This document shows, piece by piece, positions 1-32,845 of a stretch of DNA of 32,845 nucleotides (position 1 is its first letter; the number at the start of each line of letters is the position of its first letter). The notes under the pieces were generated by a model. That model was not told where the DNA came from, did not search any database, and was given only the letters and a program-made list of their open reading frames with translations. Source of the DNA: Ruminococcaceae bacterium AM07-15 (lineage in GTDB: Bacteria; Bacillota; Clostridia; Oscillospirales; Butyricicoccaceae); assembly GCA_003477405.1 (NCBI GenBank), contig QUDE01000011.1, positions 1 through 32,845 on the forward strand, written 5' to 3'. Both the position numbers and the translations under genes were made by a program.

Positions 1-129
1 AATGTGACTTCTTTTTGAATTTGATGAAAAAGTCCTTGACTTTTCGTCTCTGGCAAGACCCTGAAATCCATCCTGATTAGCTGCGGCGCCCGCCTTGCCC
101 CCTTTGATATTGCGGAGCTGCGGGAGATC

Positions 130-900
130 ATGTCGGACGACGAACTGGAGCTGGACACCCTGGGTGACCGGAAAACGGCGCTGTTCCTCATTATGAGCGA
201 CACGGATACCACCTTCAACTTCGTCATCGCCATGCTGCAAAGCCAGCTATTCAATCTCCTTTGCGACAAGGCGGACGATGTATACGGCGGCAGGCTTCCC
301 GTCCATGTGCGGTGCCTTCTGGACGAGTTCGCCAACATCGGGCAAATACCAAACTTCGACAAGCTGATTGCCACCATCCGGAGCCGGGAAATCTCGGCTT
401 CTATTATTTTGCAGTCCCAAAGCCAGTTAAAGACCATCTACAAGGACGCCGCAGATACCATTGTGGGCAACTGCGACACCACCTTGTTTTTGGGAGGCAA
501 GGAGAAATCCACCCTGAAAGAAATCTCGGAGCTGCTGGGCAAGGAGACCATCGACAGCTTCAATCAATCCGAGAACCGGGGCAGCCAGGTTTCCCACGGC
601 CTCAACTATCAGAAATTAGGAAAGGAGCTGATGACCCAGGACGAGATCGCGGTGATGGACGGAGGCAAGTGTATCTTGCAGCTACGAGGGGTACGGCCGT
701 TTTTCAGCGACAAGTTTGATATAACCCGCCACCCTCGCTACAAATACCTTGCCGACGCCGACAAGAAAAACACATTTGACATTGAACGGTACATGAAACG
801 CAGACCGGCCATCGTGAAGCCGGACGAGCCTTTCGATCTGTACGAATTGAAAGCAACCGACCTTCAACCCAACAATTCAAACGAACGAAAGGAGAATTGA
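130..900 (+). CDS. VirD4/TraG-type conjugal coupling protein, 5'-truncated
   Basis: C-terminal part of a type IV coupling protein, the inner-membrane ATPase that delivers relaxase-bound DNA to the conjugation channel. The Walker B-like stretch LLDEFANIGQIPNFDK (about residues 62-77 from ATG 130) and the following IRSREISASIILQSQSQL and NCDTTLFLGGKEKSTL blocks are typical of the Tn1549-type family. The family-like reading frame extends upstream of ATG 130 to about base 52 (GKTLKSILISCGARLAPF). Further left the frame meets a stop at 37-39 and the bases no longer look like this gene, so the Walker A part is missing and the protein is unlikely to be functional. A Maff2-family gene follows three bases after the stop, as in intact Tn1549-like elements. 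Confidence 0.85.
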   Translation: MSDDELELDTLGDRKTALFLIMSDTDTTFNFVIAMLQSQLFNLLCDKADDVYGGRLPVHVRCLLDEFANIGQIPNFDKLIATIRSREISASIILQSQSQLKTIYKDAADTIVGNCDTTLFLGGKEKSTLKEISELLGKETIDSFNQSENRGSQVSHGLNYQKLGKELMTQDEIAVMDGGKCILQLRGVRPFFSDKFDITRHPRYKYLADADKKNTFDIERYMKRRPAIVKPDEPFDLYELKATDLQPNNSNERKEN

Positions 901-903
901 TCT

Positions 904-1044
904 ATGGATTTCTTCGCAAAGTCGATTGAGGTTTTGCAGACTTTGGTTATCGCGCTGGGCGGCGGCCTGTGCGTGTGGGGCGGCATCAACCTTCTGGAAG
1001 GTTACGGCCAGGACAACCCCGCCTCCAATGCTCATGTACGGTAA
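904..1044 (+). pseudogene. Maff2-family membrane protein of a conjugative element, 3'-truncated
   Basis: Small hydrophobic protein that in Tn1549-type elements lies directly after virD4. It is too short for a long-ORF scan (46 codons). Start ATG 904 follows the AAAGGAGAAT ribosome site at 889-898. The first 42 or so codons match the family pattern, with FFAKSIEVLQTLVIALGGG, then WGGINLLEGYGQDNP. After that the frame runs into unrelated codons and stops at 1042-1044, whereas family members are normally about 70 residues with a second membrane segment. The break at about 1028-1030 marks the left join of the foreign segment carrying the efflux gene. Confidence 0.7.
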
Positions 1045-1137
1045 AGTATCACAAGAAAATTATGTCGAATTGACAGCCGCCTCCGCTATACCGAATAAGG
1101 AAATAAAGAGTCCTCAAATTTTGCGCTACTAAATGAA

Positions 1138-1165
1138 GACGAGCGGAAGTAATCTCCCGCTCGTC
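1138..1165 (-). terminator. Hairpin downstream of the MFS efflux gene
   Basis: Perfect 9-base-pair inverted repeat GACGAGCGG / CCGCTCGTC with a 10-base loop, 21 bases beyond the stop of the leftward efflux gene. In the minus direction it is followed only by a modest T-rich stretch (TTCATTT), so termination may be partial. Confidence 0.55.
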
Positions 1166-1186
1166 AGTAAACTTAACTATGCCATA

Positions 1187-2407
1187 TCAATCCCGCTTCT
1201 TTCCCGCCACCGGCACTAAGAACAGCGCGGGCAACAGCAGGAAAGCGGTACAGACCAGCCCCCAGGGTATGGACACCTGCTGGGCTACCAGCCCCACAAT
1301 AGGCCCGCCGATGATCTGCCCGAAAGAGTCCAGCTGTCCGCTGGTGGAAAAGACTGTGGCGCGCATTTTCTCATCCACATGGTCGTTCATCCAGGCGGCC
1401 AGCACAGGCTCCTTGATGGTGCGCATAAGCCCCGCCAGCAGGAACACCAACAACATGAACCAAAAGCTCCGCCCCACCGCGAAGAGAACCAGGCACAGGA
1501 TATACCCGGCGCTGGTGGACATGACCACACTGGTTCGGCTGACAGTCCCTTTTTTCTCCATGCGGGCGATGAGCAACTGAGAAGCCAGAATACCTAAGCC
1601 GCTGCCGATAAGACTGATAACACCGAACCAAGTGACGCTGTTCAGCGGCCCGATAACGGGTATTACCGTGTCATCCAGAAAATGAGCGGTGGAGAGCCGG
1701 TCAAAGCCTTCACTGGCAAGTCCCCCGCATAGTGTGATTGCTAAGAGCGCCAGCAACACAGGTGCGCCTTTCACAAAGCCCAGGTTGAGCTTGAACAGGC
1801 AGACAAAGTCTTTAAGCAAGCCCTGCCGTTCCTCAATAGCAGGGGAGAAGTTGGTTTCTGGCATGATGCGAACCAACACCAGCCCCAACAACAAGCACAA
1901 ACTGCCCCCCAAGATGACAGGCATTTGCAGGTTTATGTTTCCCAGCAGTGTGCCCAGCACCACGCCCAGAACGCCGCCGATTTGCCCCATTTGACTGCCC
2001 CGCAGGAACACCTTGTCTATGGGTTTGTCCTCTTCCTCCGAGGCAATCCACGCCTCCAGAGCGCCGGTGATGAAGGTATCACCGCAACCCCAGACAACCT
2101 GGGCCAGCAGAACCGGCGCGAACCACGGTAGCGCACCCTCCATCAGAAAGCCCAGGCCGTAGAGGAACATTCCAATCAGCACCGAGCGCCGACGGCTATA
2201 CAAATCCGCCACCACACCGGTGGGTATCTCGAACAGAAAGCAGGAGGTCTCCAGAACCGTCCCTACCAGGACAAGCTGGAAAGCATCCAGCTGCACCACC
2301 TCCAGGTGGTACACGATGGAAAGCACTGTGGACATAGAAACCGCCAGGGAAAAGACAAATCGGAACAGCAGGTAGACAGAATATGCCTTTGAATTTTTAG
2401 CAAACAT
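1187..2407 (-). CDS. tet(40): MFS tetracycline efflux transporter, probably Tet(40)
   Basis: Inner-membrane drug:proton antiporter of the major facilitator superfamily, 406 residues, with about 12 hydrophobic helices. An MFS motif-A-like loop lies between helices 2 and 3 (about residues 63-74, GVVADLYSRRRS). The length and sequence agree with what I recall of Tet(40), a tetracycline exporter of gut Firmicutes usually found next to a ribosomal-protection tet gene. Here tet(W) lies 2.3 kb away on the same strand, which fits. The start ATG at 2405-2407 is preceded by AGGAGAATG on the minus strand, and a 9-bp hairpin follows the stop. The MFS class is clear. The exact Tet class is recalled, not checked, so another tetracycline or macrolide-type exporter remains possible. 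Confidence 0.8.
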   Translation of the reverse strand: MFAKNSKAYSVYLLFRFVFSLAVSMSTVLSIVYHLEVVQLDAFQLVLVGTVLETSCFLFEIPTGVVADLYSRRRSVLIGMFLYGLGFLMEGALPWFAPVLLAQVVWGCGDTFITGALEAWIASEEEDKPIDKVFLRGSQMGQIGGVLGVVLGTLLGNINLQMPVILGGSLCLLLGLVLVRIMPETNFSPAIEERQGLLKDFVCLFKLNLGFVKGAPVLLALLAITLCGGLASEGFDRLSTAHFLDDTVIPVIGPLNSVTWFGVISLIGSGLGILASQLLIARMEKKGTVSRTSVVMSTSAGYILCLVLFAVGRSFWFMLLVFLLAGLMRTIKEPVLAAWMNDHVDEKMRATVFSTSGQLDSFGQIIGGPIVGLVAQQVSIPWGLVCTAFLLLPALFLVPVAGKKRD

Positions 2408-2437
2408 GAAGTTACATTCTCCTAGTATAATAATGGT

Positions 2438-2455
2438 GTAGTCAAGAACGACTAC
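2438..2455. repeat. Inverted repeat upstream of the efflux gene
   Basis: GTAGTC and GACTAC separated by 6 bases form a perfect inverted repeat 31 bases upstream of the efflux start. On the minus strand it overlaps a TTGACT hexamer, so it could be an operator or a leader hairpin. No regulator gene is adjacent, and the function is not shown. Confidence 0.3.
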
Positions 2456-2499
2456 TGGTTAATAGTTACAAAGTCCAATCTAATAAATCTATATAGATA

Positions 2500-3236
2500 T
2501 AACGGAAGGAGGAGTTCCCCCTCCATCAGAAGTTATAGGACATATTTACCGTGTCTGAGGTTTCCTTAATGCACCAGACAAAATATAGAGGTATAATCAC
2601 TGAAGGCAGGATCATTGACGTTTCCTCCTTGGGAGCCGGCCTTCTGGCTGGCGATACCTCTTAGAAAGTCTGTCAATCCTTTCGGTGGTGATTTATGTTT
2701 TGGCTGGTTGGGAAGCCTCAGGCTATACCTGTATAAGCCGCTAGGTTGTGTATCCACCCTTTGGAATTGGATGCCTGCCGGAAAGGATATTACTATGCAC
2801 TATCAAAAAGTACTCAAGATGCCTGAAAGCATCCCCTATCTCTCTGTCGGGTTTGATGTCGGCGCAGACTTCACCTGGATGTCTATCATGCTCCCCAATG
2901 GCATCCTCATCGGTAAGCCTTTTAAGATCATTCATTCTGATCCGCAGTCCCGTGAGCTTGCCATCTCAAAAATAAAGGAAGCCCAGGAGATGTATTCTCT
3001 TGAAAGCCGCTGCTTCCTTGAATCCACCGGGATCTACCACATCCCACTCCTGTGCTTCCTTCGTGATAAGGGTTTTGACTGCGCCGTCATTAATCCTATC
3101 ATTACTAAGAATAGCACAAATATGAACGTCAGGAAACTGCATAATGATAAATTTGATTCAAAAAAAGCTGCTAAAGTCGGCCTGGATGCCTCCCTTAAGG
3201 CTTCCATTGTCCCGGATGACGCAATCATTTTTGAGA
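2500..3236 (+). mobile_element. IS110-family insertion sequence remnant, left end plus 5' half of transposase
   Basis: The segment holds a long untranslated leader followed by the N-terminal half of an IS110-type transposase. It stops abruptly at about 3236, where the small HTH gene of the conjugative element resumes on the other strand. IS110 members have no terminal inverted repeats, so the left edge is a guess between about 2480 and 2600. The leader (about 2560-2794) contains several short hairpin-forming stretches, for example AGCC...GGCT near 2634-2649 and TATAC CT GTATA near 2725. In IS110-group elements this leader encodes the bridge RNA that guides recombination. That assignment here is inference from position only. 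Confidence 0.6.
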
Positions 3237-3241
3237 AATAG
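2795..3241 (+). pseudogene. IS110-family transposase, C-terminally truncated
   Basis: N-terminal RuvC-like DEDD domain of an IS110-family recombinase. ATG 2795 is chosen because the family-like sequence begins there (SVGFDVGADFTW) and GGAAAGGAT lies just upstream; the frame is open further left but its codons do not look coding. Visible family motifs are the first Asp in GFDVGAD, ESTGIYH (about residues 76-82) and VINPIITKNS followed by KFDSKKAA. The protein ends at residue 148, whereas intact members are about 400 residues and carry a C-terminal Tnp_20 domain with the catalytic Ser. The final codons and the stop come from the antisense of the neighbouring HTH gene, so this copy cannot move by itself. 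Confidence 0.8.
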
Positions 3242-3339
3242 CGGATATATCCGGCGTAGTGGAGCAGGACAGCGTTCACGGCTTCTGGGTCGCCCTCACG
3301 GGCTTTGAGGATTGTTTCATAGGGGAGAAGTCTACTCAT
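3234..3339 (-). pseudogene. Small helix-turn-helix protein of a conjugative element, truncated by IS110
   Basis: Starts MSRLLPYETILKAREGD and continues to HYAGYIRYF. This is the usual start of a short helix-turn-helix protein (about 65-75 residues) found directly after the sigma factor in Tn1549-like elements. Its ATG (3337-3339) overlaps the sigma gene stop in the string ATGAGTAG, which implies translational coupling. After about 35 codons the frame enters IS110 sequence read backwards, so the C-terminal half is lost. An in-frame ATG-to-stop reading continues to 3034, but those residues are antisense of the transposase. Confidence 0.65.
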
Positions 3340-3754
3340 ACCGGCTCACCCCCATTTCTTCGCGTAGCCGCTGCAAGGCAAGCTGGATATGCCGCCCCGC
3401 TGTGCTGCGTGACCGGCCAATACACGCGCCGATCACGCGCTGCGGCTGGCGCAGAAAGTAATAGCGCAGGATTTCTTCCCGCGTCTGCTCCGGCAAAACA
3501 GAGATCGCGTCGGCAAGGGCGGCGTTGCAGAGCAGGACGGTCTGACCGCAGACGGTAAATGGGTATTCCTCGTCCGGCTCCGACGCGGCAAACTGGACAA
3601 ACTTCTCGTTCATCAGATAGTCAAGGGAAACTTGCCGTTCCCATTGCCGTTTAAGCTTCAAAATCTTGTCCAAGGCGGCACAGCGGATAACAGTCTTGCA
3701 AAAGGCGTTGTACCTGCGCTGAATATATTCTTGATAGGCTATCTGGTCGGTCAT
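3332..3754 (-). CDS. Sigma-70-like RNA polymerase sigma factor of a conjugative element
   Basis: A 140-residue protein with a region-4-type helix-turn-helix at its C-terminus (about residues 95-135, LPEQTREEILRYYFLRQPQRVIGACIG in two parts around IGRSRSTAGRHIQLALQRL). Such short sigma-like proteins are standard in Tn1549/CTn-type elements and probably direct element genes. The start ATG 3754 (MTDQIAYQEY) is preferred over an upstream in-frame ATG because GAAAGGGG lies 6 bases before it. The truncated HTH gene overlaps its stop. About 170 bases separate it from the methyltransferase upstream. That gap holds a GCGCATATGCGC palindrome and the GC-rich leader typical of this gene. Confidence 0.8.
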   Translation of the reverse strand: MTDQIAYQEYIQRRYNAFCKTVIRCAALDKILKLKRQWERQVSLDYLMNEKFVQFAASEPDEEYPFTVCGQTVLLCNAALADAISVLPEQTREEILRYYFLRQPQRVIGACIGRSRSTAGRHIQLALQRLREEMGVSRYE

Positions 3755-3846
3755 GGAAATTCCCCTTTCTGAATAATAGTGCGGGGCGGTGGCACTTCTT
3801 GCTGTCGCCCCTTGATTGCCTACCAGCAAAGGCGGGCGGGGCTGTC

Positions 3847-3869
3847 AACGGCTGCGCATATGCGCCGTT
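3847..3869. repeat. Palindrome upstream of the sigma factor gene
   Basis: A perfect 12-base palindrome GCGCATATGCGC (3854-3865) lies inside an imperfect longer inverted repeat (AACGG...CCGTT). It sits about 100 bases upstream of the sigma factor start, where an operator or a leader hairpin would act. No matching promoter was recognised with confidence. Confidence 0.35.
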
Positions 3870-3925
3870 CATCTTGACCGTTGACTGGCTCGGCTGGGTT
3901 TGCTATTTACCCGACAAACTTGAAT

Positions 3926-4693
3926 TTATTTTAAGCTATCACGTTTTACCTTCTTAAGCCTTACTATCATTACCATAGGAATTTCTTTGTTGGTTTTAAA
4001 ACATTCTTCATAAAATCCATCAATGACAAATCCAGCTCTAAAACAAAGGTTAAAAATATCTTGTATGGAACGATGATAATAAATCTGCTCTTTCGGTTGC
4101 CCTTCAATCGCTATATCATAGTAACTGTGCGGTGTCATATATTTTTCAGTCAACGTGACAAAACAAGGGTGTTGCGTTGCAAAGACAAAAATTCCGCTTT
4201 CCTGCAACAGTTCATAAACAGCCATAAGAAGTGGTTCAATATCCGTAATATCCATAATTGCCATATTAGAAACTGCTTTCGTAAAGGCTCGATTTCTTTT
4301 TAATTCTAATATACTTTTTCTATCGGTCGCATCCGCCACACAAAATTCAATTTGTTTTGCATATTGTGATTGCCGTCTTTTAGCCAATTCTATCATTTTT
4401 TTGCTGTAATCAAAAGCGACAACCGAAGCGCCTCTTTGTGCAAGATACGAAGAATAATTTCCATTGCCACACGCAATATCCAAAATGTAATCCGCAGGAT
4501 TAGGAGATAGAAGTTCCGTTACTTTGGGACGCACTACCTCTCTGTGAAATTCATTAGATTCGTCACCCATTGCATTATCCCAAAATTGTGCGTTCTCCTC
4601 CCAGATTTTTTTACTTTCCTCTGTTCCCATGTTCTCTCCCACTCCCCAAATTTGCTTTTTTGCTTCCATTAAATCTTCCTTACTATATTCCAT
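3926..4693 (-). CDS. Class I SAM-dependent methyltransferase
   Basis: A 255-residue protein with a Rossmann-fold methyltransferase domain. Motif I is ILDIACGNGNYS (about residues 68-79), followed by an acidic end of strand 2 in VVAFDYSKKMIELAK and a motif-II-like VADATD. The substrate cannot be read from the sequence. Small-molecule or tRNA/rRNA methylation are possible, and such genes often accompany tet(W) or tet(O) genes in gut Firmicutes. Start ATG 4693 (MEYSKEDL) is chosen because GGAGGG lies 6 bases before it; the frame is open further up into the tet(W) 3' end. It begins 50 bases after tet(W) and is probably co-transcribed. The gene is clearly more AT-rich than everything around it, a sign of separate origin. 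Confidence 0.85.
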   Translation of the reverse strand: MEYSKEDLMEAKKQIWGVGENMGTEESKKIWEENAQFWDNAMGDESNEFHREVVRPKVTELLSPNPADYILDIACGNGNYSSYLAQRGASVVAFDYSKKMIELAKRRQSQYAKQIEFCVADATDRKSILELKRNRAFTKAVSNMAIMDITDIEPLLMAVYELLQESGIFVFATQHPCFVTLTEKYMTPHSYYDIAIEGQPKEQIYYHRSIQDIFNLCFRAGFVIDGFYEECFKTNKEIPMVMIVRLKKVKRDSLK

Positions 4694-4743
4694 TGTTACC
4701 CTCCATAACTTCTGATTGTTGCCGTCTTGACGATTATGTATCT

Positions 4744-6663
4744 TTACATTACCTTCTGAAACATATGGCGCACCTTGTCCAGGCGGCTGTTTGGACGGCG
4801 GGGCTGGATGACCGGCTGACCGACAGCGGCCTGATATCCTTTCAGCTCTGTAAGGCATACGCTCCGCCCGTTGGTGTAAAAGGCCAGATCAGTACGGTAT
4901 GCCTGTATACAGCGGGCGGGAATCTCGCCAGTAAAGACAACTTCATCCTTTTTTACCTGGGCCGTTTCGATGGTGGCACAGTATTTCGGTGCATCATGAT
5001 AAGCCCTGGAAAGGTATTCCTGGGGCGCATAGAGGATGAAGGAGAGATAAGGTTCCAGCAGCTGCGTCCCCGATTCCTTCAATGCCTGTTCCAATACAAT
5101 CGGGGCCAATGAGCGGAAGTCCGCCGGCGTGCTGACCGGACTGTAATAAAGCCCGTATTCAAAGCAAATCTTACAGTCCGTTACGTTCCAGCCGAACAAG
5201 CCCTGCTCCAGCCCGTAACGGATACCATCCCTGACAGCGTTTTGAAAACTCTGGTTCAAGTATCCCAGCGAAACCCGGCTCTCGTATTGTACACCGGAGC
5301 CAAGCGAGAGTGGTGTAACAGACAGTCCTATGGATGCCCAAAACGGGTTGGGCGGCACCTCGATATGGATGGTGTGGCTGGCTGCTTTGAGCGGCCGCTC
5401 CATATAAATGACGGAGGGTTCCTTTACCACTGTTTCAAGCTTGTATTTTTCCGACAGCAAAGCGGAAACAACCTCCAACTGCACCCGGCCCAAAAAAGAA
5501 AGAATGATCTCATGGGTGATGGAATCCACTTCGCAACGCAAAAGCGGGTCAGTATCCGCAAGTTGCGTAAGAGCGTCCAGCAGCCGTTCTCTTTGCGCTG
5601 CCGTTTTCGGCGCAATCGTCGTCCGCAGCATGGGGAGGGGGTCCTCGCGCCACCTTTTACGAGGGAGCCGGGTTTGGTCCCCTAATACATCGTTTAACCT
5701 CACGCTGTCGCTGGGAAGGATAACAATTTCACCCTGATAAGCGGTGTCTGTCCGAACAATTTCCCCTTTGGATGGAATACGCATCTCTGTGATTTTCAGC
5801 TTTTCTCTCCCGGCCAGGGCCACCGTATCCCGCAGGCGCAGCGTTCCGCTGTATAACCGTAGATAGACACGCCGCTGGCCGCAATCGGTGTACTCAACCT
5901 TGAAAACGCTGCCGCATAGGGCGGCGCCCCCCTGTTCCCCAATCGGTTGGAACAGCCCTGTCACCGCATCCATCAACGGTTGAATGCCAAGGCCATTTTT
6001 GGCGCTGCCATGATAGACTGGGAACAGGGAGGCGTCTTGAACCCGCTGCTGTTCCTCCCGCGCAAGTTTTTCCCGGCTGATTGGTTCTCCTGCGATATAC
6101 TTTTCCAATAATTCATCGTTATTTTCGATGACCGCATCCCATGCTTCTATGTCGGTATTTTCCTCCAGGACTATTTCCGGGGACAGCGACACCGTCTGCT
6201 TGATGATAATATCGGCGGAGAGCTTATCCCGAACAGACTGAACCACGCTCTGCAAATCAACGCCAGCCTGGTCGATCTTGTTGATAAAGATAACGGTGGG
6301 AATGTTCATTTTCCGCAGGGCATGGAACAGAATACGGGTCTGGGCCTGCACGCCATCTTTAGCGGAGATCACCAAGATGGCCCCATCTAAAACAGCCAAA
6401 GAGCGGTACACCTCCGCCAAAAAATCCATGTGGCCGGGCGTATCCACAATGTTGACTTTACATCTGTGCCACTGGAAGGAAGTGACTGCCGCTTGAATGG
6501 TAATCCCACGCTGCCGCTCCAAAAACATGGTGTCCGTCCTCGTTGTCCCTTTTTCGACGCTCCCCGGTTCTGAAATGGCTCCGCTGGCATATAGCAGGCT
6601 CTCCGTCAAGGTCGTCTTTCCAGCGTCTACATGGGCAAGAATTCCAATATTGATTATTTTCAT
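4744..6663 (-). CDS. tet(W): Ribosomal protection tetracycline resistance protein Tet(W)
   Basis: Full-length 639-residue EF-G-like GTPase that removes tetracycline from the ribosomal A site. It shows the G1 loop [12 protein letters not shown] (residues 10-21), switch [14 protein letters not shown] in G4, and the family C-terminal end [14 protein letters not shown]. The N-terminus ([16 protein letters not shown]) and the length match the Tet(W) group. Tet(32) and Tet(O) are close relatives but differ in the first 60 residues as I recall them. ATG 6663 has GGGAGG 9 bases upstream. The upstream leader with an attenuator is intact, so the gene should be inducible. The methyltransferase gene follows after 50 bases. 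Confidence 0.95.
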
Positions 6664-6701
6664 GTGATTGTCCTCCCTTTACTGCCCCGAAGGGCATAAA
6701 A

Positions 6702-6736
6702 ATCCCCAGCAGTAAAATACTTTTACCACTGGGGAT
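6702..6736 (-). terminator. tet(W) attenuator hairpin next to the start codon
   Basis: ATCCCCAG and CTGGGGAT flank a second arm pair GTAAAA/TTTTAC. On the minus strand the hairpin is followed by TTTTTAT, making an intrinsic terminator between the leader peptide and tet(W). It overlaps the end of the leader ORF, so ribosome position on the leader can control folding. This matches the transcriptional attenuation layout known from Tn916 tet(M). A small TGCCC-TTCG-GGGCA hairpin (6683-6696) lies between it and the tet(W) ribosome site. Confidence 0.85.
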
Positions 6737-6767
6737 GATAATTTGCGGACATACACATATACAGCAT
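6723..6767 (-). CDS. tet(W) leader peptide
   Basis: A 14-codon ORF reading MLYMCMSANYHPQW followed by TAA, on the minus strand 59 bases upstream of tet(W). Its last codons overlap the 5' arm of the attenuator hairpin. By analogy with tet(M) and tet(O) leaders, ribosome stalling or speed on this peptide under tetracycline should decide whether transcription continues. The reading frame and the overlap are seen directly. The regulatory role is inferred from the related systems. Confidence 0.7.
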   Translation of the reverse strand: MLYMCMSANYHPQW

Positions 6768-6849
6768 ACACCTGTTTGTGAGTGCTGTTTTTGGGGATAT
6801 GTCAAAATTGATAAGGCAAAAGTATTCTTGAATTGGGTACAAAAAACTA

Positions 6850-6868
6850 AGCCCCTACAAAAGGGACT
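6850..6868 (-). terminator. Upstream terminator-like hairpin in the tet(W) leader
   Basis: On the minus strand AGTCCC and GGGGCT form a 6-bp stem (one G-T pair) with a 7-base loop, followed by TAGTTTTTTG. It is the first of two terminators between the promoter and tet(W), in the same place as the upstream hairpin of the Tn916 tet(M) leader. Confidence 0.7.
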
Positions 6869-6904
6869 ATCATAATCCTTTGTTCCCACTATTTGATTAT
6901 AGTT

Positions 6905-6928
6905 TTATTTAAGAATACCTTGCCGCAT
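6905..6928 (-). CDS. 7-residue upstream leader ORF
   Basis: ATG-CGG-CAA-GGT-ATT-CTT-AAA-TAA encodes MRQGILK, preceded on the minus strand by AAAAGGAG. The same short ORF stands at the start of the Tn916 tet(M) leader. Its sequence CAAGGTATTCTT is complementary to AAGAATACTTTTG about 100 bases further along the same transcript, so a long-range stem that competes with the first terminator is plausible. Confidence 0.6.
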   Translation of the reverse strand: MRQGILK

Positions 6929-6957
6929 ATTTTTTACTCCTTTTCTGGAATAGAATT

Positions 6958-6986
6958 ATTATATCACATCAGTTTTAGGAAAACAA
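6958..6986 (-). promoter_or_regulatory. tet(W) promoter
   Basis: On the minus strand TTGTTT and a perfect TATAAT are separated by 17 bases. This is a vegetative sigma-A type promoter 30 bases upstream of the 7-codon leader ORF. No other good promoter lies between here and tet(W). Confidence 0.85.
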
Positions 6987-7024
6987 GTATCTAAAAGAAA
7001 TTTTTCTTCCCTGAAAATGCTACT

Positions 7025-7064
7025 AATAAGAGTAACAAAGGGTAAACCCCTTGTTACTCTTATT
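7025..7064 (+). terminator. Strong intrinsic terminator at the tet(W)/phage boundary
   Basis: AATAAGAGTAACAA and TTGTTACTCTTATT are perfect 14-base arms around GGG-TAAA-CCC, followed by a run of T on the plus strand. No plus-strand gene lies upstream in the window, so its normal partner gene was probably displaced when the tet(W) segment joined the phage. It ends 30 bases before the first phage gene and would insulate that operon from leftward DNA. Confidence 0.8.
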
Positions 7065-7093
7065 TTTTTATGAAAAACGGAGGTGAAAGGACC

Positions 7094-7354
7094 ATGAGCA
7101 ACAAATATTTGGGACCCGCGGATCGGCAGCTGATTGCAGAGAAGTGGGCCGCTTATGCGTCGGTGCGGGAGATCGCGGCCCTGGTGGGCGTGGCGCCTAA
7201 AACAATCTATCAGGAATTGCGCCGCGGGAACAATGGCACCCTGGACAAGAACAGCCGCCAGTCATACAACCCCGATCTGGCCCAGCGTCGTTTCCAGGAA
7301 AGCCTCCGCCGGCGCGGAAAGCCCCTGAACAGGGCGCGGGCCGCCAGTGAATGA
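7094..7354 (+). CDS. Phage helix-turn-helix protein, IS30-like HTH
   Basis: An 86-residue basic protein. Residues about 7-45 (ADRQLIAEKWAAYASVREIA then VGVAPKTIYQELRRG) match the helix-turn-helix that begins IS30-family transposases, including the trailing YNPDLAQRRF. There is no catalytic domain, so this is a DNA-binding protein and not a transposase. ATG 7094 is preferred over ATG 7070 because GGAGGTG lies 7 bases before it, while 7070 lies inside the terminator T run. It is the first gene of the early phage operon. It may act as a transcription regulator; that role is inferred. Confidence 0.75.
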   Translation: MSNKYLGPADRQLIAEKWAAYASVREIAALVGVAPKTIYQELRRGNNGTLDKNSRQSYNPDLAQRRFQESLRRRGKPLNRARAASE

Positions 7355-7402
7355 GGGACCCCACCGCCCTGGGGGCGGGTAAATGCAAAGGAGGAAAAAG
7401 CA

Positions 7403-8038
7403 ATGGCAACCATGATCAAGCAGACGAAAGAGGAAATCAGCTGGGCGGAGATCGCCAGGGCCAGAGAGATGGGTGTGCTGGACAAGCTGCTGGCGGAGCG
7501 GGATGTGATCCGCTTCAACCTGCGGAGCGGCGCCGAGGTGGCCATCATGGTGGAAAAGGTGGAACCGGGCCGGGCGTGGATGGGCTTTGTGGACGGCGTG
7601 GCAGAGCGTCCCATGTATGAGCGCCTGCTGGTGCGCCCGGTGTCCTGGAAAGAGAGCGACGCACGGAAGTGGTGCAACACCGATCTGGTCCAGGATCTCC
7701 CGGAGGACCTGGTGTCCATCATTACACCCCGGACCATTCGGCAGACGGTAGAGGACAAGGAGCTGGTAACCACGGATCTGCTGTGGCTACATAGCGCAAC
7801 TGAGTTTTTCGGGCGTCGGCCCTGGGCCTCTGGCGACGATCCCACGGAGGAGCAACTGCCAGCCTACAAGACCGAGCGGGACCGCGTGAAGATGTGGAAC
7901 GGGCGGATATGGCCGCATTACACCCGTTCCGCCTCTGCGGGCAGCAGCGACCGTTTCTGCCTTGTCTATACGGACGGCGCGGCCGCCAGCTACAGCGCCG
8001 GCACTTCAAGGGCCGTGGCCCCCGGCTTTTGGATCTAA
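7403..8038 (+). CDS. Phage protein with C-terminal DUF6273 domain
   Basis: A 211-residue protein starting 13 bases after an AAAGGAGG site. The N-terminal half (EISWAEIARAREMG onward) and the C-terminal block WPHYTRSASAGSSDRFCLVY with AVAPGFWI at the very end are the pattern of DUF6273 proteins, common in Clostridia phages and thought to have a lectin-like fold. No catalytic motif is visible. It sits in the early operon, away from tail genes, so a structural adhesin role is not supported here. Confidence 0.75.
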   Translation: MATMIKQTKEEISWAEIARAREMGVLDKLLAERDVIRFNLRSGAEVAIMVEKVEPGRAWMGFVDGVAERPMYERLLVRPVSWKESDARKWCNTDLVQDLPEDLVSIITPRTIRQTVEDKELVTTDLLWLHSATEFFGRRPWASGDDPTEEQLPAYKTERDRVKMWNGRIWPHYTRSASAGSSDRFCLVYTDGAAASYSAGTSRAVAPGFWI

Positions 8039-8091
8039 TCGAACAATCCAGAAAAATCAAGCCCCGCAAGGGGCGGAGAAAGGAGCCGGAC

Positions 8092-8556
8092 ATGGCAAAA
8101 CGAAAGGAAATCAAGTGGCGGTGGGAAGCCCGCGGCACCATGATCGGACGGCAGAACGGGATCATTTTTCGGATTTATCACCCGTGGGACATGCCGGAGC
8201 GGGAACACACCGTAAGCTGCTACGACACAAAGGGATCCGCAAGAACGATCAGCACAACGGGTTACAGAAAATTCACCTGGGAGGAGGCCGTGGAGTTCTG
8301 CCAGGCAATCGCAGCCGGAGAGATTGACCTGGAGGACCTGCGGGCGGAGTTCGCCGCGATAGAGGCAGAACGGGAACGGCAGGCGCTCCGCAAAGCCGTG
8401 GAAGAGGCCAAGGAGTTCCGGGGCCACCTGGAGGCGGCGGGAATTTCATACAACACCCTGCTGGAACTGGAGGCGCTGCGGGGAAACCTGGGAAGCCTGG
8501 GACACAACGCGCTCCTGGGATTTGAACGCGGGGAGGGCTGGCCGGATGGGACCTGA
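8092..8556 (+). CDS. Hypothetical phage protein, charged with coiled-coil middle
   Basis: A 154-residue protein not recognised as a named family. ATG 8092 (MAKRKEIKWRWEARG) has AAAGGAGCC 8 bases before it; upstream in-frame ATGs lie in the preceding gene. The N-terminal part is rich in aromatic and basic residues, and the middle (about 80-120, EEAVEFCQAIAAGEIDLEDL and EAERERQALRKAVEEAKEF) is strongly helical. The last 11 bases overlap the next gene. Confidence 0.65.
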   Translation: MAKRKEIKWRWEARGTMIGRQNGIIFRIYHPWDMPEREHTVSCYDTKGSARTISTTGYRKFTWEEAVEFCQAIAAGEIDLEDLRAEFAAIEAERERQALRKAVEEAKEFRGHLEAAGISYNTLLELEALRGNLGSLGHNALLGFERGEGWPDGT

Positions 8557-8962
8557 CGGGAAAGGCACCGCCAAGGCGGCGGTCTACATAGACGGACAGC
8601 CGGTGCAATACGCCGGAGAAATCACGCTGCCGGAGATTGTCGCGGTGCCGGAGCAGGTGGAGAGCATGGAGGCACCGCCGCTCCTTGCGTCAATGGGCTT
8701 TACGATGGAACAGTTCAATGAAACGGCCCGCTTTATGGCGGAAGCGTTCGGTATTTTCTGCGACAAGCTGGCGGAGGCCACCAGAGCGATGGTAGACGCA
8801 TGGGAGGCGATCCGGGCGGCAGAGGAGTTCCGCAAGGCCCTGCGGTGGGCGGAGGCGGCCAACAGGCCGCTGGCCGCCCGCTACCACCACACCAAAAAGA
8901 AGCGGATCCGCAAGAAGTACGCCAAGCGGATCCTGGCCTGGTATCGGGAGGAGATCCTGTAA
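8546..8962 (+). CDS. Hypothetical phage protein
   Basis: A 138-residue protein starting at ATG 8546 with GGGGAGGG upstream, overlapping the previous gene by 11 bases. A short N-terminal strand-rich part (VYIDGQPVQYAGEITLPE) is followed by a long helical region with an alternating Ala/Arg/Glu pattern. The C-terminus is very basic (HTKKKRIRKKYAKR), which suggests nucleic acid contact. No family is recognised. Confidence 0.65.
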   Translation: MGPDGKGTAKAAVYIDGQPVQYAGEITLPEIVAVPEQVESMEAPPLLASMGFTMEQFNETARFMAEAFGIFCDKLAEATRAMVDAWEAIRAAEEFRKALRWAEAANRPLAARYHHTKKKRIRKKYAKRILAWYREEIL

Positions 8963-9327
8963 TGCTACGACTGAAAGCCACAAAAACCAGTTTGTACAAG
9001 CTGGTGGCGGAATTTGTGCCGAACCTGCCTCCTATGCGGAGCGGGACCAGCTTCATCAAATATCCGAGAACCCCGGACTATGCCCTGGACTGGATCACGC
9101 AGGAATGGGACACGGCACATGCCTTTTTCTCCACCTGCATGGGCCGCCCGCTCCTGTCCATTGAGATCAAGAGCGGAGAAACCAGAAAGACGGTGAACCG
9201 CACCACACACGCCCTGAACCTCCGGGATCTCCGGGAGCGGGGCATGGTGGAGGAGTTCATCACGGCGGCGGAGCGCCGGCGGGCAGAAAGGAGTGCCGAC
9301 AATGGCGGACTTTCTCCCGCTACCTGA
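8962..9327 (+). CDS. Hypothetical phage protein
   Basis: A 121-residue protein whose ATG overlaps the previous stop in TAATG, so it is translationally coupled. It begins MLRLKATKTSLYKL. Nothing in it matches a motif known to me. Its 3' end overlaps the methyltransferase start by 26 bases. Confidence 0.65.
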   Translation: MLRLKATKTSLYKLVAEFVPNLPPMRSGTSFIKYPRTPDYALDWITQEWDTAHAFFSTCMGRPLLSIEIKSGETRKTVNRTTHALNLRDLRERGMVEEFITAAERRRAERSADNGGLSPAT

Positions 9328-9899
9328 AAAGGAATACAGCGTGATTTATGCGGATCCGCCGTGGTCCTATCAGCAAGGTGGAAAAACGAAAAGTTCCCAC
9401 GGCATAGCAAAACAGCATTACCAGACTATGACCACCGCGGATATATGCAATCTGCCGGTGCGGAAAATCTGCGGGGGGGGGGGCAGCCTGTTTTCTGTGG
9501 GCAACTTTCCCAAACATTGCCGAGGGGATCAAAGTCCTGGAGGCATGGGGGTTTCAATACAAAACCGCGGCATTTGTGTGGGTGAAGAAAAACGCCAAGA
9601 GCGGCACCAACTTTTGGGGCATGGGCGCCTACACCCGCGCCAACGCGGAGGTGTGCCTGCTGGGCGTTTCGCCTGGGTTTAAGGCGAAGGAAAGGATCCG
9701 CAGCCACAAGGTACACCAGATCATTGAGGCCCCATTTGAGGGGCATAGCAAAAAGCCGGACGAAACCCGCCGGCGGATCGTGGAGCTGCTGGGGGATGTG
9801 CCCCGCCTGGAAATGTTCGCCCGCCAGAGGGCGGAGGGCTGGGACGCCTGGGACGCCTGGGGAAACGAGGTGCCGCCGGAAGAAAGGACGATCAAATAA
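9302..9899 (+). pseudogene. MT-A70-family adenine DNA methyltransferase, frameshifted at a G11 tract
   Basis: N6-adenine methyltransferase of the MT-A70 type used by many phages to protect DNA from host restriction. The first frame (ATG 9302, with AAAGGAG 9 bases upstream) carries the catalytic motif YADPPWSYQQGG at about residues 15-26 and TMTTADICNLPV. The frame goes wrong at a run of 11 G (9473-9483). From 9483 the next frame continues the same protein without a gap: AACFLWATFPNIAEG, then AWGFQYKTAAFVWVKKNAKS and a typical C-terminus ending at 9899. Removing one G restores a protein of 198 residues, the normal size. It may be a sequencing error, a real mutation or a phase-variable switch. 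Confidence 0.8.
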
Positions 9900-10451
9900 A
9901 TGACAGAGCGGGAAAGACTGCTGGAGAAGCTGGGAAAGGTCAAGGCCCTGGCGGATCGCGGAGAGGGCGGGGAGAAAGAGAGCGCGGAGCGCACCCTGGC
10001 CGCCCTTATGAAAAGGTACGGGATCACCGAGGAGGACCTGGAGGACACAAAGGCCACCATTCACTGGATCCGCTACAAAACGGACTGGGAGCGCAGACTG
10101 CTGGGACAGCTGGCTTATATGCACCTGGGCACGGGCCATTTTTTCGGGTGCGTGGGTCAATACACGGGAAGATCCCGAAAAAAAGTGGGGATCAAGTGTA
10201 CAGCGGCCCAATACATCGAGATAGAGGCAGATTTTGCCTTTTATAACGAGGCCATGAAAGAGGAAATGGAGCTGTTTTACAGCGCGTTTCTCCAGAAAAA
10301 CAGGCTTTTCCCGCCGCCGGAGCTGGCCGCGGAACCAACAGAGGCGGAAAAAGAGGAATGGGAAGATATGGAACGGATGTGGAAGATCCACTCCATGATG
10401 AACGGGATGGACCGGCACACGCGACACAAGGCCCTGGAGGCCGCAGAATAG
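9900..10451 (+). CDS. DUF2786-domain phage protein
   Basis: A 183-residue protein immediately after the methyltransferase stop. The N-terminus fits the DUF2786 pattern: LEKLGKVKALADRG, then AERTLAALMKRYGITEEDL, a helical domain found in phage and bacterial proteins of unknown role. The remainder (AYMHLGTGHFFG onward) is typical of the longer phage members. The C-terminus is acidic. A role in early takeover is only inferred from position. Confidence 0.75.
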   Translation: MTERERLLEKLGKVKALADRGEGGEKESAERTLAALMKRYGITEEDLEDTKATIHWIRYKTDWERRLLGQLAYMHLGTGHFFGCVGQYTGRSRKKVGIKCTAAQYIEIEADFAFYNEAMKEEMELFYSAFLQKNRLFPPPELAAEPTEAEKEEWEDMERMWKIHSMMNGMDRHTRHKALEAAE

Positions 10452-10460
10452 GAGCAGACC

Positions 10461-10682
10461 ATGGACAAAAGACAGGGGCGCCAGGCCAGGCTGGAGATCG
10501 GAATGGTGGTGGTGCGGACGCCGCAGACAATATTCGAGGAGGAGCACGGAAAGGAGATCCGGCGGCCCAGGCAGGGGCAGGTGGACTATATCCACCCATT
10601 GGGCCGGTTTCACATTGTGGCCTTTCGTGTTCGCGGGAAAATCATCAAGGAAACCTTTCAGGGTGTGGAGGTATCACAATGA
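10461..10682 (+). CDS. Hypothetical phage protein
   Basis: A 73-residue basic protein that starts 9 bases after the DUF2786 stop and ends in an ATGA overlap with the HD hydrolase. The strand-rich C-terminal half (GRFHIVAFRVRGKIIKETFQG) looks like a small beta-barrel or a nucleic acid-binding fold, but no family is recognised. Confidence 0.6.
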   Translation: MDKRQGRQARLEIGMVVVRTPQTIFEEEHGKEIRRPRQGQVDYIHPLGRFHIVAFRVRGKIIKETFQGVEVSQ

Positions 10683-11320
10683 ATTTTTTGGAAATGAACG
10701 GACTACAAACGGCGCAGACCCATTTCAAGGACATTTTTCAAAACAATATCCACCGGGACTATGCGGACGCCATGCTGGACTGGCTGGAGCAGGAAACAGA
10801 CTTTTTCACGGCCCCGTCCTCCACGAAGTACCACGGGGCACACCCCGGCGGCCTGCTTGCACATAGCCTGAATGTGTACTACCGCCTGCGGAATATTGCG
10901 ATCCGCGATCTGGCGGACAAGGAGGATCCGGGGAAATGCCGCCTTTCGGAAGAACAGGAGGAAACGGTGGCGGTCATTGCCCTGCTGCATGATGTGTGCA
11001 AGGTGGGCTGCTATCACATGGAAACCAAGCGGCGGAAGAACCCGGAAACTGGCCGCTGGGAGAATTACGAGGGATATACATACAAGGATCCCCTGCCGCT
11101 GGGGCATGGAGAGAAAAGCCTGTACCTGGTCCAGCGCCACATGGACCTACTGCCGGAGGAGGCACTGGCCATCCGGTGGCACATGGGCGCATACGATGAC
11201 GCGGCCAAGACGGACAACCGCGCACTTTCGGCGGCCATGGCGGCCTCCCCATGGGTATGGAGATTACAGGAGGCGGACATGTGCGCGGCCTGGATCGATG
11301 AACAGGAGGCCGGGGAATGA
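10679..11320 (+). CDS. HD-domain phosphohydrolase
   Basis: A 213-residue metal-dependent hydrolase of the HD superfamily. H62 in GGLLAHSLNVYYRL, the H104-D105 pair in ALLHDVCKVG and further His residues (RWHMGAY) form the expected metal site. Similar phage proteins are annotated as HD hydrolases or exoribonuclease-like proteins; the substrate (nucleotide or RNA) cannot be told here. Start ATG 10679 overlaps the preceding stop (ATGA), with GGTGTGGAGG upstream. It is part of the coupled early operon. Confidence 0.8.
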   Translation: MNFLEMNGLQTAQTHFKDIFQNNIHRDYADAMLDWLEQETDFFTAPSSTKYHGAHPGGLLAHSLNVYYRLRNIAIRDLADKEDPGKCRLSEEQEETVAVIALLHDVCKVGCYHMETKRRKNPETGRWENYEGYTYKDPLPLGHGEKSLYLVQRHMDLLPEEALAIRWHMGAYDDAAKTDNRALSAAMAASPWVWRLQEADMCAAWIDEQEAGE

Positions 11321-11499
11321 AAAAGGAGCTTTGTAAGCCCTGCGCCATTGCCCTGGCTGGCCGCGGAAAGACCGTAAAGCCCGCCGGCGGACGGTGCGAG
11401 AAAATCACCTGTGCGGAGTGTGGCCGCCGGCGTTTCGGGTACACATACGAGGTGACAGGCAGAGCAACCCGCGGGAAAAAGGAGGACAAGCAGACATGA
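11317..11499 (+). CDS. Small zinc-ribbon-like protein
   Basis: A 60-residue basic protein with two cysteine pairs: CKPC at residues 6-9 and CAEC at 32-35, with a further Cys at 27. This spacing suggests one zinc-binding ribbon. The ATG overlaps the previous stop (ATGA), and its own stop overlaps the next start. Such proteins in phage operons are often nucleic-acid-binding accessories; the role is unknown. Confidence 0.6.
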   Translation: MKKELCKPCAIALAGRGKTVKPAGGRCEKITCAECGRRRFGYTYEVTGRATRGKKEDKQT

Positions 11500-12410
11500 G
11501 CCAGAGAAAGGCCAAGGAGTACCGTCAGGCCATGGAGAAATACCGGGGCGTGGTGGAAGATGTGGACGATCTGAAACGCCGGATCGGATCCATGGAAGCC
11601 AGGCACCGCCGGGAGGATCAAATGGAGGAGATCCGCCGCAGGCAGGCCAGACGGGAGGCAGAGAGGCGGGACGCCATCAGAGAGGAACAACGGGAATGTA
11701 TGCGGAGGGCCAACGCAGAGAAGCGGCGGCGGAAGATTGCCAGACAGCGGATCGCCGTCCTGATCATTGGGGCGCTGGTGGTGATCCTGCTGGCGGCGCT
11801 GATCATCAAGGAAATGCTGACGGACACCGCAGCGGCAGAGGAGCCGGAGATCATGAACGCCTCCCCCGTCACCGTTCTGACGCCATCCAATGCCCTGTGG
11901 AATGGTGAGGGCGAGGACCCGATGGAGGCGGAGAAGATCGAGGAGGCCCTGCTGGCCTCCGGGTATTTCTCCCTGGCGGTGCCCATGAGCTACGAATACC
12001 AGGACTATATGCGGACCTACTGCGCGGAATATAAGTGCCCCTATCCCCTGGCCCTGGCCGTTGCGGAAACAGAAACCAATTTTGATATGGAGGCCGTGGG
12101 CGCCGCTGGCGAGGTGGGGATCATGCAGTTAAACCCAGGGCCGAGCGGGTCCTATCACGCGGAGCTGGAGGAGGCCACAGGGATGGACCCCGCCACCCCG
12201 TCCGGGAATATCGCTGCCGGGTGCTACCTGCTGGGAAAGTACATGGAGGATTATGGGGACCCGCACAAGGCCGCAATGGCCTACAACATGGGAGTGTCCG
12301 GGGCGAGAAACGCCTGGGAGGCTGGGATCACATCCACAGAATACTCCACAGCCGTGGTGGAGGCCATGGAGCGGTGGGAGGTCACGGTGAACGCATGGAA
12401 TGGGATTTGA
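11496..12410 (+). CDS. Membrane-anchored lytic transglycosylase (SLT domain)
   Basis: A 304-residue type II membrane protein that should cleave peptidoglycan glycan strands. Residues 1-84 are a highly charged coiled coil, 85-106 a single membrane helix (IAVLIIGALVVILLAALIIK), and about 165-300 a goose-lysozyme-like SLT domain. The catalytic Glu is probably E193 in AETETNF, with the family motif GIMQLNP at 208-214 and AYNMGVSGARNAW near the end. Starting at ATG 11496 puts the coiled coil in the cytoplasm. It overlaps both neighbours (ATGA before, 16 bases after). Finding it in the early operon, far from tail genes, is unusual. Confidence 0.85.
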   Translation: MSQRKAKEYRQAMEKYRGVVEDVDDLKRRIGSMEARHRREDQMEEIRRRQARREAERRDAIREEQRECMRRANAEKRRRKIARQRIAVLIIGALVVILLAALIIKEMLTDTAAAEEPEIMNASPVTVLTPSNALWNGEGEDPMEAEKIEEALLASGYFSLAVPMSYEYQDYMRTYCAEYKCPYPLALAVAETETNFDMEAVGAAGEVGIMQLNPGPSGSYHAELEEATGMDPATPSGNIAAGCYLLGKYMEDYGDPHKAAMAYNMGVSGARNAWEAGITSTEYSTAVVEAMERWEVTVNAWNGI

Positions 12411-12652
12411 GCCGGGAGGCAACGCACAACGCGGCGGCCAGGAGGGCAATGATCCACCGCTGGCGAGTTCCTGGCCGCTCCAGGGTGGTCCACCCTGCCC
12501 ACGGATCCGTGGTGGTCCCACACGCCTCCAATCTGGCGGCAGTTATGAACGCGGCGGAGGTGTGGGGCTGCGACTGGGCGGAGATCCTGGACGCGCAGGT
12601 GTGGGCGGCGCCGGGGGAAAAGGCGGTCCCTATGCCTACATTATATAAATAA
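12395..12652 (+). CDS. Hypothetical phage protein
   Basis: An 85-residue protein starting at ATG 12395 (MEWDLSREA), overlapping the transglycosylase by 16 bases, with GGGAGG upstream. It contains a segment like those of small phage regulators: ASNLAAVMNAAEVWGCDWAEIL. No named family is recognised. Confidence 0.6.
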   Translation: MEWDLSREATHNAAARRAMIHRWRVPGRSRVVHPAHGSVVVPHASNLAAVMNAAEVWGCDWAEILDAQVWAAPGEKAVPMPTLYK

Positions 12653-12665
12653 AGGAGGCGGAGAA

Positions 12666-13244
12666 ATGCTGATCAATGAAAGCGGCCTGGTGCGCTGTAT
12701 CAAGCGGGCTTATAAATCCGCTGGGTATGCAGTGGCCACAGAGGGCGATTGCATGACGATCTACACAGAACAATGGTATATCCAATGCAAGCGGGCGGCC
12801 ATCCCCCGCAAGGTGCTGGCCACTATCGTGGAACACATGGGGATGATCCCGGACACGGAGCCTGTGTCCATCGTAAAGGACGGAGAACCACAGCTAATTA
12901 TGCCAGATGTGGCGGCGGATGAAATAGCACACTGGAGGACCGGGGAGCGCACTGACGCGGTGACCATGGCAACGGTGATCATGCAGGGCTACCAGATTTT
13001 CCAGCCGGATGGTGGCGGGGCCTGCTACGGGGTGAGCCTGCTTGACCTGGCGATCATGGAGCGGGACATGGTGGAGCATGGAGCCGCTGCTGTGATCGAC
13101 GGGGACCGCCTGCTGTGGCACGGGGACACCGAGGTGGTGACCATGAACGCAGTAAGAAAGGCCCGGTCAAGCTGGGCCAAGGAATGGGAGCGGGCCGTGT
13201 GGAACGCCCTGGAGGGCGTGGATCTGCACAAAGAGGAGGCATGA
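12666..13244 (+). CDS. Hypothetical phage protein
   Basis: A 192-residue protein preceded by AAAGGAGGCGG. The N-terminal 70 residues form mixed strands and helices (GYAVATEGDCMTIYTEQWYIQ). The C-terminal part has an AVIDGDRLLWHGDTEVVTM block. No motif is recognised. It ends in ATGA overlapping the next gene. Confidence 0.65.
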   Translation: MLINESGLVRCIKRAYKSAGYAVATEGDCMTIYTEQWYIQCKRAAIPRKVLATIVEHMGMIPDTEPVSIVKDGEPQLIMPDVAADEIAHWRTGERTDAVTMATVIMQGYQIFQPDGGGACYGVSLLDLAIMERDMVEHGAAAVIDGDRLLWHGDTEVVTMNAVRKARSSWAKEWERAVWNALEGVDLHKEEA

Positions 13245-13459
13245 CCATGGGAAAGACGAATTTTGACCGGATCACTGCCTCCCCGGAGGCACTGGCCGCT
13301 TTCCTGGCCTCCCTCCCCTGCCTGGACGCGCCATGGGATGACGCTTTCCACCGTCATTTCTGCGACAACTGCCCCATGGAGGACTGCCCCAAGGTATGCC
13401 CCAACGAGGAAAAAAGAAACAGCCCCGCGTGGTGGCTGGGGCTGGAGGTATCAGAGTAA
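13241..13459 (+). CDS. Small Cys-rich phage protein
   Basis: A 72-residue protein with five cysteines; the last four, CDNCPMEDCPKVC, suggest a compact zinc site. ATG 13241 overlaps the previous stop; ATG 13247 is an alternative. It is coupled to the next gene through TAATG. Unknown function. Confidence 0.6.
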   Translation: MTMGKTNFDRITASPEALAAFLASLPCLDAPWDDAFHRHFCDNCPMEDCPKVCPNEEKRNSPAWWLGLEVSE

Positions 13460-13692
13460 TGGAAGTAAATGTAAACATGAGCGCCGAGGAGTTCCTGGAG
13501 TTCATGGCCTGGAAAAGGGACCGAGAGCAATACAACAATGAAATGGCAGCCAGGGCCGAGAAAATGGAACTGCTGGCCAAGAAAACATGCTGGGCCATAG
13601 AGAAAGACCCGAAGCGGCCCGGCAAGGTCAAGATCGTGGATCAGGAACACGCGGCGGAGCTGCTGGAGCTGGCCAATGATTACCTATCATAA
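13459..13692 (+). CDS. Small helical phage protein
   Basis: A 77-residue protein starting at ATG 13459 (MEVNVNMSAEEFLEFM). It is predicted helical with a heptad-like middle section, so an oligomeric protein is likely. It is the last gene of the early operon, and its stop abuts the T run of a minus-strand terminator. Function unknown. Confidence 0.6.
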   Translation: MEVNVNMSAEEFLEFMAWKRDREQYNNEMAARAEKMELLAKKTCWAIEKDPKRPGKVKIVDQEHAAELLELANDYLS

Positions 13693-13771
13693 AAAGAAAA
13701 CCACCTGCGCCCGGTGCTGACAACACGGCGCAGGTGGACAGATACGAGGCGGCGCGGAGGCCGTCCTGGAT
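13691..13771 (-). ncRNA. Candidate small RNA with own promoter and terminator
   Basis: On the minus strand a consensus-like promoter (TTGCAG, 17 bases, TATAAT) is followed about 70 bases later by a perfect terminator with TTTTCTTTTT. This would make a transcript of roughly 80 bases that contains no ORF with a ribosome site. The promoter and terminator are seen directly; the RNA itself is inferred. It ends against the 3' end of the early operon and could be an antisense regulator or a replication control RNA for the adjacent Rep gene. Confidence 0.45.
13701..13737 (-). terminator. Intrinsic terminator (minus strand)
   Basis: CCACCTGCGCC and GGCGCAGGTGG are perfect 11-base arms with a 15-base loop. 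The minus-strand side is followed by TTTTCTTTTT, so it ends leftward transcripts. It may also stop the rightward early operon weakly, as only an A-rich stretch precedes it and no T run follows it in that direction. Confidence 0.75.
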
Positions 13772-13777
13772 AGTTGC

Positions 13778-13806
13778 ATTATAGCATACTCCCGGACGGC
13801 CTGCAA
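13778..13806 (-). promoter_or_regulatory. Minus-strand promoter inside an inverted repeat
   Basis: TTGCAG (13801-13806) and TATAAT (13778-13783) read on the minus strand are 17 bases apart. The promoter is straddled by a 9-base inverted repeat, AGGCCGTCC (13758-13766) and GGACGGCCT (13794-13802), placed as an operator would be. Confidence 0.6.
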
Positions 13807-13819
13807 GCCGCAAAATTCA

Positions 13820-13857
13820 ACGGGGCCGCGGCCCCGTATAGCTCCGGTAAGAGCTAT
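13820..13857. repeat. Adjacent palindromes upstream of rep, candidate replication origin
   Basis: A perfect 18-base palindrome ACGGGGCCGCGGCCCCGT (13820-13837) directly abuts a 7-bp hairpin, ATAGCTC / GAGCTAT with the loop CGGTAA (13838-13857). They end 38 bases before the start codon of a HUH Rep endonuclease. HUH Rep proteins nick in or beside hairpins near their own gene, so this is the obvious place for an origin. The nick site is not identified. Confidence 0.45.
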
Positions 13858-13895
13858 TAGTAAAGTGACCAGCAGGCCCAAAGGAGGAGTATAGC

Positions 13896-14645
13896 ATGGC
13901 CTATGTCCATAGACGGGTAAAGGCTGGCCGCACAATCGAACACAGGAAAATGCAGTCATACCGGATCCACACCAAGGGGGGCCAGAGGGGGCCGAACCAC
14001 GGGACCACATCGGAAAAGCAGGCCAAGATCAACGAGCGGGTGGCAGAAGAACACCTGCGCTGGGACCTCAACGCCAATTTCGGACACCGGGATCTCCACG
14101 CCGTCCTCCACTACTACGCCAAGGACACCAGCTTTGAGGAAATACTGGAACACAAAGCCGTTTTCCTGCGGAACCTGCGGAAGATCTGCAAAAAACGCGG
14201 GATCAAGTACAAGGCCGTGGTGGTCATCGAAACCAAAAGGATGACAAATCCGCACATTCATGTGGTAATAACGCGCATGGACCCGGAGATCATCACGGAG
14301 GCGTGGGAGTTTGTGCCGAGGGGCGGCGGGGGCGTCAGCTTCAAACCGCTGGACCGCCGCGGGAACCATGCAAAGCTGGCGGCCTATCTGGTCAAAGAAA
14401 GCCGGTCAACCATGGAGAAGTACCGGGAGATCGGGAAGCGGGGCAAGAGGTACAGCAAAACACAAAACATGGCCAAGCCCGTGATTACATACACCACCGT
14501 GGCCGCTTCCTCCTGGCGCAAGGAGCCGAAGCCAAGCAAGGGCGCCGTGCTGTACATGTTCGATGACGGATCCACCACGCGGAGCGGGTGGCACGAAATC
14601 AGCGGTTACCCATACCAGGAATATTTCGAGGTTTTCAACGAATAG
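13896..14645 (+). CDS. HUH-type Rep endonuclease (rolling-circle replication protein-like)
   Basis: A 249-residue protein with the motifs of single-strand nicking Rep proteins. The HUH motif is PHIHVVI (H120 and H122), and the catalytic YxxK is AAYLVKES (Y164, K167). The helical stretch HKAVFLRNLRKICKKRG before the VVVIETK strand is typical of the G2P/ORF2-like Rep group found in Clostridia phages and small plasmids. Only one catalytic Tyr is visible. The start has AAAGGAGGAG 8 bases upstream. It opens the second gene block and is preceded by several inverted repeats. Enzyme class is well supported; use in phage replication is inferred. Confidence 0.8.
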   Translation: MAYVHRRVKAGRTIEHRKMQSYRIHTKGGQRGPNHGTTSEKQAKINERVAEEHLRWDLNANFGHRDLHAVLHYYAKDTSFEEILEHKAVFLRNLRKICKKRGIKYKAVVVIETKRMTNPHIHVVITRMDPEIITEAWEFVPRGGGGVSFKPLDRRGNHAKLAAYLVKESRSTMEKYREIGKRGKRYSKTQNMAKPVITYTTVAASSWRKEPKPSKGAVLYMFDDGSTTRSGWHEISGYPYQEYFEVFNE

Positions 14646-14654
14646 GAGGACGCC

Positions 14655-14957
14655 ATGAAAATTTACATTGCCGGCAGGATCGCCGGGGATAGAAAATACC
14701 GGGCAAAATTCCGGGAGGCCGCCAAGGCGCTGGAGGGAATGGGGCATGTGGTCCTGAACCCGGCCACTCTGCCGGACGGCCTGACAGACGCGGACTATAT
14801 GCAGATCTGCATGGCCATGCTGAACGCGGCAGATCTGGCCGTGTTCCTGCCGGACTACCGGGAGAGCCGCGGCGCCATGGTGGAATGGGCGTACTGCCAG
14901 AGGATCGGGAAAGACTGCGCCCTATACATGGACATGACAGGAGGCGGCAGACAGTGA
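14655..14957 (+). CDS. DUF4406 protein, nucleoside deoxyribosyltransferase-like
   Basis: A 100-residue single-domain protein. It starts MKIYIAGRIAGD and carries a DLAVFLPDYRESRGAMVEWAYC segment, both typical of DUF4406 proteins related to nucleoside 2-deoxyribosyltransferases. A Glu in the MVEWAYC helix may be the catalytic residue by analogy. Phages use such folds for nucleotide metabolism, but no activity is established for this group. The TAGGAGGACGCC ribosome site is strong. Its stop overlaps the GTG start of the cytosine methyltransferase. Confidence 0.8.
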   Translation: MKIYIAGRIAGDRKYRAKFREAAKALEGMGHVVLNPATLPDGLTDADYMQICMAMLNAADLAVFLPDYRESRGAMVEWAYCQRIGKDCALYMDMTGGGRQ

Positions 14958-16690
14958 GCAAAGCGCAGATCAGTATGTGGGAGGAAAAGATTGTGGACAG
15001 TTTCGCCGGCGGCGGTGGAGCTTCCACGGGAATTGAGCTGGCCACGGGCCGGGTGGTGGACATAGCGATCAACCACGATCCAGACGCCATTTTAATGCAC
15101 AAGACCAACCACCCGCACACCGTACACTATCAGGCCAGCGTGTGGGATGTGGACCCGCTCGAAGTCACCGGCGGCAGCCCGGTGGGCCTGTTGTGGGCCT
15201 CCCCTGACTGCAAGCATTTTTCCAAGGCCAAGGGAGGAAAGCCCGTGAACAAGCGGATCCGGGGACTGGCCTGGATCGTTCTGCGCTGGGCGGGAACGGT
15301 CCGCCCCCGCGTGATCATCCTGGAAAATGTCGAGGAGTTCCAGACATGGGGGCCAGTGCGCCGCGGACACCCGGTAAAGGCAAAGACCGGGCAAACATTC
15401 CGGCGGTTTATTGGCCAACTGGAGGGACTGGGCTATGCCGTAGAGTGGCGGGAACTGGTGGCGGCGGACTATGGAGCGCCAACCACCCGCAAACGGTTTT
15501 TTCTGATCGCCCGCTGCGACGGGAGGCCCATTGTGTGGCCGGAACCCACCTACGCGCCGGCGGACAGCCGGGAGGTGCTGGAGGGGCGGAAAAAGCCGTG
15601 GCGGAGCGCGGCGGAGATCATAGACTGGAGTCTCCCCTGCCCCTCCATTTTCGACACGCGGGAGGAAATCCGGGAGAAATACGGCCTTTCCGCCCAGCGG
15701 CCACTCCGGCCCAATACCATGCGCCGGGTGGCCAGAGGCGTGGACAAGTTCGTGATCAAATCCGCTGCCCCGTTTATCGTACCAATGGGCTACGGGGAGC
15801 GGAACGGACAGGCCCCACGAGTTCACAATATCGCAGACCCAGCGCCCACGGCGGTGGGGAAAGGCAAGCATGGAGTTTGCGGCCCGGCCATGGTGCCATG
15901 GACGGTGACAAACACAACCAACTCCACGGGGCACCCCGCCAATGAGCCGATAGACACGGCACGGACCGGCGGCGGAGGCGGTCAAATGTTTTTAGGGGCC
16001 TCCCTGATCCAGTATCACACGGAGCAGTCGGAGCATGTGAGAGGCCAGGAGATCACCGGGCCGATCATGACCATTGACGCAGCCAACCGCTACGGCCTGA
16101 CGGCGGCAAGCCTGGTCAAATACTACGGGAACGACCGGCACGGCCAGAACATCCAGGACCCGCTCCACACGGTAATATCCAAGGACCACGAGGGCCTGAC
16201 AACTGCGCACCTGGTCAAGATGAAAGGCACCAACCTGGGAGGGCCTGCCACGGAGCCGGTGCAAACCATCACCGCGGGAGGAGGCCATCATGGCGTGGTA
16301 ACCACGCGGATCACCAGAGCGGAGCCGGGAGCAGATCTCAAACACTGGCCGGAGATCCGGGAACTGCTGAATACATATTGCGGCTATGACCTGGGGCCGG
16401 AGGATGTGATCCTGCTCCAGATCGGCGGTGTCTGGTATTTCATGGCGGACATTGGCCTTCGCATGCTGACGCCGCGGGAACTGTACAGAGCCAACGGCTT
16501 CCCGGATGATTACAAGATCGAGCGGGACTATACCGGCCAAACCTACGGGAAAAGCAAGCAGGTGGCCAGATGTGGCAACGCCGTGCCCCCTCCCTTTGCC
16601 GCGGCCCTGGTGCGGGCCAACCTGCCGGAGTGGTGCGCAGGGGTGGAGATCAGCACCATGGAGGAACTGGAAAGGGCGGTGGCGGTGTAA
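14954..16690 (+). CDS. DNA (cytosine-5) methyltransferase
   Basis: A 578-residue C5 methyltransferase that should modify phage DNA against restriction. Motif I is SFAGGGGAST (about residues 16-25), motif IV SPDCKHFSK with catalytic C86, motif VI ENVEEF (124-129), motif VIII RKRFFLIAR, and motif X CGNAVPPPFAAAL near the C-terminus. The usual PPC of motif IV is PDC here, as in other phage members. Between motifs VIII and X a long region contains at least five units of the type P-x-x-T-[IVA]-then-G, probably the target recognition part. GTG 14954 overlaps the previous stop with GGAGG upstream; ATG 14975 is an alternative start. Confidence 0.9.
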   Translation: MSKAQISMWEEKIVDSFAGGGGASTGIELATGRVVDIAINHDPDAILMHKTNHPHTVHYQASVWDVDPLEVTGGSPVGLLWASPDCKHFSKAKGGKPVNKRIRGLAWIVLRWAGTVRPRVIILENVEEFQTWGPVRRGHPVKAKTGQTFRRFIGQLEGLGYAVEWRELVAADYGAPTTRKRFFLIARCDGRPIVWPEPTYAPADSREVLEGRKKPWRSAAEIIDWSLPCPSIFDTREEIREKYGLSAQRPLRPNTMRRVARGVDKFVIKSAAPFIVPMGYGERNGQAPRVHNIADPAPTAVGKGKHGVCGPAMVPWTVTNTTNSTGHPANEPIDTARTGGGGGQMFLGASLIQYHTEQSEHVRGQEITGPIMTIDAANRYGLTAASLVKYYGNDRHGQNIQDPLHTVISKDHEGLTTAHLVKMKGTNLGGPATEPVQTITAGGGHHGVVTTRITRAEPGADLKHWPEIRELLNTYCGYDLGPEDVILLQIGGVWYFMADIGLRMLTPRELYRANGFPDDYKIERDYTGQTYGKSKQVARCGNAVPPPFAAALVRANLPEWCAGVEISTMEELERAVAV

Positions 16691-17133
16691 TGCTGGAAAT
16701 CGTCCCCATGACATTGCGGGAGGCCAACGCCTTTGTGGAGCAAAACCACCGCCATCATGGCCCGGTGGCCGGGCATAAATTCTCCATAGGGCTTTCGGAC
16801 GGAGAGCAGATCGTGGGCGTTGCCATTATAGGGCGCCCGGTATCACGCCACCTGGATGATGGGTGGACCCTGGAGGTAAACCGCCTTTGTACTGACGGGA
16901 GCCGCAACGCCTGTTCCATGCTGTATGCCGCAGCCTGGAGGGCGGCGCGGGCAATGGGGTATAAGCGCCTGGTGACATATATCCTGGAGAGCGAAAACGG
17001 GGCAAGCCTGCGGGCAGCCGGGTGGAAATGCGTGGGGCAGGCCGGCGGCCTACGCTGGACCGGACGCCGGAGGCCGGAGGTAGACCTGTACCCAGCACAA
17101 ATGAAAATCCGTTTTGAACGGACGGCGGAATGA
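16690..17133 (+). CDS. XF1762-family phage protein, acetyltransferase-like
   Basis: A 147-residue protein of the XF1762 family, common in phages and near methyltransferases. Characteristic stretches are NHRHHGPVAGHKFSIG, TLEVNRLCTDGSRNACSMLY and AARAMGYKRLVTYILE. The fold resembles GCN5 acetyltransferases, with ACSMLYAAAWRAARAMG at the acyl-CoA-binding position, but no substrate is known. The ATG overlaps the methyltransferase stop (TAATG), so the two are coupled. Confidence 0.8.
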   Translation: MLEIVPMTLREANAFVEQNHRHHGPVAGHKFSIGLSDGEQIVGVAIIGRPVSRHLDDGWTLEVNRLCTDGSRNACSMLYAAAWRAARAMGYKRLVTYILESENGASLRAAGWKCVGQAGGLRWTGRRRPEVDLYPAQMKIRFERTAE

Positions 17134-17142
17134 GGTGGAGCC

Positions 17143-17325
17143 ATGAACGGAAAGAAAAACATGCGCCGGATCAGCGTCCTGGTGACCGCGCAGACGGCCT
17201 ACAACCTGGACAAGCTGGCGGCCATGTGTGGCTACCGGGAGCGGGGCCATGTGATCGACAAGCTGGTGAGAGAAAAAATGCTGCAACTGAACGGAGGAAA
17301 GCGACATGAACAAAACGAAAATTGA
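17143..17325 (+). CDS. Small phage protein, possible ribbon-helix-helix
   Basis: A 60-residue basic protein. The order strand RISVLVTAQTAYNLDKLAAM then helix GHVIDKLVREKML resembles a ribbon-helix-helix DNA-binding fold. It starts after GAGGTGGAG and overlaps the DUF5131 gene by 20 bases. A regulator role is possible but unproven. Confidence 0.6.
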   Translation: MNGKKNMRRISVLVTAQTAYNLDKLAAMCGYRERGHVIDKLVREKMLQLNGGKRHEQNEN

Positions 17326-18107
17326 CTGGGCCACCATGAGCTGGAACCCTGTAACCGGGTGCCGCCATGGGTGCCCCTACTGCTACGCCAGGAGAACCGC
17401 CCACCGCTTTGACGCTGGGCGTGCGGATCCTGCCCCCGCTGGCTAATGGCCTCCATGTCCTGGAGCGCAAGATCAAGGCCACACCGTACCCCTATGGATT
17501 TGAGCCAACCCTGCACCGCTACCGGATGAACCAGCCGGAACGCCAGGAGGAGCCGCAAACGGTTTTTGTGTGCAGCATGGCGGATCTTTTTGGCCGCTGG
17601 GTGCCAACATCATGGATCGTGGAGGTGCTGGACGCCTGCCAACGCGCTCCGCAGCACCGCTATTTGTTCCTGACAAAGAACCCGGCCAGATACCTGGAAC
17701 TGGATCACATGGCACTCCTACCCCATGCGGAAAACTTTTGGTATGGATCCACGGTGGCAAATGAGGACGCAGCGGCCATGTACACCATGCAGGGCGTGGC
17801 AATCAACAGTTTTTGGTCCATGGAGCCGCTGCTGGGGCCGGTGGACATGAGCGCGGCGGAGGGGCTGCCCCAATGGGTGATCCTGGGGGCAGAAACCGGG
17901 AACCGGGCGGACAAGGTGACACCACGGCGGGAGTGGGTGGACCAGATTACACAGTTTTGTGCAGAAAATGAGATCCCAGTGTTTTTCAAGGAAAACCTGC
18001 GGGAACATTTCAACGACTTGCCCGCCTCCGCTTTCCCGTGGGATAACAAGGCGGGCGCAGCAGAGTGGGCCGCTCATTACATGGGGCGCTTTGAAAGGCA
18101 GGTGTGA
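17306..18107 (+). pseudogene. DUF5131 (phage Gp37/Gp68-like) protein, frameshifted
   Basis: ATG 17306 has an ACGGAGGAAAG site upstream and encodes KTKIDWATMSWNPVTGC, then CRHGCPYCYARR. This CX3CX2C cluster is like that of radical-SAM proteins and is the hallmark of DUF5131. The frame stops at about 17444. From about 17433 another frame continues the same family: LANGLHVLERK, PYPYGFEPTLHRYRM, VCSMADLFGRWVP and QHRYLFLTKNP, to the stop at 18107. One extra C in the C5 run at 17433-17437 explains the break and gives a joined protein of about 266 residues. A sequencing error and a genuine mutation cannot be separated here. Confidence 0.75.
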
Positions 18108-18110
18108 ACT

Positions 18111-18359
18111 GTGGACAAAATCGAAATAGGCTACACCGTGGAGAAAGAGCGGTGGATGGAGGCGGCGGAAAATCTGCATGAGTTTGGGCAGGCCATGGCG
18201 CGGAACCTGCGGAACATGAACCGGGACGGACGCGGCCAGGAGGACGCGGACGATCTCATGGCGGACATTATGCTGGCATGTACGGCCATCGGATATGTGG
18301 CGGAGTTTGCCGTGGATAAATGCCGGTTTATTCCTTTGCCGGGAGGTGGCCAGAAGTGA
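18111..18359 (+). CDS. Hypothetical phage protein
   Basis: An 82-residue mostly helical protein with a GTG start at 18111, three bases after the DUF5131 stop, with GGCAGGTG upstream. No family is recognised. Its stop overlaps the next gene's GTG start. Confidence 0.55.
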   Translation: MDKIEIGYTVEKERWMEAAENLHEFGQAMARNLRNMNRDGRGQEDADDLMADIMLACTAIGYVAEFAVDKCRFIPLPGGGQK

Positions 18360-18601
18360 CCGAGCAGAAAAGGCCACAGCAATGTGAGGGCTGCGCGCTG
18401 GCAGAGCATGACGCATATATCTGCGCCCGCTGGCGCCTGTCCTATGCGGTGAATGAGCTGAAAAAGGCCATTCCGCTGGTGCGGAGGACGGCGGCGGAAA
18501 ATATGAAATGCCCATACCACTACCACGCCAGCCTTTTGGGCACCGGGGTGGTGATAATGGACGAAATAGGGTCATGGCCGACGAAAGGAAAGGGGCGCTG
18601 A
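18356..18601 (+). CDS. Small Cys-containing phage protein
   Basis: An 81-residue protein with a GTG start at 18356 overlapping the previous stop (GTGA), with GGGAGGTGG upstream. It contains CEGC at residues 10-13 and two later Cys, a possible zinc site. Function unknown. Confidence 0.55.
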   Translation: MTEQKRPQQCEGCALAEHDAYICARWRLSYAVNELKKAIPLVRRTAAENMKCPYHYHASLLGTGVVIMDEIGSWPTKGKGR

Positions 18602-18603
18602 CT

Positions 18604-19002
18604 GTGCGGGCGGTGCTTTTGAGCATAAAACCGGAATGGTGGGAGAAGATCCTGGCCGGGGAGAAAGACCTGGAAATCAGAAAAACAGCCCCGCGGGGCG
18701 GAGCCGGGGAACCAGAGCCGTGGCCGCTGCTGGTCCTGGCCTATGTGAGCGGGACCGGGGCCGTGCTGGGGCAGTTCCTTTGCATGGGGTGGGTAAAAAG
18801 AAACTGCTGGCGGTATCTGTCCTCCAGATCCTGCGTACCGGCGGAGGACCTGGAGAAATACGCCGGCGGGAAATCCCTGTATGGCTGGATCGTGGGAGAG
18901 GCGGAGGAATACGACACCCCAAGCCCGCTGGCAGAGTTCGGGCTAAACCGTCCGCCTATGTCGTGGCAATATGTAGAGGTCCCGGACCCGGAGGACGAAT
19001 AA
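18604..19002 (+). CDS. ASCH-domain protein
   Basis: A 132-residue protein with an ASCH (PUA-like) fold, an RNA- or nucleotide-binding domain frequent in phages. Visible family features are AVLLSIKPEWWEKILAGEKDLEIRK in two parts at residues 3-27, GAVLGQF, and GWIVGEAEEY before the C-terminal MSWQYVEV. GTG 18604 is preferred because AAGGAAAGGGG precedes it; ATG 18574 lies inside the previous gene. The ASCH call is moderately sure; the ligand is unknown. Confidence 0.7.
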   Translation: MRAVLLSIKPEWWEKILAGEKDLEIRKTAPRGGAGEPEPWPLLVLAYVSGTGAVLGQFLCMGWVKRNCWRYLSSRSCVPAEDLEKYAGGKSLYGWIVGEAEEYDTPSPLAEFGLNRPPMSWQYVEVPDPEDE

Positions 19003-19476
19003 ATGGCCATCAACATTTCGGACCTGCCGCCAAAATATCAGCAGCAGGCCGTGGAAAAGTACATGAAGCAACAGAAGCGGCGGGGGCCTGTGCCTCCCGC
19101 CGCAGCTGTGCAGAATACGGACAGGGCGGCGAAATATCGCAACACCCCAACCGAGCGGGTCACCGCCTCCGGGGCCGTTCTCCGCTTTGACAGCCAAAAA
19201 GAGGCCCGGAGATATGACCACCTGACCATACGGCAGAAAGCCGGAGAAATCCATGATCTGCGCCTCCAGGTGGATTTTACTTTGCAAGAGGCATACACAG
19301 ACCCGGAGGGGCGGAGAGTGCGGGCCATCCGCTACCGGGCAGATTTTACATACAGGGAGCGGGACGGGCGGCTGGTGGTGGAGGATGTAAAAAGCAAGCC
19401 CACCAGGACACGGGAATACCTGATTAAGCGAAAGCTGATGAAAGAACGGCGCGGAATTGACATAACCGAGGTGTGA
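19003..19476 (+). CDS. DUF1064 protein, putative PD-(D/E)XK nuclease
   Basis: A 157-residue protein starting at the first base after the ASCH stop. Residues about 65-155 have the DUF1064 pattern: RFDSQKEARRYDHLTIRQKA, IRYRADFTYRERDGRLVVEDVKS. The E, D and ExK residues of the latter form a PD-(D/E)XK-like nuclease core. Family members in phages are proposed to resolve or trim branched DNA. The active-site arrangement DFTY...VVEDVKSK is present. Its 3' end overlaps the next gene's possible GTG start. Confidence 0.8.
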   Translation: MAINISDLPPKYQQQAVEKYMKQQKRRGPVPPAAAVQNTDRAAKYRNTPTERVTASGAVLRFDSQKEARRYDHLTIRQKAGEIHDLRLQVDFTLQEAYTDPEGRRVRAIRYRADFTYRERDGRLVVEDVKSKPTRTREYLIKRKLMKERRGIDITEV

Positions 19477-19478
19477 AC

Positions 19479-20345
19479 ATGAAGCAACAGGCAACGGGCG
19501 GGGCCACCCGCGAAGCCGTAAAAGAATATTTACAGCAGTACCACATGGCGCGGGAGCGGCGGCGCATACTGGAGCGGCGGCACGATGTACTGGCGCGGGA
19601 GCTAAAGGCACCGGCGCCAGGATCGGCATACATGACCATGCCGGCCTCCCACTCTACGGCAGACAGCGAGGGGGCCGTGTCCGTTGTATTTCGCTTGTCA
19701 GAGGTTGAGGAGCGCATAGAGGCCCAGCGGATAGCCATGGGCCGAGCTGTCACCATGGTAATGGATCTCATTGACCTGTTGCCAGAGAACAGCATGGAGC
19801 GCACCGTGGTGGAGCTGCGGCATATAGATTGCAAGAAATGGGAACGGATCTGCAAAGAGGTCCACATGAGCAGGTCAAGGGTAAATGTCTACTACAACGC
19901 CGCCCTGGATATTATCCTATCCAATGCACGGGCGCAGAAGTTAGTACAAGAGTTTGAGCAAGGGCAGACACCGGAGGTATGCACAGAAAAAATGGGCCAT
20001 ATTGAAAAGGCAGGACACAACAGGACATTCACCTGTGGTATTCTGGTATCGTGGAAAACGACAGGGGCAAGAGCAAAGCCCCAGCCAAATAGAGAAAGGC
20101 TGCCAGGGCGTGAGAACCTGGCGGCCTTTCTGTTTCCACACCATGGGCCGGGGAGCAGAACCGCAGGGGCTTTTCTCCTTTCACCCTGCCCTGCCGCATT
20201 GTACACGAGCGCGGCGGGCCGGCCCAAACACCCTTTGCCCTGGGCCGCTCATGCCGAGGGGCGGCCCAGGGACTTCCTTGTGAATTTGCCACCCCCTCCC
20301 CTGTTCGGGTCCTTTCTGAAAAATAAATCTTTGCGGGGCAAGTGA
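19479..20345 (+). CDS. Sigma-like phage late regulator, with long atypical C-terminal tail
   Basis: The first 165 residues have the order of phage sigma-like or DUF1492-type regulators. They comprise an N-terminal coiled coil (EAVKEYLQQYHMARERRRIL), a Ser/Gly-rich middle, a second helix, and a C-terminal helix-turn-helix around RTVVELRHIDCKKWERICK and MSRSRVNVYYNAAL. Such genes sit just before the terminase and are thought to switch on late transcription. ATG 19479 has GAGG 7 bases upstream; GTG 19473 is an alternative. After residue about 185 the frame stays open for over 100 Pro/Gly-rich residues. That stretch contains a terminator-like hairpin and does not look coding, so the natural end may be disturbed. 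Confidence 0.65.
   Translation: MKQQATGGATREAVKEYLQQYHMARERRRILERRHDVLARELKAPAPGSAYMTMPASHSTADSEGAVSVVFRLSEVEERIEAQRIAMGRAVTMVMDLIDLLPENSMERTVVELRHIDCKKWERICKEVHMSRSRVNVYYNAALDIILSNARAQKLVQEFEQGQTPEVCTEKMGHIEKAGHNRTFTCGILVSWKTTGARAKPQPNRERLPGRENLAAFLFPHHGPGSRTAGAFLLSPCPAALYTSAAGRPKHPLPWAAHAEGRPRDFLVNLPPPPLFGSFLKNKSLRGK
20095..20129 (+). terminator. Long GC-rich hairpin before the late genes
   Basis: AAAGGCTGCCAGG and CCTGGCGGCCTTT pair over 13 bases with a single G-T pair and a 9-base loop. The right arm ends in TTT followed by CTGTTTCC. It is a good intrinsic terminator or antiterminator target between the middle and late genes, although it lies inside the open frame of the sigma-like gene. 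Confidence 0.55.
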
Positions 20346-20396
20346 AGTCCGATTATTTTCCACAAAAAATCAAAAATTTTCAGGGGTGTTTCGTTA

Positions 20397-20441
20397 CGCT
20401 TTTTCAAAAAGCGGGAAAACCATACCCCCTAAAGGGGGTAT
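20397..20441. promoter_or_regulatory. Paired palindromes upstream of terminase, candidate cos/terminase-binding region
   Basis: CGCTTTTT-C-AAAAAGCG (20397-20413) and ATACCCCCTA-AAGGGGGTAT (20422-20441) are two near-perfect palindromes eight bases apart. They lie about 105 bases upstream of the small terminase gene. In lambda-type phages cos lies just upstream of Nu1, and the terminase here is of that type. The surrounding 20346-20546 region has no convincing gene. The role is inferred from position and symmetry. Confidence 0.4.
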
Positions 20442-20546
20442 CAGGCGGAAAGGGGAGGATGAAAACGCGAAATCGCCCACGCCGAAAAAGCGAAATCCGG
20501 CAGGGCGGGGCGAACCGGGCCAGCGGCACAAAAGGAGGTGCAGCCG

Positions 20547-21149
20547 GTGGCGGAGAAAAAAGGGGCCGGAAAGGCCAAAACAGGGGCGGCCAGCAAGGCG
20601 GCGAAAGCGCCGGCGGCCCTGAATACAGTCCCGGAGTGGGCCAGCACCACGGCGGTGGCCAAGCTGCTGGGGAAAACCACCCGGCGGATCCAGCAGCTCA
20701 CCCAGGACGGCGTGCTGGAAACCGAGGTGCCGCCCGGCGGCGCCCGAAAATATAAAACCTGCGAAACGATCCAGCGTTATATTGCCCACATCGAGCAAAA
20801 GGCCCAGGAAACGGCGGCGGCCAGCTCCACCGCAGAGCTGAACCTGCGGAAGCTGGAGGCGGAGGTGGAGCTGAAAGAGAGCCAGGGCCAGCTCCACAAG
20901 CTGAAAACCGCCATTGCCGAGGGAAAATACATCAAGGCCGAGGAGGCCACCAGGAATCTGGCAGACTTCATGGCCATGTTTAAGAAATTCGCCATGAACA
21001 TCCCGCCCCGCACTGTGAAATCCATAGCCGGATATGCAGACCCACAAACGGCCAGGGCTATGGAAAAGGCAATGCGCAAGGAGCTGGAGGACATGCTGGC
21101 CGTATTCGTTGACGCGGCGGAGATCGGACCGGAGGAGGCGGAGCCATGA
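20547..21149 (+). CDS. Terminase small subunit, Nu1-like
   Basis: A 200-residue DNA-packaging protein. A winged helix-turn-helix sits at about residues 28-75 (WASTTAVAKLLGKTTRRIQQL, then DGVLETEVPPGGARKYKTC), as in the Nu1/terminase small family. Two helices and a C-terminal acidic region (ELEDMLAVFVDAAEIGPEEAEP region) follow, which probably contact the large subunit. The GTG start at 20547 is chosen because AAGGAGG lies 8 bases before it; the GTG at 20538 overlaps that site. The N-terminal 25 residues are Lys/Ala-rich. The gene overlaps the large subunit start by four bases. Confidence 0.85.
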   Translation: MAEKKGAGKAKTGAASKAAKAPAALNTVPEWASTTAVAKLLGKTTRRIQQLTQDGVLETEVPPGGARKYKTCETIQRYIAHIEQKAQETAAASSTAELNLRKLEAEVELKESQGQLHKLKTAIAEGKYIKAEEATRNLADFMAMFKKFAMNIPPRTVKSIAGYADPQTARAMEKAMRKELEDMLAVFVDAAEIGPEEAEP

Positions 21150-22978
21150 GGCCGTATAGGGTAAAGCCGTACACGGTGCCGTCGTGGATCCACCGGGCGC
21201 TCCTGTCCCTGCGGCCAGCGGAACGCATGCCGGTTTCCAAATGGGCGGAGAAATGGCGGGTCCTGCCCGACACCAACGCCATACCGGGGCCATTCCGAAA
21301 CAGCGTGACCCCGTATCTGGCGGAGATCATGGACGCCTTTTCTAACGAGGATGTGGAGCGGATCGTATTTGTGAAGCCCACCCAGGTGGGAGGCACCACG
21401 GCGCTGGAGAACATGCTGGCCAGCGCGATTGACCAGGACCCGGCGCCAGCAATGATCGTCTATCCCTCCGACAAACTGGCAGAGCGGACGGTGGAGGCGA
21501 AGCTGGAGCCGATGATCCGGCAATGCAAACCGCTGGCGGCCAAGTACCGGGAGGCGGAAAGCCAAAAACTAAAGCTGAAATTTGAAACCATGTTTGTTTT
21601 CCTTTCGGGAGCAAACAGCCCGGCCTCCCTGTCCTCCACCCCGATCCGGTATCTGTTTCTTGACGAAGTGGACAAATTTCCGGGCGCCTCTAAAAAAGAG
21701 GCGGATCCGGTTTCCCTGGCCATTGAGCGCACCAAGACCTACACCACAAACCGCAAGATCTTCATGGCCTCCACCCCCACGCTGAAATCCGGCCATATCT
21801 GGAAAGCCAAGGAGGAGGCGGAAGCGGAAAAGCATTACTTTGTGCCATGCCCCCATTGTGGGGAGTACATAGAATTTGTGTTCGCGCAGCTGAAATGGCC
21901 GAGCAAGGACGATGTGCCGGACAGCGCCGAGCGGGCGGAAATGGCAACCTATGTCTGCCAAGCCTGCGGAGCCGTGATCACTGACCAGGACAAGGGGAAA
22001 ATGCTGGCCGCCGGAAGGTGGCAGACGGTCCGGCAGACCGCCGCCAGACCCTCCAGCGTGGCCTATTGGATGAACACCCTGTACTCCCCATTCACGCGGT
22101 TTTCAGAGATCACCAAGGAGTTCCTGCGGTGCAAGGATGATCCGGAGCTGCTGCAAAACTTTGTCAACAGCTGGCTGGCGGAGCCATGGGAGGACACCAA
22201 ACTGCGGACCAATGCGGAGCTGGTGCTGGAGCGGCAGACCGAGGTGGAGGCATACGCCCTGCCGAAGTGGACAAAGCTGATCACCGCCGGCATAGATGTG
22301 CAGGAAAATTGCCTGTATTGGACGATCCGGGCCTGGGGCGATTATATGACCAGCCAGAACATTGCCCACGGACAGGCGCTATCCATGAACGAGGTGGCGC
22401 AGATCATGAACACCGAGTTTATACACCCGGATGGGCAAAGGCTTTTGGTGTCGCTGGCCCTAATGGACAGCGGCGACCAGACGGATGAAGTTTATGATTT
22501 CTGCCTCTTAAATTCGGACTGGGTGCTGCCCAGCAAAGGAACCGGCACCATGCTGTCCAACTACCGCCTGTCCACGATCAACAAGGCCGGAAGCAACGCC
22601 AACGGGATGACGCTGGTGCTGGTGGACGGAGGGAAATACAAGGACATGATTGCCGCCCGCATGAGGAAGCCAAACGGGAGCGGATCCTGGATGGTCTACA
22701 AGGGCTGTGATCTGGAGTATGCGGAGCAGGTCACCGCGGAGCATAAAGTGACCGAGCGGGCAAACGGGAAAGTGGTGCAGAAATGGGTGCCGAAAACCAC
22801 CCACGCAGACAACCACTATCTGGACTGCGAGGTGTACGCCGCGGCGGCGGCGGACATGCAGGGCGTCCGGTCCCTATACCTGCAAAGCCAGGAGCCGGAA
22901 AAGCCAAAGAAGCCAAAGCCGGAGCCTGCGCCGACACCAGAAGAAAACTGGATCCAGCAAAATGAAAGCTGGGTATAA
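21146..22978 (+). CDS. Terminase large subunit, lambda GpA-like
   Basis: A 610-residue packaging motor and nuclease of the GpA family. Walker A is FVKPTQVGGTT (residues 75-85) and Walker B YLFLDEVD (169-176). A CPHC...CQAC zinc-binding pair follows in the middle (about residues 232-275), and the nuclease core begins at ITAGIDVQENCLYW (about 378-391). The C-terminus is Lys/Pro-rich. Length and domain order match intact GpA-like terminases, which cut at cos. The start overlaps the small subunit stop (ATGA). Confidence 0.92.
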   Translation: MRPYRVKPYTVPSWIHRALLSLRPAERMPVSKWAEKWRVLPDTNAIPGPFRNSVTPYLAEIMDAFSNEDVERIVFVKPTQVGGTTALENMLASAIDQDPAPAMIVYPSDKLAERTVEAKLEPMIRQCKPLAAKYREAESQKLKLKFETMFVFLSGANSPASLSSTPIRYLFLDEVDKFPGASKKEADPVSLAIERTKTYTTNRKIFMASTPTLKSGHIWKAKEEAEAEKHYFVPCPHCGEYIEFVFAQLKWPSKDDVPDSAERAEMATYVCQACGAVITDQDKGKMLAAGRWQTVRQTAARPSSVAYWMNTLYSPFTRFSEITKEFLRCKDDPELLQNFVNSWLAEPWEDTKLRTNAELVLERQTEVEAYALPKWTKLITAGIDVQENCLYWTIRAWGDYMTSQNIAHGQALSMNEVAQIMNTEFIHPDGQRLLVSLALMDSGDQTDEVYDFCLLNSDWVLPSKGTGTMLSNYRLSTINKAGSNANGMTLVLVDGGKYKDMIAARMRKPNGSGSWMVYKGCDLEYAEQVTAEHKVTERANGKVVQKWVPKTTHADNHYLDCEVYAAAAADMQGVRSLYLQSQEPEKPKKPKPEPAPTPEENWIQQNESWV

Positions 22979-22993
22979 AGCCGGGAGGACGAA

Positions 22994-23221
22994 ATGGAAA
23001 ACACACAGATGAAGCCAGCGGAACTGCTGGAACAGGTAAACAAAGCCATTGCGGCGGTGCTGGTGGGCGGCCAGTCCTACAAGATCGGCAGCCGATCCCT
23101 GACACGGGCAGACCTGTCCATGCTGAAAGCCATGCGGGATGATCTGGAGGCCCAGGTGGTGGCGGGGAAACCGTCCCACCTGCTGGATCGAACCTATGTA
23201 GCCTACTTTGACGGGAGGTGA
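22994..23221 (+). CDS. gpW-like head-tail joining protein
   Basis: A 75-residue protein between terminase and portal, the place of gpW in lambda-like phages. The segment LVGGQSYKIGSRSLTRADLSML fits the gpW/DUF6148 pattern of a strand with helix around a repeated 'RxLTxADL' motif. It has GGGAGG upstream. The fold call is moderate; the position is strong support. Confidence 0.75.
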   Translation: MENTQMKPAELLEQVNKAIAAVLVGGQSYKIGSRSLTRADLSMLKAMRDDLEAQVVAGKPSHLLDRTYVAYFDGR

Positions 23222-23230
23222 CCGTGCCGC

Positions 23231-24751
23231 ATGGGATTTTTGGATAACATCATCACCGCAATTTCGCCGGAAAGAGGCTACCGGCGGGAGGCGTGGAGGC
23301 AAGCCCTGGAGGAGCTGCGGGGATATGACGCGGCCAGCCATGGGCGCCTAAATGCCGGGTGGAGGGTTTTCAACGAAAGCGCGGAACTGACAGACCGTTA
23401 CAGCCGGGATGTGATCCGCGCCCGCGCCCGCGACCTGGAACGCAACAGCGACATTGCCCAGTCCGTGATCCACGCATTTCGGCGGAATGTGATCGGGAAA
23501 GGCTATAAACTCCAGCCAAAGACAGAGAGCGAACTGTTAAACGACCAGCTGGAAAAACTGTGGAAGCAATGGTGCCGCAAGGAAAACTGCGACATAACCG
23601 CGTCACAGTCTTTCAATCAGATCATGCGCATGGCTGTGACACGGAAGCAGGTGGACGGAGGGATCCTGTTCATCAAGCGATACACGAGGGGTGGCCTGGT
23701 GCCGTTCAAGCTCCAAATGATCGAGGTGGACGAACTGGACACCACCGCCTCTATCCCAAGGCACAAGGGAAACACCGTGGTTGGCGGGATTGAGTATGAC
23801 CCGGCCCGCCGGGCGGTGGGCTATTTTATCCAGCAGTACGATGTGGAGGGCTGGAAGCTGACCACCCCGGTGTATATCGAGGCCAAGCATGTGATCCCAT
23901 ACTGGACCAAGCACCGCCCCAGCCAGCTGCGTGAGGTTTCGGACCTGTCCCCTACCATTACGCGGGTACGGGACACAAACGAATTTATCACAGCCGTTTC
24001 CGTCAAGGAGCGGATCGCGGCCTGCCTGGCCGTGTTCATTAAGCGGGCAACCCCTACGGGCGGATTTGGACGCGGCGGCGTGGTGTCCGGCGGGGACCGA
24101 GTGACCTATGAGGGCAAGAGCCTAACCCCCGGCATGATCAAGGAAATGAATGTGGGGGACAGTATCGAAACTGTGGAGCCGAAAAGCGCGGGATCGGACG
24201 CCTCCCAATTCCTGAAAATGCAATGGCGCTTGATCGGAGCTGGCCAGGGCATGAGCTACGAGGCCACCAGCCGGGACATGTCGGAAAGCAATTATTCCAG
24301 CGCACGGCAGGGAGCGAATGAGGATGAAGCCACATTCGCGGCAGAGATCGAGCTGCTGACCGAGATCATGAGCGAGATCTACGAAACTTTTGTTATTTCC
24401 TGTTATCTCACCGGGCTGATCAACCCGCCCGGATTTTGGGATAAAAAGGCGGATTACCTGGCGCACAAATGGGTGCAGGCACCGAAAAAATGGATCGACC
24501 CGGCCAAGGAAACCACCGCCACCAAAACCGCCCTGGCAACAGGTCAAAAGACATTCCAGGATGTCGCAGCCGAACAGGGCAAGGACTGGAAAGAGGCCGT
24601 GGACGAAATGGCCGAGGTCCTGAAATATGGCCGTAAAGCCGGCATTGAGATGGGAGGTGTAATTTATGGCCAAGGAGCAGCAGCACAGCAGAACGCCGGA
24701 ACCCAGGGACAAGAGCCAGGGAACCAGGAGCATGGGGGAAATCCTGATTAG
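23231..24751 (+). CDS. Portal protein, lambda GpB-like
   Basis: A 506-residue portal that forms the dodecameric ring at one capsid vertex. Family features: NESAELTDRYSRDVIRARAR, the NSDIAQSVIHAFRRNVIGKG block at about residues 72-92, VDGGILFIKRY, and SYEATSRDMSESNYSSARQG near residues 344-363. The start ATG 23231 follows GGGAGGTG. The C-terminal 28 codons are overlapped by the protease gene and are Gln/Gly-rich. It is full length for the family. Confidence 0.92.
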   Translation: MGFLDNIITAISPERGYRREAWRQALEELRGYDAASHGRLNAGWRVFNESAELTDRYSRDVIRARARDLERNSDIAQSVIHAFRRNVIGKGYKLQPKTESELLNDQLEKLWKQWCRKENCDITASQSFNQIMRMAVTRKQVDGGILFIKRYTRGGLVPFKLQMIEVDELDTTASIPRHKGNTVVGGIEYDPARRAVGYFIQQYDVEGWKLTTPVYIEAKHVIPYWTKHRPSQLREVSDLSPTITRVRDTNEFITAVSVKERIAACLAVFIKRATPTGGFGRGGVVSGGDRVTYEGKSLTPGMIKEMNVGDSIETVEPKSAGSDASQFLKMQWRLIGAGQGMSYEATSRDMSESNYSSARQGANEDEATFAAEIELLTEIMSEIYETFVISCYLTGLINPPGFWDKKADYLAHKWVQAPKKWIDPAKETTATKTALATGQKTFQDVAAEQGKDWKEAVDEMAEVLKYGRKAGIEMGGVIYGQGAAAQQNAGTQGQEPGNQEHGGNPD

Positions 24752-25283
24752 ACAGGAGGAGGGGCAGGACAGCCGCCGGAGAACAGTTAGCTTTTCCAGC
24801 GAAACGCCATACCGCCGCTATTTCGGAATGGAGATCCTGGACCATGCAGAGGGCGCCGTAGACCTGGGGCGCCTGAACACCGTGGGCGTCCTGCTTTTCA
24901 ACCACGATGTGGACAGAGTAGTGGGCCGCGTGATCCGCGCCTGGCTGGAAAACAACCGCGGTATGGCAGAAGTGGAATTTGACACCGACGAGGACGCGGA
25001 AAAGGTTTTCAGCAAGGTGCAGAGCGGGACACTGAAAACCACATCGGTGCGGTACAGAGTGGACAGCTGGGAGGAAGTCCGGGCCGGGGCAACATCGGCG
25101 GACGGACGATTTACAGGCCCGTGCAGTATCGCAAGACGATGGACACCCATGGAGATCTCCATTGTTTCCGTACCGGCAGACCACACCGTGGGCGTGGGTA
25201 GAGCTGATGAAAACACAGGCACGCCGGACCTGTCCGCATACGAGCGGCAGATCCAGGTAAACAAAAACACTTTCAGGAGGTAA
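24666..25283 (+). CDS. Prohead protease, HK97/U35-like
   Basis: A 205-residue serine protease that processes the prohead. The likely catalytic His is H80 in LLFNHDVDRVVGRV and the Ser is S127 in TTSVRYRVD, the spacing usual for this family. ISIVSVPADHTVGVGR in the C-terminal third is also typical. The start ATG 24666 has GGGAGGTG 7 bases before it and lies 86 bases inside the portal gene in another frame, so the two proteins share coding DNA. Confidence 0.85.
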   Translation: MAKEQQHSRTPEPRDKSQGTRSMGEILIRQEEGQDSRRRTVSFSSETPYRRYFGMEILDHAEGAVDLGRLNTVGVLLFNHDVDRVVGRVIRAWLENNRGMAEVEFDTDEDAEKVFSKVQSGTLKTTSVRYRVDSWEEVRAGATSADGRFTGPCSIARRWTPMEISIVSVPADHTVGVGRADENTGTPDLSAYERQIQVNKNTFRR

Positions 25284-25290
25284 GAAAGCA

Positions 25291-26850
25291 ATGAACATTC
25301 AGGAAATGATTGCCCGGCAGCAGGCGATTGTGGACGGCGCCCGGAACGAGGGCCGGGGCCTGACCCGCGAGGAGCAGGCGGAGTTTGACCAGCTCCAGGG
25401 AAAGATTGACGCCGCCCGGAACGCGGGAGGCCAGGACGGCAACCAGGGCGGCGGAGAACACCCTGCGGAGGGCAACCGCGGCGCAGGCGATCCCGGCGGT
25501 GCGGAGGGCGAGGGCAGAAACAATGACGCTACACGCCAGGCGGCGGTGCAGGCAGAACGCCAGCGCAACAGCGACATTGTGGCCCTGTGCCGGCAGGTAG
25601 GCATGGATCCGGCGGAGTACATCCGCGGCGGCCAGACCATGGACCAGGTGCGCCAGGCGGCGGTGGAGTTCATGATCTCCCACGGCGGCCCCGTGGGCAC
25701 CAGGACCGATGACGGCCAGGGCAATGAGTTCCGCAACGCAGCGGTGGACGCCCTGCTGCTGCGTGCCGGCGTCCCTGTGAGCAATCCGGCCAGAGAGGCG
25801 GACAGCCTGCGAGGCATGTCTGTGCGGGACCTTATGATCGAATGCATGGCCCGGAGCGGCGAGGGGTCCACCACCTCCCTGCTGCGCATGGGCAAGAATG
25901 ACCTGTGGGACATGGCGGTGCGCCAGTTCCTTTCCCCCACGGCCTCTTTCCCCGCAATTCTGGATCAGGCCATCCAGAAATCCATTGTACACCAGTACCA
26001 GCTTGTGCCCACCACATTTGACCTGTGGACCAGCAAGGGCAGCCTGCCGGACTTCAAGCCCAGCAAGGCCCATGAATACACCATCGGCGGCGGCCAGTTC
26101 GACAAGGTGACCGAGGGCGGAGAGCTGAAGCACAGCACCCTGGACACCGACATGAACCCCCTGCGCAAGCTGGACACCTACGGGACCCAGTTCACCATGA
26201 CCCGTGAGGCGTTCATCAATGATGACATTGGCTTTTTGTCCGAAATGCCGGGCCAGTACGCCCGCGTGGCAAAGCGGAAGATCAACAAGCAGGTGTATGA
26301 GGTCATCGTGAAGAACCCCGCCGTATATGACGGCGTGACCCTGTTTGAAGCTGACGCGCACAAGAACCTGATCGCCACCGGCACCGCCCCCACCATTGAG
26401 AGCGTCCAGAAAATGATGATGAAGCTGCTGCGCCAGACGGATCCTTTTGGGGAAAGCATTATGGTACAGCCCAAGTACATCCTGGTGCCTGTGGGGTACG
26501 GTTTCCTTATGTCCCAGCTGCTTGAAACCTCCCAGGTGGATGTGGAGGGCATTGGCAGCCACACCGCAAACGCCCTTTACAAGTACCGGACCCAGCTCCA
26601 GGTGGTGGAGGAGGGCGCAATCAACGCCCTGGCCGGATCCAGCGAGGTGCCCTGGTATATCGTGGGCGACAAGACCACAGCCAAGAGCGTGCAGGTGGAC
26701 TACCTGAACGGAGTGGAAACCCCCAGTTTCCGCCGGAGCGAAAAGGCCGGTTACCTGGGCTTTGTGTGGGACATTTGGCTGGACTGGGGTATCACCGTCA
26801 TGGACTACCGCGGCATTGTCCGCAATAACGGCGTAGCCATTACCGAGTAA
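25291..26850 (+). CDS. Major capsid protein with N-terminal scaffold domain
   Basis: A 519-residue capsid protein preceded by AGGAGG. Residues 1-45 form a coiled coil like the HK97 delta/scaffold region, and residues 46-80 are a Gly/Asn-rich linker. The remainder is the shell domain, with WTSKGSLPDFKPSKAHEYTIG, EGGELKHSTLDTDM, YGTQFTMTREAFINDD and KNPAVYDGVTLF. The delta region is probably removed by the upstream protease. This block is seen in capsid proteins of Mu-gpT-like and related Clostridia phages. Confidence 0.9.
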   Translation: MNIQEMIARQQAIVDGARNEGRGLTREEQAEFDQLQGKIDAARNAGGQDGNQGGGEHPAEGNRGAGDPGGAEGEGRNNDATRQAAVQAERQRNSDIVALCRQVGMDPAEYIRGGQTMDQVRQAAVEFMISHGGPVGTRTDDGQGNEFRNAAVDALLLRAGVPVSNPAREADSLRGMSVRDLMIECMARSGEGSTTSLLRMGKNDLWDMAVRQFLSPTASFPAILDQAIQKSIVHQYQLVPTTFDLWTSKGSLPDFKPSKAHEYTIGGGQFDKVTEGGELKHSTLDTDMNPLRKLDTYGTQFTMTREAFINDDIGFLSEMPGQYARVAKRKINKQVYEVIVKNPAVYDGVTLFEADAHKNLIATGTAPTIESVQKMMMKLLRQTDPFGESIMVQPKYILVPVGYGFLMSQLLETSQVDVEGIGSHTANALYKYRTQLQVVEEGAINALAGSSEVPWYIVGDKTTAKSVQVDYLNGVETPSFRRSEKAGYLGFVWDIWLDWGITVMDYRGIVRNNGVAITE

Positions 26851-26864
26851 GGAGGTACAGAGCA

Positions 26865-27302
26865 ATGAACGCAAGATACTGGCAGAGAGGCGAAACCCTG
26901 GACTACACCGCCGAGGACGCCGTGGCCAACGGCCAGGTGGTGAGCCTGGGGAACCGGATCGGCGTGGCCGGGAATGACATTGCGGAGGGCGCAACCGGCG
27001 CCCTGCATGTCACCGGCGTGTACATCATGGACAAGAAAGCCTCCGAGAAGATCACCATGGGCGCCCCGGTGTACTATGACACCGCGGAGGACGAAATCAC
27101 CGCCACCGAAAAGGGAAATATCCCCGCCGGCTATGCAGCCGCAACGGCGGAGGCCAGCGACGCCACCGTGCTGGTGAACATTGGGGACCCGGACGGCGCA
27201 CCAGCAGTCCACAACAGTCTGGCCATGAAAGGCGAGGACGGAAAGGTGTACGACATTACCGTGGCCACCGGCGGAACGCTGAAAGCCACCGAGCGGGCAT
27301 AA
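26865..27302 (+). CDS. DUF2190 capsid decoration protein
   Basis: A 145-residue beta-rich protein directly after the capsid gene. The pattern GETLDYTAEDAVANGQVVSLG and GVYIMDKKASEKITMGAPVYYD is that of DUF2190, a trimeric capsid cement protein. The C-terminal 35 residues (SLAMKGEDGKVYDITVATGG) form an extra beta unit. It has AAGGAGGT upstream. Confidence 0.85.
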   Translation: MNARYWQRGETLDYTAEDAVANGQVVSLGNRIGVAGNDIAEGATGALHVTGVYIMDKKASEKITMGAPVYYDTAEDEITATEKGNIPAGYAAATAEASDATVLVNIGDPDGAPAVHNSLAMKGEDGKVYDITVATGGTLKATERA

Positions 27303-27316
27303 GGAGGGCGTAAGGC

Positions 27317-27748
27317 ATGAAAAAGCTGATCGCCAAGCGCCCCGTGCTGTACCTGGGGCGGATGTATGACGCGGGCGACACCCTCCCAGCCAATGACCAG
27401 AAGATGGTCACCGCATGGCTGAACGCCAAGAGCGCGGAATGGGGCGGACAGGAGGCACAGGAAAGCCGCCAGGAGGCCCAGGAGAGCGCCGAACAGGCGG
27501 ACGGGTCCCAGGGCAGCCAGGAGCAGAACGAGGGCCAGGAGGCCGAGGAAAACGGCCAGGAGGCGGAAATGGTGGAGGGCCACCTGGACGCTGAACAGCT
27601 GGCCACCATGAAAAAGGCCGAACTGGAGCAGCTGGCCGCAGACCTGGGCGTGGACATTTCCAACGCCAAGAACAACAGGGAGCGGGCGGAGCTGATCGCG
27701 GCGGTCCCCGTACAGGCCCCCGCCAAAGAAGCAGGGAGCGCCCAGTGA
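27317..27748 (+). CDS. Head-tail region protein with Gln/Glu-rich linker and HeH-like end
   Basis: A 143-residue acidic protein. The N-terminus (KKLIAKRPVLYLGRMYDAGDTLP) is a short conserved phage module. Residues about 50-88 are a low-complexity Gln/Glu linker built from repeats like QEAQES and GQEAE. The end (LATMKKAELEQLAADLGVD) resembles an HeH/SAP-type helix-extension-helix. In other phages such proteins sit at the same place between decoration and connector genes. Function unknown. Confidence 0.7.
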   Translation: MKKLIAKRPVLYLGRMYDAGDTLPANDQKMVTAWLNAKSAEWGGQEAQESRQEAQESAEQADGSQGSQEQNEGQEAEENGQEAEMVEGHLDAEQLATMKKAELEQLAADLGVDISNAKNNRERAELIAAVPVQAPAKEAGSAQ

Positions 27749-28083
27749 TGGGCGCCCCTGGCTTCAAGGATCTGGTGGCGGCTGATATTTCCACCGTGTT
27801 TCTAAACGGCCAGGAGTTCGCGGACACCCACACCATAGACGGCAGACCCATGACCGTGGTGGTGGATGAAAACGAACTGCTGGAGCGGGACAAGTCAAAA
27901 ATGGGGATCCAGGTGGATGGGACCTACAAAGCCCGCCGGCTGATCTATGTGGCAAAGGAGGAATATGGACCGCGGCCCGCCCATGGGAAACAGATCAATT
28001 TTGACGGGCGCCTGTTCCGGGTGGCCGACTGCACCGAGGAGGCCGGTATGCTGGCCATTACGCTGGAGGCGGTGAGATCGTGA
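27748..28083 (+). CDS. Head-tail joining (stopper-like) protein
   Basis: A 111-residue protein at the usual position of a head-tail connector. FLNGQEFADTHTIDGRPMTVVVD and a beta-rich end (INFDGRLFRVADCTEEAGMLAITLEAV) resemble gpFII/stopper-type proteins. ATG 27748 overlaps the previous stop (TGATG). The call rests mainly on order and the short strand pattern. Confidence 0.65.
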   Translation: MGAPGFKDLVAADISTVFLNGQEFADTHTIDGRPMTVVVDENELLERDKSKMGIQVDGTYKARRLIYVAKEEYGPRPAHGKQINFDGRLFRVADCTEEAGMLAITLEAVRS

Positions 28084-28685
28084 GCGAAAACGGCGCTATG
28101 CTGGAAATTAACACCCAAGCGGAGATCGAAAAGATCATACGCCAGCTGGACACCCTGCCCAACCGGATGAAAGCCCCCGATGTGCTGGCCAGCGCACTGA
28201 ACGCAACGGCCAACGAAATGAAGCGGAAGATCGGCCAGAGGACCAGAAAACGCTATGCCATCAATGACAAGAAGATCCTGACCGACAAGAAGCGGGGCGG
28301 CATGTATCTGGAGAGAGCCAAGGGGTCCGCCACATCCGCCACGCTGATCTCCAGGGGCGGCATGGTGGAGGCCATGGCATACATGACCAGGAAGAACACC
28401 GAAACCACGGCGGCCATGCTGAAAGTGCTGAATGAAAGCGCCATGACGGCGCTGGAGGTGGACGGGCGAAAAGCCTTTGAAACCACTTTTAAGAGCGGAC
28501 ACACGGCCATTGTGCAGCGCGTAGGCCGCGCAAGACTGCCGGTAAAGTCCCTTATGGCCCCGGCGGTGCCCATGGCATACGGCAAGACCTACGAGGAAAC
28601 CACACAGGACTATTACACCATCCTGCAAAAGCACATCCAGCGGGAGGTGGAGCGGGTCCTGGACGGTTTCGGGAGAGCGGCATAA
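28080..28685 (+). CDS. Tail completion / minor tail protein Z-like
   Basis: A 201-residue protein with a GTG start at 28080 overlapping the previous stop; ATG 28098 is an alternative. IIRQLDTLPNRMKAPDVLASALNATANEMKR and the C-terminal GKTYEETTQDYYTILQKHIQREVERVL are typical of the lambda gpZ-like group, which finishes the tail end that joins the head. It is the last late gene before the reversed gene. Confidence 0.75.
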   Translation: MSENGAMLEINTQAEIEKIIRQLDTLPNRMKAPDVLASALNATANEMKRKIGQRTRKRYAINDKKILTDKKRGGMYLERAKGSATSATLISRGGMVEAMAYMTRKNTETTAAMLKVLNESAMTALEVDGRKAFETTFKSGHTAIVQRVGRARLPVKSLMAPAVPMAYGKTYEETTQDYYTILQKHIQREVERVLDGFGRAA

Positions 28686-28689
28686 AAAA

Positions 28690-28710
28690 GCGGCCCCGCA
28701 GAGGGGCCGC
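28690..28710 (-). terminator. Terminator of the reversed moron gene
   Basis: GCGGCCCC and GGGGCCGC form a perfect 8-bp stem with loop GCAGA. On the minus strand it is followed by TTTTTTATG, so it ends leftward transcription from the reversed gene. In the plus direction no T run follows, so the late operon can read through. Confidence 0.8.
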
Positions 28711-28715
28711 AAAAG

Positions 28716-29276
28716 TCAGCAATTATAAAAATCGTCGCTGGTGTAGCCCATTTGCAGGGCAAGGAAATAAATGTGCTTGCACGGTTTACTGCGTTTATCA
28801 AAATCAGGGCAAGAGCAATAGTCCAGTGTGGTGGTGTATTCCGTTCCGGTGGAACCGCTAACCTTTGCTGTACCGCTGTCCACATCATAGCTGATCAGCC
28901 CCAAACACTCATGGGACGCTTTTTCAAAACGGTCAGACTGGGCCGCCCCACGGTGTACTTTTTCGTTCCATTCCCCAAATGAGTGCCCAATGGGGCAATG
29001 CCGACTATGGATAGAAACAAGTTCGTTTTTTTTACGCGGGAAAATCAGGAAATACGAAACCGTTTCACGGATCGTTTTACTCCCCTCTCTCCCCTCTATC
29101 GTGCGCAGTTCGCTTGTATTGCTTACGGGATGTTTCTTTTTCCACTGGCTATATGCAACCAGGGCAGCGGCGAGTAAGACACCGCCTCCAAATGACTGCA
29201 CCTCCCCGGTAAACAGGCACCCAAGCGCGAGAACGAGAACGACACCAGCGGCAATATACAGCCCTTTCCCTTTCAT
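28716..29276 (-). CDS. Membrane protein with SWIM zinc finger, phage moron
   Basis: A 186-residue protein on the strand opposite to all other phage genes. Residues 5-22 and about 29-45 are two hydrophobic helices (GLYIAAGVVLVLALGCLF; GGGVLLAAALVAYSQW). A soluble part follows that ends in a SWIM zinc finger: C154-x-C156, then C166-x-H168 (CSCPDFDKRSKPCKH). SWIM fingers bind DNA or proteins. A membrane-anchored one is uncommon, and I know no function for it. ATG 29276 is chosen because GGGTGG precedes it; the upstream in-frame ATGs lack such a site, and one (29417) lies upstream of the promoter. It has its own consensus promoter and terminator, so it can be expressed in the lysogen independently of the late genes. 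Confidence 0.8.
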   Translation of the reverse strand: MKGKGLYIAAGVVLVLALGCLFTGEVQSFGGGVLLAAALVAYSQWKKKHPVSNTSELRTIEGREGSKTIRETVSYFLIFPRKKNELVSIHSRHCPIGHSFGEWNEKVHRGAAQSDRFEKASHECLGLISYDVDSGTAKVSGSTGTEYTTTLDYCSCPDFDKRSKPCKHIYFLALQMGYTSDDFYNC

Positions 29277-29345
29277 TTTACCACCCTTTCCATGCTCTTT
29301 TATGCTGATTATTACCATACTTTTCTGAACATTAACACAACCGTA

Positions 29346-29374
29346 ATTATAGGGAAGAAACGGTAAAAAGTCAA
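29346..29374 (-). promoter_or_regulatory. Consensus promoter of the moron gene
   Basis: On the minus strand TTGACT and TATAAT are 17 bases apart, a near-perfect vegetative promoter 70 bases before the moron start. Its -35 box overlaps the ribosome site of the plus-strand tail gene that begins at 29389, so the two directions interfere at this point. Confidence 0.85.
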
Positions 29375-29388
29375 GGAGGCGCAAGCAT

Positions 29389-29868
29389 GTGACCCAAGAA
29401 TTTTTGCAGGACGCCATGGTGGCGGACCTAAAGGCGCTTTTTGCCCATGAGAGGCTGAAAAACTCCCTGGGCGTCGAGCGGGAGATCCAGATCTACCCAC
29501 AGGATGTGCCGATCCGGGAAAGCGACGATGAAGCCATGGACAGGGAGGCGCCGCCGGAGCCTTATGTGGTGGTGCGCCTCCGGGGAGGAAAGACCGAAAG
29601 CGACGATGACCCGCAGATCATTGACGCGGTGCTGGTGACCTGTGTCTACGACCCCGATCCGGGGCGCCAAGGCTACCGGGACGCCCTGCACATCATCAAC
29701 AAAATTTATCATCACTATTCCGCCTGCGCCGTGATCGGCAACCGATGGGAAGTCCTTTACCCTATGGAGTGGACCACCCAGGAGGAGGACACACACCCGT
29801 ACTATTTCACGGCCATGTCCCTGCGGATCCAGGCGCCGGCGGTCCACAAGGAGGTGCCAGAAGCATGA
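29389..29868 (+). CDS. Tail-region protein (tail terminator/completion-like)
   Basis: A 159-residue protein with a GTG start at 29389 after AAGGAGGCG. A segment of strands and helices such as PYVVVRLRGGKTESDDDPQIIDAVLVTCVYD, in two parts, followed by DALHIINKIYHHYS, resembles the Gp37/tail-terminator group placed before the sheath gene. The final VHKEVPEA is coupled to the next gene through an ATGA overlap. Confidence 0.65.
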   Translation: MTQEFLQDAMVADLKALFAHERLKNSLGVEREIQIYPQDVPIRESDDEAMDREAPPEPYVVVRLRGGKTESDDDPQIIDAVLVTCVYDPDPGRQGYRDALHIINKIYHHYSACAVIGNRWEVLYPMEWTTQEEDTHPYYFTAMSLRIQAPAVHKEVPEA

Positions 29869-30125
29869 CAGCAAAGAAACAGACCAAACCGGCGGCGGAG
29901 GCCGGCACGCTGGTGTACTGCGGCCCAACGATCCCCGGAGTGGCCAAGCAATTCACATCCTACCGGGGAGGCATACCGGAGGCCCTGGCGGCGGCGCAAA
30001 AGAAAACCCCGGTGCTGGGCGGCCTAACCGTACCGCTGGACCAGCTGCCGGAGGCCATGCGCCAGCTGCGGGAGAAAACCGGACCCATTTATGCCCTGTA
30101 CCGAAAGGCACAGAAACGAAACTAA
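29865..30125 (+). CDS. Small conserved protein upstream of the tail sheath
   Basis: An 86-residue basic protein starting in ATGA. YCGPTIPGVAKQFTSYRGGIPEALAAA is a block commonly found in the short protein preceding the sheath in Firmicutes myophages. Function unknown; probably tail assembly. Confidence 0.65.
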   Translation: MTAKKQTKPAAEAGTLVYCGPTIPGVAKQFTSYRGGIPEALAAAQKKTPVLGGLTVPLDQLPEAMRQLREKTGPIYALYRKAQKRN

Positions 30126-30141
30126 CAGGAGGTAAAGCAAC

Positions 30142-31608
30142 ATGGCAACCTATCAGCATGGCGTGTACAACCAGGAGCAGGCCACGAGCCTGACCACGCC
30201 GATCCGAAGCAGCGCCGCCCTCCAGGTGATTTTCGGCACGGCACCCGTTCACCTGGCGGACGATCCGACCAAAGCGGCCAACACCCCGAAACTGTGTTAC
30301 AGCTTTGCGGAGTGCCAGGCCGCTGTGGGCTATTCCGACGATTTCAAAAACTTCACACTTTGCCAGAGCATTGACGCCAATTTCCGGGTGTTCAATAACG
30401 CCCCCATTATTCTGGTGAATGTGCTGGATCCCGGCAATTCCAAGCACACCAAGAACAACGAGGAGGAGGACTGCGCGGTGGCCAACGGGCAGGCGGTCTA
30501 TACCAAGCCCTATGTGCTGCTGGACACCCTGGTGGTGAAGAAAGACACCACCCCGCTGGTGGCAGAAACGGACTACACGGCGGCCCACGACGATGACGGG
30601 AATGTGGTGATCACACTGATCTCCGAAACAGCAAAGGAGGCGGAAAGCCTGTCTGTTTCCTCCACCAGCCTGAACCCCACAGGCGTGACCAAGGAGGATG
30701 TGGTGGGCGGCGTGGACACCGAAACCGGCAAGGAAACGGGCCTGGAGCTGGTGCGCCAGATCTATCCCAAGCTGGGCCTGGTGCCCGGCCTGCTGCTGGC
30801 CCCCGGCTGGTCCCACGATCCCGTGGTGGCGGCGGCACTCCAGGCCAAGACCGGCAAGATCAACGGCAATTTCGACTGCAACACCTATCTGGACATTGCG
30901 GCAGACAGCACGGGCGCCACGGTGTACACAGCTGTAAAGACTGCCAAGGAAAAGCTGGGCGCAAGCTCCAGCCACGCGGCGGTATTCTGGCCCAAGGGGG
31001 CGGTGGGCGAAAAGATCTATTGCCTGTCTGCCATGGCGGCGGCGGAAACGGCGGCAACCGACGCAGCCAACGGGGATGTGCCCCATGAAAGCCCCTCCAA
31101 TAAGGACCTGAAAATCACCGCCACTGTGCTGGATGACGGCACCGAGGTGGCGCTGGACCAGGAGCAGGCCAACCTCCTGAACGGCCAGGGCGTGATCACG
31201 GCCATCAATGCCAACGGTTTCAAACTGTGGGGCAACAACACGGCAGCCTATCCCTCCACCACGGATCCGAAAGACCGCTGGCTGGCGGTGCGGCGGTTTT
31301 TTGACTGGGATGGAAACAACTTCATCCCGACCTACTTCCAGAAAGTAGACAAGCCGGGAAATAAGAGGTTGATCCAGTCCATCGTGGACAGCCAGAACAT
31401 TATTGGCAACGGGTATGTGGCCCGCGACTACTGCGCCGGGTATCGGCTGGAGTTCAAGGAGGATGAAAACCCGATCACCGACCTGCTGGACGGGAAGCTG
31501 ACCACCCACACCTATCTGGCGCCATACATCCCCGCGGAGAAGATCGTGAACATCCGCGAGTACGACACCGCGGCCCTGGAGGCCGCGCTGACCGGAGGAG
31601 GCGAGTAA
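30142..31608 (+). CDS. Contractile tail sheath protein
   Basis: A 488-residue sheath protein that marks this as a myovirus. It starts TYQHGVYNQEQATSL with the early IRSSAALQVIFGTAPVH block. The middle has LGLVPGLLLAPGWSHDP, and the C-terminus has RRFFDWDGNNFIPTYF and GYRLEFKEDENP, all as in Firmicutes and P2-like sheaths. It has ACAGGAGGT upstream. The next gene encodes the tube. Confidence 0.93.
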   Translation: MATYQHGVYNQEQATSLTTPIRSSAALQVIFGTAPVHLADDPTKAANTPKLCYSFAECQAAVGYSDDFKNFTLCQSIDANFRVFNNAPIILVNVLDPGNSKHTKNNEEEDCAVANGQAVYTKPYVLLDTLVVKKDTTPLVAETDYTAAHDDDGNVVITLISETAKEAESLSVSSTSLNPTGVTKEDVVGGVDTETGKETGLELVRQIYPKLGLVPGLLLAPGWSHDPVVAAALQAKTGKINGNFDCNTYLDIAADSTGATVYTAVKTAKEKLGASSSHAAVFWPKGAVGEKIYCLSAMAAAETAATDAANGDVPHESPSNKDLKITATVLDDGTEVALDQEQANLLNGQGVITAINANGFKLWGNNTAAYPSTTDPKDRWLAVRRFFDWDGNNFIPTYFQKVDKPGNKRLIQSIVDSQNIIGNGYVARDYCAGYRLEFKEDENPITDLLDGKLTTHTYLAPYIPAEKIVNIREYDTAALEAALTGGGE

Positions 31609-31611
31609 CCC

Positions 31612-32130
31612 ATGAGCAAGAATATTCCGACCAAGGTAAACAACTACAATGTGTACAACGAGGGGGAAAAGCTGCTGGGCGTGGGAGATGAATTGACCCT
31701 GCCGGACTTTGAGGCCACCAGCGAAACGGTGAGCGGCGCCGGGATCCTGGGTGAGATCGACGACCCCACCATCGGCTATTTCGGAAACATGCAGCTGGAG
31801 ATCCCTTTCCGCACTCTGGACAAAGAGGCCACCGACATGATGGACCAGACCAAGGCGGTCCAGCTGACGATCCGGGGCGCTATTCAGGAGATCGACAGCT
31901 CCGGAAACATTGTACCAAAGGCCATCCGCATTGTGGTGGGTGGCCGGGCGGCAAAGCTGACCGGCGGCAAGCTGAAACGGGCCAGCACAATGGACAGCGG
32001 CGTGACCCTAAACATCCTTAACATCTTGATTGAGGTAGACGGGGAAAGCGTCGTTGAACTGGACAAGATGAACCCCACATATAGGGTCAACGGAGTGGAT
32101 CTGCTGGCCGCATACAAGGAGATGTGCTAA
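31612..32130 (+). CDS. Major tail tube protein, P2 FII-like
   Basis: A 172-residue tube protein three bases after the sheath stop, the order normal for contractile tails. NNYNVYNEGEKLLGVGDELTLPDFE and YFGNMQLEIPFRTLDKEATDMM, in two parts, match the P2 FII-like tube family, as does the C-terminal NPTYRVNGVDLLAAYKEM. Confidence 0.9.
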   Translation: MSKNIPTKVNNYNVYNEGEKLLGVGDELTLPDFEATSETVSGAGILGEIDDPTIGYFGNMQLEIPFRTLDKEATDMMDQTKAVQLTIRGAIQEIDSSGNIVPKAIRIVVGGRAAKLTGGKLKRASTMDSGVTLNILNILIEVDGESVVELDKMNPTYRVNGVDLLAAYKEMC

Positions 32131-32684
32131 ATGGACGAAATCAAGAGTAACGCCGCCCCGGAGGCGGAGCAGACCACCGCGCTGGTACCTGCGGACACCG
32201 CGCTGGTCCCTGCGGGCACCGCAGAGGAACCGGAGGAGGAAAGCCTGATCCTGAAATTCCGAAAGCCGTACAAGTTCGAGGGGCAGGAATACACCGAGGT
32301 GGACCTGTCCGCCATGGAGGACATGACAGCGGCGGACCTGTGCGCCGTGGGAAAGATCATGACCAGACTGGGCATTGTGAACCCTGTGGCGGAAATGACC
32401 GTGGATTATGCCATTTATATGGCGGCCCGCGCCTCCGGCAAGCCTGTGGAGTTTTTCCAGGGCCTCCCCACCAAGGAGGGCATTAAGCTGAAAAACATGG
32501 TCACGGGTTTTCTTTACGGCGGGGACGGAGAGGACTGACTCCGCCAGAAATCAGAAAGGCTTGCGTGGGCCTGTCCTATCTGCTGCGGACAGGGGTTGAC
32601 TACTTTATGGGGCTGCCCATAGAGGAACTGCAAGAACTGGCGGAGGAGGCGATCAAGCTATATGGCAAAAGGAAAAACCTATGA
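32131..32684 (+). CDS. Tail assembly chaperone with programmed -1 frameshift (gpE/E'-like)
   Basis: The unshifted product is 135 residues (stop 32536-32538). The domain starts at about residue 40 (LILKFRKPYKFEGQEYTEVDLS) and matches the P2 gpE group of tail assembly chaperones, which hold the tape measure during tube assembly. A -1 shift at GGGTTTT gives a 184-residue fusion ending at 32684: after the slip comes LTPPEIRKACVGLSYLLR and a helical end LQELAEEAIKLYGKRKNL. This is the E' extension expected between tube and tape measure. The N-terminus holds a repeated TALVPA unit (residues 16-21 and 23-28), a tandem 21-base repeat. Confidence 0.88.
32505..32545 (+). promoter_or_regulatory. -1 ribosomal frameshift signal
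   Basis: The heptamer G-GGT-TTT (32505-32511) is in the X-XXY-YYZ phase. Six bases later a 7-bp stem forms between GGCGGGG (32518-32524) and CTCCGCC (32539-32545), with one G-T pair and a 14-base loop. Slip site, spacer and stem are all in the normal range, and the -1 frame then stays open until the tape measure gene has begun. Confidence 0.85.
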
Positions 32685-32845
32685 GCTGGCGCTAAAGATC
32701 GCCGGCAGAGTGGACAGCTCTTTGAAAAAAGCCTGCCTGGACGCAGACGAAAACCTGGGCAAACTGGCCAAGACAGCGGAAAAAATCGGGAAAGCCGCCA
32801 AGGTGGCCGCCGGCGTAACTGCGGCGGCGGCCACCGCGGGGGGCG
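32662..32845 (+). CDS. Tail tape measure protein, 5' part
   Basis: Starts MAKGKTYELALKIAGRVD, the usual opening of P2/Clostridia tape measure proteins, followed by helical Ala/Lys-rich residues. The window ends after 61 codons. ATG 32662 lies 22 bases inside the end of the frameshifted chaperone, with GGAGGAGG upstream, so the two are coupled. Tape measure sets tail length. Confidence 0.85.
   Translation, partial: MAKGKTYELALKIAGRVDSSLKKACLDADENLGKLAKTAEKIGKAAKVAAGVTAAAATAGG

Follow-up and report, generated by a model that had tools for sequence, protein, structure and literature searches.

A reversed membrane-SWIM gene in the tail region of a gut phage as putative exclusion cargo with possible control by the phage's own regulator

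Introduction

The tail region of a temperate-type, contractile-tailed phage in Ruminococcaceae bacterium AM07-15 contains one gene that reads against its structural neighbors and encodes a protein with two predicted membrane helices and a C-terminal SWIM zinc finger. What does such a gene do for the phage, and when is it expressed? A sequence-only reading of the 32,845-nucleotide stretch of DNA containing the locus (hereafter, the window) had described the promoter, terminator, and domains of the gene and had interpreted it as a likely lysogenic-conversion gene, open to expression in the dormant phage.

In the accessible text of an earlier report (PMC5512222), the prokaryotic SWIM proteins mentioned are SWI2/SNF2 ATPases, which are also present in phage mobile systems. 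In contrast, the window protein is small, has a predicted membrane hairpin, and contains no enzyme domain. Judged by titles and the beginnings of abstracts, none of the open-access journal articles found on SWIM in prophages, phages, or lysogens, on bacterial SWIM/SNF2 proteins, on phage HIRAN proteins, or on a repressor or superinfection in Lagaffe deals with the arrangement of the present gene.

Results

Below about position 7000, the window consists of an integrative element, including a tetracycline-protection-type gene (4744–6663, minus strand; labeled by inspection of its translation). The right part is the left 25.8 kb of the phage, in which terminase, capsid, and tail sheath genes were assigned using PHROGs. 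The phage appears to be inserted in or beside the element carrying the tetracycline-protection-type gene. Two relatives collinear with the window phage, the prophages of genomes G001 and G215, both possess an IS30-family transposase, and that of G001 is 49% identical to the transposase of FP_Lagaffe. On sequence grounds, the window phage may be grouped with the IS30-transposase phages (Dulem virus 34 and FP_Lagaffe), the window representing its left end and stopping before the transposase. The window also ends before the XRE gene of its own phage, and only the repeats described below are visible in it. Direct repeats of 15 bp flank the prophage in G001 (L048/L024/L046) and G215 (L047/L025/L049); IS30 elements generate shorter ones. 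According to the accessible part of its description, Lagaffe has an IS30-type integrase, new for large prophages, and direct repeats on both sides (PMC5883640).

Homology to the G001 prophage begins at window position 7012 and is followed by a terminator-like hairpin (7025–7064) and a gene for an 86-aa HTH protein (7094–7351), which by eye resembles the N-terminal part of the IS30-type transposase encoded at the opposite end in G001. This arrangement recalls Mu, in which the repressor and the transposase share an end-binding domain. The sequences flanking the G001 prophage resemble, by inspection, two parts of one minus-strand surface-protein gene.

The reversed gene (28716–29276, minus strand) is intact, with 186 codons from an ATG at 29276 to a TGA at 28716. 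It lies between a plus-strand tail-completion/Neck1 gene on the left (28080–28685; phrog_27, 1.3e-16) and a plus-strand gene for a virion structural protein with a GTG start on the right (29389–29868; phrog_2581, 3.2e-27). It is indeed the only minus-strand gene among the structural genes, as stated earlier, but other minus-strand genes are located to the left of the phage, below about 7000. Hydropathy analysis located hydrophobic segments at residues 6–22 and 26–42, and the structure model placed helices at residues 4–23 and 27–48. Membrane association is predicted from these two results, with two transmembrane segments within residues 6–43 (29148–29261, minus strand), and lysine residues on both sides of the segments suggest a hairpin with a cytoplasmic C-terminus. 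The SWIM finger, C154-x-C156...C166-x-H168 (28773–28817, minus strand), matched PF04434 with an E value of 7.6e-8 and 32.2 bits, above the curated cut-off of 19.6, and the CxCx(n)CxH pattern is present. In an 18-member alignment, C154, C156, and H168 were invariant, and C166 was conserved in at least 90%. The dN/dS value against G001 was 0.075 (dS 1.135), compared with 0.145 and 0.093 for the two neighbors, indicating purifying selection and thus a real, constrained protein. The GC content is 0.499, versus 0.583 and 0.598 in the neighbors. Beyond the SWIM finger, no above-threshold family was found for the membrane-plus-SWIM protein in Pfam, PHROGs, PADLOC, or NCBIfam, and PADLOC gave no family at E ≤ 1 for the protein and two homologues. 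These results agree with the earlier view that the combination is not a described system.

An 8-base A tract is present in the coding strand (29026–29033), and three database forms of the protein (P0016, P0017, and P0045) lose the frame near there. The tract may represent a slippage site, decay, or a sequencing error; further truncated database forms break elsewhere. In P0063, from a 1461-base contig, the neck gene is joined in frame to the SWIM end, a fusion that requires an inversion and is probably an assembly chimera.

The gene is preceded by a sigma-70-type promoter, TTGACT-17-TATAAT (29346–29374, minus strand). It is the sole 11/12 match in the whole window, and such matches occurred at a rate of 0.05 per sequence in 40 Markov-1 sequences of the composition of the phage part. 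The −35 box (29369–29374) shares 2 nt with the ribosome site AAGGAGG (29373–29379) of the tail gene starting at 29389, as had been claimed. Past the stop codon, an intrinsic terminator (28690–28710, read from 28710 to 28690 on the minus strand) consists of a stem with 8 GC pairs followed by T6 on the minus strand only. On the plus strand, the stem is followed by AAAAGTCAGC, and by our own reading the terminator should therefore stop only the minus-strand transcript. The promoter, the terminator, the two predicted helices, and the SWIM finger of the sequence-only reading were thus all recovered from the sequence, Pfam, and hydropathy analyses.

A protein search using the SWIM protein found 63 homologues, and 11 distinct loci (14 rows, with L006–L009 forming one group) place the gene in the same slot. 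The SWIM gene opposes the neck gene in all 11 and the tail gene in all nine loci where the latter was found, so that the homologues are not co-oriented structural genes, an outcome that would have contradicted the original proposal. A promoter-like site matching 9 to 11 of the 12 positions is found at the same place in 9/9 distinct loci with upstream DNA, and by inspection a GC-rich stem with a T-run lies 3′ of the gene in 10 of the 11, with a shorter stem and T-run in L064. No membrane helix was predicted for the SWIM protein of L064, nor for that of L067, a locus outside the slot.

Directly past the −10 box of the SWIM gene are tandem repeats, TGTGGTAATAATCAGCAT, with a 20-bp period. The first copy, TGTGTTAATGTTCAGAAA (29322–29339, minus strand), is the weaker one and begins 6 nt past the −10 box; the second, TATGGTAATAATCAGCAT (29302–29319, minus strand), lies exactly 20 bp beyond it and has one mismatch to the consensus. 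With up to three mismatches allowed, the consensus matched twice in the window, against 0.04 expected, the second match being located inside a gene at 14261. The repeat was found 4–10 nt past the −10 box and before the ribosome site in 9/9 SWIM-slot loci, L063 having the weakest, and a second copy follows exactly 20 bp onward in seven of the nine. The scoring matrix was built partly from the sites of the same loci, and its scores are partly circular, so that the whole-genome pattern searches described below carry more weight. The matrix also gave moderate, unexplained sites elsewhere in G001 and G215, and no match near the left-end early genes of G001.

In order to avoid selection for SWIM, the slot was also searched by means of the tail gene. 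Among viral contigs, 25 loci were found, forming 15 clusters at 97% identity, and the slot was visible in 14 (L036 in this count being the contig of L005). Eight of the 14 distinct slots contain SWIM, four contain other membrane-anchored or lipoprotein-type proteins, an HTH-TPR protein fills one more, and the last is empty, its neck and tail genes being 12 bp apart (12–13 bp across empty slots). The other reversed slot genes with a membrane anchor or lipobox are those of L300, the L305/L306 group, the L311 group, and L315. The reversed HTH-TPR gene is that of L296, labeled by inspection, with its HTH part also matched. An operator-like site is located 4–10 nt past the −10 box in 10 of the 13 filled slots and was absent from the remaining three, those of L296, the L305 group, and L309; in L309, the SWIM gene is broken in frame and has an 11/12 promoter. 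The complete annotated record of Dulem virus 34 shows a lipoprotein-type slot gene with the same promoter and operator-like repeats. Eleven loci from genome contigs, several of which are phages already counted among the viral contigs, showed SWIM in five (L321, L322, L324, L325, and L329), a membrane-anchored protein in three (L327, L328, and L330), a small protein with no evident anchor in L326, and an empty slot in L320, the slot of L323 being off the contig. The titles of the genome contigs include Intestinimonas, Colidextribacter, Pseudoflavonifractor, and uncultured Oscillospiraceae. The slot is thus polymorphic and can be empty, as expected of cargo, and the HTH-TPR protein and the L326 protein indicate that membrane location is not universal.

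In relatives, the repeat motif connects the SWIM promoter with a small XRE-type regulator gene that adjoins the transposase gene. Four phages with a SWIM gene, namely G001, G215, IMGVR 3300031555_000155 (G752), and MT835543, have the motif in both places, upstream of XRE and at the SWIM promoter. In the 3.6-Mb genome of G001, the pattern GTGNNAATARTCAGCA with up to one mismatch matched twice, each time exactly and within the prophage, once at the SWIM promoter and once 19.5 kb away; the backwards control also matched twice, and it is therefore the location of the sites, not their number, that is informative. In the 3.0-Mb genome of G215, the same pattern gave four matches (an exact one at the SWIM promoter, a one-mismatch site 19.4 kb away, and two elsewhere) and the control none. 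In both genomes, the second site immediately precedes an 80-aa XRE-type gene (HTH_3), followed by the IS30-family transposase, and these two are the last genes of the prophage. A search of 12 phage records using GTGNNAAWRNTCWGCA gave matches in all 12, against one match overall for the control. Ten of the records include the XRE gene, and nine of these have two sites 52–53 bp apart before it (one of the two carrying a mismatch in G760), with a single site in G756. G752 and MT835543 contain the XRE pair and the SWIM pair in the same record; in G752, the atypical forms GGGAATA and GTAAATA are present at both the SWIM and XRE sites, and two more one-mismatch matches lie elsewhere.

In G733, the SWIM gene, whose product lacks a membrane helix, and an XRE gene diverge directly and share two motif copies; the SWIM promoter, TTGACA-17-TATATT, is immediately followed by an operator-like site. 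This 3.2-Mb genome contained 51 matches at up to one mismatch, against 6 for the backwards control (at one mismatch the controls are not clean, as the two in G001 and the six here illustrate), but the only two exact matches are those between the SWIM and XRE genes. The type of XRE recognition helix tracks the type of motif where a motif was found: XRE proteins with ..ERD.ISR.. accompany the present motif, and those of the QKA type (..QKA.SR..; Lagaffe and G086) accompany GTCATSTTTRGGATAA pairs 54–55 bp apart. Five other XRE genes, four of the GQMA type and that of L089, showed no motif pair upstream. We infer from these correspondences that the XRE protein is the binder of the repeats, whose position at the start site implies repression. 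The lack of matrix matches near the early genes of G001 suggests that XRE regulates the integration module and the cargo, not the early lytic genes.

A SWIM profile search further provided 17 loci outside the slot. In eight of them (L011, L027, L030, L066, L069, L070, L072, and L073), an HTH gene precedes and an integrase gene follows the SWIM gene on the same strand, sometimes with genes between, both being confirmed by Pfam. An integrase is present in L028 and L065, where the gene before SWIM has no HTH match, and at the contig start in L032. The HTH gene alone is found in L026 and L071, and both genes are missing from L029 and L068. In L031 and L067, SWIM and XRE are divergently oriented and accompanied by an IS30-type transposase. 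In L070 (3236–4957), two SWIM fingers are fused to an Mrr_cat restriction-type nuclease between the HTH regulator and the integrase. This gene, for which PADLOC gave a weak match with the ZorD nuclease end, is a candidate defense gene. The L031 protein combines DUF4236, a TM2 domain, and SWIM. Among nine distant relatives besides L031 and L067, three have one hydrophobic segment and six have none.

In IS30 phages where no SWIM was seen, the gene divergent from XRE encodes a single-helix membrane HIRAN-type protein in L078, L081, and L085 (L082–L084 look identical to L081), a zinc-ribbon-like protein with two helices in L080 and L086 (by inspection), and other types in L079, L088, and L090. G755 contains an additional HIRAN-type gene that runs against the surrounding structural genes and has an operator site upstream of its promoter. 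The HIRAN assignment derives from one homologue, L149, narrowly above the Pfam cut-off (PF08797), and from moderate fold similarity to solved HIRAN domains that are parts of HLTF and Rad5. HIRAN is a different domain from that of the window protein, but a membrane-anchored HIRAN-type protein replaces SWIM under the same motif in these phages. The comparable module of FP_Lagaffe (gp33/gp34/gp37) combines an IS30 transposase with the XRE-type gp34 and with gp33, which is directly divergent from gp34 and alone among the 65 listed genes lies on the minus strand; the operator-like sequence there differs from the window-type motif. In one comparison, gp33 resembled the C-terminus of the SWIM-slot protein L064 (29%, E = 7e-11). 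No Pfam match at E ≤ 0.01 was obtained for gp33, indicating that it has no SWIM.

Discussion

The slot and its polymorphism, the promoter, and the motif common to XRE are read from the sequence, and the membrane-plus-SWIM architecture is predicted from it. The gene resembles a moron in having its own promoter and terminator and in being accessory and variable between related phages. In relatives, SWIM is tied to the lysogeny module by the motif common with XRE, by divergence from XRE, or by a position between HTH and integrase genes. We presume that the gene probably serves in exclusion of, or immunity to, competing phages rather than as part of the virus particle; the more specific reading, a membrane-anchored exclusion or immunity cargo repressible by the phage's own regulator, has in our estimation about an even chance of being correct.

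In the mechanism that we propose, the SWIM gene would be the occupant of a polymorphic cargo slot in the IS30-transposase phages that infect Oscillospiraceae-type gut bacteria. A sigma-70 promoter presumably needing no phage activator would read it backwards out of the late region, and the small XRE-type regulator, encoded with the transposase, would bind the tandem repeats at the start site and turn the gene down. In a newly infected cell that contains no XRE, the promoter would be strongly active immediately, and the SWIM protein would be made early; the rising XRE would then turn down itself, the transposase, and the cargo. A low, autoregulated level would be expected in the lysogen, with the gene strongly on whenever the regulator level falls. 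Late transcription of the tail operon would cross the gene from the other strand and silence it. The topology and the exclusion function that we infer would place the hairpin in the membrane and the finger in the cytoplasm. As a presumptive DNA reader, the SWIM finger would most likely act against competing DNA entering the cell at the membrane (superinfection exclusion or immunity).

The lysogenic-conversion proposal stands in part: the gene is accessory, but the start-site repeats argue for repression in lysogens and against a classical always-on exclusion gene. Similarly, the independent promoter and terminator would permit expression in the dormant phage, but the repeats matching those upstream of XRE point to repression, and expression in lysogens may be low or absent.

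The same tie to XRE could instead mean that the SWIM protein works in the lysis-lysogeny or integration switch, as a Cro- or antirepressor-like partner of XRE or as a modulator of the IS30 transposase. The motif common with XRE, the direct divergence in G733, and the distant relatives lying between an HTH regulator and an integrase are all consistent with such a role. The same slot or operator position can, however, be empty or contain unrelated products (lipoprotein-type, TM proteins whose domains presumably face outward, and TM-HIRAN), and a core part of the switch should not tolerate such exchange; we regard this role as rather unlikely. The lipoproteins and the presumably outward-facing TM proteins, which cannot touch cytoplasmic DNA, also speak against an entry-phase helper or counter-defense protein that is made on injection before XRE is present, shields the incoming genome at the membrane from host nucleases, and is then turned off, unless the jobs of the occupants differ. 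A promoter that looks strong without a phage factor and bears repressor-type repeats would suit such a helper, as would a membrane anchor combined with a SWIM or HIRAN-type domain, known from nucleic-acid enzymes, but we consider it unlikely.

A moron for host fitness unrelated to phages, with a stress, envelope, or surface function, would account for the accessory position, the GC content below that of both neighbors, and the polymorphic occupants. The link with the integration regulator, together with the relative in which SWIM is fused to an Mrr nuclease, points to DNA conflict instead, and this explanation seems quite improbable to us. The location among tail genes might also suggest a structural or morphogenesis protein of the virion. 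The reversed orientation in every distinct SWIM-slot locus, the separate promoter and terminator, and the slots left empty with neck and tail genes adjoining make this very improbable.

For an exclusion or immunity cargo, the nearest working precedents seem to be Ltp of phage TP-J34 and SieA of P22, which probably target the injection apparatus. Ltp, as described in the accessible text on this Streptococcus thermophilus phage, is a lipoprotein of the lysogeny module that is transcribed from the prophage and prevents DNA injection (PMC3952083). Like Ltp, the SWIM protein would be a small membrane-attached cargo tied to a repressor-integrase module, and lipoprotein-type genes occupy the same slot in relatives; unlike Ltp, its SWIM finger is predicted to face the cytoplasm, and its gene lies in the tail region, the comparison being one of descriptions, not sequences. 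P22 SieA, in the corresponding part of its report, is a small inner-membrane protein with a putative promoter of its own that blocks DNA delivery, and no SWIM domain is mentioned there (PMC10883804). The window protein is likewise small and predicted to be in the membrane, and its gene has its own promoter, a likeness again of description rather than sequence.

Elsewhere, SWIM and HIRAN-type domains are accessories of SWI2/SNF2 enzymes. It is tempting, though tentative and in our view doubtful, to generalize that the IS30-transposase phages possess a regulator-controlled slot for membrane-anchored nucleic-acid readers of the SWIM or HIRAN type, which would stop or hold entering phage DNA. If true, this would represent a DNA-recognizing type of superinfection exclusion, unlike SieA or Ltp. 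Should the reading as regulator-controlled exclusion or immunity cargo be correct, the presence of TGTGGTAATAATCAGCAT beside a −10 box would help to read off such cargo in this group of gut phages, much of which is annotated merely as hypothetical, and two orphan architectures, membrane-SWIM and membrane-HIRAN, would be tied to one job. That reading would also supply a regulator and operator that can be tested directly, along with a few exchangeable proteins from phages of gut commensals as candidates for exclusion.

Two minor observations concern the slot proteins and their neighbors. The slot genes of L300, L306, and L311 have a common stretch like ADVMNGFGTEKIGEWGYIEISKTDM; L306 and L311 gave no PADLOC match. 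A protein with a CCSRY/CCSRF-like N-terminal signature, for which two tested members gave no Pfam match at E ≤ 0.001, recurs beside SWIM or slot genes (L066, 8916–9680, minus strand; L068, 4079–4804, minus strand; L028, 9250–9960; and L305, 524–1255, minus strand).
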